From Bifidobacterium breve (lineage in GTDB: Bacteria > Actinomycetota > Acidimicrobiia > Acidimicrobiales > Ilumatobacteraceae), in contig CAMDLK010000001.1 of NCBI GenBank assembly GCA_945901725.1, positions 1-64,000 of the forward strand: 64,000 nt of DNA. The letters run 5' to 3'. The translations under genes were made by a program, and so were the position numbers. Positions 1 to 64,000 of this stretch are shown here, piece by piece. The notes under the pieces were generated by a model. That model saw only the letters and a list, made by a program, of their open reading frames with translations, did no database searches and had not been told where the DNA came from. Position 1 is the stretch's first letter. Each line of letters begins with the position of its first letter.

Positions 1-315
1 ACGAATCACGTGTTCCGCTTCCGGTGCTTCAATCCAGGCTGGGCACAGGACGACATTCTCATTCACCCAAGTTGGAACAGCATGCGCTCTCCACGTATCA
101 GCAACACTTCTCTCGACAAGTGCAGTGGAGACAATGACGTCTGGAAACTGTTCTTGTACCAGTTCACGAGTGAATGAATGATCGTCGCCCAAGCTTGTAC
201 GCAATGTGACGAAGTCACCTGTTGCTTCTCGTTCTTCTACGGCTACAACTCCGAGGCTCCACAACAAGTCGGCGAGCAATTCGGATTCAGATTTGGAAAC
301 GAGGAAATCAAGCAT
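1..315 (-). CDS. prmA: Ribosomal protein L11 methyltransferase-like protein (N-terminal part; truncated by window edge)
   Basis: Not in the ORF track. Manual minus-strand translation MLDFLVSKSESELLADLLWSLGVVAVEEREATGDFVTLRTSLGDDHSFTRELVQEQFPDVIVSTALVERSVADTWRAHAVPTWVNENVVLCPAWIEAPEAEHVIR is open to the edge; the W(R/K)xxxxPxxVxxxxVxxPxW layout resembles the PrmA N-terminal region. The start codon may lie slightly upstream. Confidence 0.65.
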   Translation of the reverse strand, partial: MLDFLVSKSESELLADLLWSLGVVAVEEREATGDFVTLRTSLGDDHSFTRELVQEQFPDVIVSTALVERSVADTWRAHAVPTWVNENVVLCPAWIEAPEAEHVIR

Positions 316-337
316 CGACCACGATGGGCCGGAAACA

Positions 338-856
338 TCAGTCAATGCGACGTAGCTGTTCTCTGAAGCGCGCACCCTTGTGTAAATACGCAAGGACTGC
401 CATTTCGATATCTGCTTTTCGAGCGCGCCCTTCTTTGATGGTGGCTGGTGCGCCCACCGCGAGAGCGCCTTCTGGAACAACCGTGTCATTTAGGACAACG
501 GAATTAGCCGCAACAATTGCTCCGGATCCGACAACTGCTCTATGAAGCACGATTGCTCCCGATGACACCTGAGCTCCGTTCTTGATGATGCACCCCTCTA
601 GGTGAACGAGATGGCCAACAACGCAGTCATCTCCAACCGTCGTATGGTCCATAGGAGTCGTGTGAACCACTGTTCCGTCCTGGATGCTGGTCCGCTCACC
701 GATGACAATCGCGCCGTCATCGCCGCGCAAGACCGCACAGGCCCAGATGGAACTCTGAGCTCCGATAGTGACAGATCCGATAACAACTGCGTCAGGATGT
801 ACATAGGCCGTTGGGTGAATTGAAGGTATTTGATCACCAAGTGCGTAGATAGGCAT
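338..856 (-). CDS. Gamma-carbonic anhydrase family protein (left-handed beta-helix)
   Basis: Hexapeptide repeats, DGTVVHTTPMDHTTVGDDCVVGHLVHLEGC; likely start MPIYALGD rather than the 871 start. Confidence 0.85.
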   Translation of the reverse strand: MPIYALGDQIPSIHPTAYVHPDAVVIGSVTIGAQSSIWACAVLRGDDGAIVIGERTSIQDGTVVHTTPMDHTTVGDDCVVGHLVHLEGCIIKNGAQVSSGAIVLHRAVVGSGAIVAANSVVLNDTVVPEGALAVGAPATIKEGRARKADIEMAVLAYLHKGARFREQLRRID

Positions 857-925
857 GCGCCACGGTAGCAACTAGATCTGTGTCCTCTGATGGTCGTGGC
901 GTTTTCCGAGATACCGTAGATGCCT

Positions 926-2434
926 ATGTCACGTCGTATCGAGATCGAACTCACCAGCAAACGCCCAGATGGCACTTGGACATGGCGCGCTGCCGGCGCA
1001 CGTGAGCCTCGTGGTGAAGTTGTCGACTCTGTCGTCCCAGCCGGATCAAGCGTCAATGACGTGATGCGCGCAGACGTAGAAACTGACCTAGATGGCAGTC
1101 GCGTCTTGTCGATCACGCCTCCAAAAGCAAAAAATGTTCGTACTGGTCTTCTTGAAATTCTTCCATCCACCCGCGCCTTTGAACCTGTAACCCAGCAACT
1201 TGCGAAGAAGGGTTCACGTGGAGGCGATGATCGTAAAGGTCCTCGTCGTGATCGCAAAGATGGTGACAAGCCTCGTGGTGAGCGCAAAGACGGCGACCGT
1301 AATCGGGGAGAACGTAAGGAAGGTGCCGAAGGACGTACTGATCGTCCTCGTCGTCAATTCTTTGATGCTCCACCTGAACTTCCACAGCGTCCAAAGGCAA
1401 AACGTATTCGTCCATTACGCGTGAACGTTGATGCTGTGCTTGCTGAGTTGCCACAAGCTCATCGCACAATCGCTGAGACAGTCCTCAATGGCGGAGTGCC
1501 GGCAGTTCGCGCAGCAATTGAAGAGCAGAATCGCCTTGCTGTTGCAGCCGGTAAAGAAAAAGTACCTGCGGAAGGTCTTCTTCAGATTGCTGAGCAACTA
1601 TTGCCACGCCTTCGCGTAGCTGAATGGCGCGACAAGGCAATCTCTGCCGAGTCCATTATTCATGACATTGACCTTCGTGACTTACGTTCCATTGTTGTCA
1701 CTGCTGACCAACTCGTCGCGATTGATGAAGAGACCCGTGCGCTTGTTGCAAAGATGAAGCAAGGTCTCGTAATTCGCCAAGAGACAGAGACAAAGAATTG
1801 GCTCGACGACATTGCGGTCGCAACATCAGTCGGACGTGTTGTTCGTGCATTGCGTCTGTCTTCACAGCCTCCTAAAGCTGGAGTTCCATTTCCTGCTCCC
1901 CTAGCAGCACAAGTTGTCGCTGCAACTGTTGCAGGCCTCACAACAGATGCGCCGTCAGAGCGTTGGATTGCGTTGCTAGAAGCAGCAGCATTCTCGCCAG
2001 TCCACGCCAAGGTTCTTCCCGCAGCAGTTCCAACTGTCATTTCAGAAGACCTCACAAAAACCGTGACACGTCTTGGGCCTCTCATGCCTCAGATTGCTGC
2101 CTTGTTTGGTATCGCAGTTGATCCGAAAGCGCGTCCACCACGTCCGCTACAGGTTCCTCGTGGCGACAAAGGTCCTCATAAGCGCGCAGGTGATTTGAAC
2201 AAGTCAGCAGACGGTAAGCCAGGAACTGATAAACCACGTCGCGGTCCAAAGCCACAGGCAACTGCCACTCAAAAACAAGCACCTGATGCCGTTGCTTCTG
2301 CACCGGAAGCAGCAGAGCCTGTCGTTGAGGTTGTCGATGTTATTGAGACTCCAGTCGTTGAGTCACCAGAGATTGCAGTTTCAGATGCACCAGTCGTATC
2401 TGAATCTAAATCGGTCTCTGAACAAGCGCAATAG
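926..2434 (+). CDS. Hypothetical protein with RKDGD/RGE-rich low-complexity linkers
   Basis: Long ORF (504 aa from 920); N-terminal small domain, basic/acidic repeats (DRKDGDKPRGERKDGDRNRGERKEG), helical middle domain, disordered tail. Start 926 preferred because of TACCGT at 912-917. Confidence 0.8.
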   Translation: MSRRIEIELTSKRPDGTWTWRAAGAREPRGEVVDSVVPAGSSVNDVMRADVETDLDGSRVLSITPPKAKNVRTGLLEILPSTRAFEPVTQQLAKKGSRGGDDRKGPRRDRKDGDKPRGERKDGDRNRGERKEGAEGRTDRPRRQFFDAPPELPQRPKAKRIRPLRVNVDAVLAELPQAHRTIAETVLNGGVPAVRAAIEEQNRLAVAAGKEKVPAEGLLQIAEQLLPRLRVAEWRDKAISAESIIHDIDLRDLRSIVVTADQLVAIDEETRALVAKMKQGLVIRQETETKNWLDDIAVATSVGRVVRALRLSSQPPKAGVPFPAPLAAQVVAATVAGLTTDAPSERWIALLEAAAFSPVHAKVLPAAVPTVISEDLTKTVTRLGPLMPQIAALFGIAVDPKARPPRPLQVPRGDKGPHKRAGDLNKSADGKPGTDKPRRGPKPQATATQKQAPDAVASAPEAAEPVVEVVDVIETPVVESPEIAVSDAPVVSESKSVSEQAQ

Positions 2435-2486
2435 CCGTTAGAGGCTCAACTTCCCCATTACCACTGCTTCTCACTACGGTGGAGGC

Positions 2487-3269
2487 ATGTCAAACATGGT
2501 CACATATGAAGTGCGCGGAAACGTTGCTCTAATCACACTCAATCGTCCCGATGCTCGCAATGCTGTAAACGACGAGTTAGCCGCCGACATGGAAGCGTGT
2601 ATCGATCGACTCGAAGCCGACGACACAGTATGGGTCGGAGTGCTGACCGCTAACACCGAGGGACACAAGTCTCCAGTATTTTGCGCGGGCGCAGATTTGA
2701 AGGCTCTTAGTGCCGGTGGACAAACTCTCGGAACAAAGCGCGGTGGATTCGCTGGCTACGTATATCGCGACAGAGTAAAGCCGATAATTGTGGCTGTCGA
2801 CGGACTTGCAACTGCTGGTGGATGCGAGATTGTCCTTGCATCTGACATGGTCATTGCAACTACGCGCTCTTCATTCGGTCTTGCAGAAGTTAAGCGAAAT
2901 CTGATTGCGGGAGCTGGCGGGCTTTTTCGCCTCCCCCGCGCAATAGGACGAGCTGCTGCAATGGAAGTAATCCTTACGGGTGATCCCCTGTCGGTCGACC
3001 GGGCATATTCGCTTGGTTTGGTTAATCAGATTGTTGAGCCAGGCAAAGAGGTTGAAGCTGCAATGGTTCTCGCTGAAAAGATTGCACTGTCAGCTCCGAT
3101 GGCGGTGGCAGCGAGTCGTCGTGTGATTCTCGCTTCCGCATACTCAACAGACGAAGAACTTATTGAAATGACTAATAAAGAATTTGCTCCGATCATGAGA
3201 TCAGAGGACACCAAAGAGGGTCTCACGGCCTTTATCGAAAAGCGCGCTCCCCAGTGGAAGGGCCGTTAG
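2487..3269 (+). CDS. Enoyl-CoA hydratase/isomerase (crotonase) family protein
   Basis: Crotonase-fold sequence: ALITLNRPDARNAVN, FCAGADLKAL, GLATAGGCEIVLASDMVIA. Confidence 0.9.
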   Translation: MSNMVTYEVRGNVALITLNRPDARNAVNDELAADMEACIDRLEADDTVWVGVLTANTEGHKSPVFCAGADLKALSAGGQTLGTKRGGFAGYVYRDRVKPIIVAVDGLATAGGCEIVLASDMVIATTRSSFGLAEVKRNLIAGAGGLFRLPRAIGRAAAMEVILTGDPLSVDRAYSLGLVNQIVEPGKEVEAAMVLAEKIALSAPMAVAASRRVILASAYSTDEELIEMTNKEFAPIMRSEDTKEGLTAFIEKRAPQWKGR

Positions 3270-3697
3270 AGCTTTTTGCCAACAATTATTGTCTGAGCGA
3301 CTAAACCATGTCGTTCAAAAAGATTCTTCATCGCGCGATCACCAGGTAACGCACTCGACTGCAGCCATGTTGCATTCTTTTGTTGCAACTCACGAATGCA
3401 CTCAAGAACTAGAGCATCACCGATACCGATGTCTCTGCTAGCGGCTTCGACAAAAACTGAGTTAATTGACCATTCGGATGAACTGGCAGCCGTGGCCACT
3501 AGTGATCCCATCACAGTTGTGCCCACTCCAGCTACCAATGCCAGAGTCTGTGTTGCTTCATTTGAAGGTGCCATTGCTGATCCTCGGTACTGGGTGGCCT
3601 CTTGTTCTGACATTGAGTGATGCCTTGCAAGAACCGCGGCATCGTCTTTTCCTGCGTGGCGAACAAAAATAGAAAGATCAGGCACTAGTTGGGTCAT
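3266..3697 (-). CDS. GNAT-family N-acetyltransferase-like protein
   Basis: SINSVFVEAASRDIGIGDALVLECIRELQ resembles GNAT motif A; likely start MTQLVPDL (ATG 3697-3695). Confidence 0.6.
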   Translation of the reverse strand: MTQLVPDLSIFVRHAGKDDAAVLARHHSMSEQEATQYRGSAMAPSNEATQTLALVAGVGTTVMGSLVATAASSSEWSINSVFVEAASRDIGIGDALVLECIRELQQKNATWLQSSALPGDRAMKNLFERHGLVAQTIIVGKKL

Positions 3698-3857
3698 CCT
3701 TGGAAGACGGCCGAACGACAACTTTGCGAGCCTCTCTGACTGCATGGTCGACAGCGAACTTCCCCAGCATCTTTGCTGATGGTGCATGCTTTTGAAACGC
3801 TGAGAGAACCTCGTTGAACTTACGTGCGCAATCTTTTGAAAACGCTGAAAGGTTCAC
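3678..3857 (-). CDS. Small conserved-type hypothetical protein (59 aa, GTG start)
   Basis: Manual translation V/M-NLSAFSKDCARKFNEVLSAFQKHAPSAKMLGKFAVDHAVREARKVVVRPSSKDDPTSA; fills the gap between the DUF4193-like gene and the GNAT gene and overlaps the GNAT start by 20 nt. Confidence 0.55.
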   Translation of the reverse strand: MNLSAFSKDCARKFNEVLSAFQKHAPSAKMLGKFAVDHAVREARKVVVRPSSKDDPTSA

Positions 3858-3861
3858 GGTG

Positions 3862-4314
3862 TTACTTCACAAATACAGGACACGCGTCATCGCCGATGGG
3901 ACACATTGGCGCATTTTTGCGAACAAGAAGAAAACAACTGTTACACAGAAGCTCGTCTGCGCGTTTCGGTTGCAGCTCGTCGTCGCCTGTTGAGCGTTCT
4001 TCGTTGTCTGGAACTTCGTCTTCTTCAGCCGGAAGATCTTCGCTGGCGAGACGATCTTTCAGAATCTTCGAGAGGTCCTCTTCGACGTCGTCTGGAGCAA
4101 CCATGTCGTCGTCGTCGTCATCATCATCGCCCGGCTTGCGCACGATGGTGGCACCCATTGAATCATCGTCGTCTTCATCGTCGTCGAGCAAAGCGTCTTC
4201 GTCGTCTTCGATGAGAGGCTCGTCAAGTTCCAATTCCTCGAGGTCGTCAATTTCATCCCCATCTAGGTCAATCTCCAGCTCAACTTCAACTGGTTCAATC
4301 TTCTTCTTAGCCAC
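3862..4314 (-). CDS. DUF4193-like acidic protein with C-terminal Cys motif
   Basis: Asp/Glu-rich N-terminus; C-terminal ELLCNSCFLLVRKNAPMCPIGDDACPVF resembles DUF4193. AGGAG about 8 nt upstream of the GTG start. Confidence 0.75.
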   Translation of the reverse strand: MAKKKIEPVEVELEIDLDGDEIDDLEELELDEPLIEDDEDALLDDDEDDDDSMGATIVRKPGDDDDDDDDMVAPDDVEEDLSKILKDRLASEDLPAEEDEVPDNEERSTGDDELQPKRADELLCNSCFLLVRKNAPMCPIGDDACPVFVK

Positions 4315-4428
4315 TATGTGCTCCTAAATATGTGCAAGGACTCGCGGCGGGATACTAGGCATAAAACAGTGCCAATGGACGAATGCTCGCAAATTAATGT
4401 TTGGCCGTGACGGGTGTCACGAGCACGA

Positions 4429-6036
4429 TTACTGATCTTTTCCGGATCTTTTGGACTCTGCGCGCCTCTCGGACTCAAGCCGTTCGAGTTCGGGTACTTC
4501 TGTCGTCATATGGGACATCGATGCCGCAACGGCATGATGCCCGGCCTTCTCAGAGATCTGTTTATGCATCTCCAGAGCCACCCTGCGGTACGAAGGATGG
4601 CCTTGTGGACCTGAGCGCAGTTCCAGCATGTGCATCGCCTCACGGGCGTTGAACTGCATCACATAGCGAATTCGGTACGCCATGGAAACTGCGTAACTTG
4701 CCTGATACGGGTGGTCAGCGGCAAGGGCGTCATACAGCGAGGATGAACGGGCCATGACTTCGTCGAACATCTCGGCTCCCCCAGCAGCATCGACCAATTC
4801 TGGACGTGAATAGCCGTGGTACGGAGTCAATGGCTGCCACTCGATTGTCAATAGGCGATGCCGCTGCATGTCGCGAAATGCGCCGTAATCAGACAAGACG
4901 TCGAAACGGTAGTCAATGCTCTCGAAGGCTCTTCCAGGACGATGGCGACGATTGTCCCGGTTGCCGATGTACGCGTTCAAAATATCTGTCTTGTCAGCAA
5001 CGCTCATGGCTTCGACCTTCAGACGAATTTGAGATTCCGGTAAATGCGAATACTGGTAACAGGCTGCTGCCACCAACTTGTTCTCACCATCTGGATCAAA
5101 ATCAATAAGCGTTACTTCATCTACATCAGTCGAAATATCGTCGCCCATGATTGCATCGACGATGTCAGTCATAGCAGCGGTATTGGTGGAAAGGTAGTCA
5201 GACCACTTCACACCTCTTTCTGGAACATCGACTCGACGAAGGAACGATGGGATCACTTTTCGCAACTCGACGAGCATCATGTCTGCGTAATAACGCGCTT
5301 CAGGAAGCGGGTGTGCACGCATGCGTAACAAGAGTTGTTCGTATCCCTGTCCGCTTCCATAGATTCCAACATTGGACAAAGAAGATGCCGGCAATAGTCC
5401 GCGCACCGCGTCGAGCGCTTTAGCGCGAGTGGCCTGGCGGTACACGAAGTCACTATCTTTCGGGCCCTTAATCACGGTCGAACGAACGTAATTAGTTACT
5501 AGTTCAGCAAGCTGGCTGTAGGAATCAAACATGCGATCCATATCGCCGACATAACGCGTGCCGAATCGGCCTTCCAAAATGTCAGGATCACGGTAGTAGC
5601 GATAGCGCCCGCCCAGCCTGTCGTCGTAAGCGATGTAGCGAGTGCTTTGCTCGAGGTAGCTCATTAGGCGACCCCATTCAAGAATTTTGGTCAAGATATT
5701 TGAAGATTGTTCACATGCGAGGTGAACTCCACCAAGTTGTGCAACGGAATCGTCTCCGTACTCAACGAAAACTTTCTCGTAGAGAGTTTCAGCTCTGTCA
5801 ATACCCACTGTTGCGTCTACGGCTTGATCTCCGGCGATCTCGAGGTCGTTCACGAACTCATCCAAAAACAATCGACGCAAACTGCGGGGACTACGGCTGT
5901 AGCGGGCAAACAAGGCGCCTTTTACAACTTCCGGCAAATTGACTAACGCAAAAACGGGAAGGTCAAGATTTGTAAAATAACGACGCAGGATGTCGGATTC
6001 TGTATCTGTAAATTCCTCGGGAACATAAACACTCAC
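4429..6036 (-). CDS. Tandem ThyX-like (FAD-dependent thymidylate synthase-related) protein
   Basis: 535 aa, about twice ThyX length; first half LMSYLEQSTRYIAYD, second half FRDMQRHRLLTIEWQP. Confidence 0.75.
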   Translation of the reverse strand: MSVYVPEEFTDTESDILRRYFTNLDLPVFALVNLPEVVKGALFARYSRSPRSLRRLFLDEFVNDLEIAGDQAVDATVGIDRAETLYEKVFVEYGDDSVAQLGGVHLACEQSSNILTKILEWGRLMSYLEQSTRYIAYDDRLGGRYRYYRDPDILEGRFGTRYVGDMDRMFDSYSQLAELVTNYVRSTVIKGPKDSDFVYRQATRAKALDAVRGLLPASSLSNVGIYGSGQGYEQLLLRMRAHPLPEARYYADMMLVELRKVIPSFLRRVDVPERGVKWSDYLSTNTAAMTDIVDAIMGDDISTDVDEVTLIDFDPDGENKLVAAACYQYSHLPESQIRLKVEAMSVADKTDILNAYIGNRDNRRHRPGRAFESIDYRFDVLSDYGAFRDMQRHRLLTIEWQPLTPYHGYSRPELVDAAGGAEMFDEVMARSSSLYDALAADHPYQASYAVSMAYRIRYVMQFNAREAMHMLELRSGPQGHPSYRRVALEMHKQISEKAGHHAVAASMSHMTTEVPELERLESERRAESKRSGKDQ

Positions 6037-6081
6037 GGCAATTGAGCCTAGGAGTCACGTAGGGCGTGGAGAGGGATACCG

Positions 6082-7284
6082 TTAGAGCACGTTTTTGTCT
6101 GGATTTGCGGTGTGAAATTCGGCCGCGACGGCTGATTGACGCTCTGTCGAAGTCCAAAAATCAATGGCTGTCATCGCCATCGCCTTTGCGCCGTCGACTA
6201 CTGCTTGGTCGGCCATTGGCGAGCGAGCATATTGAGCGAATTGTTTGGTGTGTATCGAAGTTCCAACTGGAGCCGAAGCGATCATCGGATGAATCGACGG
6301 AACTAAGTGACTGACATTTCCCATGTCTGTACTTCCGACCACTCTGTGGCCGCCTTGTCTCGGGTCAGAGACAGTGCGACCAAGTCGTAGAGCATTGTGT
6401 GCATACATAGTTCCCATGGCGTTGTTGGTCACCATGTCTGCGTATGCAGTACCAATCCATTCGTGCGAAACCGAACAACCGCATGCGTGGGCTCCGGATT
6501 CAAGTGAAGCAAGCACTCGGGGCTTCAGGGCAGCTAGAGACGTGACATTGTCGGATCGGACATACCACTCAGTGGATGCCTCGCGCGGAACAATGTTTGG
6601 CTTCTCTCCTGCCTTCAGAAAAATTCCGTGTATTCGCTCCGTTGGCAATATGTGTTGACGCAAAGTAGCTACTGCCATATAACCAAGTACTGCTGCATCA
6701 AGGGCGTTGCGACCTAAGTGAGGGGCAGCCGCTGCATGCGACTCTTGTCCCGTGTACTCAACTAACAATTGTTGCAGTGCAATTGCGTCGATGGTTGCTA
6801 AATCAGCATCAGCCGGATGAACCATCATTGCTAAATCGACACCTTCAAGTGCTCCGTTTCGAGCCATGAGGATTTTGCCCCCGCCGCCTTCTTCGGCTGG
6901 AGTGCCCATATACCTAACACGACCACCTGCGTTTCCTGCGACAGACGCAAGAGCGATGGCCGCTCCAAGTCCGGCTGCCGCAATGATGTTGTGTCCGCAA
7001 CCGTGACCGATGTCTGGCAATGCGTCATACTCGCTCATGATGCATACCGTCGGGCCTGCACCTACGTCGCCCGAAAACCCCGTAGGACAATCAAATGCGC
7101 CAAGATCTACTGGAACGCCATTGCTGTTCGCAGTTCTGGTCAACAACTCTGACGCAAAAACCTCTTCGTAGTTCTGTTCTGGATGCCCATGGATTTCATG
7201 GCTGACCCTGATGAGCGTCTCTGCATTCTTGTCAATCAGATTGCATGCTTGAAGCTTTAACTCATCAACTTCTGAACTCTTCAA
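6082..7284 (-). CDS. M20-family amidohydrolase/peptidase (AbgB-like)
   Basis: SEYDALPDIGHGCGHNIIAAAGLGAA, GTPAEEGGGGKILM, GSTDMGNVSHLVPSIHP. Confidence 0.88.
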   Translation of the reverse strand: MKSSEVDELKLQACNLIDKNAETLIRVSHEIHGHPEQNYEEVFASELLTRTANSNGVPVDLGAFDCPTGFSGDVGAGPTVCIMSEYDALPDIGHGCGHNIIAAAGLGAAIALASVAGNAGGRVRYMGTPAEEGGGGKILMARNGALEGVDLAMMVHPADADLATIDAIALQQLLVEYTGQESHAAAAPHLGRNALDAAVLGYMAVATLRQHILPTERIHGIFLKAGEKPNIVPREASTEWYVRSDNVTSLAALKPRVLASLESGAHACGCSVSHEWIGTAYADMVTNNAMGTMYAHNALRLGRTVSDPRQGGHRVVGSTDMGNVSHLVPSIHPMIASAPVGTSIHTKQFAQYARSPMADQAVVDGAKAMAMTAIDFWTSTERQSAVAAEFHTANPDKNVL

Positions 7285-8276
7285 GGTGCCGTACCGTGAT
7301 CAAGAACAATCTTGCCAAGTTGCTCTCCTCGTTCGAGTCGAGACAATGCTTGCTCGTAATCTTTGAGCGCGTACACATTGTCTATAGCAATTGGTAGACC
7401 GTTGTTGATGATTGCTAACAACTGATCGAATTCCTCGTAACTACCCATTGACGAACCAATGATTTCGTATTGTTTGAAGAACAAACGAGGAATATTGATT
7501 TCAGCTGCTGAGCCTGATGTTCCTCCGCACACAACCATGCGTCCGCCTGGAGCAAGAGATCGAACGGATTTATCCCATGTCGCGGGGCCCACACTTTCGA
7601 TAACAACATCGGCCTGCACTGGCCATTTGGCGTCGGCGGAATCGATTGCTGATACGGCCCCCATTTGAAGGGCCTGCGCGCGTTTAGTCGCATCTCTGCT
7701 GGTAACAATTGCTTGGGCGCCCATGAAATTTGCAAGGGCCAAAGCGGCTGTGGACACACCGGATCCGATGCCAACAATCAGCACGGTCTCTCCTGGTGCC
7801 ACACGTGCTCTGTTGAGCATCCGTAAGGCGGTGAGATATGCGAGCGGAAACGCGGCACTTTCGAACCAAGTTCTACTAGTTGGCCGCGGACGAACATTAC
7901 GGTCGGGTGCAATTGCAAATGTTGCGTGACCTCCGTGGCAGTGTTCTCCCCAAATCATGAATCCAGGCCCCATTGGTGAATTATTGCCGTATCGCACGAT
8001 GTCTTCGATAGGAGAAACACCGGGATTTACCACAACTTCCTCTCCCACTGAAACTGAAGTCACATTGCTTCCAATCGCGTCGACAATGCCCGCAACATCG
8101 CAGCCGGGAATATGCGGGAGCGGAGGCTTAGGCATACCGCGAGTGACCCACAAATCCATATGATTGAGAGCACTAGCAACTACGCGTATGCGTACTTCAT
8201 TCTCTGAAGGTTCGGGCGTTGTGATGTCTCCCCAGACGTAGGTGCCGGGTGATTCGTTCAGTATCCAAGATTGCAT
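7281..8276 (-). CDS. Zinc-binding dehydrogenase / quinone-oxidoreductase-like MDR protein
   Basis: HIPGCDVAGIVDAIG, ETVLIVGIGSGVSTAALALANFMGAQAIVTSR. Confidence 0.85.
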   Translation of the reverse strand: MQSWILNESPGTYVWGDITTPEPSENEVRIRVVASALNHMDLWVTRGMPKPPLPHIPGCDVAGIVDAIGSNVTSVSVGEEVVVNPGVSPIEDIVRYGNNSPMGPGFMIWGEHCHGGHATFAIAPDRNVRPRPTSRTWFESAAFPLAYLTALRMLNRARVAPGETVLIVGIGSGVSTAALALANFMGAQAIVTSRDATKRAQALQMGAVSAIDSADAKWPVQADVVIESVGPATWDKSVRSLAPGGRMVVCGGTSGSAAEINIPRLFFKQYEIIGSSMGSYEEFDQLLAIINNGLPIAIDNVYALKDYEQALSRLERGEQLGKIVLDHGTAP

Positions 8277-8294
8277 GCTCCCTACCGTAGATGC

Positions 8295-8894
8295 CTAGAC
8301 AAGCAGTCTCCAGTAATCCGGAACAATTTCTATTTGCACAGATATCCATCCACGAATGCGAGATCCGTCTATTCGTAGAGCCTCTGTACGAGACAATGTT
8401 GAAAACTCAATGGCTCGAATCCGACCAGCTTCAACTAGGGGGTGGGGCGTGTGTGTGCCGAGAACAGATTTTTGGCGGGCACGAAATCGCTGCTGCAGGC
8501 CCATCGACGAATCCACAGACATCAGATCAAGAAAACCGTCATTCGGATGAGCCCGCGGTGAGACATTTCTTGGTCCGATGAATCCACCGTTGGATACGCA
8601 GACAAGCCGGCCTCGTAACCACCCACCGATCATCACATGCGATGCAGCAATCTTGGTGTGAATAGTGCCGTTTCTCATTGTGATGGAAACACGTAACGCG
8701 TCAATCGGAACCTCAAAACAATTGTCACCAACAGCGGGCTGTGGCGGGTCTCCGAGGCAATGCGCAATATCCCCACCGTGAACGATGAGGCGATCATTAA
8801 CTGAACTCAACGCAAGGCCTTGGTCGCCGTGAACGAATACATCTCTCGATGTGCACGTTGTCGGAACTCCCCATTGTTCTCCCCGCTTGATCAT
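8295..8894 (-). CDS. Diacylglycerol-kinase-like C-terminal domain protein
   Basis: VCVSNGGFIGPRNVSPRAHPNDGFLDLMSV resembles the DAGK/YegS C-terminal domain; 4-nt overlap with the upstream helicase gene. Confidence 0.6.
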   Translation of the reverse strand: MIKRGEQWGVPTTCTSRDVFVHGDQGLALSSVNDRLIVHGGDIAHCLGDPPQPAVGDNCFEVPIDALRVSITMRNGTIHTKIAASHVMIGGWLRGRLVCVSNGGFIGPRNVSPRAHPNDGFLDLMSVDSSMGLQQRFRARQKSVLGTHTPHPLVEAGRIRAIEFSTLSRTEALRIDGSRIRGWISVQIEIVPDYWRLLV

Positions 8895-11446
8895 CGCGAC
8901 GATGCACCCAATGCTGCTGCTACTACCCCGCGATCGAGTGCTCGCGTTGCTGATTCTGCAGTGTCGCGCAGTGATGAATTGGAAGTCGTAGAGACAATTT
9001 GACGCAAAAGATCGATGAGTTGGCGCATTGATCGAACAAAATCTCCAGGTGTTAAATCAGGGTCAAGAATTTTAGATAAAGGTTTGCCACTGGCCCATGC
9101 AGCCGTTTCAAAGGCCAGTCCACCATTTGGCGCACGATGTTGGTGAAGACCGCGTTGACGTTGAATATCTTGAACTTGTTCACTGACTCGTTCGATGCGC
9201 TTGAACCGTTGGCGAACCTGTTCGTTTGGCCACCGAGGTGCGCCACCTGAATCGCCGCCACGAGGTTCATACACCAACGTCGAGAGCACCGCTACCAAGT
9301 CATAAACCGACAAATTGTCGAAAATACCACGGTTCATCACTTCAACGATTAACAAATCAGATTCATGAAAGATTCCTGCGAGCATCTCTCCCTTGTCAGT
9401 CAAAGTCCAATCTGAGATGTAATCCATTTCCTCCAACATGTGAACGACGTCCATAAAGCGTGAACCGACTGAACCTGCGCGCGTTCCCGCTCGACTCTCC
9501 AATTGTTCTATTTCGTTTCGTAGTTTGCGAATGCTTTTGTGTGACAAAGGTGAGTCGACAACGCGTGGGCCGGTTTGCTCCTCCATTGCCCGCCCCATTG
9601 TTTCGTCAATCTTCGCTTTCACTAGACGTGCTGCAGACTCACGTATGAACTCGGTGCGCGCTGGCTCAAAAGGAACTGGCAGGTCGGCGTGGCCGGCTTT
9701 CAACGGAAGAGATCGTAAATCCTTCGCCATCACGTCGAGAATTTTACGACTTGGTGTGACAACGGTTAGTCGGATACCTGAGCGGCGGGCAGCAGTGCTG
9801 ATAATCAAACCGCGACCCCTGATGTTTGATGCGTCAAACATAACGATGTCTCCAGGTCGTAAGGAACGAAGCGCTATCTCTGCCTCAACAGATGAAGCCA
9901 TTTGGTCTGACGAGGAAACAATCTCTTGACCAAAATTTCGTTCAGCGAGAGCTTTTTCCAATAGGAAAAGTTCACGCTTTCGCCCGTCAATAGATGCCTC
10001 AGAAGTAACTACGTCTTTATCAGCTTGGAACTGTGCAAATGACAAATTCAGAATGTGGTGCGCGCCGTCAAGAGAACGGTTTCGCACCATATTGACTGCC
10101 ATGTTGCATGTGGGACGAAATGCAGATGACAGTCGAAAGCTGCGACTGAGAGCAAGGCCAACTACCTGATCAAAATCAACAAACGGATTCCAGAGTGAAA
10201 TGGCATGACCGATGTCATCGAGTCCGCGGCGTCCGGCTCGACCAGTCAATTGTGTGAATTCGGATGCCTTCAGAAGTTGGTGATGCTCTCCTGTATACTT
10301 AGTCAATTTCTCAATGACGACCGCACGCGCTGGCATATTGATTCCAACTGCAAGAGTTTCAGTTGCAAAGACAACCTTGACAAGTCCTTGTACGAAACAC
10401 TCCTCAACTGCTTCCTTGAACATTGGAATCATTCCAGCGTGATGGCAAGAAATACCGCTAGCAACGTCATCAATGAAGTCGTAATACTGAAGCGCATCTT
10501 TATCGTCTGCTGTCAGATTCTCGCAATGTTTCTCAACGATTTCTCGTATCTGTATCTCTTCCTCTAGAGACGTTAAGACCATTCCCGCGTTCATGCATGA
10601 ATGCACAGCATCTTCACATTGAGCTCTACTAAAAATGAACACAATGGCTGGGAGCATTGATTGATCCTCAAGAAGTTCAACTATCTCTGGGCGAGTCGGT
10701 GCAGAGAATCTTCTTGGCTTTTTACCACCGCTCTGGCCGGAACGACCTCTTAATTGCGTTGCATTAGAAAGTAAGCGTTGCACGTGGCGGTTCGGTTCAC
10801 CGCCTACCACTGTCTCAAACATCTCACATTGTTTAGAAGCGTTATCGAACAGTGCAAAATGATTGACAAGTTCAATAGGACGAGTCGTCTCAACCACAAC
10901 GTCTGTTCTGCCTCGCACCGTTGATAACCAATCGCCAACTTCATCAGCATTAGACACTGTTGCAGACAAGCACACCAGCTGCACTTCGAGGTCAAGTTGG
11001 ATGATTACTTCTTCCCAAACGGGGCCCCGATATGCATCCTGCAGATAATGAACCTCATCGAGAATCACCACGCCCAAATCCTCTAGACGGTTGGACTGTG
11101 AGTAAATCATGTTTCGTAGAACTTCGGTGGTCATCACCACCACCGGTGCCTCAGCGTTAACCGCATTGTCGCCTGTTACAAGCCCAACCATGTGCGCTCC
11201 ATACAGATTCTGTAGATCTCGATACTTTTGATTGGATAATGCTTTTATGGGGGTTGTGTAGAACGCACGCAATCCGAGAGAGCGTGCTCGTGCTATCGCA
11301 TATTCCGCAATCAGTGTTTTTCCCGAGCCAGTCGGGGCGGCAACCAACACAGATGCGTCGGCATCGATGGAGTTCATAGCCTTGACTTGAAAACCATCCG
11401 GTGCATAATCCAATGATTTAAGAAATGTTTCGCGGACGTCCGACAT
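8891..11446 (-). CDS. helY: Ski2/Mtr4-like DEAD/DEAH-box helicase (HelY-like)
   Basis: AAPTGSGKTLIAEYAI, VVILDEVHYLQD, LSATVSN, QLTGRAGRRGLDD; next to tatC/tatB as in other Actinobacteria. Confidence 0.9.
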   Translation of the reverse strand: MSDVRETFLKSLDYAPDGFQVKAMNSIDADASVLVAAPTGSGKTLIAEYAIARARSLGLRAFYTTPIKALSNQKYRDLQNLYGAHMVGLVTGDNAVNAEAPVVVMTTEVLRNMIYSQSNRLEDLGVVILDEVHYLQDAYRGPVWEEVIIQLDLEVQLVCLSATVSNADEVGDWLSTVRGRTDVVVETTRPIELVNHFALFDNASKQCEMFETVVGGEPNRHVQRLLSNATQLRGRSGQSGGKKPRRFSAPTRPEIVELLEDQSMLPAIVFIFSRAQCEDAVHSCMNAGMVLTSLEEEIQIREIVEKHCENLTADDKDALQYYDFIDDVASGISCHHAGMIPMFKEAVEECFVQGLVKVVFATETLAVGINMPARAVVIEKLTKYTGEHHQLLKASEFTQLTGRAGRRGLDDIGHAISLWNPFVDFDQVVGLALSRSFRLSSAFRPTCNMAVNMVRNRSLDGAHHILNLSFAQFQADKDVVTSEASIDGRKRELFLLEKALAERNFGQEIVSSSDQMASSVEAEIALRSLRPGDIVMFDASNIRGRGLIISTAARRSGIRLTVVTPSRKILDVMAKDLRSLPLKAGHADLPVPFEPARTEFIRESAARLVKAKIDETMGRAMEEQTGPRVVDSPLSHKSIRKLRNEIEQLESRAGTRAGSVGSRFMDVVHMLEEMDYISDWTLTDKGEMLAGIFHESDLLIVEVMNRGIFDNLSVYDLVAVLSTLVYEPRGGDSGGAPRWPNEQVRQRFKRIERVSEQVQDIQRQRGLHQHRAPNGGLAFETAAWASGKPLSKILDPDLTPGDFVRSMRQLIDLLRQIVSTTSNSSLRDTAESATRALDRGVVAAALGASSR

Positions 11447-11450
11447 TGGT

Positions 11451-12212
11451 CTATTCAGCCCTTCGTCGAGTCAGCAACCAACCGACGAGAACTGCGATGA
11501 GATAGAGAACTGTCAGTGGAATCGCTAATGCCATCATGCTGATGGGATCTCCTGACGGTGTGATTGCGGCGGCTGCAACGAAGATGCCCATAACGGCGTA
11601 GCGCCATTGTTTAATCAAAGTCTTAGGTGTGACAACCGACACAAGTTGAAGAAATACAAGTAACACAGGACTAAGGAATGCAACGCCGAATGCCAACATC
11701 ATCATCACAACAAGGTTTATGTACTTCGTTATTTGATACGCCTGCGTTACATCTTCGCCCGACCACGAGATGAGAAACTCTAAAGCCTTGTCGAGAGTCC
11801 AGTAGGCCAAGTAACACCCAACAGAAAAAAGGAGAACTGATGACGCAATAAACGGAACTGCATAGTTTTTCTCACGTTTAGACAAGGCCGGAACAATGAA
11901 CCGCCAGATTTGCCAAAGGATGATGGGAAGTGCAAGAACTAGACCGCCGTAGAGACATACCCTCATTCGCGCACTGAAACCATCAAGAGGCCCTAGTGAA
12001 AAAAGTGATCCGTCACATTTGAAGTCGGGCCGCCGCAAACATAGGTCTGTGTACGGACGGGTCAGAAGATTCTTTAATTGGTCGTAGAAAGCAAGAAGAA
12101 CCAGAGTTGAGATGCCAATGGCTAGCACACTTCGCACTAATCGCATCCGTAATTCCCGCAAGTGGTCCATCATGGACATCGCTTCAATTGGTTGAGCTAA
12201 GGAATCACTCAT
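11451..12212 (-). CDS. tatC: Sec-independent protein translocase TatC
   Basis: MMDHLRELRMRL, multiple TM segments, FGVAFLSPVLLVFL, AAAITPSGDPISMMALAIPLTVLYLIAVLVG. Confidence 0.95.
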   Translation of the reverse strand: MSDSLAQPIEAMSMMDHLRELRMRLVRSVLAIGISTLVLLAFYDQLKNLLTRPYTDLCLRRPDFKCDGSLFSLGPLDGFSARMRVCLYGGLVLALPIILWQIWRFIVPALSKREKNYAVPFIASSVLLFSVGCYLAYWTLDKALEFLISWSGEDVTQAYQITKYINLVVMMMLAFGVAFLSPVLLVFLQLVSVVTPKTLIKQWRYAVMGIFVAAAAITPSGDPISMMALAIPLTVLYLIAVLVGWLLTRRRAE

Positions 12213-12537
12213 CGTCAGTATTGGTAGTAGGTGTTTCTACCGATGGTGTTGAAAAGTCAGGCTTTGGATACGCGGCTTGTTCGGGACGCATAGGTGGTGA
12301 CGGCTCTGTGTCGACCAGCCCGAAACCGTGACGCATTTGATCAGCTGTCGATTTCAATTCATTAATCGGCTCGGAAAAGGTCTGCCGGAACTCCTTTTCG
12401 TAGCCACTAGCTGCACGACGTAGATCGCCGTAGAGCTTTCCGCCACGGCGAATGACTCCGGGTAGACGTTCTGGTCCCAAGACGACTAGTCCTGCAACGA
12501 GCAGAAAAAGAATCTCACTTCCGGACATGTTGAACAC
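12205..12537 (-). CDS. tatB: Twin-arginine translocase TatA/TatB component
   Basis: SGSEILFLLVAGLVVLGPERLPGVIRRGGKLYGDLRRA followed by amphipathic helix; paired with tatC. Confidence 0.85.
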   Translation of the reverse strand: MFNMSGSEILFLLVAGLVVLGPERLPGVIRRGGKLYGDLRRAASGYEKEFRQTFSEPINELKSTADQMRHGFGLVDTEPSPPMRPEQAAYPKPDFSTPSVETPTTNTDDE

Positions 12538-12573
12538 ACGCTAAGCATAGAAGCAGGCACCTAGTGTTGGAGG

Positions 12574-13305
12574 GTGCAACAACGCATTGCCTCCCTTCGC
12601 CCTGACCCAATCGCCTTTGCCCACAGAGGCGGAATGGCACATGCGCCAGAGAACACTCTGGAGGCTTTTGCTCTTGCATTGCGGTTAGGGGCTAATGGCC
12701 TTGAGACCGATGTCTGGACAACTGCCGATGGTCACGCTGTTCTCGACCATGATGGCGTCGTAAGGAAACTTGCGCGAAACCGTCCCATTTCAAACCTTCG
12801 TCTCGAAGACTTACCGCCGCACATCCCGACACTTCAGTCGTTATTTGAAACCTGTGGAACCGATTTTGATTTAAGTATCGACATCAAAGATGAGCAAAGT
12901 TTCGAAACTTCAGCTACGACTGCTCGCGATTGCAACTTCGACCTATCACGTCTGTGGTTGTGCCACTACTCGAGTGCCGTAGTAATTGCGCAACGTCCCT
13001 TACTGCCTGATGTTCGATTGGTTAATTCCACTCGCCTGCCGCGGATCAAGGAAGGCTTAGAGATGCGATGCGCAAAGCTCTCGACAAATGGAATCGACTG
13101 TTTGAACATGCACCACACTGATTGGACAGGTGGTTCTACAACATTGGTTCACAAGTTCGGTTTGTATGCCTTCGGCTGGGACTGCCAATACGGCTATGTG
13201 TTGTCTACGGCGCTGCGTATGGGTCTCGACGCTGTGTTTAGTGACCACGTTGACACAATGGTTGAAGCATACGAAAGTGAAATCGGCTTCGTTCCTCGAA
13301 CGTAA
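12574..13305 (+). CDS. Glycerophosphodiester phosphodiesterase family protein
   Basis: FAHRGGMAHAPENTLEAFALALRLGANGLETDVWTTADGHAVLDHD. Confidence 0.92.
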   Translation: MQQRIASLRPDPIAFAHRGGMAHAPENTLEAFALALRLGANGLETDVWTTADGHAVLDHDGVVRKLARNRPISNLRLEDLPPHIPTLQSLFETCGTDFDLSIDIKDEQSFETSATTARDCNFDLSRLWLCHYSSAVVIAQRPLLPDVRLVNSTRLPRIKEGLEMRCAKLSTNGIDCLNMHHTDWTGGSTTLVHKFGLYAFGWDCQYGYVLSTALRMGLDAVFSDHVDTMVEAYESEIGFVPRT

Positions 13306-13308
13306 GTT

Positions 13309-13905
13309 CTACAAAGTTGATATTCGATTGAACGGCCAAACAATTGCGAAGGCGCGGCCAACAATCAAGCTCTCAGAGATAGGTCCGAAGCTTCTGCTGT
13401 CGAATGACTCGGAACGGTTGTCGCCCATAACAAATATCTTTTTGTCTGGCACTGTTTGAACTGGCATATTCGCCACACGACACCTGTTAACCGGGTCTAC
13501 GAGGTCAAGGACATCTTTGTCAAGATACGGCTCAATAGTTGGTTTTGAGTTAATGATGACAATGCAGTTCTTTATCTCGATGGTGTCGCCTGGCAAAGCA
13601 ATAACGCGCTTGATGAGATCGTCATGTGACACTGTCCCATCGCTTGTCGTCACGCGATCGAAAACAACCACGTCGCCCCGACTAATTGAAGAGAACCGAT
13701 AGCTCAACTTATTCACAAGAACACGGTTGTTGCCGAACAAAGTGGTTTCCATTGAAGGTCCGCTGATATAAAACTGTTGCAGGACATACACGCGTACCAG
13801 GAGTGCCGCCCCCAGGGCCAACACAACCACCAGAAACCAGTCACGAAGGACCTTTGTAACCGGATGCGCTTCAGGCGTCTCTGTAGGTATGGTCTGGTCC
13901 GTCAT
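13309..13905 (-). CDS. lepB: Signal peptidase I
   Basis: ISGPSMETTLFGNNRVLVNKL, SRGDVVVF, MGDNRSESFDSRSFGPI. Confidence 0.95.
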   Translation of the reverse strand: MTDQTIPTETPEAHPVTKVLRDWFLVVVLALGAALLVRVYVLQQFYISGPSMETTLFGNNRVLVNKLSYRFSSISRGDVVVFDRVTTSDGTVSHDDLIKRVIALPGDTIEIKNCIVIINSKPTIEPYLDKDVLDLVDPVNRCRVANMPVQTVPDKKIFVMGDNRSESFDSRSFGPISESLIVGRAFAIVWPFNRISTL

Positions 13906-14085
13906 GAAGGCTCTACGCTACTGCCCGCTATTGGCGCGTCCCTGTCCTTCGCTGGTGGTAAGTCACAGTCGTCGGTGATCTTCAAAGACAAGGCACCTCG
14001 GCTATTGGATGTGTAGGCTTAATCCAGTCCCCTTTAGGGGGCAGAATTGCTGCCGAAACTCGGCTCATGAGAAGGGACTCCCCAA

Positions 14086-14331
14086 ATGAAGGTATGGATC
14101 GATCAAGACCTCTGCACTGGCGATGGCCTTTGCGAAGAAATTGCACCAGACGTTTTTACGCTTCTCGATGACGGACTTGCTTATGTTCGCGAGGGTGACA
14201 AGGTGTTTGCCAAAGCTAAAGGCAACGCTGAGGGTGCTGAAGGCCTCGCAAATTTCGACGATAAATTAATCGACGCCGTTGTTGAATCCGCCGAGGAATG
14301 CCCCGGCGAATGCATCTTTATCGAACCCTAG
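14086..14331 (+). CDS. Ferredoxin (3Fe-4S/4Fe-4S small type)
   Basis: DQDLCTGDGLCEEIAPDVF ... ESAEECPGECIFIE. Confidence 0.9.
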   Translation: MKVWIDQDLCTGDGLCEEIAPDVFTLLDDGLAYVREGDKVFAKAKGNAEGAEGLANFDDKLIDAVVESAEECPGECIFIEP

Positions 14332-15104
14332 AGGTTCGATCCGATCCAGCGTCCCACAGTAAGAAACGCTGTGTGGGCAACCATTCGATGATCAGGGCGA
14401 ACAGCCATGCCTTCAATGTGCCATGTGCGATGAAGAACTTCTAACGTGCGCTGATCAACCCATCCTTTGCCCATTGATTCGCGAACCTGAACTGCCTGGG
14501 TAATTGAAGGCGTGTACGCCACCAGCAGTCCCCCAGCTTCTAGAGCGTGTTGAACACGCGGCACTACTTGCCATGGCTCGGGAAGGTCAAGCATCACTCG
14601 ATCAAACGATCCCTTCAACGTTGCCTCGTAACTATCACCAAGTGAGACGTTGTATCTCGAGAGTGCTTCTTCGCCAAGAAATGAGCGAACATTTGCTTTA
14701 GCGCGATTCATAAAGTCTTCGCGCAGTTCAAGGCCCGTGATGTGTGCTCCGTAGCGCAACATTGCCATTGACAATGCTCCTGAACCGACTCCGGTCTCAA
14801 ACACGCGAGCCCCAGGATAGATATCCCCGATCATGCACATAGGCGCCAAGTCTTTTGGGTAAATAACTTGAGCACCTCGTGGCATCTCAATTACAAAATC
14901 TTCAAGTGTTGGCCGCAGAACGATGTACTTCGACCCTTTGGTTGACTCGACAGGCTGACCCGGAAGAGTTCCGATAACCGATGTATGAGGTACGAAGCCT
15001 GCATGGCTGTGAAACTCGCCCTCCTTATTGAGTTGAATCAGATACCGACGCTGCTTTGAATCAATAAATAAGGCCTTTTCGCCCTCTGCAAATACTCCAC
15101 TCAT
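14328..15104 (-). CDS. trmI: tRNA (adenine-N1)-methyltransferase TrmI-like
   Basis: RPTLEDFVIEMPRGAQVIYPKDLAPMCMIGDIYPGARVFETGVGSGALSMAMLR, DRVMLDLPEPWQVV. Confidence 0.9.
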   Translation of the reverse strand: MSGVFAEGEKALFIDSKQRRYLIQLNKEGEFHSHAGFVPHTSVIGTLPGQPVESTKGSKYIVLRPTLEDFVIEMPRGAQVIYPKDLAPMCMIGDIYPGARVFETGVGSGALSMAMLRYGAHITGLELREDFMNRAKANVRSFLGEEALSRYNVSLGDSYEATLKGSFDRVMLDLPEPWQVVPRVQHALEAGGLLVAYTPSITQAVQVRESMGKGWVDQRTLEVLHRTWHIEGMAVRPDHRMVAHTAFLTVGRWIGSNL

Positions 15105-15301
15105 GAGGCGTGTTGTCCATTCTTAGTAATTCGTATCTCCATTGACTCATCGCGAGCGAGAACAATTCGTCGCACTGGTGTGACAACACGAGTAGCGACT
15201 TTTGCTATTCCGACAATCGTTAGTACCCGACTGACAAGACGAAATTTTCTGGATTGGCTAAGAAAGAGACGGCGTCCGATGAGGCGGACAATTACGCGCA
15301 T
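15101..15301 (-). CDS. Small basic hypothetical protein
   Basis: 66-aa ORF; stop overlaps the trmI start by 4 nt; co-directional with the flanking small membrane genes. Confidence 0.5.
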   Translation of the reverse strand: MRVIVRLIGRRLFLSQSRKFRLVSRVLTIVGIAKVATRVVTPVRRIVLARDESMEIRITKNGQHAS

Positions 15302-15306
15302 GGAGG

Positions 15307-15516
15307 TTAGAACCGACGGAATTCAACGCGGGAAGCTCGACGACGGCCTTTACGGCGACCCAAGAGATAGGCAAGGATCACGACGATTGATGCGACCGCC
15401 GAACCTATTGCAATCGCAGATTGTTTCTTGTCTGCTGCGCGACCCTGAATGTCAGCTTGTAGTGCTCGGAATTTAGATTCAAGATCGTCACGTGAGATAC
15501 GAGTGTTGTCAGCCAT
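15307..15516 (-). CDS. Small single-TM hypothetical protein
   Basis: MADNTRISRDDLESKFRALQADIQGRAADKKQSAIAIGSAVASIVVILAYLLGRRKGRRRASRVEFRRF; start chosen at 15516. Confidence 0.65.
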   Translation of the reverse strand: MADNTRISRDDLESKFRALQADIQGRAADKKQSAIAIGSAVASIVVILAYLLGRRKGRRRASRVEFRRF

Positions 15517-15518
15517 GA

Positions 15519-15860
15519 TTAAGAGTCCTTTGCGAGACTGCGTCGTGAAACGCGAGAGAACGTCACGGCCACAAGTATGGCCACGATGCTCAACGTGATG
15601 AAGTAATGGAGAAACGACCATGAACCATCAAGTGTTGTGCCACCTAGATCCTGACTGAGACGCAGAATGCCGAGTGCCGCGAAAACGAGAGCAAGCCCAA
15701 GGCACAGAGCTGCCAAGGTGCCGACGGCTACCCACCTCACTGCGCCTTTGATGGGTTCGAGAGTTTCTTGGCGTGCGTACTGCTTAACCGAATCAAAAAG
15801 GTCGCCTACCTGGTCAACGGGACCTCTGGGGGGTCTAGGAGAAATGCGGGACGATGCCAT
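15519..15860 (-). CDS. Small membrane protein resembling the actinobacterial phage-holin-like family
   Basis: Two TM segments; FDSVKQYARQETLEPIKGAVRWVAVG. Confidence 0.6.
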   Translation of the reverse strand: MASSRISPRPPRGPVDQVGDLFDSVKQYARQETLEPIKGAVRWVAVGTLAALCLGLALVFAALGILRLSQDLGGTTLDGSWSFLHYFITLSIVAILVAVTFSRVSRRSLAKDS

Positions 15861-15907
15861 GGGCTTCGTATTCTACGGTGCCCAAATAGAGATATCCACA
15901 GGCTGAC

Positions 15908-17344
15908 CTAGGGCGTTAACTGCTCCGTAGAGGGTGAGGCCGAGGCTCTGTTCAGCACATCAGCCAGGGAATACCAAATAGGACGATATGAGCCCTGATT
16001 ATCTATCCCTGTCTTGTTCATCAACAATGCAAAAGACACAGGGCCTGAGTTAGGGACGGGGACATATCCCACGAGTGCCTTCACGCCGTTAAGGGTTCCG
16101 GTCTTGCCACGAAGTACTCCTGCAACATCTGTTCCATCGAATGTTTCTCGAAGGGTCCCTGTCTCGCCCGCAACAGCCATCAAATTGGGCATTGAAGAAG
16201 AAAAAGTGTCGAGAAGTGACATGAAAACATCACAAGGAATACGGCCTTCAGACGCCAAGCCTGATCCATCGAACAGTTGAACGTCTTTATCTAGTTTCCA
16301 CTTCACCAGCGTTTCTTTCACGGCAGTAAGACCTGCATCCGTGGATCCAGTCCCCTTGGACGCGAATCCGATTTCCTTTAGCAAAAGTTCTGCAGTGTTG
16401 TTGTCGCTGTTCACCATCATTTCTTGAATCACAGAAGTAAGTGGTGCGGATTGAATCGAAGCAATCTCGGGAGTTCCCGTAGGCATTGCGTCACGTCGAG
16501 GCAGTGCACCAAACAGAACTCCCCTTGCACTGAGAAGATTCTGCAATTCAGTTGCGGCAGAAACCGCTGGGTCATCAGGTTTAGTTGCGAGACTAAGCAC
16601 TACTCCATCGTCAACAAATAGCGCGCCAAGTGGACCCGCTTCTGTGAAACGAAAATCCGGTGGCCAAACATCAACGAATCTTTTATCGTCATAACGCGAA
16701 TCGATGCCAACAACGGATCCTGCTACGCGCTTTAACCCGGCTGCCACGAGAGAATCTGCGAGCTTTTCGAGCGAAGTTCCTGATGTTGTGGGATATTTCT
16801 CAGAAGCTACATACTCATTGCGAACTATCAAAGGGTCTCCACCGCCGACGAAGAAAAGGTCGGCCACTGAGCCATTTGCATCGAGTGTTCCATGAACTCG
16901 TGTTGTGTAGACAAACTCTGGTTTCAGAATCTCCAGAGCGACGGAGGCAATTATCAATTTTGTAGATGAGGCAGGGATAAGGGATTTAGCTGAGTTCACT
17001 GCACCAAGTCGGATACCCATCCATTCAACAGCTACACAACTCTGCGTCGGAAAATCTGCCGCGACATTTGCAAAGGCACGCGACAACTTGCCAGTACGCG
17101 TGATGACAGACAAAGTGTTCGGAGCTCTCCGTGCTGAAAGCACAGACACACGAGGAACTGTGGTCACGATGCGATCATTCCGATGGGTAACGCGTGACGC
17201 TGTACGTGAAAGCGCTACGTACAATCCTCCAAAAATCAAAAAGCCAACGAAAGCAAGGATGCTTATCGTGCGAAGAGGATTTGCTGATTGGCGTGATCGT
17301 ACGCCAAAACCATTATCTGCGCGCGACACCTGTGTGAACCGCAT
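15908..17344 (-). CDS. dacB: D-alanyl-D-alanine carboxypeptidase/endopeptidase (PBP4, DacB-like)
   Basis: SxxK ASSTKLI, SxN NSDNNTAELLL, KTG LRGKTGTLNGVKALVG. Confidence 0.9.
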   Translation of the reverse strand: MRFTQVSRADNGFGVRSRQSANPLRTISILAFVGFLIFGGLYVALSRTASRVTHRNDRIVTTVPRVSVLSARRAPNTLSVITRTGKLSRAFANVAADFPTQSCVAVEWMGIRLGAVNSAKSLIPASSTKLIIASVALEILKPEFVYTTRVHGTLDANGSVADLFFVGGGDPLIVRNEYVASEKYPTTSGTSLEKLADSLVAAGLKRVAGSVVGIDSRYDDKRFVDVWPPDFRFTEAGPLGALFVDDGVVLSLATKPDDPAVSAATELQNLLSARGVLFGALPRRDAMPTGTPEIASIQSAPLTSVIQEMMVNSDNNTAELLLKEIGFASKGTGSTDAGLTAVKETLVKWKLDKDVQLFDGSGLASEGRIPCDVFMSLLDTFSSSMPNLMAVAGETGTLRETFDGTDVAGVLRGKTGTLNGVKALVGYVPVPNSGPVSFALLMNKTGIDNQGSYRPIWYSLADVLNRASASPSTEQLTP

Positions 17345-19472
17345 ATCGATAGAGGTGTCCTAGTGCCACAGCAGCACGATTGCCACTTGCGTAACAAAGC
17401 CGGCCTGTTTCACGAACTGTTCTTACCCCGGAGTTATTGGGATCAGCAACCGCAAGTTCCGTCGCGAGCAAAATTGGTTTTCCAGTCGTCACAGAAAGGT
17501 CATGCGCCGCTTGAGCGAAACGTGCATCCTGTCGTTCGTGATATTCAACGATGCGGTCAAGGCCATGATCTGGGTGGAATCGACCCTCTCTCATTAAGCG
17601 GGCTTGGTTTGCTTGGATGCCGAGACCAAGATAAATAATCGCATCAACATCTTTATGCTCAGCGATCATTGCCATGACTTCAGGAATCGTGTCTCGAGTC
17701 TCTCCGCCCGCGCAATCCACAGGGTTATTGCGACTCCAGCGTGGTGGCAACTTTGTATCAATTTGAGCGAGTAGATCCTCTGGCAATGTCATCAACTGCA
17801 TCGAGCCATCATTTGCAATTGCGTCACTAGTGACCACTCCCCAACCGCCGGCCGTTGTCAACACGACAACGTTTGGTCCTAATGGCAATGGTTGCGTGGC
17901 AAAGGTTGCCGCAGCTTCAAAGGCTTCCTCAACATTTGCGGCACGCGTAACACCACCTGCCTTGCATGCACCATCGAAAATTGCGTCGTTTGCAGCAAGA
18001 GCGCCCGTGTGACTAGCTGCCGCACGTGCTCCATTGTCGGTGGCGCCACCTTTGATGAGAACAACAGGTTTACGTGCAGTAACACGGGCCAGGCGTTCCA
18101 TTAAACCACGGCCATCACTAATGCCTTCGACGTATGTCAATGCAACTTTTGTAGCAGAGTCTGTTCCATACCATTCGACAAGATCTGCTACGCCTAGTGC
18201 TGCGGCGTTACCTGCCGAGACTGCACGGCTAATGCCGACTCCGGTTTGTCGCGCGTAATTCAAAAAGCTTGAAACGAAGTTTCCACTTTGACTAGCAACT
18301 GCGATCGCACCTGAAGGTGGATACGGCGCAACAATCTGCGCACACAATTTTGCAGGAGTTGACACGACTCCTTGACCATTCGGTCCGGCAAGAAGAATGC
18401 CTAACTCATCTGCGAGAGCAACCAATTCCGTCTCAAGACGTATTCCCTCTTCGCCTGCTTCGCCATAGCCCGCTGAAGTGAGGAACGCAGCACCGATCCC
18501 CTTTCGTGCACATGCTCGAAGCAAGTCAGGATTTGCAGACGCAGGGGTGCACACAAAGACAAGATCAATTGCATTGTCTGGCAACGAATCAATATCAGCA
18601 ACGGTCTTGATACCGAGAACTTCTTCTCCCTGCAGATTGGTGCCGTATACGCCACCGGCATATCCACTGGCCAAAATATTATGCAAGGAAACAAAACCAA
18701 ATTTTCCAGGATGTGTTGATGCACCTGCAACCAAGACGCCGCGAGGCTCGAAAAGCGCACGGAATTGAGCATCTGTGTATGGCACTCGTTTCGAGACCAT
18801 TGAGACATTGCGCTTTCCCATTTCGACCAGGGCATCTACGGCAACAACGTCACCGTTCTCTCGAACGATAAGTGGATTCACATCAACCGAGACGATGTCA
18901 TCGCGTTCCATGGCGACTCGCGAAAGACCAACGATTGTGGAAATCAATTGGCTCTTGTTGACAGCAGGTTCCCCGCGAAAAGCTTCGAGAAGACCTTGCA
19001 TTCTCAATGAATCAATCATGGATGCTGCCCCAACTTCGTCAACGGGTGCAGGCCGGAATGCAACATCGGCAATGACCTCTGCCATTACGCCACCAATACC
19101 GAGCATCACGGTGGGACCAAACTGTGGGTCGACGAGCATTCCAGCAATGAGTTCTCGAGTGCCACTAATCATCGGGGCCACCAACAAGTGAACATCACCA
19201 TCTGCAGGTGTTGCGGCGGCCAAGAGACTGTTTGCTGCTTCTGCTACTGCCTCTGCATTATTCAACCGCAAACGTACGAGTCCGCGCTCTGTCTTGTGAG
19301 CAATCTTGTCTCCACCAAGTTTTACGACAACCGGATAGCCGAGTTGTTCTGCTGCCGCAATGGCTTCATTGGCGGTAGCCGTCTTTTGCTCTGGAGCGAA
19401 GGGGATGCTGTACAACGACAGCAGGACTTTTGAATCGGATTCAGACAGGGTGGAAGTTTGCTCAGATGACAC
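17313..19472 (-). CDS. NDP-forming acyl-CoA synthetase-like protein (ATP-grasp domain first, CoA-binding domains after)
   Basis: N-terminal ATP-grasp (YPVVVKLGGDKIAHKTERGLV), then FEPRGVLVAGASTHPGKFGF and AAASHTGALAANDAIFDGACKAGGV. Confidence 0.85.
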   Translation of the reverse strand: MSSEQTSTLSESDSKVLLSLYSIPFAPEQKTATANEAIAAAEQLGYPVVVKLGGDKIAHKTERGLVRLRLNNAEAVAEAANSLLAAATPADGDVHLLVAPMISGTRELIAGMLVDPQFGPTVMLGIGGVMAEVIADVAFRPAPVDEVGAASMIDSLRMQGLLEAFRGEPAVNKSQLISTIVGLSRVAMERDDIVSVDVNPLIVRENGDVVAVDALVEMGKRNVSMVSKRVPYTDAQFRALFEPRGVLVAGASTHPGKFGFVSLHNILASGYAGGVYGTNLQGEEVLGIKTVADIDSLPDNAIDLVFVCTPASANPDLLRACARKGIGAAFLTSAGYGEAGEEGIRLETELVALADELGILLAGPNGQGVVSTPAKLCAQIVAPYPPSGAIAVASQSGNFVSSFLNYARQTGVGISRAVSAGNAAALGVADLVEWYGTDSATKVALTYVEGISDGRGLMERLARVTARKPVVLIKGGATDNGARAAASHTGALAANDAIFDGACKAGGVTRAANVEEAFEAAATFATQPLPLGPNVVVLTTAGGWGVVTSDAIANDGSMQLMTLPEDLLAQIDTKLPPRWSRNNPVDCAGGETRDTIPEVMAMIAEHKDVDAIIYLGLGIQANQARLMREGRFHPDHGLDRIVEYHERQDARFAQAAHDLSVTTGKPILLATELAVADPNNSGVRTVRETGRLCYASGNRAAVALGHLYRYAVHTGVARR

Positions 19473-19533
19473 GACTACATACGGTAGTCAGTACGGACGG
19501 CGAAAGACGGGTGCTCCGGCTCGAAAAGTCGTT

Positions 19534-20307
19534 CTATGCCACGTGAGTGGACAATGCCGATGCAATTTCCCCTGGCAGTTCTCCGATTACTAGGTGACCA
19601 GCGGGCAACTCGACAAGTGTCGACCCAGAGACTGTTGCTGCAATGTGTCGAGATTTCGTTATGTCGACCCAGCGATCTTCTATACCGCCGATCACGAGAC
19701 ATGGGGCCTTTATGAGCCGCAAACTCTTTTCGATATCAATTCGAATATCAAGTTCGAGTTGCGCATCTGAGCCTGGCTGTACCGTGGTCGCAGCCATACC
19801 GACAACAGCGTCAAACATGGGTTCCAATACTTCTAACCCGGCAGCTGTGTAACCGTCAGCGAGTGCGTATCGCATAAACAACTCACGATCAATAGCGATG
19901 AGACGACGCCACAAATCAAAAGTTACTTTCATCCGCGCATCGGTCTTTGACCATCCACACAACGAAGTAACTGTGATTACAGAATCAGGAAACAGTGAGG
20001 CGCACTGAAGGGCTGCAACTGCCCCGAGGGAATAGCCGATCACATGAAAACGTTCATGTCCTAAATGATGCATCAGGGCAACTGCATCGGAAATAACCAC
20101 GTCAAGATCAATCGGCCCAGTTGGCATATCTGATTCGCCAGAACCAGGGAATTCAAACGTCACCCATTCAAGATTGGTGGAGCACGCTTGTTGAACCTGA
20201 CTCCACGCATTGGCTGCCTGTGTCGTGCCATGAAAGGCCAGAATGGGCACTCCGGACCCCTCCGACGTATAACCAATAGTGCGACTGTTGTTAATCCATG
20301 AAGACAT
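19534..20307 (-). CDS. Alpha/beta-fold hydrolase
   Basis: ILAFHGTTQAANAW, VIGYSLGAVAALQCA, LPAGHLVIGELP. Confidence 0.85.
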   Translation of the reverse strand: MSSWINNSRTIGYTSEGSGVPILAFHGTTQAANAWSQVQQACSTNLEWVTFEFPGSGESDMPTGPIDLDVVISDAVALMHHLGHERFHVIGYSLGAVAALQCASLFPDSVITVTSLCGWSKTDARMKVTFDLWRRLIAIDRELFMRYALADGYTAAGLEVLEPMFDAVVGMAATTVQPGSDAQLELDIRIDIEKSLRLIKAPCLVIGGIEDRWVDITKSRHIAATVSGSTLVELPAGHLVIGELPGEIASALSTHVA

Positions 20308-20339
20308 GGCGTAACCGTATCGGATTTGGCAATGAGGGT

Positions 20340-20960
20340 CTACACGACCAAAGCGGCGCGAAAGAAAGCGACGACGTGATCACAGTGGTCGCGTACATGT
20401 TCAGGAGTGAGAGCCTGATCGTTGAAAAGTTCATCTATGAATGGAGCGTCAGAGAAATATGTCAAGATCGCGCCATACCCAGTGATGATTAAGTGTTGAG
20501 CGTTGTGCCGGCGAAAGTGCCCAGCATCCATCTCTGCTGTGAAATATGCGCATGCATTATCAAAAAGGGGCCGCAGAAAACCCGAGAGGTCGACGCCTAC
20601 GTGAACCCCACTATCGAGCGCTTCTCGCCGCATAATACGAACGTAGTCAGGTGTGCGCGCAAACAAATCAAAGCCAGCACGAATGACTAGTTCGGCTTTG
20701 TCCCACCCTGATGCTGGTGACGCCATGGCAACTTCAAGACCTTCAAGCCATTCGGATAACAGCATTTCAAAAACGTCTGTGTACAAGGCTTCTTTACTAG
20801 GAAAATGGTGAAGCAAACTTGGTCGTCTTATGCCGACCCCAGCCGCAATGTCGTTGAGCGAAGTTCCCTCGTATCCCCGATCCGCAAAGCAGTGAAGAGC
20901 CTCGTCGAGGATGAGTTCTCGGGTCGATTTAGAACTGATCTCTTCTGTTAAATCCGACAC
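20340..20960 (-). CDS. TetR/AcrR-family transcriptional regulator
   Basis: RELILDEALHCFADRGYEGTSLNDIAAGVGIRRPSLLHHFPSKEALY N-terminal HTH. Confidence 0.93.
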   Translation of the reverse strand: MSDLTEEISSKSTRELILDEALHCFADRGYEGTSLNDIAAGVGIRRPSLLHHFPSKEALYTDVFEMLLSEWLEGLEVAMASPASGWDKAELVIRAGFDLFARTPDYVRIMRREALDSGVHVGVDLSGFLRPLFDNACAYFTAEMDAGHFRRHNAQHLIITGYGAILTYFSDAPFIDELFNDQALTPEHVRDHCDHVVAFFRAALVV

Positions 20961-20966
20961 CTTCTC

Positions 20967-20972
20967 AATTTA
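20967..20972 (-). promoter_or_regulatory. Putative -10 element TAAATT of leaderless tetR transcript
   Basis: TAAATT-N6-GTG(20960) on the minus strand. Confidence 0.5.
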
Positions 20973-20986
20973 CCGCCTATTCTGCC

Positions 20987-21004
20987 CTACCTACCAGTAG
21001 GTAG
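20987..21004. promoter_or_regulatory. Perfect inverted repeat CTACCTAC-CA-GTAGGTAG, candidate TetR-family operator
   Basis: 18-bp palindrome in the 61-bp divergent intergenic region between the TetR gene and the desaturase; ends 5 nt upstream of the putative desaturase -10 (TAGTGT, 21010-21015). Confidence 0.75.
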
Positions 21005-21009
21005 CCAGT

Positions 21010-21015
21010 TAGTGT
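21010..21015 (+). promoter_or_regulatory. Putative -10 element TAGTGT of leaderless desaturase transcript
   Basis: TAGTGT-N6-ATG(21022); matches a recurrent TANNNT-N6/7-start pattern in this window. Confidence 0.5.
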
Positions 21016-21021
21016 TTCTAT

Positions 21022-21783
21022 ATGAGTTCATTTATCTCCAGTGTCCTAACAGCTCTCTTGGTTGGAGCAGTCGTCTCTACCGTTGCCAATACCTGCACAA
21101 CCGTCTACCTACACCGGGCCTTGAGTCACCGCGCGCTCACCCTAAAACCATCTGTGGCACTCGTATTCCGCGCTGTGCTGTGGCTGTCTACTGGCATTAA
21201 GCCAAAGGAATGGGTGGCAGTTCACCGCAAGCACCATGCCTTTACAGACATAGAAGGCGACCCTCACTCTCCGGTATTACTTGGATGGAAGAAGGTTCAG
21301 GCTAAAAACGTGGCTTTGTATAGAGCGTCAGTTCTTGATCCGACGACAATTGAGAGATACGCCAAAGATTTGCCAGATGATCGTTGGGACAAAGTCTTCT
21401 TTGGCCACAACAAGACAGGTCTGCTCTCAGGAGTTGCAATCCTCATTATTCTTCTCGGGCCTTGGACAGGCCTTCTCGCCGCCTTCATTCACGCGAATAT
21501 CTATTTGGCTGGAAATGCGGCGGTCAACGCACTTGGCCATCATTTCGGTCGTCGTCCCTACGATAACCGTGCCACCAATTTGCAGTGGTTGGCTTTCTTC
21601 ACCATGGGTGAAGGCCTTCATAACAATCATCACGCGGCTCCGTCGTCTCCTCGTTTGTCGCACAGATGGTTCCAAATTGATCCAGGGTGGTGGGTAATCA
21701 AAACCCTGACAATTTTTCGGCTTGCAAAGGTTCGTTTCTCTGATATTCGGTTGACATCGACAGCCAAGGCTTCGTTCAACTAA
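21022..21783 (+). CDS. Acyl-CoA/fatty-acid desaturase
   Basis: Histidine boxes HRALSHR, HRKHHAFTD, HNNHHAAP. Confidence 0.9.
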   Translation: MSSFISSVLTALLVGAVVSTVANTCTTVYLHRALSHRALTLKPSVALVFRAVLWLSTGIKPKEWVAVHRKHHAFTDIEGDPHSPVLLGWKKVQAKNVALYRASVLDPTTIERYAKDLPDDRWDKVFFGHNKTGLLSGVAILIILLGPWTGLLAAFIHANIYLAGNAAVNALGHHFGRRPYDNRATNLQWLAFFTMGEGLHNNHHAAPSSPRLSHRWFQIDPGWWVIKTLTIFRLAKVRFSDIRLTSTAKASFN

Positions 21784-21804
21784 AAACCCAACTACATTTT
21801 TAAC

Positions 21805-22887
21805 GTGCCACGCGAGATCACCTGTAGCCAATTTTTCGATGGAGACAGCCTCCAAGGTTCACGTCGAATCGTCGTGGCAGAGGATGGCCTCGTTGAATCT
21901 ATTGAAGAGCACACTGGACCGGCTGAATACTCAGTTCTGTGTCCAGGTTTCGTGGATGTGCAGATGAACGGCTTTGATGACGTTCACGTAGCGACTGCAT
22001 CTTTAGATGAATTGATTCGCCTTGATCAGCTGCTTCTTGGTCGAGGAACAACCAGTTGGTTGGGAACGATAGTTACGGCTCCGCTCGAGAAAATGGCAAG
22101 TTCCTTGGGGTCGCTTCACGAGTCGTTTCAGTCGCAACAAGTACATGGCTTCGCTGGGATTCATGTTGAAGGGCCTTTTCTCGGTGATGCCCCTGGGGCT
22201 CACCCAGTCAGATACATCGTTGCATGTGATTTGGATTGGATTTCTCAGTTAGATCCGTCGGTGCGCCTAGTAACTGTTGCGCCCGAACAAACCGATGTCA
22301 TTCCCGCAATTCGTGCACTGGTAGATCGAAACATAACGGTGTCGCTTGGGCATTCGCGACCTACGAAGCTTCAGTTCAACGATGCCGTCGCCGCAGGCGC
22401 GTCAATGGTCACGCATCTCTTCAACGGAATGAGCGGAGTTCATCATCGAGACCCAGGACTAGCCATGTGGGCGTTAAACGATGATCGGATTACATGTGGA
22501 TTGATTGCCGACGGCGTTCATGTTCAGACAGACGCCCTATCGCTCGCTTTTCGGGCTGCGGGCTCCCGAATCTGTTTGGTTTCAGATTCCGTTTCATGGA
22601 GGAATCATTCGGGCTCTCGACCAGGGGTAGAAATAAGAAACGGCGCGCCTCGGCTGTCAGACGACACGCTGGCAGGGTCGTGTACGCCACTTGGGGAATG
22701 TGTGCAACGAGTTGTTCAGGAATGCGGAGTTCCTCTGCAGTCGGCTCTCGCTAGTGCAACCTCTGTCCCTGCTGACTTGGTCGGATTGGCAGATGTAGGA
22801 CGGATCAAAGTTGGCCAGAAGGCAGATCTTCTGGCGCTCGACTCCGAACTTTCCGTTCTGAAAGCCTGGCGCCGATTACCATCATGA
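21805..22887 (+). CDS. nagA: N-acetylglucosamine-6-phosphate deacetylase
   Basis: CPGFVDVQMNGF, GIHVEGPFLGDAPGAHP, VTHLFNGMSGVHHRDPG. Confidence 0.85.
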   Translation: MPREITCSQFFDGDSLQGSRRIVVAEDGLVESIEEHTGPAEYSVLCPGFVDVQMNGFDDVHVATASLDELIRLDQLLLGRGTTSWLGTIVTAPLEKMASSLGSLHESFQSQQVHGFAGIHVEGPFLGDAPGAHPVRYIVACDLDWISQLDPSVRLVTVAPEQTDVIPAIRALVDRNITVSLGHSRPTKLQFNDAVAAGASMVTHLFNGMSGVHHRDPGLAMWALNDDRITCGLIADGVHVQTDALSLAFRAAGSRICLVSDSVSWRNHSGSRPGVEIRNGAPRLSDDTLAGSCTPLGECVQRVVQECGVPLQSALASATSVPADLVGLADVGRIKVGQKADLLALDSELSVLKAWRRLPS

Positions 22888-22888
22888 G

Positions 22889-24844
22889 GTGCCTACACAA
22901 TTGAGCCCCGAACAAGACGCCCTCGCTATTTCGATCATTCGAGGTATTGCGATGGACGCACCACTAGCTGCCAACAGCGGTCACCAAGGAACTGCGATGT
23001 CGCTTGCGCCGCTCGCACATGTTCTTTACAGTCGCATCTTGAAGCATGATCCAACATCGCCCGACTTCATAGATCGCGATCGTTTAATTCTTTCTAACGG
23101 GCATGCATCAATCTTGCAGTATGCCATGTTGTTCTTGTCCGGCTACGGATTAGAAATGTCCGATCTCAAATTATTCCGTCAATGGAAATCGGCTACACCT
23201 GGCCACCCTGAAGTTGGCCATACAGCGGGCGTTGAAGTCACTACTGGTCCACTTGGTCAGGGGTTTGCGAATGCTGTTGGAATGGCGATTGCAGAATCGC
23301 ATTTGCGCGCAGTACATGGACAAGACGCAATCAATCACCGCACGTACGTAATTGCAGGCGATGGTTGCCTTATGGAAGGCATCAGTCATGAGGCCGCCTC
23401 ACTGGCTGGGCATCTCAAACTTGATCATTTGGTCTGCATCTTTGATGACAACAAAATCACTATCGATGGCAGCACCGCCTTGACATGTAGCGACGATGCG
23501 CCTGCTCGGTTCCGCTCCTATGGATGGAACGTCATTGAGGCTGGTGAAATTGCAGAAGATTGCGACGCTTTAGAGAAAGTGTTGCTCACAGCACGCGATC
23601 ACACAGGCGCGCCTACTTTGATAGTTCTTCGTTCTCACATTGGATTTCCTTCTCCAGACCTCACTGATAAGCACGAGGCACATGGCAACCCATTCACTGC
23701 TCCCCTGGTTAGTGCAACTAAGAAAGTCATGGGAATTCCTGACGAACCCTTTTATGCACCAGAGACATTTGTGTCTGAGTATCGGTCTCTATGTCGTGAA
23801 CGTGGCCAAGCGGCACATGCAGATTGGAAAAAGCGAACACAGTCAATTTCTCCCGCTCTCAGTCCATCCACTTTCGGCATAGCGAACAAGCAAGAAATTG
23901 CATCAGCGCTCCCCGTATTTCCTTCTGATACAAAACTGGCAACGCGCCAAGCTTTTCAAAAAGTGTTGGAGGCGACCGGTGGTGTCATGCCCTTCGTACT
24001 CGCTGGGGCCGCAGACTTGACGGGAAACACCGGAGCAAAGTTGACAGAGACCAGTGCGTACTCTGCTGAGAATCGATCTGGAAAACAGATCTATTACGGA
24101 ATTCGCGAACACGCCATGGCGGCCGCGATGGTTGGCATGGCGCTTCACGGCGGCGTTCTTCCGGTTGGTGGCACATTCTTCGTTTTCGCCGACTACATGC
24201 GACCAGCTATTCGTTTGGCAGCGCTATCAAGCGCTCGCACCGTGTTCGTCTTTAGTCACGACTCTGTTGGAGTTGGAGAAGATGGTCCTACGCACCAACC
24301 AGTTGAACAATTGGCGTCGTTGCGGGCCATCCCCGGCTTGCAAGTAATTCGTCCTGCTGATGCAAATGAAACAGCGCAGGCCTGGGCGATTGCGGCCACT
24401 CATGACGGTCCAACTGCACTCATTCTTTCTCGTCAAACAGTTGTTGCACTCACAGACGGATCAGCAGTCGCAGATGGTGCTGGCGTACTTGTCAAAGTTG
24501 ATAAGCCGCAAGCAATCATTATCGGAACCGGTAGTGAATTGTCGGTTGCTGTTGACGCAGCGGACCTGTTGAAGAAGGACGGCATCAACGTAAACGTGGT
24601 GACTATGCCATCGTGGGAGCGATTCGCTTCATTGTCGAAGGCTCGTCAAGATGAAATTCTTCCTCGAAATCTTCCTCGCATCAGTGTTGAGGCAGGGACA
24701 ACCTTTGGTTGGGCTGCATATGCCACAAACAGCGTCGGTATCGATCGGTTCGGTGCCAGTGCTCCTGGGAACGTAGTAATGGCGGAATTGGGAATCACAG
24801 CTAGTCACGTCGCTGATGTAACACGAAGTGCGCTTCTTCAATGA
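22889..24844 (+). CDS. tkt: Transketolase
   Basis: AANSGHQGTAMSLAPLAHVL, GPLGQGFANAVGMAIAE, DGCLMEGISHEAASLAGHL, DSVGVGEDGPTHQPVEQLASLRAIPGL. Confidence 0.95.
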   Translation: MPTQLSPEQDALAISIIRGIAMDAPLAANSGHQGTAMSLAPLAHVLYSRILKHDPTSPDFIDRDRLILSNGHASILQYAMLFLSGYGLEMSDLKLFRQWKSATPGHPEVGHTAGVEVTTGPLGQGFANAVGMAIAESHLRAVHGQDAINHRTYVIAGDGCLMEGISHEAASLAGHLKLDHLVCIFDDNKITIDGSTALTCSDDAPARFRSYGWNVIEAGEIAEDCDALEKVLLTARDHTGAPTLIVLRSHIGFPSPDLTDKHEAHGNPFTAPLVSATKKVMGIPDEPFYAPETFVSEYRSLCRERGQAAHADWKKRTQSISPALSPSTFGIANKQEIASALPVFPSDTKLATRQAFQKVLEATGGVMPFVLAGAADLTGNTGAKLTETSAYSAENRSGKQIYYGIREHAMAAAMVGMALHGGVLPVGGTFFVFADYMRPAIRLAALSSARTVFVFSHDSVGVGEDGPTHQPVEQLASLRAIPGLQVIRPADANETAQAWAIAATHDGPTALILSRQTVVALTDGSAVADGAGVLVKVDKPQAIIIGTGSELSVAVDAADLLKKDGINVNVVTMPSWERFASLSKARQDEILPRNLPRISVEAGTTFGWAAYATNSVGIDRFGASAPGNVVMAELGITASHVADVTRSALLQ

Positions 24845-25944
24845 CGGATTTATTGAAGCGTTTGTCATCAGACCATGGTCAGAGCCCGTGGCTCGATAAT
24901 TTGCAGCGCGGCTATCTCACTTCAGGCACTCTTGCAGCGCTAGTCCAACGTGGTGTGAGAGGTCTTACCTCGAACCCGACAATTTTTCAGAAAGCTATCC
25001 AAGGCAGCGCTGATTACGACGAACAATTCCGAAGCGAGATCTTGAAAGGATCAACTGCTCGAGAGGCCTACTGGGAACTCGTTTTGCAAGATATCCATGG
25101 TGCTCTCGATGTTTTCAGCGATTTGTATTCACAATCAAACGGCACAGATGGGTTCGTCAGTGTCGAAGTTGACCCTTCGTTAGCTCACGACACCACAGGT
25201 ACTCTTTCAGCAGCGCGCCTTCTTCACGAGCGTATTTCCCGTCCGAATGTCATGATCAAGATTCCTGCAACTCAGCAAGGTCTTCCTGCCATTAGGGAAA
25301 TGATTGCCGAAGGCAGAAACGTCAATGTGACTTTGATTTTTAGTCTGTCTCGCTATCAAGAAGTAATGGATGCATACATCGACGGCCTCGAACAAAGAAT
25401 GGCCTCGGGTTCACCTGTTTCAAACATTGCGAGCGTTGCAAGTTTTTTCATTAGCCGCGTAGATAATGAAATTGACAAGAGACTTGATCAACTTGGGACA
25501 CCAAGTGCGTTGGCACTGCGAGGAACTGCTGCTGTTAATCAGGCGCGACTTGCATATGCAGCATTTCAAAAGTCTTTTAGTGGTCCTCGATGGGAAGCTC
25601 TAGCGAAAGCAGGAGCATCGGTTCAACGGCCTTTGTGGGCTTCAACTTCCACCAAGAACCCGTCCTATCCAGACACGATGTACGTTGACCAACTAATTGG
25701 GCCGGACACTGTCAACACATTGCCTGATGCCACATTGGAAGCTTTCTCTGATCATGGGACATTATGTCGCACAATTGACCAGAACATCGCCATCAGTAAA
25801 CGTCAATGGGCGGAACTAGCTATGAATGCAATAGACGTAGATGAAGTTGCGGCGCAACTAGAAGATGAAGGTGTTGCATCCTTCATCAAGAGTTTTGATG
25901 AGTTGATTGGCGTCTTGGAAGACAAAGCCGTCGGAATTTCGTAA
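24841..25944 (+). CDS. tal: Transaldolase
   Basis: GVRGLTSNPTIFQKAI, VSVEVDPSLAHDT, NVMIKIPAT, RPLWASTSTKNPSYPD; follows tkt. Confidence 0.95.
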   Translation: MTDLLKRLSSDHGQSPWLDNLQRGYLTSGTLAALVQRGVRGLTSNPTIFQKAIQGSADYDEQFRSEILKGSTAREAYWELVLQDIHGALDVFSDLYSQSNGTDGFVSVEVDPSLAHDTTGTLSAARLLHERISRPNVMIKIPATQQGLPAIREMIAEGRNVNVTLIFSLSRYQEVMDAYIDGLEQRMASGSPVSNIASVASFFISRVDNEIDKRLDQLGTPSALALRGTAAVNQARLAYAAFQKSFSGPRWEALAKAGASVQRPLWASTSTKNPSYPDTMYVDQLIGPDTVNTLPDATLEAFSDHGTLCRTIDQNIAISKRQWAELAMNAIDVDEVAAQLEDEGVASFIKSFDELIGVLEDKAVGIS

Positions 25945-25948
25945 CTCA

Positions 25949-26974
25949 GTGACTGTCTCATCCAACACTCGCAAAGCAATCGAGGATTTGCTCAAAAGTT
26001 TTGAGACAGCACAACGCACACCTTCAGATATACGGCTGTTGAATCGTTCCATCAATACGGTTACTCATCTGGTGAACGGACCCTCTTCTTCCTTAGATAT
26101 CAAAATCGCGAGTTCCGCAATTGAAGAAATGAGTAGAGCCTTTACGATGTTTGCTCCGTTCAGGAATGTTCGTAAGGTGTCCATCTTTGGCTCTGCTCGC
26201 ACAACCTCTGACAGTCCCATTTATGCATTGACCGCCGCAACAGCAAAGGCATTGGCCGATCATCATTTCATGGTGGTCACCGGTGCAGGCCCGGGCATTA
26301 TGGAGGCTGGAATGGTCGGTGCCGGCAGAGAGAACTCAATCGGGGTTTCGATACGCCTCCCCTTCGAAACGGGAGCGAACTCCGTTATCGCTGGAGACGA
26401 CAAGTACGTCAGCATGCGTTACTTCTTCACTCGAAAACTAATGCTCGTAAAAGAGTCACACGCATTCCTATGCATGCCAGGTGGTTTCGGCACCCTAGAC
26501 GAAACTTTTGAACTTCTCACTCTGGCTCAGACTGCAAAATCTGTGCCTGTACCAATCGTTTTCCTTGAAGTGCCTGGGCACCCATTTTGGACACCACTAA
26601 TGAAGGTCATGGAGCCATTACTCCTCGATCATGGTCTTATTTCTTCCAGCGATACTTCCCTGTACACAATTACCGACAATATCGAGGATGCCGTCAGTGA
26701 GATTACGCGTTTCTATGCCAATTACGATTCGATTCGATTTGTCGATGACGTTCTCTACATCCGCGTTAAACGGTCCATTCCGGATGAACAGTTCGTAGAA
26801 ATCGCGAATCGGTTCGCGTCGTTAGCTGGTGACGGCGTCATTCAACGGACAACTGCAACGTCTGAAGAGATCAGAGATAATGATGTTCCTGATTTGCCGC
26901 GCGTTAGTTTGAAATACGCCGCGAAGGGTTTTGCCGACCTACGCGGACTTATTGACGCACTCAATCAGTTCTAA
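25949..26974 (+). CDS. LOG family protein (lysine-decarboxylase-like fold, nucleotide nucleosidase family)
   Basis: MVVTGAGPGIMEAGMVGAG and MPGGFGTLDETFELLTLAQT; start likely GTG at 25949 rather than 25907. Confidence 0.85.
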   Translation: MTVSSNTRKAIEDLLKSFETAQRTPSDIRLLNRSINTVTHLVNGPSSSLDIKIASSAIEEMSRAFTMFAPFRNVRKVSIFGSARTTSDSPIYALTAATAKALADHHFMVVTGAGPGIMEAGMVGAGRENSIGVSIRLPFETGANSVIAGDDKYVSMRYFFTRKLMLVKESHAFLCMPGGFGTLDETFELLTLAQTAKSVPVPIVFLEVPGHPFWTPLMKVMEPLLLDHGLISSSDTSLYTITDNIEDAVSEITRFYANYDSIRFVDDVLYIRVKRSIPDEQFVEIANRFASLAGDGVIQRTTATSEEIRDNDVPDLPRVSLKYAAKGFADLRGLIDALNQF

Positions 26975-27156
26975 ACAGCGCGAAGGATGTAGAGGGCCTT
27001 ATCAACAGACCGTCTGGCCTGGGATACCTTCTTCTCCATTGGAGGTCGATCCTTTTCTCCATTACGAATCGCTTCAGTAATCAACGACATGGCGGCATCG
27101 TTCAGTGCCTCACTAGCTCGCTCAAGGTCCGAGATGATCTCTTCGATGTCACTCAT
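26971..27156 (-). CDS. Small helical hypothetical protein
   Basis: 61 aa, SD-like AAGGAAGGA upstream of ATG; convergent 4-nt overlap with the LOG gene. Confidence 0.65.
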   Translation of the reverse strand: MSDIEEIISDLERASEALNDAAMSLITEAIRNGEKDRPPMEKKVSQARRSVDKALYILRAV

Positions 27157-27217
27157 GGTTCCTTCCTTTCAGATGTCTGTCAGGTGAATACTGTGCCACA
27201 AGGGTGGCGGTTCGTGC

Positions 27218-27979
27218 GTGGAGGGTGCCTATGGCGTAGCGTTACCTCTTGTGCTTAGAGAAGACCAACCCCACGAATGGATCAGTTTCGAAGATCCCGA
27301 TGAAATGCGGACATGGATGCTTGATGCAACATTTTTGCGATCCAGCTATAAATGCATTTACGGACAAGGTTGCCAAGGAATTCTTGACGATGCTTCTCCG
27401 GAGTTAATGCACGGTTGTTGTTCTTTTGGTGCGCATTTTCTTGACGAGAAAGATTTCAAGAACGTCACCAAATATGTGAAACGCCTCAAAGGCCGTCACT
27501 GGAAGAATAAAGACAAGGCCAAAGATAAGGGCTGGTTCGTCACTGAGAAGGACGGCGAGAAGAAGACGCGCGTTGTAAACGGCGCATGTATCTTTCACAA
27601 CCCTCCCGGATTTGAAGGCGGAACTGGCTGCGCTTTCCATATTGCTGCGGTTGAGGCTGGCGAGCGTCACATGGACTGGAAACCAGACGTATGTTGGCAA
27701 GTACCTATTCGTTTGGAAGAGCACATTGAAGACGGCGGATACGTCGTCTCAACCATTCGTGAGTGGAAACGCCGCGATTGGGGTGAAGGTGGCGACGACT
27801 TTCATTGGTGGTGCACCGAGTCCGCCGATGCCTTCGTAGGCAAAGACCCCACATATACGTTCTTCACAGACGAATTGACTGAAATCATGGGCAAGAAGGC
27901 ATACGCCATCTTGGTAAAGATGTTGTCTGCCCCTGTCGGAGTTCCGTTGCCTCATCCAGCTCTTCGCAAGAAGGATTAA
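27218..27979 (+). CDS. Cys-rich hypothetical protein, possibly a metal-chelating domain (DUF3109/YkgJ-like)
   Basis: CIYGQGC, HGCCSF, NGACIFH, GTGCAFH, DVCWQVP, WWCTES. Confidence 0.7.
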   Translation: MEGAYGVALPLVLREDQPHEWISFEDPDEMRTWMLDATFLRSSYKCIYGQGCQGILDDASPELMHGCCSFGAHFLDEKDFKNVTKYVKRLKGRHWKNKDKAKDKGWFVTEKDGEKKTRVVNGACIFHNPPGFEGGTGCAFHIAAVEAGERHMDWKPDVCWQVPIRLEEHIEDGGYVVSTIREWKRRDWGEGGDDFHWWCTESADAFVGKDPTYTFFTDELTEIMGKKAYAILVKMLSAPVGVPLPHPALRKKD

Positions 27980-27983
27980 GACG

Positions 27984-28004
27984 AAGGGCTAGTTAGCCCT
28001 TTTT
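27984..28004 (+). terminator. Intrinsic terminator AAGGGCTA-GT-TAGCCCTTTTT
   Basis: Perfect 8-bp stem followed by T-tract just after the Cys-rich gene stop; overlaps the typA stop codon on the other strand. Confidence 0.75.
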
Positions 28005-29816
28005 CGAAGATTTGCGGCGCTCTTCAATGCTGAGCCCACGCTTACGAATACGAATGCTCTTTGGAGTTACTTCGACTAGCTCGTCGTCGCCGATCCACTC
28101 GATAGCAGTCTCTAAGGTGTGATCAACCGGAGCTGCAAGTTTTGGACCGTCATCATGGCTATGTGTACGAATGTTGGTCTTTTCTTTGGCGCGCACTGCG
28201 TTCACGACCATCTCTTCGCCGCGAGCCGCTTCTCCGATGACCATTCCTTCATATACCTCAACACCGGGTGCTACGAATAGCTCTCCACGTAATTGCAAGT
28301 TATCGAGCGCATATGCAGTTGTTGAACCAATACGGTCTGCAATCATTGCTCCGCCCAAGCGGTGAGGAAGTTCTCCTACCCATGGTGTCCAACCAGCATG
28401 AGTCTGATGTAGCAACGCTGTTCCGCGTGTGCTGCTCATCAACATTGAACGGAAGCCAATTAGGCCCCGAGATGGCGCTTCGAACGAAACAATGGTGCGT
28501 CCAGGATCTCCTTGGCGCAGGTCTGTCACGCGACCTTTACGAGGTGCAAGACCTTGAGTAATGGTGCCCACGTGCTCGTCAGGAACGTCACACGTCCCTG
28601 CTTCGAGAGGTTCGTGACGCTTGCCATTGATTTCCTTAGTAATTACTTCTGGACGTCCTACTTGAAGTTCGAAACCTTCACGACGCATGTTCTCAATTAG
28701 AACTGCAAGCTGAAGTTCTCCACGACCTGCCACGCTGGTGACGTCAGGCGAGTCGGTATCAGCAATCTTGATAGATACGTTTCCGAGAATTTCCTTCTGA
28801 AGACGATCACGCAAGTGGCGGCTAGTAACAAATTTGCCTTCACGACCTGCGTACGGAGAAGTGTTAACTCCGAACGCCATACGAATAACCGGTTCGTCAA
28901 CTTCAAGACGAGGTAAAGGCGTCGTGACAGTAAGGGCTGAAATCGTGTCACCAACTTCAACTTCAGGAATACCTGCAAGAACGAAAAGGTCGCCTGCTGA
29001 AATGGATTCAACTTCAGTTCTCCCGATTCCGTCAAAGACGCTGAGTTGCGCGATGCGGCGCTTCAATGGATTGCCGTCAGTGTCCTTGCCCCACAGAGCA
29101 ACAGTTTCACCCTTTTTCATTACGCCGCTATGAACGCGACCAATAGCAAGACGGCCCAAGTATTCAGAAGCATCAAGGTTTGTCACCAATGCTGCGAGAG
29201 GGGCAGTTGGGTCACCAGTTGGTGCGGGAACTGTAGTGAGGATTGTGTCGAGGAGGCATGACAAGTCTGCATCCGCAGCTGGCATTCCGATGCCAATCAT
29301 TGCGCGACCTTCACGGGCTACTGCAGAGATAACTGGGAACGACAACTGATCATCTGAACTGGCGAGATCGAGGAAAAGTTGCTCTACTTCGACAAGTACT
29401 TCTTCAGGTCGTGCGTCTTGGCGGTCAACCTTGTTGATCACCAAAATGACGGGCAGACCGAGTCCGAGTGCTTTTGACAAAACATAACGAGTTTGTGGAA
29501 GTGGGCCTTCAGCTGCATCAACCAAAAGAACGATTCCGTCGACCAGAGCAAGGGCACGCTCTACTTCCCCACCAAAGTCAGCGTGACCTGGAGTGTCAAC
29601 AATGTTGATCAAAGTACTTCCGTAGTTGATTCGTGCAGCCTTGGCAAGAATGGTGATACCACGTTCACGCTCTTGATCGTCTGAGTCCATGACTCGGTCA
29701 ATCACTGCGGCGTGAGACGCAAAAGCACCTGTAGACCTCAAGAGAGTGTCAACAAGTGTGGTTTTGCCGTGGTCAACGTGCGCCACTAGGGCAACATTAC
29801 GTAAGGAGTTTGTCAT
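27993..29816 (-). CDS. typA: GTP-binding protein TypA/BipA
   Basis: NVALVAHVDHGKTTLVDTLL, ERERGITILAKAARI, DTPGHADFGGEVERAL, INKVDRQDARPEEV. Confidence 0.97.
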   Translation of the reverse strand: MTNSLRNVALVAHVDHGKTTLVDTLLRSTGAFASHAAVIDRVMDSDDQERERGITILAKAARINYGSTLINIVDTPGHADFGGEVERALALVDGIVLLVDAAEGPLPQTRYVLSKALGLGLPVILVINKVDRQDARPEEVLVEVEQLFLDLASSDDQLSFPVISAVAREGRAMIGIGMPAADADLSCLLDTILTTVPAPTGDPTAPLAALVTNLDASEYLGRLAIGRVHSGVMKKGETVALWGKDTDGNPLKRRIAQLSVFDGIGRTEVESISAGDLFVLAGIPEVEVGDTISALTVTTPLPRLEVDEPVIRMAFGVNTSPYAGREGKFVTSRHLRDRLQKEILGNVSIKIADTDSPDVTSVAGRGELQLAVLIENMRREGFELQVGRPEVITKEINGKRHEPLEAGTCDVPDEHVGTITQGLAPRKGRVTDLRQGDPGRTIVSFEAPSRGLIGFRSMLMSSTRGTALLHQTHAGWTPWVGELPHRLGGAMIADRIGSTTAYALDNLQLRGELFVAPGVEVYEGMVIGEAARGEEMVVNAVRAKEKTNIRTHSHDDGPKLAAPVDHTLETAIEWIGDDELVEVTPKSIRIRKRGLSIEERRKSSKKG

Positions 29817-29849
29817 GGGGGTATTTCGTTTTCTGTCCGGCTATCCGGA

Positions 29850-30044
29850 TTAATCGATGTCGTCTTCGGATTCGTCTTCGTCTTCGTCGAAGCGCACCCC
29901 GTAGCGCTCGGCAATGGCTGCATACTCATCATCATCGGTAGCACTCACCCGTGGTGAGTCACCAAGACCTAGGTCTGCGGCACTGGGGCCTGCTTGCTTC
30001 AATTTCCGCGCTTCTTCAAACCGGCGATGTCGACCTTTTTTCAT
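29850..30044 (-). CDS. Small charged hypothetical protein (basic N-terminus, acidic C-terminus)
   Basis: MKKGRHRRFEEARKLKQAG...DEDEDESEDDID; GGAGA SD-like upstream; directly upstream of typA. Confidence 0.6.
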   Translation of the reverse strand: MKKGRHRRFEEARKLKQAGPSAADLGLGDSPRVSATDDDEYAAIAERYGVRFDEDEDESEDDID

Positions 30045-30135
30045 GGTCGGTCTCCGAACATTTCATTGGCATAAATGCCTACTGGACAACCGAAACGAGT
30101 GTACAGGTCAGTGAGACAAAAATATGACCTTTGCC

Positions 30136-31320
30136 TCAGGAAGGGTCAATATCAACCAGTTTTAGCCCAGAACCAGACGTTCCTGTAAAAGTCAGAGCTT
30201 TTCGACCCGCAACCAGGTCTTCAATGTCGGCCCCAACAATGTCTTTACGCCACCCGTGACGAAGTCGTGCTTCAGCAGACCCACTCAGTAAGTCCACGAT
30301 GTCTTTTCGAGTAGCAAGGAGTCCTGCATCGAGTTCGCTTTGCTTGGCAAGTTCCGTAATCCACGCTGAGACCAGGGTGACAGCAGGCCTCATGGTCTTC
30401 TCCAGATCTTCGCCATCGCTTGACGGGAAATTGAGTTCGCCGTCTACAGAATCGGCCACCCCGAATTGGATTGCTTCGAGAAGTGCTCTGCCATGTGGCC
30501 CGTTTGCATGACGATTGTCGACTCCCCTGCTCTGCAACAGATCATCTGCTGTACGAGGAGCGCGTTGGGCAACTCCGAGCACTGCGATGTCTGACAGAAC
30601 ATGACGAGGGGGTAGATCTAGGTCCATTGCTCGCTCTTCGCGCCATTTCGCTACAGCACGTGCAACGAAACGAGACTTGCCTCGCAATGTACGTACATCT
30701 TTGACACGCAACCAAGCATCTTCCGGTGCGTTTGGTCCAGTCGGTCTAGTGCGCAGTTCTTCGCATGCTTCTGCCGCCCATTCCATTCGCCCACGTTGTT
30801 CAAGATCAGAAAAAATGATGGACGAGAGTTCAGCGAGATAGGCCACATCAGAAGCGGCGTATCGCAACTGATCTGATGTCAAAGGCCTGCGCAACCAATC
30901 AGTCAGACGATCTCCCTTGGGCACGACTACTTTCAAGAGTGATTGCAGCAACGAAGCGAGAGATGGTTGCGTGTATCCAAGAAAACTTGCGCACAACTGA
31001 GTGTCAAGAATTCGTGAAGGGACAAAGCCAACGCTCTGAGTCAGAACGTCAAGGTCTTGTTGAGCGGCATGAAGAACACACAAAGATGGTCCGTCCATAA
31101 GAGGTCTCATCAGAGTGGCATCACATGACACCGGGTCAATTACACCGAGCCGATTGCCGGTGGCTATTTGAATCAGCGCCAACTGCGGGAAATAGGTCTT
31201 TTCACGATGGAATTCGGTATCCAAGTAATACACGTCTTGAGAACATGCATATGCAATGAACTCAACCAACGCAGAGTTTGTATCAATCCATTCAAAGGAA
31301 ATGTCAGGACGCTGTGTCAC
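30136..31320 (-). CDS. rnd: Ribonuclease D-like 3'-5' exonuclease with HRDC region
   Basis: YYLDTEFHREKTYFPQLALIQIA, VLHAAQQDLDVL, YAASDVAYLAEL. Confidence 0.92.
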   Translation of the reverse strand: MTQRPDISFEWIDTNSALVEFIAYACSQDVYYLDTEFHREKTYFPQLALIQIATGNRLGVIDPVSCDATLMRPLMDGPSLCVLHAAQQDLDVLTQSVGFVPSRILDTQLCASFLGYTQPSLASLLQSLLKVVVPKGDRLTDWLRRPLTSDQLRYAASDVAYLAELSSIIFSDLEQRGRMEWAAEACEELRTRPTGPNAPEDAWLRVKDVRTLRGKSRFVARAVAKWREERAMDLDLPPRHVLSDIAVLGVAQRAPRTADDLLQSRGVDNRHANGPHGRALLEAIQFGVADSVDGELNFPSSDGEDLEKTMRPAVTLVSAWITELAKQSELDAGLLATRKDIVDLLSGSAEARLRHGWRKDIVGADIEDLVAGRKALTFTGTSGSGLKLVDIDPS

Positions 31321-31633
31321 CTGTGGTCACCTCGTGTCCTTCAACAATCCACATTCCGGTACCACCGGCAACATTGATAAATGTTGTTCCTTCTAAGGAA
31401 GGAATAGTCGATAAGTGACCACACGCGCGCAAACTACGACCACCAGCCTGGCAAATCACATACACAATTGGGCCAAGTCCACATTCGTCTTCTCGACCGA
31501 CTAGTTCGGAGAGAGCGATATTGATAGCTCCAGGTACGTGACCCGTTACGTACTCATCGACTTCGCGAACGTCAATCACGATCCGATTGTTAAGAGCAGC
31601 GAACTCAGATATTGAAATTTCAGAAATTGACAT
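31304..31633 (-). CDS. Rhodanese-like domain protein
   Basis: VIDVREVDEYVTGHVPGAINIALSEL, VYVICQAGGRSLRACGHL. Confidence 0.9.
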   Translation of the reverse strand: MSISEISISEFAALNNRIVIDVREVDEYVTGHVPGAINIALSELVGREDECGLGPIVYVICQAGGRSLRACGHLSTIPSLEGTTFINVAGGTGMWIVEGHEVTTGDTAS

Positions 31634-31635
31634 GT

Positions 31636-32211
31636 CTAGATGTTAGTTGTCTCGTCTGAAGGGTTCAGGTCTGCAAATGAATTGATATTTCGGACAGCAT
31701 TCGCTGGGACAGGAACTTCTGCTACATCCAGGAGTACAGCCGCACGATGAACTGCTCGTTCATTCCTCTTCCAGACAGATTGAAGTGTTGACGAACACTC
31801 TTCTTTAGACCACGCCGCGCACAACCAATTCAGTCGGTCTGTGCGACCAACGGTTGCTTGAGCGTCATTCAAACCATTCACCAAACTAGAAATCACAGCA
31901 CTCGTAATAAAAGGCATGTCACATGACAAAACAACGACCGCATCATGCTCTGCATACTTCAAAGCGGTAATGACACCGCCTAGTGGGCCTTCTCCTGGAT
32001 AACCGTCCTTTTTCCAGGTGCCGGTAATGGACTTGGCCTTGGCTGCTGTGCCGCCGATAATGAGCACTTGCGTGGCTCCGGCTTCATGGGCCGCTAGTGA
32101 AACCCGGTTCGCCATTGATATTCCGTCCACCTCAAACGTGGCCTTATCGACGCCCATTCGCGAACTATCGCCACCAATGAGAATCGCGACCGTGAATTGC
32201 TCAGCAGACAT
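31636..32211 (-). CDS. mobA: Molybdenum cofactor guanylyltransferase-like protein
   Basis: VAILIGGDSSRMGVDKATFEVDG, GPLGGVITALKYAEHDAVVVLSCDMPF; start MSAEQF with TAGCGT-N7-ATG. Confidence 0.82.
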   Translation of the reverse strand: MSAEQFTVAILIGGDSSRMGVDKATFEVDGISMANRVSLAAHEAGATQVLIIGGTAAKAKSITGTWKKDGYPGEGPLGGVITALKYAEHDAVVVLSCDMPFITSAVISSLVNGLNDAQATVGRTDRLNWLCAAWSKEECSSTLQSVWKRNERAVHRAAVLLDVAEVPVPANAVRNINSFADLNPSDETTNI

Positions 32212-32252
32212 AATGACAACGCTACGGGCTGTTCTGCATCTATGGTGATGGC

Positions 32253-32552
32253 ATGAACTCCTTATGGGCATCAACAGACATAGAAACCCTTAAAAACCTG
32301 GCTCTGGGCCTCTCGGGAGCCTCAATAGTCGTTGGTTTGATTCTCATGAAAGTGGTCTCATCCATCATTGGAAAGATCATTTCCCTCGTCATCTTCGTGG
32401 CTATTGCTCTTGCTGGTTATTCACAACGCGCCCAAGTAATTGATTGCGCCAACTCAGTCAAAGCACAGGCCACTGCCACAGCGTCGGTAGACACGACGTG
32501 TACTTTCTTCGGACAAGACATCAAAGTCAAAGTTCCTCAGCCCTCACAATGA
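32253..32552 (+). CDS. Small membrane hypothetical protein
   Basis: 99 aa with hydrophobic segments; TATGGT-N6-ATG. Confidence 0.6.
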   Translation: MNSLWASTDIETLKNLALGLSGASIVVGLILMKVVSSIIGKIISLVIFVAIALAGYSQRAQVIDCANSVKAQATATASVDTTCTFFGQDIKVKVPQPSQ

Positions 32553-33307
32553 GGAAGAATTAGCTCATTCACAAATTGCAATGGGTGCGTCATCGGCGCA
32601 CCGTGAGCAGCATCGTGAAGTTCGACTAATCGTGCGTTCTTCAAATTTTGTGCAAGCCATCGTGCACCATCTGCATGATGTTTCATGCCATTAGATCCGA
32701 AACCACACAAGACGGGACACGCAATCTCTTCTGCTGACCACGGTTTGTTCTCACGCAAGGATGACAATTCGCCGACCAACGCAGCGCCTTCGCGTTTGCG
32801 TTCGTCTCTCGTGCGTTCAGGCAATGCTTCCCAATGTTTGTGCCCTATTAAACGAATCATGAAATTCTCTGCTGCTTCGGCCTCCGATGACGCGACCGCC
32901 ATAGCTCCAGCCGTAGTACCCGGCCACCATTCCATCCACGACAGCGGCGTCTCATATGTGCTGACGCCAATAACTTGACTACCAAGGCGCACTGAAGCCG
33001 CAAGGGCAATGTTCCCCCCGAACGAATGGCCGACCAAAACGGCCTTTCTGTCACCAATCAGAGTTGCTAGATCATCTACTTGGTTTGCGACAGTAAATGG
33101 TCCTGCATGGGGCCAAGATCTGCCATAGCCACGCCTGTCATAACGCAAAACGTGGTGGGATGTCTGAATGTGACGCGCCAAAAGTGCCATACCGCCACTT
33201 CTGTCGAGAGAACCGTGAATCAGAACTACCAGATTCTCCGAGTCAGGTCCCGATTCTGTTGAGAACAAGGAAGCTGAATCCAGTCGATGATGCTGCTCGC
33301 GAGCCAC
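32537..33307 (-). CDS. Alpha/beta-fold hydrolase
   Basis: VVLIHGSLDRSGGMALLARHI, VLVGHSFGGNIALAAS, DAAHGAPMTHP. Confidence 0.85.
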   Translation of the reverse strand: MAREQHHRLDSASLFSTESGPDSENLVVLIHGSLDRSGGMALLARHIQTSHHVLRYDRRGYGRSWPHAGPFTVANQVDDLATLIGDRKAVLVGHSFGGNIALAASVRLGSQVIGVSTYETPLSWMEWWPGTTAGAMAVASSEAEAAENFMIRLIGHKHWEALPERTRDERKREGAALVGELSSLRENKPWSAEEIACPVLCGFGSNGMKHHADGARWLAQNLKNARLVELHDAAHGAPMTHPLQFVNELILPHCEG

Positions 33308-33327
33308 TTCCCTATCCTTTCATAGTT

Positions 33328-33942
33328 GTGGAACTAATTCTTGTGCGTCATGGCCTCCCAGTGAGGAAAGAAAATACTGATGGGCCAGCAGACCCGGAGC
33401 TATCAATTGATGGGCATGCCCAGGCATCGCTGTTCGCGGCGTACATGATGTCTGAAAGTGTTGACGCCATTTATTCAAGTCCACTGCGTCGCGCAGTACA
33501 GACAGCTGAACCGCTATCAGCAGCTATAGGTATTGATCCGATTCTTGTGCCCGGTATTGCCGAATGGGATCAGCACTCAAATGAGTACATCCCTGTTGAA
33601 GAATTGAAAGCCGCAAATGACCCGCGTTGGTTGGAAATGGCTAAGGGCGGTTTCAGTTCTGACGAGATCCCAGAAGATTTTCATAATCGAGTTCTCGAAT
33701 CCATCGAAGACATCATCAACAAGCACAAAGGCAACACAGTTGTTGTTACGTGTCATGGCGGCGTCATTAACGACTACTTGTCACACATTTTGGGTATCGC
33801 AAACGCTCAGTTTTTCTATCCGAACTACACATCGATACATCGCATCGCTGCGTCATCATCAGGACATCGAAGCATCCTCTCCATCAATGAGACCTCACAC
33901 CTTCGCGGATCTGGACTGCCCACCGGACTGTTTCATGCCTAA
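33328..33942 (+). CDS. Histidine phosphatase family protein
   Basis: ELILVRHGLPV (RHG), YSSPLRRAVQTAEPL, VTCHGGVINDYL; in-frame GTG 33328 is a better start than 33097. Confidence 0.85.
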   Translation: MELILVRHGLPVRKENTDGPADPELSIDGHAQASLFAAYMMSESVDAIYSSPLRRAVQTAEPLSAAIGIDPILVPGIAEWDQHSNEYIPVEELKAANDPRWLEMAKGGFSSDEIPEDFHNRVLESIEDIINKHKGNTVVVTCHGGVINDYLSHILGIANAQFFYPNYTSIHRIAASSSGHRSILSINETSHLRGSGLPTGLFHA

Positions 33943-35170
33943 GACATCAGTTAGCAGCCTGTTGACATGGCTTGATCAGAGTCCAACGCCATTTCACGTT
34001 GTGCTGACCGCGGCTACATCGCTTGACTCTGCCGGTTTCACACGTGTCACGGAACTCGGTAACGAACTCCCCAATCTCGGTTACTTGGCTCACGATGGCT
34101 GCATCATCGCATGGCGGCTTGGTTCAGCCAAGGGTTCGTTACGAATCATTGGCGCTCATACTGATTCTCCGAACTTACGCGTTTTACCCCAACCAGATAT
34201 CCATCAACTTGGGTGGTCACAATTAGCAATTGAAATCTACGGTGGAGTACTTCTCAACTCCTGGCTCGACAGAGATTTAGGTATTGCAGGACGTGTGGTT
34301 GATTCGAGCGGCGTGTCTCATCTGTATTCGGCGCCTCAAGCCCTTGCTCGGGTTCCCCAGTTGGCAATTCATCTTGATAGAGAGATTGGTGACAAAGGTC
34401 TTCATCTTGACCGCCATCAACACATGACTCCGGTGTGGGGTTCCACAAAGCAATCATTCTCGCAATGGATTCGAAAAGTTACCGAAGTTGCTGACGTTGC
34501 AGCTTTTGATGCGCACCTATTCGACATCACTCCAGCAACATTGCTTGGCGTTGATAACTCACTACTTGCCAGTGGTCGTTTAGACAATCAGGCATCATGT
34601 TGGAGCGCTATTGAAGCGCTGCGAATTGCATCCGATTCCGATCACACTGCAATTCTTGTGTTGAATGACCACGAGGAAGTTGGAAGCAACAGTGCAACTG
34701 GTGCGGCCGGACCAATGCTTTCAAGTGTTGTATCGCGCGTATCAATGCAACACGGACTTCATGAAGGACAACAGTTTGATCGGCTCGCCACATCATGGTG
34801 TTTGTCTGCAGACAATGCTCATGCAATCCACCCAAATTATCCAGAGCGCCACGAACCACGCCATGCCCCATTGATAAACGAAGGCCCCGCAGTCAAAGTG
34901 AATGGAAACCAAAGATACGCAACATCTGCTCGCGGCCTTGCGCACATTCGTTCAATAGCTGAATCTAATGACATTCCGCTGCAGACGTTTGCATCGCGCA
35001 ACAATGTTCCTTGCGGCTCTACCATCGGTCCAATCACCGCTACCCAATTAGGTATTGAGGCTATTGACATCGGCATGCCACAACTTTCAATGCACTCAGC
35101 ACGGGAAATGTGCGGAGCCCATGACCCGCTTCACTTGGTGTCATTAATGGGCGCTTTCTTGCAGCGTTAA
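33935..35170 (+). CDS. M18-family aminopeptidase
   Basis: IIGAHTDSPNLRVLP, DNQASCWSAIEAL, LNDHEEVGSNSATGA; start MPKTSVSS at 33935. Confidence 0.9.
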   Translation: MPKTSVSSLLTWLDQSPTPFHVVLTAATSLDSAGFTRVTELGNELPNLGYLAHDGCIIAWRLGSAKGSLRIIGAHTDSPNLRVLPQPDIHQLGWSQLAIEIYGGVLLNSWLDRDLGIAGRVVDSSGVSHLYSAPQALARVPQLAIHLDREIGDKGLHLDRHQHMTPVWGSTKQSFSQWIRKVTEVADVAAFDAHLFDITPATLLGVDNSLLASGRLDNQASCWSAIEALRIASDSDHTAILVLNDHEEVGSNSATGAAGPMLSSVVSRVSMQHGLHEGQQFDRLATSWCLSADNAHAIHPNYPERHEPRHAPLINEGPAVKVNGNQRYATSARGLAHIRSIAESNDIPLQTFASRNNVPCGSTIGPITATQLGIEAIDIGMPQLSMHSAREMCGAHDPLHLVSLMGAFLQR

Positions 35171-35173
35171 GTC

Positions 35174-35863
35174 TCAATAATTGTTTGGGCACCCAGCAAG
35201 GCGTTGTGCTTCATCAAATAAACGCTGTAATTCTGTCGACAAGTCTCCACTCAACTCTTTCAACGCAGAACGCGGCAATCTTTCAGCACCGTTAACAACA
35301 GTTTGAATCGGCGTGCCGATGACAATCACACATTTGCGTGGGTAGATCATCTTTGACCCCTTAGGCATGACGCGTTCTGAACCGCCAATTCCTACTGGGA
35401 TAATCGGAACTCCAGCCTTGGCTGCCACATAGGTGGCACCATCAAATAGTGGCTGCACCAATGGTCCGCTTTGTCGGGTTCCCTCGGGAAACAACACCAG
35501 TGGTTCGCCAGCTTCAAGCACGGCGACGCAACGACGTAAGGCTTCGCGATCAGCAGTTCCTCGACTAACCGGAAACGCTCCAAGAGCTGAAACTATCCAA
35601 CCAATGGGTCCGTACTTCCAGATGGTGTCCTTTCCCATGAAACGCATCCGACGTCTCGTAACCGCGGCTGCGAGAGGAGTATCGATATTTGAACGATGAA
35701 TTGGTGCAAGAAGGAAAGCACCGGACTTGGGGATGTTCTCCTTGCCAATGATTGTTGTACGCGTGTATGAAGTGCATACCAAAACAACAAGACCTCGAAA
35801 AAGTTTGTAACAAACACGGCTCAGAAGACTCTGACCTGCCATAAATGTGTCGACCTCAGCCAT
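35174..35863 (-). CDS. 1-acyl-sn-glycerol-3-phosphate acyltransferase (PlsC-like)
   Basis: IHRSNIDTP (HX4D) and LFPEGTRQSG; start at MAEVDTF. Confidence 0.88.
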   Translation of the reverse strand: MAEVDTFMAGQSLLSRVCYKLFRGLVVLVCTSYTRTTIIGKENIPKSGAFLLAPIHRSNIDTPLAAAVTRRRMRFMGKDTIWKYGPIGWIVSALGAFPVSRGTADREALRRCVAVLEAGEPLVLFPEGTRQSGPLVQPLFDGATYVAAKAGVPIIPVGIGGSERVMPKGSKMIYPRKCVIVIGTPIQTVVNGAERLPRSALKELSGDLSTELQRLFDEAQRLAGCPNNY

Positions 35864-36500
35864 GGTCAACCCTTTCAAAATGAGTGACGATCTCAGCCAC
35901 AACTTCTTCGATGGTCCTACGACTGGAATCAACGACAACAGAATCGTGCGATGGCTTCAACGGCGAGTCAAGACGTGTCGAATCAAGATGATCACGTTCG
36001 GCAATGCTTGCGGCTACTGCTTGAATGTCGCCTCCGCTCTGACCTACACGACGCTCTGCACGGACTTCGGGAGAAGCGGTGAGAAAAATCTTGAGAATCG
36101 CATCTGGAAAAACAACCGTGCCAATATCACGCCCTTCCACGACACCACCTTCATGGTCGCGAATCCACGTACGTTGCTGCTCCCTCATGGCATCGCGAAC
36201 TGGCGTATGGGCAGCAATGATGCTGACAATGCTGTTGATCTCACTAGACCGAATTTCGGCAGATACATCTGTTCCGTTCAACATTGCTGCGTCTCGTCCA
36301 ATAACAACTGAGACATCCCGAGCAATCTTTCCTACTGCTTCAGCGTCATTGGCATCAGTCGATGATTGTTGCACTGCAAGAGCTACGCAGCGATACATAG
36401 CGCCGGTATCTAGGTAACGAAGGCCCGTTGCTGTGGAAACCTGTCGAGCCACTGTCGACTTCCCTGCCCCTGCAGGACCATCGATCGCAATAACGCGCAT
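35856..36500 (-). CDS. cmk: Cytidylate kinase
   Basis: MRVIAIDGPAGAGKSTVARQVSTATGLRYLDTGAMYRCVA, EGRDIGTVVFPDA. Confidence 0.95.
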   Translation of the reverse strand: MRVIAIDGPAGAGKSTVARQVSTATGLRYLDTGAMYRCVALAVQQSSTDANDAEAVGKIARDVSVVIGRDAAMLNGTDVSAEIRSSEINSIVSIIAAHTPVRDAMREQQRTWIRDHEGGVVEGRDIGTVVFPDAILKIFLTASPEVRAERRVGQSGGDIQAVAASIAERDHLDSTRLDSPLKPSHDSVVVDSSRRTIEEVVAEIVTHFERVDHG

Positions 36501-36502
36501 AG

Positions 36503-37939
36503 TTACCAACTAGTGCCGAGTGGTCGACCTTCGTCGTATCCGGCTGCACTTTGTACTCCGACAACGGCGCGGTCATGAAACTCTTCGATGCTAGAAGCAC
36601 CGGCGTAGGTGCACGCAGAACGAAGACCAGCGACAATTTGGTCAATGATGTCTTCAACACCAGGGCGCACGGGGTCCAGGTACATACGTGAAGTACTAAT
36701 ACCCTCTTCAAAAAGCTCTTTCTTTGCGCGCTCAATGGCAGTCTCTGCACGTGTGCGATTCTTTACTGCACGGTTTGAAGCCATACCGAAACTCTCTTTG
36801 TACAAACGACCTTCAGTGTCGCGCAGAGTGTCAGCTGCAGATTCATAAGTTCCTGCAAGCCATGAACCAAACATCACGTTGGCTGCTCCGGCTGCAACGG
36901 CGAGTGCAACGTCGCGAGGGAAACGTACTCCGCCATCGGCCCACACATGTTTGCCCATCGAACGAGCCATCTCTGCGCTCTCCAGTACTGCACTGAACTG
37001 TGGACGACCTACACCGGTCATCATTCGAGTAGTACACATTGCTCCGGGTCCAACTCCGACTTTCACAATGTCAGCTCCAGCGTTTATCAAATCGCGTGTG
37101 CCTTCCCGAGTAACTACATTGCCCGCGACAATGGTGGTTGTCGGCGCAACTGATCGAACAGCTTCAATGGCCCGCAACATTCGGTCTTGGTGGCCATGTG
37201 CAGTATCGATAACAAGCACATCAACGCCGAGTTCAACTAGAGCCTTGGCGCGCTTGGCTGGATCAGCGTTAATGCCGACAGCTACTGAAGTGAGAAACTG
37301 GCCACTGGCATTTGTAGCGGGCGTGTAGATGGTGCTGCGAAGCGCACCCTTACGAGTGATAGCCCCGACGAGGATTCCATTTTTGTCAACAACTGGCGCA
37401 AATGATAAACGCTGATCTATCAACTTGTCATGGATGTCCGCTACCGGCATTGAATCTGTGAAACAAACCATGTCGAGATTCATCACATTTTTCAATTGAG
37501 TGAAACGATCGAAGCCGACAGCGTCGTATTCAGTGAAAACTCCTACGGGACGATTATCAGTATCGACAACAATCACTGCACCATGCGAACGCTTGTGTAT
37601 GAGACTCAATGCTTCCCCCACAGTGTCCTCAGGCGCAAGCGTGATGGGGGTTTCAAAGATTGGGTGCCGCGACTTCACGTGTTCTACAACCATCTCAATG
37701 ATGTCGAGAGGAATATCTTGCGGCAACACCACGAGACCACCCCGGCGAGCAACAGTCTCAGCCATACGGCGTCCGGCGATTGCGGTCATATTGGCAACCA
37801 CGATTGGCACGTTCGTGCCCACCTGATCTGGGGTACTGAGGTTCACATCGAATCGGGACGATACCGATGACTTGCTCGGGACCATAAACACATCGTTATA
37901 GGTCAAATCGTGGGCTGGGAGATCATGTAAGAACCGCAT
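36503..37939 (-). CDS. GuaB1-type IMP dehydrogenase family protein
   Basis: LTYNDVFMVPSKSSVSSRFDV, two CBS-like segments, GVGPGAMCTTRMMTGVGRPQ; lineage-typical GuaB1. Confidence 0.9.
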   Translation of the reverse strand: MRFLHDLPAHDLTYNDVFMVPSKSSVSSRFDVNLSTPDQVGTNVPIVVANMTAIAGRRMAETVARRGGLVVLPQDIPLDIIEMVVEHVKSRHPIFETPITLAPEDTVGEALSLIHKRSHGAVIVVDTDNRPVGVFTEYDAVGFDRFTQLKNVMNLDMVCFTDSMPVADIHDKLIDQRLSFAPVVDKNGILVGAITRKGALRSTIYTPATNASGQFLTSVAVGINADPAKRAKALVELGVDVLVIDTAHGHQDRMLRAIEAVRSVAPTTTIVAGNVVTREGTRDLINAGADIVKVGVGPGAMCTTRMMTGVGRPQFSAVLESAEMARSMGKHVWADGGVRFPRDVALAVAAGAANVMFGSWLAGTYESAADTLRDTEGRLYKESFGMASNRAVKNRTRAETAIERAKKELFEEGISTSRMYLDPVRPGVEDIIDQIVAGLRSACTYAGASSIEEFHDRAVVGVQSAAGYDEGRPLGTSW

Positions 37940-37966
37940 AGGGCATGACGAGACTACCGTGTAGCC

Positions 37967-38662
37967 ATGGCATCTACCGAGAACGTCCCAGTCGTCCTAG
38001 TTCATGGTTGGGGCGGCAGTTTCCGCGAAACCTGGCAAAAGCCTGGAATTGACGCTCTCCTGTCAGATGTGGGGCGCAATCCGGTTGGTCTTGATCTTCT
38101 GGGGCACGGAGACCAAGACAAGCCACACGACCCAGAAGCCTATGTAGAACTCCCGGCGTGGCTTCTGGACCATCTGCCAGATGAACCTGTGGTTGACGCT
38201 GTCGGATTCTCTCTCGGCGCCCTCACTATCTTGCGGGCCTTGATCGCTGCTCCACATCGTTTTGGCAAAGTCGTGCTGTCTGGAATTGGTGATGGGGTCT
38301 TCACTAAGGCCCCTCCTGATGGCAATAAGCGTATTGTCGATGCTCTCGAAGGTCGCGCTCCCGAAGACGACACCTTTGCACGCATGTTTGCCCATTATGG
38401 AAACTCTCCAGGCAACGACCTTCTCGCGCTCACTGCAATCATGAAGCGCCCTCCATCAGAACCAGTCACTGAGGAAGAGTTGTCGAAGATCACTAATGAA
38501 ATCCTCATCGTGATTGGTGATGCTGACTTTGCTGCACCGGCCACGCGCCTCGCTGCGTCATTTCCTAATTCAAAAATCACCGTTTTACGTAACACAGATC
38601 ACTTTGCCACCCCAGAGTCTTTTTCTTTCATCGATGCAATTTTGGACTTTCTCGCTGCATGA
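37967..38662 (+). CDS. Alpha/beta-fold hydrolase
   Basis: VVLVHGWGGSFRETW, DAVGFSLGALTILRAL; TACCGT-N6-ATG. Confidence 0.85.
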   Translation: MASTENVPVVLVHGWGGSFRETWQKPGIDALLSDVGRNPVGLDLLGHGDQDKPHDPEAYVELPAWLLDHLPDEPVVDAVGFSLGALTILRALIAAPHRFGKVVLSGIGDGVFTKAPPDGNKRIVDALEGRAPEDDTFARMFAHYGNSPGNDLLALTAIMKRPPSEPVTEEELSKITNEILIVIGDADFAAPATRLAASFPNSKITVLRNTDHFATPESFSFIDAILDFLAA

Positions 38663-39582
38663 ACGATTCCCTACGAATCACGCAGGACATAGCCGAGGCA
38701 TGTGATGTTTTACTACGCGGAGGCCTCGTTGGCATTCCTACAGAGACTGTGTACGGACTAGCAGCAGTTGCACTGAACGAAGCGGCAGTGGGCCGAGTCT
38801 TCGAAGCAAAGGCACGACCACGATCTCATCCGCTAATCATTCATTTGTCACCAAGCGACGACGTCAATCGGTGGGGAGAGTTAAACGAAACTGCGCAACT
38901 TCTCGCGTCCGCCGTATGGCCGGGACCACTCACTCTCCTTGTACCGCGAACTTCTTTAGTTCCCGACTGGGTCACTGGTGGTCGCAACACAGTCGCATTG
39001 CGCATCCCAGCTCATGACATGACAATCGCCCTGCTTGATGCGCTTGGTGACGCTGTTGTTGCACCATCTGCCAATCGCTTCGGTCAAGTCAGTCCAACTA
39101 GCGCCACACATGTCATTAACGACTTAGGTGATTCAGTTGATCTAGTGCTCGACGGAGGACAGTGTGCAATAGGTATCGAATCAACCATTGTCGAGTGCAC
39201 AAGTTCATCGGTTCAAATTCTTAGACCAGGCAAGATAACTGCAATTGAAATAGCGAACATGACGGGCTTAACCATTTCAGCACTGGACGGACCGTCGCGC
39301 GCACCCGGCATGTTGCTCGCCCACTACGCACCAAATGCAAAAGTCGAATTGTGTAACTCTTTTGCAGAAGCAGAAGAAGTTCGTAATCGATACACAACAG
39401 ACGGTGTACCTGTACAGATTCTGTATCACGAAGACATGGTGACATATGCACTGAGTTTGTATGACGATCTTCGCGCAGCAGACTTGAATGATATTCATAT
39501 AGTTGTGGCCGTGTTGCCGCCTGATGAAGGGCTAGGAATTGCAATCCGCGATCGCTTAGTAAAAGCGGCAGCTTCGAACTAA
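38659..39582 (+). CDS. L-threonylcarbamoyladenylate synthase (Sua5/YwlC/TsaC)
   Basis: LLRGGLVGIPTETVYGLAAVALNEAAVGRVFEAKARPRSHPLIIH, APSANRFGQVSPTSATHV. Confidence 0.93.
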   Translation: MNDSLRITQDIAEACDVLLRGGLVGIPTETVYGLAAVALNEAAVGRVFEAKARPRSHPLIIHLSPSDDVNRWGELNETAQLLASAVWPGPLTLLVPRTSLVPDWVTGGRNTVALRIPAHDMTIALLDALGDAVVAPSANRFGQVSPTSATHVINDLGDSVDLVLDGGQCAIGIESTIVECTSSSVQILRPGKITAIEIANMTGLTISALDGPSRAPGMLLAHYAPNAKVELCNSFAEAEEVRNRYTTDGVPVQILYHEDMVTYALSLYDDLRAADLNDIHIVVAVLPPDEGLGIAIRDRLVKAAASN

Positions 39583-40106
39583 TTCGGCCATTCAATAGCG
39601 TTGAGGTTGGCGACCAAATAATCGCGAACTTCTTCAACTGAAATACCGTCCGAAGATTCTGCAGTGCCCACAAGAAGTGAGACCATAGTTGCACCTGCTT
39701 CTGGCACTAAGTCGCACCGACACCACCCATTAAGAGCTCCTGCCACTTCTGCATCGTGAAGAGAAAATTCCAGTTGATACGGGGGTTCGTCATGTGAGAT
39801 CGCCCCGCTGATTCCAGCAACAATTAATAGGGCTTCAAAACACTCAGCCGGAAGAGCATCAACAGTGAAGCTTGAAACATCCCTTTCTCGACGCACCAAT
39901 ACAGGAGAGACTGATTTCAGAACTTTTGGAACTCCAACATGTTCCAATGCTTTCCGTAAAGCTTCGTTGAGTTCTTGCATAGCCGAGTCAGAGCCGCCAG
40001 CATCTGGGTGTGCTGTGCGAGCCTTCTCACGCCACGCCCGGCGAATCTCTTGTGGCGTAGCCGTGCGATCAATTGCTAACAAGAAAAACGGGTCAGCAAA
40101 GGACAT
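39579..40106 (-). CDS. J-domain (DnaJ-like) protein
   Basis: FFLLAIDRTATPQEIRRAWREKARTAHPDAGGSDSAMQELNEA (HPD). Confidence 0.88.
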   Translation of the reverse strand: MSFADPFFLLAIDRTATPQEIRRAWREKARTAHPDAGGSDSAMQELNEALRKALEHVGVPKVLKSVSPVLVRRERDVSSFTVDALPAECFEALLIVAGISGAISHDEPPYQLEFSLHDAEVAGALNGWCRCDLVPEAGATMVSLLVGTAESSDGISVEEVRDYLVANLNAIEWPN

Positions 40107-40114
40107 GCGGAATC

Positions 40115-40921
40115 TTAACGGCCTATGAAATTAGGAGGACGCTTCTCTATAAACGCTGCGACGCCTTCCTTGAAATCTTTTGTACGGAAGAGCGGCAGCA
40201 ATTGAAGAAATACGTGGTGAACATTCTGTTCGAATGTCTCAGTCTCTGCGGCACGCATCATTCTCTTGATAGCACGAACTGCTAACGGAGCATTCGAAGC
40301 AATCTCCCCTGCCATGTCCATGACATGATCCATCAACTCGTCAGCTGGCACAACCTTGTTAACAAGACCCATCGCGAGACATTCATCAGCCATCAAAGTA
40401 CGACCAGTGAAAGCAATTTCGGCTGCTCGTGCATAACCAACCATTCGCGGTAGCAACCATGTGCCTCCGCTCTCCGGCAAGATTCCTCGCTTAGCAAAAC
40501 CTGGAGCCATCTTTGCGGTATCGGCTGCTATGCGAATATCGCAACCGAGCGCGATATCGAGTCCGTAGCCGGCTGCCCCGCCGTTCAATGCACAGATAAC
40601 AGGGGTGTCAATGCCATGCAGAACAATCGGCGGAGCTTCACGAAGATCGAATTCGGCCATATTGGCGCCTGTGTCGTCCAAGACTCCGAGAGATTCCGTC
40701 TTACCTGCTTGCGACCCAAGATCAAGGCCTGCACAGAAGGCGCGCCCTGCGCCTGTGAGCACGATGCAGCGAACATCAGGGTTGCGGTCTGCTTCAAGAA
40801 GCTTCTTCGAAAGCAAATCAAGCATGACACCAGAAATGGTGTTCATCCGCCCTGGCGCATTCAACGTAATTGTTGCGATTCGATCGGATATCTCTAGTAG
40901 GACTTCATCTTCTTTGCTCAT
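40115..40921 (-). CDS. Enoyl-CoA hydratase/isomerase family protein
   Basis: ATITLNAPGRMNTIS, AFCAGLDLGSQ, ALNGGAAGYGLDIALGCDIRIA. Confidence 0.9.
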   Translation of the reverse strand: MSKEDEVLLEISDRIATITLNAPGRMNTISGVMLDLLSKKLLEADRNPDVRCIVLTGAGRAFCAGLDLGSQAGKTESLGVLDDTGANMAEFDLREAPPIVLHGIDTPVICALNGGAAGYGLDIALGCDIRIAADTAKMAPGFAKRGILPESGGTWLLPRMVGYARAAEIAFTGRTLMADECLAMGLVNKVVPADELMDHVMDMAGEIASNAPLAVRAIKRMMRAAETETFEQNVHHVFLQLLPLFRTKDFKEGVAAFIEKRPPNFIGR

Positions 40922-40940
40922 ACCAATAAAGATAACAACT

Positions 40941-41627
40941 ATGGAATCTCAGAAATCAGTTGGGTCTACAGACTCAACAAGTGTCCCCCAGCCCACGCTC
41001 GATGGTTCAATAGGTGATGGGTGCAGAGTTTTACTCATTCGTCATGGCAGATCCGCTGACATAGTGCCGGGTTCTGCTGAAAGTGCTGACCCACCATTAC
41101 ATGAAATAGGTCAGATGCAAGCTGTTGCTGTCGGCTCACGTCTTTCAAGTGCACGTATAGACGCTGTGTACTCGAGTCATTTATTACGAGCCCTTCATAC
41201 AGCAGAGGCCATTGCTTCTCATCACGACATAGAAGTTGGAGTCTTTGAAGATCTTGAAGAAGTTCGGCTTGGCGACTGGAGCAATGGAGAATTTAGACGG
41301 CGTGCCGCAACCGGTGATCCCGAATATGTCGAATGGGTGAAGAGTGGGACATGGGATGGGATCCCAAACGCAGAGGGCGATCAGAACTTTCGCTCTAGGG
41401 TCTCGAATCGTATCAACTCCTTAGCTGCGCAACATGATGGCGGGTGCATAGCTGTTGTATGTCACGGCGGCGTCATCAATGCGTATGTGGCTGAAATGCT
41501 CGGCACACAACGTTCATTATGGATGATGGTGGAAAACACAAGTATCACTACCATCAAACTAAGTGAGACACCTAGCGTGTTGACACTGAACGACTGCAGC
41601 CATCTATACGACTTGCTTCTGAAATAG
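40941..41627 (+). CDS. Histidine phosphatase family protein
   Basis: VLLIRHGRSADI, YSSHLLRALHTAEAI, VVCHGGVINAY; ATG 40941 preferred over 40605, which would run antisense through the crotonase gene. Confidence 0.87.
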   Translation: MESQKSVGSTDSTSVPQPTLDGSIGDGCRVLLIRHGRSADIVPGSAESADPPLHEIGQMQAVAVGSRLSSARIDAVYSSHLLRALHTAEAIASHHDIEVGVFEDLEEVRLGDWSNGEFRRRAATGDPEYVEWVKSGTWDGIPNAEGDQNFRSRVSNRINSLAAQHDGGCIAVVCHGGVINAYVAEMLGTQRSLWMMVENTSITTIKLSETPSVLTLNDCSHLYDLLLK

Positions 41628-41637
41628 ATACTCGCTT

Positions 41638-42507
41638 CTAAATTGCACGTGTTGGAGTCACAGCAAGATTGCACACTGCAAACCACAAGGCTGTAGCGCC
41701 AACAATGTGAACCGCCACAAGCGCAACTGGGACGCCCGTGAAATATTGGGCATACCCGATTGCGCCTTGGAACACTGCGGCGAAAAGTAGTGCCTGGATG
41801 GCATCGATGGTGTTGTCATCACTGTGCAGTTGTTTGGCACGAACAGCCAGAAAAATGATGAGGGCAATAGTGAGGAGAACGCTCACGCTGTGCACACGAG
41901 CAACACTCGTCATTGCAAAACCTAGGCGTACCGCGTTCTCATCTCCCGCATGTGGGCCGGACGCTGTCACCACAGTGCCAGTCACGAGAGCTAGTGAACT
42001 GCTGCCTACTACTAATCGAATAGCTGTAACAATGCGTCGAGGCCCTGAGCGAAAATAAGTGTCCGGCTCTCCACCCGAACGACGGAAAAGAATGAAGGCG
42101 TTAGCGACCAGCACGAGAGATACCAAAAAGTGCGCCATGTTTGCGTATGGATTCAGTCCGGTTAGAACCACAATTCCGCCAATAACGATTTGAGCTAAGA
42201 CGCCGACTACCAATCCCCACGCAAGAAGAATCAGGTCCTTTCTCTTCGGTGTCCGGAAGTATGCAAGCAAAACCGCGGCAATAACACTGAATGACACAAC
42301 ACCGGTAAAAAGGCGGTTCGCTTGCTCAATCAGGGTGTGGCCGGTTGAGACATCGACGAATTTGGTTGAGTTACAACGAGGCCAATCCGCGCAACCTAGC
42401 CCTGAACCCGTTAAACGCACCAAAGCTCCAGTAAAGATAATGACCGATAGTGACCCTAGGGCCGTACCAAGAACAACTCGGAACGTCTTGTGAGAAACGG
42501 TAAACAC
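41638..42507 (-). CDS. ctaA: Heme A synthase / COX15-CtaA family protein
   Basis: GALVRLTGSGLGCADWPRCN, multiple TM, conserved His; start GTG 42507 proposed from TACAGT-N7-GTG. Confidence 0.9.
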   Translation of the reverse strand: MFTVSHKTFRVVLGTALGSLSVIIFTGALVRLTGSGLGCADWPRCNSTKFVDVSTGHTLIEQANRLFTGVVSFSVIAAVLLAYFRTPKRKDLILLAWGLVVGVLAQIVIGGIVVLTGLNPYANMAHFLVSLVLVANAFILFRRSGGEPDTYFRSGPRRIVTAIRLVVGSSSLALVTGTVVTASGPHAGDENAVRLGFAMTSVARVHSVSVLLTIALIIFLAVRAKQLHSDDNTIDAIQALLFAAVFQGAIGYAQYFTGVPVALVAVHIVGATALWFAVCNLAVTPTRAI

Positions 42508-42583
42508 GGTCTCTACTGTACGACAGCAATCTCGCTGGACTCCGTCTAGCGTTGGCGGTTCAATAGTGGCTACGGTCACAGTC

Positions 42584-43696
42584 ATGATCACTTCCTTTGA
42601 CGACTACCCGATTCATCAAACGTCTGAACCAATCGCTCACACCGAATCCGGAGACCCAGGCGCCTATGACCGCTACTTCTTCAATGGATACTCCCGTGAT
42701 GGAAAACTATTCTTTGCAGCTGCCATGGGTTTGTACCCCAACCGTCACGTCATTGATGCATCGTTCAGTGTTGTGCGAAATGGAGAACAAATAAACGTTC
42801 ATGCTTCCGGTCGCGCACCAGTCGACCGCATGGAATGCAATGTTGTCGGGCCAATCAAAGTTGATGTTGTTGTGCCAATGAAGAAACATCGCATAACAGT
42901 TGATGCCCCAGAACACGCAATACGTGCCGACATCACATTCGAGGCGTCATCCTTGCCCTATGAAGAGCCGCCATTCCTAGTTCGCGCAGGAAATAGGAAA
43001 GTAATGAGTTACACGCGCTTAACACAATTGGGAACATGGACTGGTTGGATAGAAGTTGACGGTATTCGAACTGACTTAGTGGATGGAGACGTTGTCGGTT
43101 CACGCGACAGATCATGGGGCGTGCGTGGTGTTGGTGAACGAATTCAACTTGGAGCGCCGCTAGATTCGCCTCCACAGTTCTATTGGTTGTGGGCTCCAGT
43201 CTGGTTCGACGGTTTCGGCACAGTCTTTGATGTCAATGAGTTTGCCGATGGGCAACGTTGGCACGAATCTGGAGCAATGCTCATCGGTGGAGACACCATT
43301 AAACATGCACACTCCGTTTCGTACGAATATTCCTGGGAACACGGCACGAGACGAGCAGAAAAATTTGGACTCACGTACGAGTTCGCTAAAGATTCTGCAG
43401 AACTAACCTTTACTCCCCTTGTGCATTTTCAAATGAACGGACTCGGCTATCTGCACCCCGAATGGAATCACGGAAACTGGAAGGGTGAATCTGTCACCGG
43501 CGGAGATCGATTCATAGTTCCTGTAGTTGACCCATTGCAAATGCATAATCTGCACACACAGACCCTGAGTTCAGTTACGTGCACGCTCTCAGATGGAACC
43601 GTTCACAACGGAATAGGAATACTCGAGACTTTGGTGCTCGGCGCGCACGAACCGTCTGGGTTCGTAGGAATCAACGACGGGTATTCGAAGCACTAG
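42584..43696 (+). CDS. Conserved hypothetical protein (possible lipocalin-like/hydroxyneurosporene-synthase-like fold)
   Basis: Long ORF with many Trp/Tyr/beta-type motifs (GSRDRSWGVRG, QFYWLWAPVWFD); start MITSFDDYP with TACGGT-N7-ATG. Confidence 0.75.
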   Translation: MITSFDDYPIHQTSEPIAHTESGDPGAYDRYFFNGYSRDGKLFFAAAMGLYPNRHVIDASFSVVRNGEQINVHASGRAPVDRMECNVVGPIKVDVVVPMKKHRITVDAPEHAIRADITFEASSLPYEEPPFLVRAGNRKVMSYTRLTQLGTWTGWIEVDGIRTDLVDGDVVGSRDRSWGVRGVGERIQLGAPLDSPPQFYWLWAPVWFDGFGTVFDVNEFADGQRWHESGAMLIGGDTIKHAHSVSYEYSWEHGTRRAEKFGLTYEFAKDSAELTFTPLVHFQMNGLGYLHPEWNHGNWKGESVTGGDRFIVPVVDPLQMHNLHTQTLSSVTCTLSDGTVHNGIGILETLVLGAHEPSGFVGINDGYSKH

Positions 43697-44484
43697 CCAT
43701 GTTTGACGGACATTCCGCCATCTACTACGACCGATGAACCGTTCACGAACGAAGAAGCCGGCAAACACAAACTAAGAGTCATGTGTGCCACTTCTTCTGG
43801 CATCCCGTATCTACGAAGCGGAACTTTTCGCTTCGCATACTTTTCCTTTGCTTCGTCGTTTATTCCGGCTGTCATCCCTGTCTCTATAGGACCAGGGCAC
43901 ACCGCATTAACGGTTATGTTGTGCCGACCAAGCTCCACAGCGAAACTTTTGGTCAAACCAATCACTGCATGCTTAGAAGCCGTATAGGCCGATAGCCCAC
44001 CCGTTGCAACAATGGCTTCAGTGGAGGCGATGTTCACAATTCGTCCGCCCGTAGGAGCCTTCATTAAGTGCGGAAGACACGCCCTAATCATGTGAGCATG
44101 CGCACTGACGTTGATGGCCAATGTCTGATCCCAGTTACTCGCAAACAAGTCATCCTCCGAGAAGACAGAAGACACAAGACTCACGCCGGCGTTGTTGACA
44201 AGAATGTCTATCCCGCCCCATGTATCAACAATTGCGCGAACGATCTCTAGTCGATCAGAAGCCAGAGAAACATCTCCGTTTGCACCAAGTGCAACACCAT
44301 GTCCATGTGCAGACTCGATTTCATCGACGACCTGCTGAACCGTCGCCGGATGTCGATCGGCCACGAGTACTCGGGCTCCCTCGTCGGCAAAAAGATGCGC
44401 CGTTGCTCGCCCCATTCCGCTGCCCGCGCCCGTTACCACGACCCTTGCGCCTTTGACACTCCTCGACAATGTGCTCAATCTCAT
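43693..44484 (-). CDS. SDR family oxidoreductase
   Basis: VVTGAGSGMGRATAHLFADEG, DILVNNAG, YTASKHAVIGLTKSFA. Confidence 0.95.
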   Translation of the reverse strand: MRLSTLSRSVKGARVVVTGAGSGMGRATAHLFADEGARVLVADRHPATVQQVVDEIESAHGHGVALGANGDVSLASDRLEIVRAIVDTWGGIDILVNNAGVSLVSSVFSEDDLFASNWDQTLAINVSAHAHMIRACLPHLMKAPTGGRIVNIASTEAIVATGGLSAYTASKHAVIGLTKSFAVELGRHNITVNAVCPGPIETGMTAGINDEAKEKYAKRKVPLRRYGMPEEVAHMTLSLCLPASSFVNGSSVVVDGGMSVKHG

Positions 44485-44646
44485 AAAACTCCCCTGTCGC
44501 GCCTAGAGGCGCCAAAACCCATGCTCTCACAGGAAAACATGAAAATCGGGCCTCATTTGCCCTTTTCGCTCCCATCACTCCGTGTGATTGCTTCATCACA
44601 ATAACCACGCTCAGTGGTGGTCTAAACATTTTGTGTGAGAAATCTC

Positions 44647-44673
44647 TCAAGTTCTGCTCAAACCTGCCGATCC
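44647..44673 (+). promoter_or_regulatory. Sigma28/FliA-like promoter TCAAGTTC-N11-GCCGATCC
   Basis: Compared with the classical FliA consensus TAAAGTTT-N11-GCCGATAA: 6/8 and 6/8 with identical 11-nt spacer; 31 nt upstream of the ATG with GGGAG SD at 44693-44697. Confidence 0.6.
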
Positions 44674-44704
44674 CTATTGCGGATCAAAAACAGGGAGCAG
44701 ACAC

Positions 44705-46114
44705 ATGTCTCACAACCACACACATTTCGCACGTCGCATCATCATCGCAACAGCAGTTGTCTCGATGGGTCTCGTAATCGCACCATCAGGCGCCAGCGCA
44801 TCAACTGGAGTCATTGCTGCATCTTCTACTTCAGCAAATACAGCTCCTGGTCAGCCTGCATTTGGCGACAAGGGACCACATGTAGTCGCAGTTCAGACAG
44901 CAATCATGCGCAATGGCTTCACATTGAAGGGCGGAGCAACTGGGGTTTTCAATAAGTCGACACAACGCGCTCTCAAATCATTTCAGAAAGTGGTTGGTAT
45001 CAAAGTCACTGGCGTCGTTGACACTGCTACAGCCAAAGTCTTGAAGGTCGCTGCGGCTTCCACAACAACAGTTCAGGCGACTACAACAACAGTTCAGGCC
45101 ACAACCACGACCGTTGCTCCTACTACAACCACTACTCCAGCTGTTGCGTACCCCCTCACAACTTCAACTCTTCCAGTTCGTGGAGCCAAAGGTGATGCAG
45201 TTGTTGCACTTCAAAAGGCACTCAAGGCTGCTGGTCTTGAAGTTAAGGGCGGCATCGATGGTGCGTTCGGTTCAGGCACAACTTCGACAATCGTTTCATT
45301 TCAAACATCAAAGGGTTTAACTGCAACCGGAGTTCTTGACATTCCTACTGCAGTCGCTCTCGCATTGATCGCACCCGTTGCTGCGCCAGCACCCGCACCA
45401 GCACCAGCTGCTGTGAGTATTGCAAGTACACCTACCCTTCTTGATTCTTCCGCACTCCCAGCTCGCGGAAATCGTGGAGACGCTGTTCGTACATTGCAGA
45501 AGGCATTGATCAACGCTGGTATTGAAGTCAAAGGTGGCGCTGATGGAGTTTTCGGTGGAGCAACGTTTGTTGCACTTCAGAAGTTCCAAACTGCTAACGC
45601 TCTCTCTGTGACAGGAACGCTGACAACACAAACAGCTGTAAAGCTCGGTCTCGTAGCAGCTCCTGCCGTAGCAATCTCAGTGTTCCCGGTACAAGGTCTT
45701 TGTAGCTATGAGAACACATGGCATGCACCACGTGGAAATGGTCGCAAACACTTGGGTGTTGACATCATCGCAAAAGAAGGAAAACTTCTCTATGCAGTTG
45801 CAGACGGAACAATCACCAAGCTCTACACCGAAGCGTCAGACAAACTTGCCGGTAATGGTGTTCGTCTTACTATGGCTGATGGAACTTACTTCTTCTACGG
45901 TCACATGCAGAAGATCGCCGATGGAATGACAATTGGTACCAAGGTGAAAGCAGGACAAGTTGTTGGTTACCTCGGAAAAACTGGAGGAACAACAACTCCA
46001 CACCTTCACCTTGAAGTTCATCCGTTGGGTGGCGAAGCCATCGACCCGACTCCAATTGTTGCTGCAGTCGATGCATGCAGCGTGACAACACCACTGCCAA
46101 TTCCTGCCGCGTAA
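44705..46114 (+). CDS. Secreted protein with three PG_binding_1 domains, Thr-rich linker and M23 peptidase domain
   Basis: Signal-peptide-like N-terminus; three repeats (VVAVQTAIMRNGF..., VVALQKALKAAGLEVKGG..., VRTLQKALINAGIEVKGG...); M23 motifs HLGVD and HLHLE. Confidence 0.93.
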   Translation: MSHNHTHFARRIIIATAVVSMGLVIAPSGASASTGVIAASSTSANTAPGQPAFGDKGPHVVAVQTAIMRNGFTLKGGATGVFNKSTQRALKSFQKVVGIKVTGVVDTATAKVLKVAAASTTTVQATTTTVQATTTTVAPTTTTTPAVAYPLTTSTLPVRGAKGDAVVALQKALKAAGLEVKGGIDGAFGSGTTSTIVSFQTSKGLTATGVLDIPTAVALALIAPVAAPAPAPAPAAVSIASTPTLLDSSALPARGNRGDAVRTLQKALINAGIEVKGGADGVFGGATFVALQKFQTANALSVTGTLTTQTAVKLGLVAAPAVAISVFPVQGLCSYENTWHAPRGNGRKHLGVDIIAKEGKLLYAVADGTITKLYTEASDKLAGNGVRLTMADGTYFFYGHMQKIADGMTIGTKVKAGQVVGYLGKTGGTTTPHLHLEVHPLGGEAIDPTPIVAAVDACSVTTPLPIPAA

Positions 46115-46127
46115 TACAGATCGTCTT

Positions 46128-46171
46128 CGTTCTCTTTCTTGTCACACGATCCAGTGATGAGAAAGAGAACG
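46128..46171. terminator. Bidirectional hairpin CGTTCTCTTTCT...AGAAAGAGAACG
   Basis: Perfect 12-bp inverted repeat in the 71-nt space between convergent genes. Confidence 0.75.
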
Positions 46172-46185
46172 TTGATATGTATTCC

Positions 46186-47280
46186 TTACGGCCGAACTTC
46201 GTAGAAGGCGTTTACAGAATGCTCCACGTCAAGTTTCTTGAACTGAGTAAACCCAGCATCACGAGCCATGGCCTCTGCCTTAACAGCTGAAAGCCCTAAA
46301 GTTCCCAGCCCTTCCCCGCCGTCTTCGGACATCGCAGAAGACATACAGCTAAGAACACTGATTCCGTAGAGCAAGGAAGCCATCGGATTCTTCGAGACGT
46401 TCAATTCAAGAGAATCATGAGCCTTGATGTCAACCAGCAACCAAGTTCCATCGTTTTTGAGGGCTTTGCGAATGGTCTTCATCATCTCGGTGGGGTGAGT
46501 CATGTCATGAATGCAGTCAAAAGTACAAACGAGGTCGTAACTGTTGTCATCTGCGATCGGCTTATCTCGAGGGTCAAAGAATGACACGTTCGAGATTTTT
46601 GCATCGACCTTGCGCTCTTCTGCGCGCTCTAAAGCAAATTTCGATATATCAAAGCCTTCAATAATGCTCTTAGGAAAGGTTGAACCCATTAGCAATGCCG
46701 CACCACCAGATCCGCATCCAATGTCCGCAACACGAGCTCCGACAGTCAACTTTTCCTGAATTCCTTCAAGTGCAGGAATTACCATCGGTATCAAGAAATT
46801 TTGGTTCCACGGCTCGAAACTACGTTCGATTCCAACAGCACCTTCTGGGCCGTGCGAGTCGTAGTCGTGCCCAACACCGGTGCGAAATGCTTCAGGCATC
46901 GCTTTCAGTGCGCCCATTGTTTGTGGAAGGCGGTGAAACATTCCCATCCCGTACGCAGGATGATTTGGCGTTGCTAACACTGCGACACCTTCTGGAGACA
47001 GATGAAAGACCGGAGGAGTCGCCGACAGATCAGCGCACGTCACGATGCGAGCTGCCACCTGGTTATGTAGCCATTCACGTACCCAACGCTCATGTAACCC
47101 GGCCTTTGCTGCCAAAGATTCAGAAGTATCCCCGTCAACCGACGTTGCCATCACCTCGTACAGACCGAGACGATCACCAAGGTGAATCATTCCCGCTGTC
47201 ACTGCACCTTCTAGTTTGCTGAAAATGCCAAATGAAAACATTTTCAGAGCATCTGCATCAAGATCACGTTGTTCTGTCAT
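46186..47280 (-). CDS. Class I SAM-dependent methyltransferase with N-terminal winged-helix-like region
   Basis: VADIGCGSGGAALLMGSTFP, YDLVCTFDCIHDMTHP. Confidence 0.9.
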   Translation of the reverse strand: MTEQRDLDADALKMFSFGIFSKLEGAVTAGMIHLGDRLGLYEVMATSVDGDTSESLAAKAGLHERWVREWLHNQVAARIVTCADLSATPPVFHLSPEGVAVLATPNHPAYGMGMFHRLPQTMGALKAMPEAFRTGVGHDYDSHGPEGAVGIERSFEPWNQNFLIPMVIPALEGIQEKLTVGARVADIGCGSGGAALLMGSTFPKSIIEGFDISKFALERAEERKVDAKISNVSFFDPRDKPIADDNSYDLVCTFDCIHDMTHPTEMMKTIRKALKNDGTWLLVDIKAHDSLELNVSKNPMASLLYGISVLSCMSSAMSEDGGEGLGTLGLSAVKAEAMARDAGFTQFKKLDVEHSVNAFYEVRP

Positions 47281-47318
47281 AACGGCAATCTACGACATAA
47301 ACCGCACCTGGTGATTAC

Positions 47319-48005
47319 TCAGTACGTGCGCAACTCTTTCGGAAGATGTTCATTTCCGGACAACTGGCTGAGCCCAAAGGTCATACCGTCACCAATCTCA
47401 AACAACTCCAAACGATTCACAGTTGCATGTCCAATAACGAGCCTCTCCCATTCCCACGGCGTGGGAGGAAAGCCAAGCATGTGGCAAATGCTTACGCTGC
47501 TAGTTCCAGCATGAGCCACGAGCAATATTCGAATATCGGGCTGGAAGGCAGAAGTCTTTTTCCAAATTGGTAATTCAGTATCAGCCCTCACAACACCGTG
47601 TTCTTCTAGAAACAGACTGACGCCCACATTGATGCGCTGCACAAAATCCGATACGGCTTCTCCGCCATCAAGCCCACCCCACCGTTCATGGGATGGTTTT
47701 GCTTTTTCAGATTTATAGGCCTCAATAGCCTTCTCTTCTGGAGTGCCGTGCCAAATGGGATTTCGAATCTCTTCTAGCCACGGAGCAATAACCATTTCCT
47801 TATTCAACGACGCAAGTATCGGAGCAGCTGTCTGCTGTGTTCGCACCAAGGGCGACACGAAGACCTCATCAAAATGTTCGTCTGCAGCCCATTTTCCCAA
47901 CAACGACGCTTGCTCGTGCCCGCGAACAGTCAAGGGCGGATTATCAACATTCAACTTGTCGCGAACCCACTCTGGTTCTGCATGGCGAACAAATACAATT
48001 TCCAT
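47319..48005 (-). CDS. Histidine phosphatase family protein
   Basis: MEIVFVRHAEPEW, VSPLVRTQQTAAPIL, LLVAHAGTSSVSI. Confidence 0.87.
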   Translation of the reverse strand: MEIVFVRHAEPEWVRDKLNVDNPPLTVRGHEQASLLGKWAADEHFDEVFVSPLVRTQQTAAPILASLNKEMVIAPWLEEIRNPIWHGTPEEKAIEAYKSEKAKPSHERWGGLDGGEAVSDFVQRINVGVSLFLEEHGVVRADTELPIWKKTSAFQPDIRILLVAHAGTSSVSICHMLGFPPTPWEWERLVIGHATVNRLELFEIGDGMTFGLSQLSGNEHLPKELRTY

Positions 48006-48042
48006 CTAGTGAACTGTAGAGCGTGCCGACACGTGACGACCG

Positions 48043-48780
48043 TTATTGACCTGAAATTGTGAAATCAATTCCACAATTATCAAAGGCACGTTGAAACTGA
48101 CGTTGATACTGTGCGTTATCTGTGTCGGGACTGCTCACGTCATAGGTGTCAGATAGGGCGATACCCAAACATGTTGCTTCATTATCTGTAATCGTGAGAC
48201 CGAATTGAGTTGCAATCATCTTTCCAATAACAGTCAACTCAGAGGAATCATCCAATGGACTGACTATCGGATCTGTCGCAGTTGGGCTCGGTATCGGAGC
48301 CATCGGCAAAGTGATTTCAGAATCAGTTGGTGGCTGCTGGGTGGATGGCATGCCACATTTACTTATCAACTGACCTTCAACTGCATTTGATTGACGGAGA
48401 GTCACTTCGGAGCCGAGGTCATAGGCCGCAGACACAGCCTCGCTGATGTCAAGTGCTCTGTTCACATCCCAATCGATCTTGTCCATTACTGAGATAAACA
48501 AGGAAATCTTCTTTGCCACTATTGATGCTTCATTAGAGATTGATTTCTCCGTGACTGCATTAACGGCTCTTTCGTAGGCCGCATTTGAATCGGATCGTAA
48601 TTGGGCGTATCTGTCTTCTGAGAAATTGTCTAGACCTTGCGAAAAACCACTCACGTAATCGGAAATAGAAATATCTGAACTACACGATGAATTCTGGTCA
48701 CTCGAACAAGACGCGAGGACAGACAAGGCACCAAATATCAGTACTGCACTGCAGCGGGACACATATCGATAAAGGAGCAC
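48043..48780 (-). CDS. Putative lipoprotein of unknown function
   Basis: N-terminal hydrophobic segment with lipobox LASC (SVLASCSSDQNS). Confidence 0.7.
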   Translation of the reverse strand: MLLYRYVSRCSAVLIFGALSVLASCSSDQNSSCSSDISISDYVSGFSQGLDNFSEDRYAQLRSDSNAAYERAVNAVTEKSISNEASIVAKKISLFISVMDKIDWDVNRALDISEAVSAAYDLGSEVTLRQSNAVEGQLISKCGMPSTQQPPTDSEITLPMAPIPSPTATDPIVSPLDDSSELTVIGKMIATQFGLTITDNEATCLGIALSDTYDVSSPDTDNAQYQRQFQRAFDNCGIDFTISGQ

Positions 48781-48833
48781 TTATCCATTCTGCCAGTACC
48801 GCACCAGACAGCACAGCCACCTAAAGTTCCAAT

Positions 48834-49328
48834 ATGAACAAAGTAGACGTAACTATGGCCATCTTGCGCGGGTCGGTCGGTGCTTCGATTGCGTATCACG
48901 GGATTAACAAAGCAAAAGGTCTCGCGGGTACTGCTTCGTGGTTCAAAAGCATTGGAATGAAATGGCCGAACCAGCAGGCGGTTATCGCAGCGTCAACTGA
49001 AGTCATTGCGGGAGTGCTCTTAATCTTCGGATTAGTTACCCCCCTTTCTTGCATCGCTGTTATTGCGCTCATGGCAGTCGCAATCGCCACAGTCCATGCA
49101 CGCGTCGGCTATTTCATCTTCCTGCCGAACGGCGGATGGGAATACTGCGCATCAATTATCGCGGTTGCAACAGCTATAGGCGTCACTGGTCCTGGGTCGT
49201 GGTCTGTCGACAATGCGTGGGGAATCAATCAATCGTTGGGTCTCGTTGCCTTACCCATAGGTGTCATTTGTGCGGTGTGTCATTTGGCGCTCTGCTGGCG
49301 ACCACTAACGAACAATCCTTCGGCATAG
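48834..49328 (+). CDS. DoxX-like membrane protein
   Basis: ILRGSVGASIAYHGINKAKGLAGTASWFKSIGMKWP, four hydrophobic segments. Confidence 0.82.
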   Translation: MNKVDVTMAILRGSVGASIAYHGINKAKGLAGTASWFKSIGMKWPNQQAVIAASTEVIAGVLLIFGLVTPLSCIAVIALMAVAIATVHARVGYFIFLPNGGWEYCASIIAVATAIGVTGPGSWSVDNAWGINQSLGLVALPIGVICAVCHLALCWRPLTNNPSA

Positions 49329-49338
49329 CATTCATATC

Positions 49339-49860
49339 GTGTTCGTTAAGAAATTTACTCGCGTTCTTCTCACAGCTATCTGTGTTCTTATAGCCGCAAT
49401 GTGGGTGTATGCATACGGCTTCGCGCCTCGAGAGAGCTTCAACAAAATCTATGACACTGCGTGGCAAGCAAGGTCTCAAGCTCATTGCAAGAAAGCCGAG
49501 AACATTCGTTTCTCATTCGAAGATCTCACTCCAATGAAAGCCGATGACCCTCTCGCATTGAAAGCCAAAGCCAAAGTTGTGAAGGCAGCAACCGATGCTC
49601 TTGAGAATGCCATCAATTTGATTGCAGCTGATATTCCTTCAGATGCAAAAGGAAAAGAACTTGTTCCAGCTTGGATCAAGGATTATCGCCTCTACATTTC
49701 GGATCGTCGAGCCTTTGAAGTAGCGCTACAGAACGCAGTGACACGCCCATTTTTCGCAGAGAGCGAAATAGAAGGTGTTCCTGTAAGTGAGCGAATTAGT
49801 AAATTCGCACGTGAGAATGACATGAAGACATGTCAGACTCCATACGACTTATCCGTTTAG
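49339..49860 (+). CDS. Hypothetical membrane-anchored/secreted protein
   Basis: N-terminal TM FTRVLLTAICVLIAAMWVYAYG; TAGCAT-N7-GTG. Confidence 0.65.
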   Translation: MFVKKFTRVLLTAICVLIAAMWVYAYGFAPRESFNKIYDTAWQARSQAHCKKAENIRFSFEDLTPMKADDPLALKAKAKVVKAATDALENAINLIAADIPSDAKGKELVPAWIKDYRLYISDRRAFEVALQNAVTRPFFAESEIEGVPVSERISKFARENDMKTCQTPYDLSV

Positions 49861-50477
49861 TCGACTGATACCCAACCGAGGTCAGGGTCGTGTCGCCGTA
49901 CAACACGAGCAGGAGAACCAACTGCGACTGAATAGTCAGGTATGTCATGAGTGACGACTGCATTGGCACCAATGACTACATGTTTTCCAATGGTCACACC
50001 CGGTAGCACTACTGCGCCGTAACCAAGCCAAGACCCGTCGCCAATCACCACTGCCCGTTCTGGCTGTGACTGCTGCGAAATAGGTCGCGATATGTCTTCG
50101 TATCCATGGTTCTGATCAGTGATGTATACATGGTGTCCAGTCCATACGTCATTACCAATGGTGATCGAGAAGTGACCCACGATGCCGCTTCCTCGGCCAA
50201 TCAGGCATCTGTCTCCTATCGACACGACGATGTCTGAAATACACTCTTGGCCCGGAACCATTCCCGCCGACAAAGCAACATCTGGACCTATCAATGTGTC
50301 GCTACCGATAGAGATATACCGCTCGTTAAAGATGGTTGTGGGCTTCCACATAATCATGCTCCGCTCGCCAAATGCAGCGAACTTCTTACCTCTAACGTCA
50401 CTCGCGCTTGTAGAAGCCCAAAAGGAAAGACGCCTGTTGATGTCAACATAAATCCGACCAATCAACTGTCCCAACAT
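49857..50477 (-). CDS. Hexapeptide-repeat acyltransferase (LbH family)
   Basis: TGHHVYITDQNHGYEDI, GDGSWLGYGAVVLPGVTIGKHVVIGANAVVTHDIPDYSVAVGSPARVV; start MLGQLIGR with TAGCGT-N7-ATG. Confidence 0.88.
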   Translation of the reverse strand: MLGQLIGRIYVDINRRLSFWASTSASDVRGKKFAAFGERSMIMWKPTTIFNERYISIGSDTLIGPDVALSAGMVPGQECISDIVVSIGDRCLIGRGSGIVGHFSITIGNDVWTGHHVYITDQNHGYEDISRPISQQSQPERAVVIGDGSWLGYGAVVLPGVTIGKHVVIGANAVVTHDIPDYSVAVGSPARVVRRHDPDLGWVSVD

Positions 50478-50525
50478 AGGGAACACGCTAGTGACCAAGC
50501 AGGGGCCAACGACTACCGTATTTTC

Positions 50526-51953
50526 ATGCAGAACAAGCCACAATCATTTGCAACCAACCGCGGCTCCATCACCGGGCTCATCTCTCCCACTGGAAGTTGC
50601 GAGTTCTTGGGAATTCCATTTGCTACAGCCAAAAGGCTGGAGAATCCGATTGATATCTCTTCGTGGGATGACAATTTTGATGCAACGGCATACGGACCCA
50701 TTTGTCCTCAGACTCCGGGGATGCTGGAAATGGCATTGAACATGGATGCGTCACATATGAAAGAAGAGTGCCTCAACCTGAATGTGTACACCCCTCGCAT
50801 GACGACAGAAGGAATGTCGCTACCAGTTCTCTTCTGGATTCATGGCGGCGCATACACAAATGGAGCTGGTTCTGTGGCGTGGTACCACGGCGCTTCATTA
50901 GCGTCACGCGAGACTGTTGTTGTCACAATCAATTACCGCTTGGGACCTCTAGGTTTTCTCGGTGACGGAAACTACGGAACGCTTGACATGTTGTCTGCAC
51001 TTCGGTGGGTACAACGAAACATTTCAGCTTTCGGTGGTAACGAAAAAAATGTAACCATTTTTGGTGAATCTGCTGGCGGATCGGCCGTGGTCTCATTGTT
51101 GGCCAGTCCTGAAATTGAAGGACTCGCCCATAAGGCATGGGCCATGAGCCCGTCTATTGGGCAACTTCGCAATAGACCTCGCGCTATCGAGTTGCAGAAG
51201 CAATTCATTGAACTAGCAGGCCTATCAACCATGGATGATGTTAAGTCAATGTCGGTAGACGACATTCTTGCCACGCAACAAAAGCAGATGGCATCACCAA
51301 CTAAGGCTTTTGACTTCTATGCGCCTACAGCGGGCGGTGTATCTCTCAGCAATGACATCCTTGCTTCTGCTGCGAGCTCACCTATCCCACTTGTTGTAGG
51401 CACCAATAGAGACGAAAACAAACTGTGGTCAACTTTTGACCCATCATTGGCTGACGCAGATGATGCACGCTGGAAAGCATTTACCGATGAAACATTTGGC
51501 GCACGTGGACAGCAGGCACGCGATGCATACCGAGCACTGCGGCCGGGTGAATCCGCAAGGGATTTGATGTCAGCCGTAAGTACAGACACTGGTTTTCGCC
51601 AACCAGCACAACGTCTGTGCGAAGCCCGAGCTGAGAGCGAAGTTCCGACATGGATGTACTGGTTCACATGGCCGACTCCTGCCTTTGGGGGTGCTGTTGG
51701 TTGTTGCCATGCCCTTGATATTCCCTTTGCATTCGACAATCTCGATGCAGAAGGCGTCTTGATGATGACCGGGGATGGCGAAGAACGGAATCAAATTGCA
51801 GACAGGTTCGCCTCTGAAATAGTTTCCTTCGCAACTCATGGCCATCCGAGTTGGAGTCAGTTCAATACGAAAGATCGACCTACATTGGTAATCGATACGG
51901 AGACAAAACTTGCCCACGACCCCGAGCCAGAGATTCGCGTACTATTCGTCTAA
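50526..51953 (+). CDS. Carboxylesterase family (type-B) protein
   Basis: NVYTPRMTTEGMSLPVLFWIHGGAYTNGAGS, TIFGESAGGSAVVSLL; start 50526 with TACCGT-N6-ATG. Confidence 0.92.
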   Translation: MQNKPQSFATNRGSITGLISPTGSCEFLGIPFATAKRLENPIDISSWDDNFDATAYGPICPQTPGMLEMALNMDASHMKEECLNLNVYTPRMTTEGMSLPVLFWIHGGAYTNGAGSVAWYHGASLASRETVVVTINYRLGPLGFLGDGNYGTLDMLSALRWVQRNISAFGGNEKNVTIFGESAGGSAVVSLLASPEIEGLAHKAWAMSPSIGQLRNRPRAIELQKQFIELAGLSTMDDVKSMSVDDILATQQKQMASPTKAFDFYAPTAGGVSLSNDILASAASSPIPLVVGTNRDENKLWSTFDPSLADADDARWKAFTDETFGARGQQARDAYRALRPGESARDLMSAVSTDTGFRQPAQRLCEARAESEVPTWMYWFTWPTPAFGGAVGCCHALDIPFAFDNLDAEGVLMMTGDGEERNQIADRFASEIVSFATHGHPSWSQFNTKDRPTLVIDTETKLAHDPEPEIRVLFV

Positions 51954-52007
51954 GTGACAAACGACTCAATCCGTGAGTCAAAGAATCGCCAATAGCCTTA
52001 TGGGCTC

Positions 52008-52838
52008 ATGGAGATTCCGAAAATGTCTAGCCCTCGCGTCAAGGTTCTCGTACCTCATCTCATTGAACGCAAGAATTCTTCTGAGGTTTTGACCATGGTC
52101 ACCGCCTATGACTCAACATTTGCTTCCATAGTTGATGAAGCCGGAGTTGATCTCATTCTTGTAGGCGATTCAGTGGCGACAGTGATGCAAGGACAAAAAA
52201 CAACTCTCTGTGTGTCCATGGAACATATGGAATACCACGTCCAGATGGTTGCATCCGTGAAACCCAAAGCCTTGATTGTCGGAGATTTGCCATTTGGCTC
52301 GTATCAAGCATCTGCAAAGGACGCTGTCCGTAATGCCATTCGGTTGGTAAAAGCTGGAGCCGAGATCGTAAAACTCGAAGGCGGCCTTCATGTACAAGAA
52401 GCGATTGAAGCAATTGTTCGGGCCGACATTCCTGTGATGGGACACATTGGTTTAACTCCACAGAGCTATCACCGTATGGGTGGAAACAAAGTGCAAGGTC
52501 GAGAAGAAGGCACGCAATCAGGAAGCCGAGACCGAATCTTGGCTGATGCGCGTGCTGTAGAAAACGCTGGTGTGTGTTCATTCGTCATTGAGGCTGTTCC
52601 TGCGGAGCTAGCAACTGAAATAACGGCCACAGCTCAAGTCCCCACCATTGGCATTGGTGCTGGGGTGAACTGCGATGGACAAGTTCTCGTGTTGCATGAT
52701 CTTCTCGGTTTATCCGAGCGGTCATTCAAATTCGCTAAGGCGTATAGCAATCTCAGACAGATCTCGCTTAAAGCGGTTTCAGAATATGTCTCCGATGTTC
52801 AACATCGGCGCTTCCCTGACGCCACTAATAGTTTCTGA
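52008..52838 (+). CDS. panB: 3-methyl-2-oxobutanoate hydroxymethyltransferase
   Basis: MVTAYDSTFASIVDEAGVDLILVGDS, MGHIGLTPQSYHRMGG; start may be 52023. Confidence 0.95.
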   Translation: MEIPKMSSPRVKVLVPHLIERKNSSEVLTMVTAYDSTFASIVDEAGVDLILVGDSVATVMQGQKTTLCVSMEHMEYHVQMVASVKPKALIVGDLPFGSYQASAKDAVRNAIRLVKAGAEIVKLEGGLHVQEAIEAIVRADIPVMGHIGLTPQSYHRMGGNKVQGREEGTQSGSRDRILADARAVENAGVCSFVIEAVPAELATEITATAQVPTIGIGAGVNCDGQVLVLHDLLGLSERSFKFAKAYSNLRQISLKAVSEYVSDVQHRRFPDATNSF

Positions 52839-52843
52839 CTCTA

Positions 52844-53683
52844 ATGAGAGTCATACGGTCCATCTCGGAAATGCAGAAGTGGAGAACTGTTGAACATTCA
52901 GCTGGACATTCCGTCGGCTTCGTGCCCACCATGGGAGCGCTCCACCAGGGTCATGCAGAACTCTTCTCACAAAGCGTGAGCGAGAACGAACGAACTGTGG
53001 TCTCGATATTTGTGAATTCATTGCAATTCAACAGCGTGGCCGACCTAGAGGCTTATCCACGTCAACTCGAACAAGACAAGGTGATTGCTGAACAACAAAG
53101 TGTCGATGTACTTTTTGTTCCCGATCACGAGGAGATGTACCCGAATGGATTTGCGTCCACAGTTTCTGCTGGTCCGATTGCGCAGCACATGGAGGGGCTG
53201 CATCGACCGGGACATTTCGACGGGGTGGCCACAGTTGTTGTCAAACTCCTGAATGCTGTGATGCCTGATGTTGCTTATTTCGGCCTTAAAGATTTTCAGC
53301 AACTTGCAGTCATTCGCAGTGTCGTACGAGACCTAAACATAAAGTGCGATGTTCGTGGCGTTCCAACTGTCCGAAATGGGATCGGGCTAGCCCTCTCTAG
53401 CCGGAACAGCAGATTATCGACAGATCGCTTGGAGCAAGCTTCGATTATTTACTCACTCTTGAACGAAATGGCTAATCAAGCCAGAAGCAACGTGACATCA
53501 ACGCTCACTCTTCAGAATCATTTCAATGAACGAATGAAATCGGTCTCCGGCACAAAGCTGGAATACGTCGAAGTTGTCGATTCCGATTCTCTCCTGCCTG
53601 CAACAACTGCACAGAAGGGCACAACTATCTGCGTTGCTGTGTGGTTTGATGACGTGAGATTAATCGACAACATCAGCATCTGA
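52844..53683 (+). CDS. panC: Pantoate--beta-alanine ligase
   Basis: VGFVPTMGALHQGHAELF, FGLKDFQQLAVIRSVVRDLN. Confidence 0.95.
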   Translation: MRVIRSISEMQKWRTVEHSAGHSVGFVPTMGALHQGHAELFSQSVSENERTVVSIFVNSLQFNSVADLEAYPRQLEQDKVIAEQQSVDVLFVPDHEEMYPNGFASTVSAGPIAQHMEGLHRPGHFDGVATVVVKLLNAVMPDVAYFGLKDFQQLAVIRSVVRDLNIKCDVRGVPTVRNGIGLALSSRNSRLSTDRLEQASIIYSLLNEMANQARSNVTSTLTLQNHFNERMKSVSGTKLEYVEVVDSDSLLPATTAQKGTTICVAVWFDDVRLIDNISI

Positions 53684-53703
53684 TCTCCGCCTAATCTTTC
53701 AAT

Positions 53704-55095
53704 ATGGAGAAAGCTTTTGCGCAGTGGCCCCGATCACTATGGGCTGACAATTCACTGAAGTGGGATTTCCCAGAGATTGAACTATCTAATTCTTTCGATG
53801 TTGTCATTGTCGGGGCTGGCTACAGCGGCTTATGGACCGCGCATCATCTGCTCAACTTTAATCCGAGCCTTTCAGTAGCAATTCTTGACGCCCGTCAACC
53901 AGGTTTCGGAGCAAGCGGACGCAACGGAGGTTGGTGTAGTGCCTTTAGTCCGATGTCATTGGAAGCTGTTGCAAGTCAGTCCGACAGACAAGGTGCAATA
54001 GAACTACAGAATGCTCTTGTTGCTTCAGTCGATGAGATTGGTTCCTATGTTGCTAATTCCGGAATCGATTGTGGATGGCACAAGGGCGGCACGCTGTCGT
54101 TTGCATCGAGCCAATTGCAACTACAGAGGATCAAAGAGACCATAGAGATGTCTCGTGCCTTCGGTTACGACGATTCATTCATGACTTACTTAACATCAGA
54201 CCAAGCTGAGAATCGAGTACGTATTCGCGGCTCCCACGGTGCTTCATACAGCCCACACTGTGCAGCGCTGCACCCCGCACAGTTGATTGATGGTCTCGTG
54301 AATCAATTGCTGACCAGAAACGTTCAATTCTTCGGTTCATCTCAGGTCACAGATATCAACCCTCATCAGATATTGGCCAACACATCCCATGGAACTATCT
54401 CGATTGACACCAAATGGATAGTCCGTGCCACGGAGGGCTTCACAGCCCGAATGAAGCAATACCGCCGAGACGTTGCACCGCTGTATTCATACATGATCGC
54501 CACAGAGCCATTGTCGGATTCGCAATGGCGAGACATCGGTTGGACAAATAGGGAAACTGTGTCTGATGGCCGCAACTTGGTCATTTACGTACAGAGAACA
54601 TCAGACGGACGAATTGCATACGGAGGACGTGGTGCTCCGTATAAGTTCGCTAGTCGTATCGGTTCAAATTTTGATAACAATCCGAAGATTCACTCGTTGA
54701 TTGAAAAGTCAATGCGAGAGATGTTTCCGTCAATAGATGATGTTGCGGTAACCCATAGATGGGGTGGTGCACTCGGTGTACATCGAGACTGGTTTGCATC
54801 GGCGAAAGTTGATCACACGACCCACATTGCTTCACTGGGTGGATATGTAGGCGACGGTGTTGCTTTCAGCTATGTGGCAGCAAGAGAAGTCGCAAGAAAC
54901 ATTGTTGGCGAGGGTCAACATGAACGTCCCCTGCCCATCGTTAATCACGTCTCTCCCCGATGGGAACCTGAACCGTTTCGTTATGTCGGCATTAACTCAA
55001 TTTTGCGTTTAACGGAACGAGCAGACGAGACGGAGAGACTTACAGGCCGCAAGAACCGTTTCGTGAATTGGCTATTAGGGAGACTGATTCCTTAG
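53704..55095 (+). CDS. FAD-dependent oxidoreductase (DAO family, PuuB-like)
   Basis: DVVIVGAGYSGLWTAHHLL, GFGASGRNGGWCSAF; TAATCT-N6-ATG. Confidence 0.9.
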   Translation: MEKAFAQWPRSLWADNSLKWDFPEIELSNSFDVVIVGAGYSGLWTAHHLLNFNPSLSVAILDARQPGFGASGRNGGWCSAFSPMSLEAVASQSDRQGAIELQNALVASVDEIGSYVANSGIDCGWHKGGTLSFASSQLQLQRIKETIEMSRAFGYDDSFMTYLTSDQAENRVRIRGSHGASYSPHCAALHPAQLIDGLVNQLLTRNVQFFGSSQVTDINPHQILANTSHGTISIDTKWIVRATEGFTARMKQYRRDVAPLYSYMIATEPLSDSQWRDIGWTNRETVSDGRNLVIYVQRTSDGRIAYGGRGAPYKFASRIGSNFDNNPKIHSLIEKSMREMFPSIDDVAVTHRWGGALGVHRDWFASAKVDHTTHIASLGGYVGDGVAFSYVAAREVARNIVGEGQHERPLPIVNHVSPRWEPEPFRYVGINSILRLTERADETERLTGRKNRFVNWLLGRLIP

Positions 55096-56579
55096 CGGTG
55101 TAGTTTTTCGTCAGTTTGATGAACTCGTAAACGCACAGTGAACGCGGAATCTCCGGACAAGATTCCTGAACGGCCAAAAAGCCTTCCGTTCTCCCAGTTT
55201 GAAAGGCCCAGCTCTGGACGTAGCAGCGAAAATTGTCCATCTACCCAGCGTGTAAAACCGTCTCCGAAGAATGGTGCATTGGTTAACGACCACACTCTTT
55301 CTTGTTCCATATCGTTCTCAGAAATCATGCTCACGATGAACTGAGGACTGTACATATTGAAGAGTTCTACGGCTTCATTAATGTCCTCCACAAGAACAAT
55401 TGCAAACTCTGGGTTCTCTTCCCATTCATATTCTGTGCCTAAAGATTCAACACTGGCAACTGTGACTTGTTGTTCAGACATCTCCCCCTCTGAACGTCGT
55501 ACTGCAATGTTGACATCGGTAGGCATGAATTCTTCGGCCCCTTGAATGGCATGTACGCGTGGTCGCGTGCCGCGTGCAGATGCAGCCATCTCAGCAGCTT
55601 TCAGAACTATCGGAACATGAACAGGTGCCAAATCGCGAATCACGGCAACAACGTTCAAGGTATTGCATACTTTGCGATCAAGACTATGAAGCACTGATGT
55701 TTCCAAGCGATCTAGGCTCGCATCCTCACCCACAATCATCCATGCCCCACCCGTACCGTGGAGACTTACAGGTACTCCCGATTGTTGCGCAATAGAACCC
55801 AATTCTGAAACAGCGGTACCTGATCCACGCGCTACTGCAAGTCCAAGTCGTGAATCAGAAAACAAACTCCAGCCAGCTGCATGTTCCGGTGAATTCAGAA
55901 GAACAACTGCATCTATGGGCAGTCCTGCTTCTATGAGTGAAGGTCGAATAATGACATCCATCATCGCGTTTGCGGTTCCGAGGGCATCGCTCCCAATACG
56001 AAACACAACAGCGTTTCCACCTTTCAATACCCCAGTGGCATCAGCGAACACGTTTGGTCGACCTTCGAACACGAAACCCAATACTCCAAGTGGTGCAACA
56101 CGTTGTTCAACCGACCAGCCGACATGTTCAGTCCGCGACGTTACAGAATCTCGCGACATCGATGCATCTCGCCACATCAACAACGCTGCAATCATGTCGC
56201 GCCTCATATTCTCTGAAAGCACAAGTCGGGTTACTGAACGACCTCGAGCACGAGCGGATTCTTCATCTCGCTGATTCGCTTGAAGTACCTTGCTAAACCG
56301 AGCCTCGTCTTGAAGTGCTTCAGCCGCCAGTCCAAAGAATTCATTGATCGCTTCATCAGATACATCCGACAGCAGAGCGAAAGCCCTCGATGCCGATGAG
56401 ACAGCTTCATCAACAAGTTCAACAACAGCTTTCGGAAGTCGGCGAATTTGGCCATTGTGAGACAAAGCCAGAACCTGGTCACCCGGCTCGAGAGATTCAG
56501 CGAATTCCTGAGAAATGACAGTTCTGTGTCGCCCAATGGCAACTAAATCTCCGGCTCGAAGTAGTGCGTCACTTGTCAT
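55092..56579 (-). CDS. Divergent glutamate-5-semialdehyde dehydrogenase (ProA)-like aldehyde dehydrogenase
   Basis: RVAPLGVLGFVFEGRPNVFADATGVLKGGNAVVFRIG and KVCNTLNVV; about 495 aa with N-terminal extension. Confidence 0.78.
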   Translation of the reverse strand: MTSDALLRAGDLVAIGRHRTVISQEFAESLEPGDQVLALSHNGQIRRLPKAVVELVDEAVSSASRAFALLSDVSDEAINEFFGLAAEALQDEARFSKVLQANQRDEESARARGRSVTRLVLSENMRRDMIAALLMWRDASMSRDSVTSRTEHVGWSVEQRVAPLGVLGFVFEGRPNVFADATGVLKGGNAVVFRIGSDALGTANAMMDVIIRPSLIEAGLPIDAVVLLNSPEHAAGWSLFSDSRLGLAVARGSGTAVSELGSIAQQSGVPVSLHGTGGAWMIVGEDASLDRLETSVLHSLDRKVCNTLNVVAVIRDLAPVHVPIVLKAAEMAASARGTRPRVHAIQGAEEFMPTDVNIAVRRSEGEMSEQQVTVASVESLGTEYEWEENPEFAIVLVEDINEAVELFNMYSPQFIVSMISENDMEQERVWSLTNAPFFGDGFTRWVDGQFSLLRPELGLSNWENGRLFGRSGILSGDSAFTVRLRVHQTDEKLHR

Positions 56580-56597
56580 TGTTCTATTCTGCTGTGT

Positions 56598-57323
56598 GTG
56601 AGTACACAAGATGACAATCCGTTCTATTTTCGCCAACTTCTTAGCGGTCGGGACTTCGGCACCCAAAACCCCATCGCACACCAAATGGTCAATTTTGCCT
56701 ATCTAGTAGGTGACGCCAATACAAAAGAATGCCTTCTCGTAGACCCGGCGTATGCAGTGGATGACCTTCTCGGTATTGCTGAGGCAGACGGAATGACGGT
56801 TACTGGCGTGCTCGCGAGTCACTATCACCCAGACCACGTTGGTGGCTCGATGATGGGCCACACAATCGAGGGGGTCGCTGCGCTATTGGAACGCGTGAAT
56901 GTTCCCATTCATGTGAATCGCCATGAGGCGCCGTGGGTACTCAAGACAACGGGAATCTCAGAGTCAGACCTGATGGTTCATGATGCCGGAGACATAGTGA
57001 CCGTTGGGAACGTTGAAATCACGTGTGTTCATACACCGGGGCATACTCCCGGCAGTCAATGTTTCTTGACCCATGGTTGCCTCATCTCTGGCGACACACT
57101 CTTCCTCGACGGTTGTGGCAGAACAGACCTACCCGGTTCAAATGTCTCCGATATGTATGACAGCTTGACTCTTCTAGCTGGTTTGCCAAACGACACTGTC
57201 GTCTTGCCAGGACATCAGTATTCGGCACCACCTGCGGCGCGCCTGTCAGATGTAAAAGAAAATAACTACGTCTTCAAACCTCGCACACGTGAGCAGTGGA
57301 TGATGATGTTCGGCCACGATTAA
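56598..57323 (+). CDS. MBL-fold metallohydrolase (glyoxalase II/persulfide-dioxygenase-like)
   Basis: LASHYHPDHVGGS, HTPGHTPGSQCF, SGDTLFLDGCGRTDLPG, VLPGHQY. Confidence 0.9.
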   Translation: MSTQDDNPFYFRQLLSGRDFGTQNPIAHQMVNFAYLVGDANTKECLLVDPAYAVDDLLGIAEADGMTVTGVLASHYHPDHVGGSMMGHTIEGVAALLERVNVPIHVNRHEAPWVLKTTGISESDLMVHDAGDIVTVGNVEITCVHTPGHTPGSQCFLTHGCLISGDTLFLDGCGRTDLPGSNVSDMYDSLTLLAGLPNDTVVLPGHQYSAPPAARLSDVKENNYVFKPRTREQWMMMFGHD

Positions 57324-58051
57324 TTCGTAAAAGCTGACACAACCACGCTTATTGCCGACAAGAACAAGAGAAAAATCACGAGAGTGTTGAAGCGTTCTTG
57401 GGTTATGTGTCGTCTCACCGCATAGCCAATAGCAATGGCCACCCCTAACGCCGGAACCGCGACTGCGACTCCTGACAAGTTATTGGCGTTCACTTTTCCA
57501 GCTGTAATAAAGAATGCGAGTGCTCCGATGTTTACAACGGCAAAGACCGTGTTGATGGTTGCACGAAAAGTTGACGGGGCCAATTGGCGAGCCTGCATCA
57601 GAAAAACTAATGGTGGACCGTTGGTTGATGTTGACGTAGATAGGAACCCACTCACTATTCCAAAAATCCAATCAAGATGATGAGAATCGTCACGTAGACG
57701 AAAACCACGCAGCAAAAGAATGGCCGCCGAGATCACCACAACGCCGAGAACCAAACGAAGCCCAGTCTCAGACACAAAGATGAAGGCCATTAAACCAAAG
57801 GGCATGCCGGCGTACGAGGCCAATATCAGTCTCTTTGCTATCGACGCATCAACATGCTTTCGATCAATAACAGCCTGGGAAGTCGTGGAAATCGCACCAA
57901 TGATGGTGGCTACCACCACCGCGTCTCGCGGACTGACGACCAAAGTCATTAACGGCACGGCCAATAAGGAAAAACCAAACCCTGAAAGAGTTTGAGCAAA
58001 CGAGGCAAACGCTATGCACCCAGCAATCCAGGCCAATTCCCCACCACTCAT
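57320..58051 (-). CDS. TauE/SafE-family sulfite exporter-like membrane protein
   Basis: FAQTLSGFGFSLLAVPLMTLVVSPRDAVVVATIIGAIST, multiple TM; TAGGGT-N7-ATG. Confidence 0.85.
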   Translation of the reverse strand: MSGGELAWIAGCIAFASFAQTLSGFGFSLLAVPLMTLVVSPRDAVVVATIIGAISTTSQAVIDRKHVDASIAKRLILASYAGMPFGLMAFIFVSETGLRLVLGVVVISAAILLLRGFRLRDDSHHLDWIFGIVSGFLSTSTSTNGPPLVFLMQARQLAPSTFRATINTVFAVVNIGALAFFITAGKVNANNLSGVAVAVPALGVAIAIGYAVRRHITQERFNTLVIFLLFLSAISVVVSAFTN

Positions 58052-58149
58052 CGGAGCAACCCTAGGCTCGCAGGAGTCCTTGCAGTCGTTTCTTCACCCG
58101 CATGGCCTCTGAAACCCCAATCATTCAGGCATTTGACCTTTACATTTCG

Positions 58150-58155
58150 TACACT
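58150..58155 (+). promoter_or_regulatory. Putative -10 element TACACT of hydrolase/XDH operon
   Basis: TACACT-N6-GTG(58162). Confidence 0.45.
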
Positions 58156-58161
58156 TTGGGG

Positions 58162-59430
58162 GTGCCTACTTCGTCAGCTTCCGTGTTGCCCCAGATAAAT
58201 GGTGAGCGACTGATGCAAAGAATCATGGATCTTGCGAGCATTGGCTCTATTGATGGAGGCGGATGCGCCCGTCTGGCTCTTACAGATGAAGATGCTGCAG
58301 GGCGCGATCTCGTTGTTGGCTGGATGCATGAACTAGGCCTCACAGTTACAACAGATGTCATTGGAAACGTTATTGGCACTTGGGATGTAGGCACTGGGTT
58401 ACCAGTAATGACTGGATCCCACATCGACACGGTTCGTACCGGCGGCAAGTACGACGGAAATCTCGGTGTTCTTGCTGGACTAGAAGTGATACAGACCCTT
58501 CAAGAATCACAAGTAATTCCGCCACGTCCGATCAGCGTGGGAATTTTCACCAATGAAGAAGGATCCCGCTTTGCTCCAGACATGCTGGGCTCTCTTGTGT
58601 ATGTCGGCGGGCTATCAATAGAAGACGCCCTTGACATCGTTGGCATTGATGGCGCACGAGTTGGTGACGAACTGGAACGAATTGGTTACAACGGAGCAAC
58701 ACCCTGCCCCGGCTTTGCCCCGCATGCATTCGTTGAGTTACATATCGAACAAGGTCCTGTTTTAGAAAAAACAAATGTGACCATCGGAGCGGTAACTGGA
58801 GTGCAAGGAATTAGCTGGCAGGAAGTAACAATCACGGGCCAGTCCAACCATGCAGGAACCACTCCAATGAGCATGCGTAAAGATCCTGGCTATGTAGCAG
58901 CGAAGATTTCAGTATTCCTTCGCGATTTGGCTGACCGATACGAAGGCGACCAGGTGTGCACTGTTGGAAGAATTGATCTTTTCCCAAACTTGATCAACGT
59001 GATCCCGGCAAAGGCGGTGATGACACTCGATGTTCGCAACACTGACGACATCATACTTTCTCAGGCAGAACGAGAAATCTCTGAATTCATGACGTCGCTA
59101 TCAGTGAGTGAAGGCGTTGACATTACAAGCCGCTCACTTGCTCGTTTCGAGCCTGTGATTTTTCACCCTCAAGTTATTGACATTGTGGAGAGGGTCTCTA
59201 CGTCAAAGACTTCGTCAGTACGCCGCATGCCGAGCGGTGCTGGGCACGATGCGCAGATGCTTGCGCGCGTCTGTCCGTCCGCAATGATTTTCGTGCCGAG
59301 CGTAGAAGGCATCAGCCACAACCCAGCGGAATTCACAGAACCACAGGACATTGTACTCGGGACAGACATCTTGCTTCAAGTATTAATCGAACTCTCACAG
59401 ATAGAGGAATTTGACTCATGGCTCGATTGA
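58162..59430 (+). CDS. Zn-dependent M20-type hydrolase (N-carbamoyl-L-amino-acid hydrolase/allantoate amidohydrolase-like)
   Basis: TGSHIDTVRTGGKYDGNLGVLAGLEV, TNEEGSRFAPDMLGS, GQSNHAGTTPMSMRKDPG, PSGAGHDAQMLA; start 58162 proposed instead of 58102. Confidence 0.9.
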   Translation: MPTSSASVLPQINGERLMQRIMDLASIGSIDGGGCARLALTDEDAAGRDLVVGWMHELGLTVTTDVIGNVIGTWDVGTGLPVMTGSHIDTVRTGGKYDGNLGVLAGLEVIQTLQESQVIPPRPISVGIFTNEEGSRFAPDMLGSLVYVGGLSIEDALDIVGIDGARVGDELERIGYNGATPCPGFAPHAFVELHIEQGPVLEKTNVTIGAVTGVQGISWQEVTITGQSNHAGTTPMSMRKDPGYVAAKISVFLRDLADRYEGDQVCTVGRIDLFPNLINVIPAKAVMTLDVRNTDDIILSQAEREISEFMTSLSVSEGVDITSRSLARFEPVIFHPQVIDIVERVSTSKTSSVRRMPSGAGHDAQMLARVCPSAMIFVPSVEGISHNPAEFTEPQDIVLGTDILLQVLIELSQIEEFDSWLD

Positions 59431-60341
59431 TTACCATCGGCGCTGCACAGCTAGGTCCTATTCAAAAAGATCACACTCGCCAACAAGTTGTCGCACGCCT
59501 CATTGATCTACTTTGCAAAGCTCATTCAGCCGGATGCGATTTGGTCGTGTTCCCAGAACTTGCGCTCACAACCTTTTTCCCACGCTGGTTTGCAGAGAAC
59601 ATCTCAGAAACTGATCACTATTACGAAACCGAGATGCCCTCCCCTGTTACAGCTCCCCTTTTCGATGAGGCAAAGAATTTGGGTATCGGTTTCTGTCTTG
59701 GTTACGCAGAGTTGACACCCCAAGGTGAACGCTTCAATACACAAATCCTTGTTGAGAAAGACGGGACTGTCGTAGCTAAGTATCGCAAAGTTCATATTCC
59801 TGGACATGAAGAACACGAGCCAGACAGAGCCTTTCAACATGCAGAGCGCTATTACTTCACGCCATCAAATGAAGGTTTCGGCGTGTGGAAAGCTTTTGGT
59901 GCACGTGTCGGAATGATGATCTGTAACGACAGACGTTGGCCAGAGACCTACAGAGTGATGGGTCTTCAAGGAGTTGAATTAATTCTGTGTGGCTACAACA
60001 CTCCTATTCATTACATTCCAGATCCAAGCCAAGACATACTCCAAGGCTTTCACAATGCTCTCGTGATGCAGTCCGGTGCGTACCAAAACGGATCATGGGT
60101 CGTAGGAGTCGCTAAGGCGGGCGTTGAAGAAGGCGTTGATTCTCTTGGACAAAGCATGATTGTTGCGCCATCAGGTCAGATAGTTGCTCAAGCATTAACT
60201 ACCGATGACGAACTACTTGTTGCACATTGCGATATGGACTGGTGCCAGAAATACACCAAGACTCTTTTTGATTTTGACCGCTACCGCAGACCCGAGGTCT
60301 ATACACGCATCACCGCTCAACGCGGAGTGGAACTGGATTAA
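59418..60341 (+). CDS. Nitrilase-superfamily amidohydrolase (N-carbamoyl-D-amino-acid hydrolase-like)
   Basis: DLVVFPELALTTFFPRW, KYRKVHIPGHEEHEP, GMMICNDRRWPETYRVMGLQGVELI (Glu-Lys-Cys). Confidence 0.9.
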   Translation: MARLITIGAAQLGPIQKDHTRQQVVARLIDLLCKAHSAGCDLVVFPELALTTFFPRWFAENISETDHYYETEMPSPVTAPLFDEAKNLGIGFCLGYAELTPQGERFNTQILVEKDGTVVAKYRKVHIPGHEEHEPDRAFQHAERYYFTPSNEGFGVWKAFGARVGMMICNDRRWPETYRVMGLQGVELILCGYNTPIHYIPDPSQDILQGFHNALVMQSGAYQNGSWVVGVAKAGVEEGVDSLGQSMIVAPSGQIVAQALTTDDELLVAHCDMDWCQKYTKTLFDFDRYRRPEVYTRITAQRGVELD

Positions 60342-60343
60342 CA

Positions 60344-61414
60344 ATGTCCTTTGAGACCCGAGGACTCGTCTGTGCACACCATCATTTGTACTCCTCCCTT
60401 GCTAGAGGCATGCCTGCTCCTGACGTGACACCAGACTCTTTTCTCTCAATCTTGCAAAATGTCTGGTGGAAACTAGACGTAGCGCTCGATTTGGAGACTT
60501 TGTATTGGTCGGCTGCACTTGGTGCGGCCGAGGCACTGTGTAACGGCACTACCGCGATTATCGATCATCATGAATCTCCGATGGCCATAGATGGCAGCCT
60601 CGATGTGATTGCAGATGCATGCTCAATGATTGGTGTTAAAGCAAACTTGTCATACGGCGTCACAGATAGGTGGGACGGAGCGACTCTTCGTTCAAAAGTT
60701 AGTCCTCTGTCCCCTATGACTGACGGAGCTGCGCGAGGCCTTCGTGAGAATGAGCGTTTTTTGCGTGCGGGTGGTCGCGGAATGGTCGGAGTGCACGCAT
60801 CATTTACATGTACAGACGAAACAATCGAAAGCGCAGCAGCTCTTGCGGAAACCATGAATACCGGTGTTCATATTCATGTCGCTGAGGGCTTAGATGACAA
60901 AGACGCAGGAGCTCGTCTTCAAGACTTAGCAAATGACAAGTGGCTACTGATACATGCGGTTCACCTAGATCGCGATCTACAGGGCACCATTGTTCATAAT
61001 CCTCGATCAAACATGAACAATTCAGTCGGCTATGCGAATCCCGTTCGTTTTACCAATGATGTCGCATTAGGAACAGATGGAATAGGCGCGGACATGTTGG
61101 AAGAGGCGCGCCTCGCCTACGTGCGCCTGCGTGAGTCAGACGTAACTCAAACGCCTGAGACTGTATGGCAGTGGTTACGAAATGCTGACAAGTTCTTCCC
61201 TGAGATAGAAAAAGACACCGTGACCTGGTCATACGACCAAACCGACAGTCCGTGGCATGTTGCGTTCACACCAGGAGTCAGATGCGTAGACGTTCGAGTC
61301 AATGGTGATCTTGTTGTTGAAAACGGAAAGCCAACCCGCTTCGACATGAATGAAATCAGAACCAAGGCAGCAGAAGCGGCCATCAAACTCCATAAGAAAC
61401 TTGCCCTGAGGTAA
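60344..61414 (+). CDS. SsnA/guanine-deaminase-like amidohydrolase, N-terminally short
   Basis: VCAHHHLYSSLARGMP, HIHVAEGLDD, LLIHAVHLD, ALGTDGIGADM; begins almost at the HxH motif. Confidence 0.85.
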   Translation: MSFETRGLVCAHHHLYSSLARGMPAPDVTPDSFLSILQNVWWKLDVALDLETLYWSAALGAAEALCNGTTAIIDHHESPMAIDGSLDVIADACSMIGVKANLSYGVTDRWDGATLRSKVSPLSPMTDGAARGLRENERFLRAGGRGMVGVHASFTCTDETIESAAALAETMNTGVHIHVAEGLDDKDAGARLQDLANDKWLLIHAVHLDRDLQGTIVHNPRSNMNNSVGYANPVRFTNDVALGTDGIGADMLEEARLAYVRLRESDVTQTPETVWQWLRNADKFFPEIEKDTVTWSYDQTDSPWHVAFTPGVRCVDVRVNGDLVVENGKPTRFDMNEIRTKAAEAAIKLHKKLALR

Positions 61415-61416
61415 CC

Positions 61417-62250
61417 ATGCCGGTATTCATCCCATCTTCTTTGGCCGAAGCAACTCAGCTTCTGTCGACCAACCTTGACGCGCACCTTCTTACAGGGGGA
61501 ACCGACATGATGGTAGAGGTTAACTTCAACCACAGGCACCCTGAGACAGTCATTGCTCTTCGCAAAGTTCCTGAGTTCCAACAATGGAACATTGATAGCA
61601 ACGCTCGCGTAGTCCATATCGGATCATCTGTTCCGTACGCCACCATGGAGCACGGAGAACTTGCAAAGGCTCTCCCCGCCCTCGCTGAAGCCGCACGGAC
61701 AGTTGGTTCACCACAAATTCGTGCTGCAGGTTCCTTGGGCGGAAATCTGGGCACATGTTCTCCGGCCGGAGATTCACTTCCGGTTCTTTCAGCACTTGAC
61801 GCAATCGTTCATTTGCAATCCGAGAAAGCGACTCGCTCACTTTCATTTGCAGAGTTCATGGTGGGACCGAAGAGAAATTCACGACAGCCCGACGAGATCA
61901 TCACGGGTGTCACCATTCCTCTTACTAACGGATGGCAAGGATACGCAAAAGTCGGAGTACGAAATGCAATGGTTATCTCGGTTGCCTCGGTGTGCCTTGC
62001 TATTCATGATGGCAAGGTTCGAGTAGCACTCGGTTCAGTAGGACCAACAATTATTCGTTGCTCCGAATCCGAAGCCTGGATAAATAGTGTCGGTCTTGAG
62101 AACGTTGATCATGCAATTGCTCAAGAGTTCGGCGCCAAAGTTCGTGCAGAGTCTCGCCCAATCGATGACCACCGATCAACCGCGGAATATCGACGCCACG
62201 CTGTTGGCGTGTTAGCTGCGCGACTATTACTACGAGGAGTTCAAAAATGA
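61417..62250 (+). CDS. FAD-binding subunit of molybdopterin dehydrogenase (XDH/CoxM-like)
   Basis: HLLTGGTDMMVEVN, QIRAAGSLGGNLGTCSPAGDSLPVL. Confidence 0.93.
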   Translation: MPVFIPSSLAEATQLLSTNLDAHLLTGGTDMMVEVNFNHRHPETVIALRKVPEFQQWNIDSNARVVHIGSSVPYATMEHGELAKALPALAEAARTVGSPQIRAAGSLGGNLGTCSPAGDSLPVLSALDAIVHLQSEKATRSLSFAEFMVGPKRNSRQPDEIITGVTIPLTNGWQGYAKVGVRNAMVISVASVCLAIHDGKVRVALGSVGPTIIRCSESEAWINSVGLENVDHAIAQEFGAKVRAESRPIDDHRSTAEYRRHAVGVLAARLLLRGVQK

Positions 62251-62735
62251 GCGAATCAGAGCACTACACACTCACTGTAAACGGCGTGGAACGCAAAGTA
62301 TCTGACGCCTGGATTGGTGAAAGTCTTCTATATGTTCTTCGTGAACGACTCGGTTTACCAGGCTCAAAAGGAGCATGCGAACAAGGCGAATGCGGAAGCT
62401 GCACTGTCTTTGTTGACAACGCTGCTGTATGTAGCTGTCTAGTAATGGCTGCAACCGCAGTAGGAACACAAATAGCAACAGTTGAAGGCCTGAATGAAGA
62501 CGGTTCACTGACAGACGTTCAAGAAGCTTTTGTTACGGAAGGCGCAGTTCAATGCGGTTTTTGCACACCAGGATTAGTTATGGCTGTTCATCATTTACTT
62601 GATCACAACGACTCGCCGAACGAACAGGAAATCAAAGAAGCATTGTCGGGCAATATATGTCGTTGCACTGGTTATGGTCGAATATTCGCTGCCGTTGACA
62701 CTGTGATTTCAGTACGCAAAGGCATCTCGTCATGA
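62247..62735 (+). CDS. [2Fe-2S] subunit of molybdopterin dehydrogenase (XDH/CoxS-like)
   Basis: GSKGACEQGECGSCTVFVDNAAVCSC and QCGFCTPGLVM...GNICRCTGYG. Confidence 0.95.
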   Translation: MSESEHYTLTVNGVERKVSDAWIGESLLYVLRERLGLPGSKGACEQGECGSCTVFVDNAAVCSCLVMAATAVGTQIATVEGLNEDGSLTDVQEAFVTEGAVQCGFCTPGLVMAVHHLLDHNDSPNEQEIKEALSGNICRCTGYGRIFAAVDTVISVRKGISS

Positions 62736-64000
62736 CCATCACTAAGACACAGCGAGACATTCTCGGATCAAGCGCCTTACGTCCCGACGGAATATCAAAG
62801 GTCCAAGGAGACTACGAATTCTCATCAGATTTACATGCTGAAAACATGCTGTGGGGCGCAACCCTTCGATCACCGCATCCATATGCGCGAATCGTTTCAA
62901 TTGACGTTTCTGCGGCTTGGAAGATCGCTGGGGTTGAGTGCGTCATAACAGCCGATGATGTCCCCGGACAATTGACATACGGTCTCATCAGCGAAGACCA
63001 ACCAGTATTCGCCAATGATGTTGTGCGTTACATGGGAGAACCAATAGCAGCCGTTGCTGCAGACCATCCCGAGACGTGCCGACGTGCTCTAGCTGCAATT
63101 CACGTTGTATACGAGGTGCTTGCGCCTCTAACGAACCCTGAGCATGCGATTGACGAGTCTCATGAGCCTATTCACCCGGATGGAAACATCATTCGACGCC
63201 AACGCATCGTCCATGGCGACATGCACGCCACTGCGCCTATCGTCGTTGAGGGCACGTACGACATAGGAATGCAAGACCAAGCTTTTCTTGGTACAGAATC
63301 TGCGCTTGCAATACCTGATCACGATGGCGCAGGAATAGAAGTCTTCGTAGCGACTCAGTGGCTTCATGAAGATCGTAAACAAATGGCCAAATGCTTGGGC
63401 ATGCCTGAGGAAAAAGTTCGTTTAGTCCTCGGTGGAGTTGGCGGAGCCTTTGGTGCTCGTGAGGACATCAGCCTGCAAGTACACACTGCCCTATTGGCAA
63501 TGCGGACTAGTCGTCCAGTCAAGATGCAGTACGGACGAGAGGAAAGTTTCTTTGGGCACGTGCACCGTCATCCTGCTCAGATCTGGATGCGTCACCATGC
63601 AAATACAGATGGTCGGATTGTCAAGATTGAAGCTCGTTTTGTCTTCGATGGTGGAGCGTATTCATCTACTTCCTCGGCAGTTCTCATCAATGGCGTAACT
63701 CACACCCAAGGGCCATACCAATGCCCTAACGCCATTGTTGACGGATATGCCGTGCGCACCAATAATCCTCCATGTGGCGCGATGCGCGGGTTCGGTGTTG
63801 TGCAGGCCTGCTTTGCTCACGAAGGTCAAATGGACAAACTTGCAGCAGCAACAGGTATCGACGAAGTAGAGATTCGTCTGAGAAACATCATTCACACTGG
63901 TGACACCATGATTACCGGACAAATCTTGGAAAGCGTTGCTCCCCTCGAGCGCTGCATACGTGAAACCGCCGCCATGCCGTTGCCTGCAGAAATGGGATTG
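62732..64000 (+). CDS. Molybdopterin-binding large subunit of XDH-family enzyme (truncated by window edge)
   Basis: Not in ORF track; manual translation MTITKTQRDILGSSALRPDGISKVQGDYEFSSDLHAENMLWGATLRSPHPYARI..., with VRLVLGGVGGAFGARED and TNNPPCGAMRGFGVVQACFAHE; 4-nt overlap with upstream gene. Confidence 0.93.
   Translation, partial: MTITKTQRDILGSSALRPDGISKVQGDYEFSSDLHAENMLWGATLRSPHPYARIVSIDVSAAWKIAGVECVITADDVPGQLTYGLISEDQPVFANDVVRYMGEPIAAVAADHPETCRRALAAIHVVYEVLAPLTNPEHAIDESHEPIHPDGNIIRRQRIVHGDMHATAPIVVEGTYDIGMQDQAFLGTESALAIPDHDGAGIEVFVATQWLHEDRKQMAKCLGMPEEKVRLVLGGVGGAFGAREDISLQVHTALLAMRTSRPVKMQYGREESFFGHVHRHPAQIWMRHHANTDGRIVKIEARFVFDGGAYSSTSSAVLINGVTHTQGPYQCPNAIVDGYAVRTNNPPCGAMRGFGVVQACFAHEGQMDKLAAATGIDEVEIRLRNIIHTGDTMITGQILESVAPLERCIRETAAMPLPAEMGL

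Follow-up and report, generated by a model that had tools for sequence, protein, structure and literature searches.

Thymidylate synthesis is essential, and the flavin-dependent enzyme ThyX is a drug target whose active site is built from three subunits. The window analysed here, a stretch of 64,000 nucleotides of DNA, encodes a ThyX-like protein in which two domains are fused in tandem and each appears to have lost a different part of the ThyX signature. We asked whether such a protein can be a thymidylate synthase and, if so, where its active sites would lie. Our analyses indicate that the fused ThyX is real and deeply conserved and that it is very probably a working thymidylate synthase with sites rebuilt from complementary halves.

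Two diverged ThyX domains in one reading frame

The original prediction described a single ORF of 535 aa, and the frame is indeed uninterrupted over its full length; its strand had to be corrected, however, as it runs on the minus strand and the plus strand contains many stops (Table 1). The region around the GTG start, V-S/T-V-Y-V/I-P-E, is kept among the relatives of the protein. Directly downstream, on the minus strand at 3862–4314, lies a very acidic ORF of 150 aa with a Cys-rich C terminus, which has no Pfam match.

Table 1. Features of the tandem ThyX gene, in positions of the window. Mtb, M. tuberculosis; Tm, T. maritima; counts refer to the alignment of 55 tandem proteins.
Feature	Positions	Strand	Remarks
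Tandem ThyX gene, 535 aa	4429–6036	−	GTG start 6034–6036; stop 4429–4431
N-terminal ThyX half, aa 80–270	5227–5799	−	dUMP-side residues; Pfam Thy1, HHalign, AF2 and Foldseek
Linker between the halves, aa 271–308	5113–5226	−	mostly helical in the model
C-terminal ThyX half, aa 309–498	4543–5112	−	FAD-binding RHR and catalytic Arg; Pfam Thy1, HHalign
S97 (Mtb S71 / Tm T55 position)	5746–5748	−	55/55 tandems
W121-G122-R123, degenerate N-half RHR	5668–5676	−	N-half RHR in 0/55 tandems
E129-x-S131-x-R133-Y134, ExSxRY dUMP motif (Tm E86/S88/R90/Y91)	5635–5652	−	S131 and R133 55/55; E129 and Y134 54/55
R212, aligned by eye with Tm R147 of the ARxVLP motif	5401–5403	−	55/55 N halves; S447 in the C half
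R392-H393-R394, retained RHR FAD motif	4855–4863	−	55/55; written RHNR in the Paenibacillus group
R474 (Mtb R199 / Tm R174), catalytic Arg	4615–4617	−	55/55 tandems

Scored separately against Pfam Thy1 (PF02511), as had been proposed with the original prediction, the N half reaches 49.3 bits and the C half 68.4 bits, both above the cut-off of 24.8. The whole protein, on the other hand, scores 37.3 bits against the NCBIfam thyX equivalog TIGR02170, below its cut-off of 87.9 and far from the 166–204 bits of canonical single-domain ThyX. Profile comparison with HHalign matches both the N half (E 7e-16) and the C half (E 3.5e-15) to a canonical ThyX profile, while the match between the two halves is nearly absent (E 0.004, probability 9%), as the parts conserved in one are not those conserved in the other; the division of the signature is thus visible without any choice of residues.

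Structure prediction agrees with two ThyX domains. The full-length AlphaFold2 model (45 sequences; pLDDT 72.8, pTM 0.65) is mostly confident in the C half and falls below pLDDT 50 at aa 89–145, the segment that holds SxRY; its top matches in the PDB are T. maritima ThyX, with TMt about 0.61–0.66. With canonical viral ThyX included in the alignment, the N half alone is modelled at pLDDT 77, its strands 103–110, 126–129 and 221–228 correspond to 375–382, 397–400 and 456–463 of the C half, and its top Foldseek match is M. tuberculosis ThyX (E 9e-7, TMt 0.59–0.60). The N half takes the ThyX fold confidently only with these canonical sequences, which favour that outcome. PDB searches by phmmer and by profile with the tandem as query gave no matches, and templates were reached via a canonical relative. 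The original prediction hinged on Thy1 similarity in both halves and on two ThyX folds, and both are found, in sequence and in the predicted monomer fold.

Active-site residues are divided between the halves

In solved ThyX structures, the Ser, Arg and Tyr of S-x-R-Y hold dUMP, and RHR is the FAD motif. In the N half of the tandem, the motif EWGRLMSYLEQSTRYIAYD (aa 120–138) retains E129, S131, R133 and Y134, and RHR is replaced by W121-G122-R123; in the C half, FRDMQRHRLLTIEWQPLTPY retains RHR, and the columns of SxRY are occupied by P402, T404 and P405. Both peptides, and the complementary losses in them, had been read correctly in the original prediction. To see how general the pattern is, we aligned 55 tandem proteins from Actinomycetota, Bacteroidales, Paenibacillus replicons and phages, with identities down to ~22%: a cellular group accounts for 44, including one encoded on a viral contig, and the other 11 are distant. 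The same partition is common to all 55. Not one has RHR in its N half or S-x-R-Y at the aligned columns of its C half, where P/R/A, T/S/G and P/T are found instead, and the single exception at Y134 is a Phe. A few S-x-R-Y strings do occur in C halves; the alignment places them outside the motif columns, and we rejected them as retained motifs.

The control set of 89 single-domain ThyX, of which viral contigs supplied 80, behaves quite differently: R95, H96, R97, S105, R107, R190 and R199 (M. tuberculosis numbering) are present in all 89 and Y108 in 88. RHR and S-x-R-Y are therefore combined in one domain in 88–89 of the 89 canonical proteins and in 0 of the 55 tandems. The loss of the catalytic Arg from the N half is not absolute, as R238 aligns with it in 37 of the 44 proteins of the cellular group.

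A predicted composite site from complementary halves

The ThyX tetramer has 222 symmetry (PMC3498832), and each site of the M. tuberculosis enzyme MtbFDTS combines RHR (95–97) and Arg199 from subunit A, Ser71 and Arg190 from subunit B, and Arg87, Ser105, Arg107 and Tyr108 from subunit C (PMC6514825). The C half of the tandem retains the A set, and the N half retains the Ser, Arg and Tyr of the C set; the losses follow the published subunit map, which speaks for the duplicated, fused and subfunctionalised ThyX with rebuilt composite sites that the original prediction had put forward. As the contact between A and C is mutual, being two-fold, every pair of a C half and an N half would have both sets at one of its sites and neither set at the other, and all losses would thus land on the same two sites. 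Going by the published geometry, each such pair should combine a composite site that is intact with a dead one.

In the mechanism that we propose, the gene product would be the thymidylate synthase at work in the cell: a flavin-dependent ThyX whose two domains have diverged and are fused in one chain. Its C half would act as subunit A and its N half as subunit C, and two chains, contributing four ThyX folds, would assemble into a pseudo-tetramer in which two of the four sites are composite and live and the other two are dead. Like ThyX, the enzyme would convert dUMP, CH2-THF and NADPH to dTMP and THF, with THF, not DHF, being released.

The residues of the third subunit (B) appear, from the alignment, not to be sorted cleanly between the halves. 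In the cellular group, the N half has the equivalent of Ser71 and the C half those of Arg190 and Glu74; in most phage and Paenibacillus tandems, all three are in the N half. The faecal-phage and Paenibacillus proteins hinted that subunit B could be the N half throughout, an assignment at odds with the position of the Arg190 and Glu74 equivalents in the cellular group. A further peculiarity of the cellular group is D95 in the N half, present in 44/44 of its members, with His at this position in 11/11 distant tandems and 89/89 canonical ThyX. In T. maritima, the corresponding H53 stacks on folate and flavin (PMC11940539), and the structure matches include PDB 4kar and 4kas, which are engineered H53D structures. 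Judged by its position, D95 is a natural counterpart of that engineered substitution at the folate-stacking residue.

Distribution in Acidimicrobiia and beyond

Close relatives of the protein are encoded at 256 places in GTDB species genomes, and the best 80 of these are nearly all titled Actinomycetota or Acidimicrobiia. In a class sample of 197 Acidimicrobiia genomes, each at least 90% complete, Thy1 is found in 177 and none in 20; about 169 carry the tandem, recognised as two Thy1 matches in one ORF of 530–600 aa or as part of an ORF of that kind, and eight, all of one genus, carry a single canonical ThyX. In a phylum sample, the tandem is present in about 130 of 397 genomes and is widespread in other families, the tandem genomes nearly always having exactly two Thy1 matches, namely the two halves. 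Outside Acidimicrobiia, it occurs in Parabacteroides distasonis, Miltoncostaea, Euzebya and Paenibacillus records and among phages in Tunturi_5, BONAISHI, Ma-LMM01, Vibrio 'Yong' phages, a Microcoleus phage and a human-faecal phage. The 'Yong' match was considered as a gene split in two and rejected as such, being one ORF of 461 aa; no relatives turned up when viral sequences were scanned with the tandems of Tunturi_5, BONAISHI and the faecal phage. Public annotations vary between 'FAD-dependent thymidylate synthase', 'thymidylate synthase' and 'hypothetical protein'.

In Parabacteroides distasonis (NZ_OY725790.1), only a few genes separate the tandem ThyX (47% identical) from a dihydrofolate reductase gene, on a record that is labelled a plasmid yet bears chromosomal-looking genes. 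Seven metagenome bins (loci L015, L036, L037, L043, L047, L051 and L068) encode tandem ThyX 72–96% identical to that of the window, and their titles (Bifidobacterium breve, Acidobacteria, Ferrithrix and Acidimicrobium ferrooxidans) are probably wrong. One genome, G234, has two tandem ThyX genes on different contigs (C5 and C71); the second may be foreign to that genome, for which contamination is put at 5%.

The tandem replaces thyA

Following another check proposed with the original prediction, we searched the window's own genome and found neither thyA nor another Thy1/thyX gene, nor thymidine kinase or dihydrofolate reductase (DHFR), an absence that in an 87% complete assembly is not proof. 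In the class, thyA is present in 2 of the 169 tandem genomes and in 19 of the 20 genomes without Thy1 (Fisher p=7e-23), and the phylum sample gives p=8e-14 for tandem against thyA. Both Fisher values are inflated by relatedness, and we therefore give more weight to swaps between tandem and thyA inside single families (f29 and f32 in the class, f76 and f82 in the phylum), which imply that the exchange has been repeated and does not reflect shared ancestry alone. The tandem ThyX thus functionally replaces thyA in genomes, and most of the class Acidimicrobiia seems to have no other thymidylate synthase.

The distribution of DHFR points the same way. Cells with thyA require DHFR because ThyA makes DHF. 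DHFR is found in 9 of the 19 thyA-only genomes, often adjoining thyA, and in both genomes with tandem plus thyA; among the 167 tandem-only genomes it is found in two (G084, and G016 with a weak, 27-bit match). ThyX users are often without DHFR (PMC1971073), and its absence from tandem-only genomes is what ThyX chemistry predicts.

Three observations concern the remaining genomes. One of the two thyA genes that coexist with a tandem (L141, G009:C39:1500-4300) is split by ~1 kb of DNA, in which a frame resembles a GIY-YIG homing endonuclease; the T4 td intron has a comparable arrangement with such an endonuclease. Rfam found no group I intron in the insert at the gathering threshold, and the interrupted gene may be phage DNA. 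The thyA-only genomes of family f42 have no Pfam DHFR_1, and dihydrofolate reduction in them must consequently use another enzyme. Finally, a genome that is ~90% complete (G193) has neither Thy1 nor thyA, from either missing sequence or reliance on salvage only.

Origin and known relatives

When the halves are placed in one tree, a single clade (99/97) takes in 16 of the 17 N halves, and the C halves also cluster (98/95), so that one old duplication accounts for nearly all tandems. The faecal-phage tandem has the same residue division, but its N half is not part of that clade; it may represent a second duplication event, although its branches are long.

That ThyX can be duplicated is already known. 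Valas and Bourne noted a duplicated, uncharacterised ThyX in Chloroflexi in 2009 (PMC3224940), by their description very likely the same family, with no residue analysis, mechanism or distribution. This remark is all that we found on duplicated or tandem ThyX in the open-licence literature, and our searches there met with no description of the complementary partition. Canonical ThyX/FDTS (T. maritima TM0449 and M. tuberculosis ThyX; PF02511, TIGR02170) shares with the tandem the Thy1 fold, RHR, S-x-R-Y and the catalytic Arg, and both replace thyA and make DHFR dispensable. The canonical protein, however, is about 220–250 aa long, carries both residue sets in each subunit and has four equal sites per homotetramer, whereas the tandem consists of two fused domains, has the sets divided between them and misses the TIGR02170 cut-off. 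The Microcystis phage Ma-LMM01 protein gp020 (491 aa, phrog_36506) has the same two-domain layout and residue partition, although it differs in having His at the D95 position and in that only its N half is detected by Pfam. The best analogue comes from a neighbouring step of dTMP synthesis: in the monomeric dUTPase of Epstein–Barr virus, duplication, fusion and motif loss have produced one site from both domains (PMC12524310). The evolutionary logic is the same, while the herpesvirus enzyme has an unrelated fold, went from trimer to monomer and is confined to herpesviruses.

Alternative explanations

The C half scores higher against Thy1, retains the FAD motif and the catalytic Arg and, in the cellular group, also the equivalents of Arg190 and Glu74, and one could imagine that it is the enzyme by itself, working as a homotetramer with substitute residues, with the N half reduced to a structural or regulatory pseudo-domain. 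Such a pseudo-domain, however, would not retain exactly the dUMP-binding residues that its partner is missing, and across bacteria and phages, at ~22% identity, the N half has kept S131, R133 and R212 in every protein and Y134 in all except one; we regard this explanation as improbable. The original prediction also allowed for a flavin or nucleotide enzyme with another activity, and neofunctionalised ThyX paralogues do exist (PMC5954106), among them the polyoxin enzyme PolB, a Streptomyces ThyX paralogue; the replacement of the folate-stacking His by D95 in the cellular group could be seen in the same light. PolB, by contrast, accompanies a second thyX, whereas almost every tandem genome offers no other thymidylate synthase candidate, has swapped thyA for the tandem and is missing DHFR. 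A ThyX-derived enzyme with another reaction is thus unsupported and, in our judgement, more improbable still. That each half is without part of the ThyX signature might even suggest two thyX genes wrongly joined in assembly, or a decaying pseudogene, but the same single ORF recurs at 256 places, from 98% to ~22% identity, with the same partition and mostly without stops, and artefact or decay is refuted by the present data.

We therefore favour a working thymidylate synthase, a fused and diverged ThyX with composite sites, and put its probability at roughly 0.8. The domain identity, the conserved partition and the replacement of thyA are direct observations; assembly, stoichiometry and chemistry we infer from them. 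Considerably more tentative, and rather unlikely to hold in full, is the wider proposal that an asymmetric, half-of-sites ThyX is the sole synthase of most Acidimicrobiia and that complementary splitting evolved more than once.

Significance

A natural fused ThyX with its residues sorted by role means that each role can be mutated alone, without touching all four sites. With the roles separable, half-site reactivity and the subunit origin of each residue become testable. The tandems also expose a blind spot, as they miss the NCBI thyX equivalog cut-off yet look like the only thymidylate synthase of Acidimicrobiia, a large class of bacteria from fresh and marine waters that is mostly uncultured. 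If the wider proposal is true, the ThyX of these organisms would be an asymmetric half-of-sites enzyme, each pseudo-tetramer having two sites that are composite and two that are dead.
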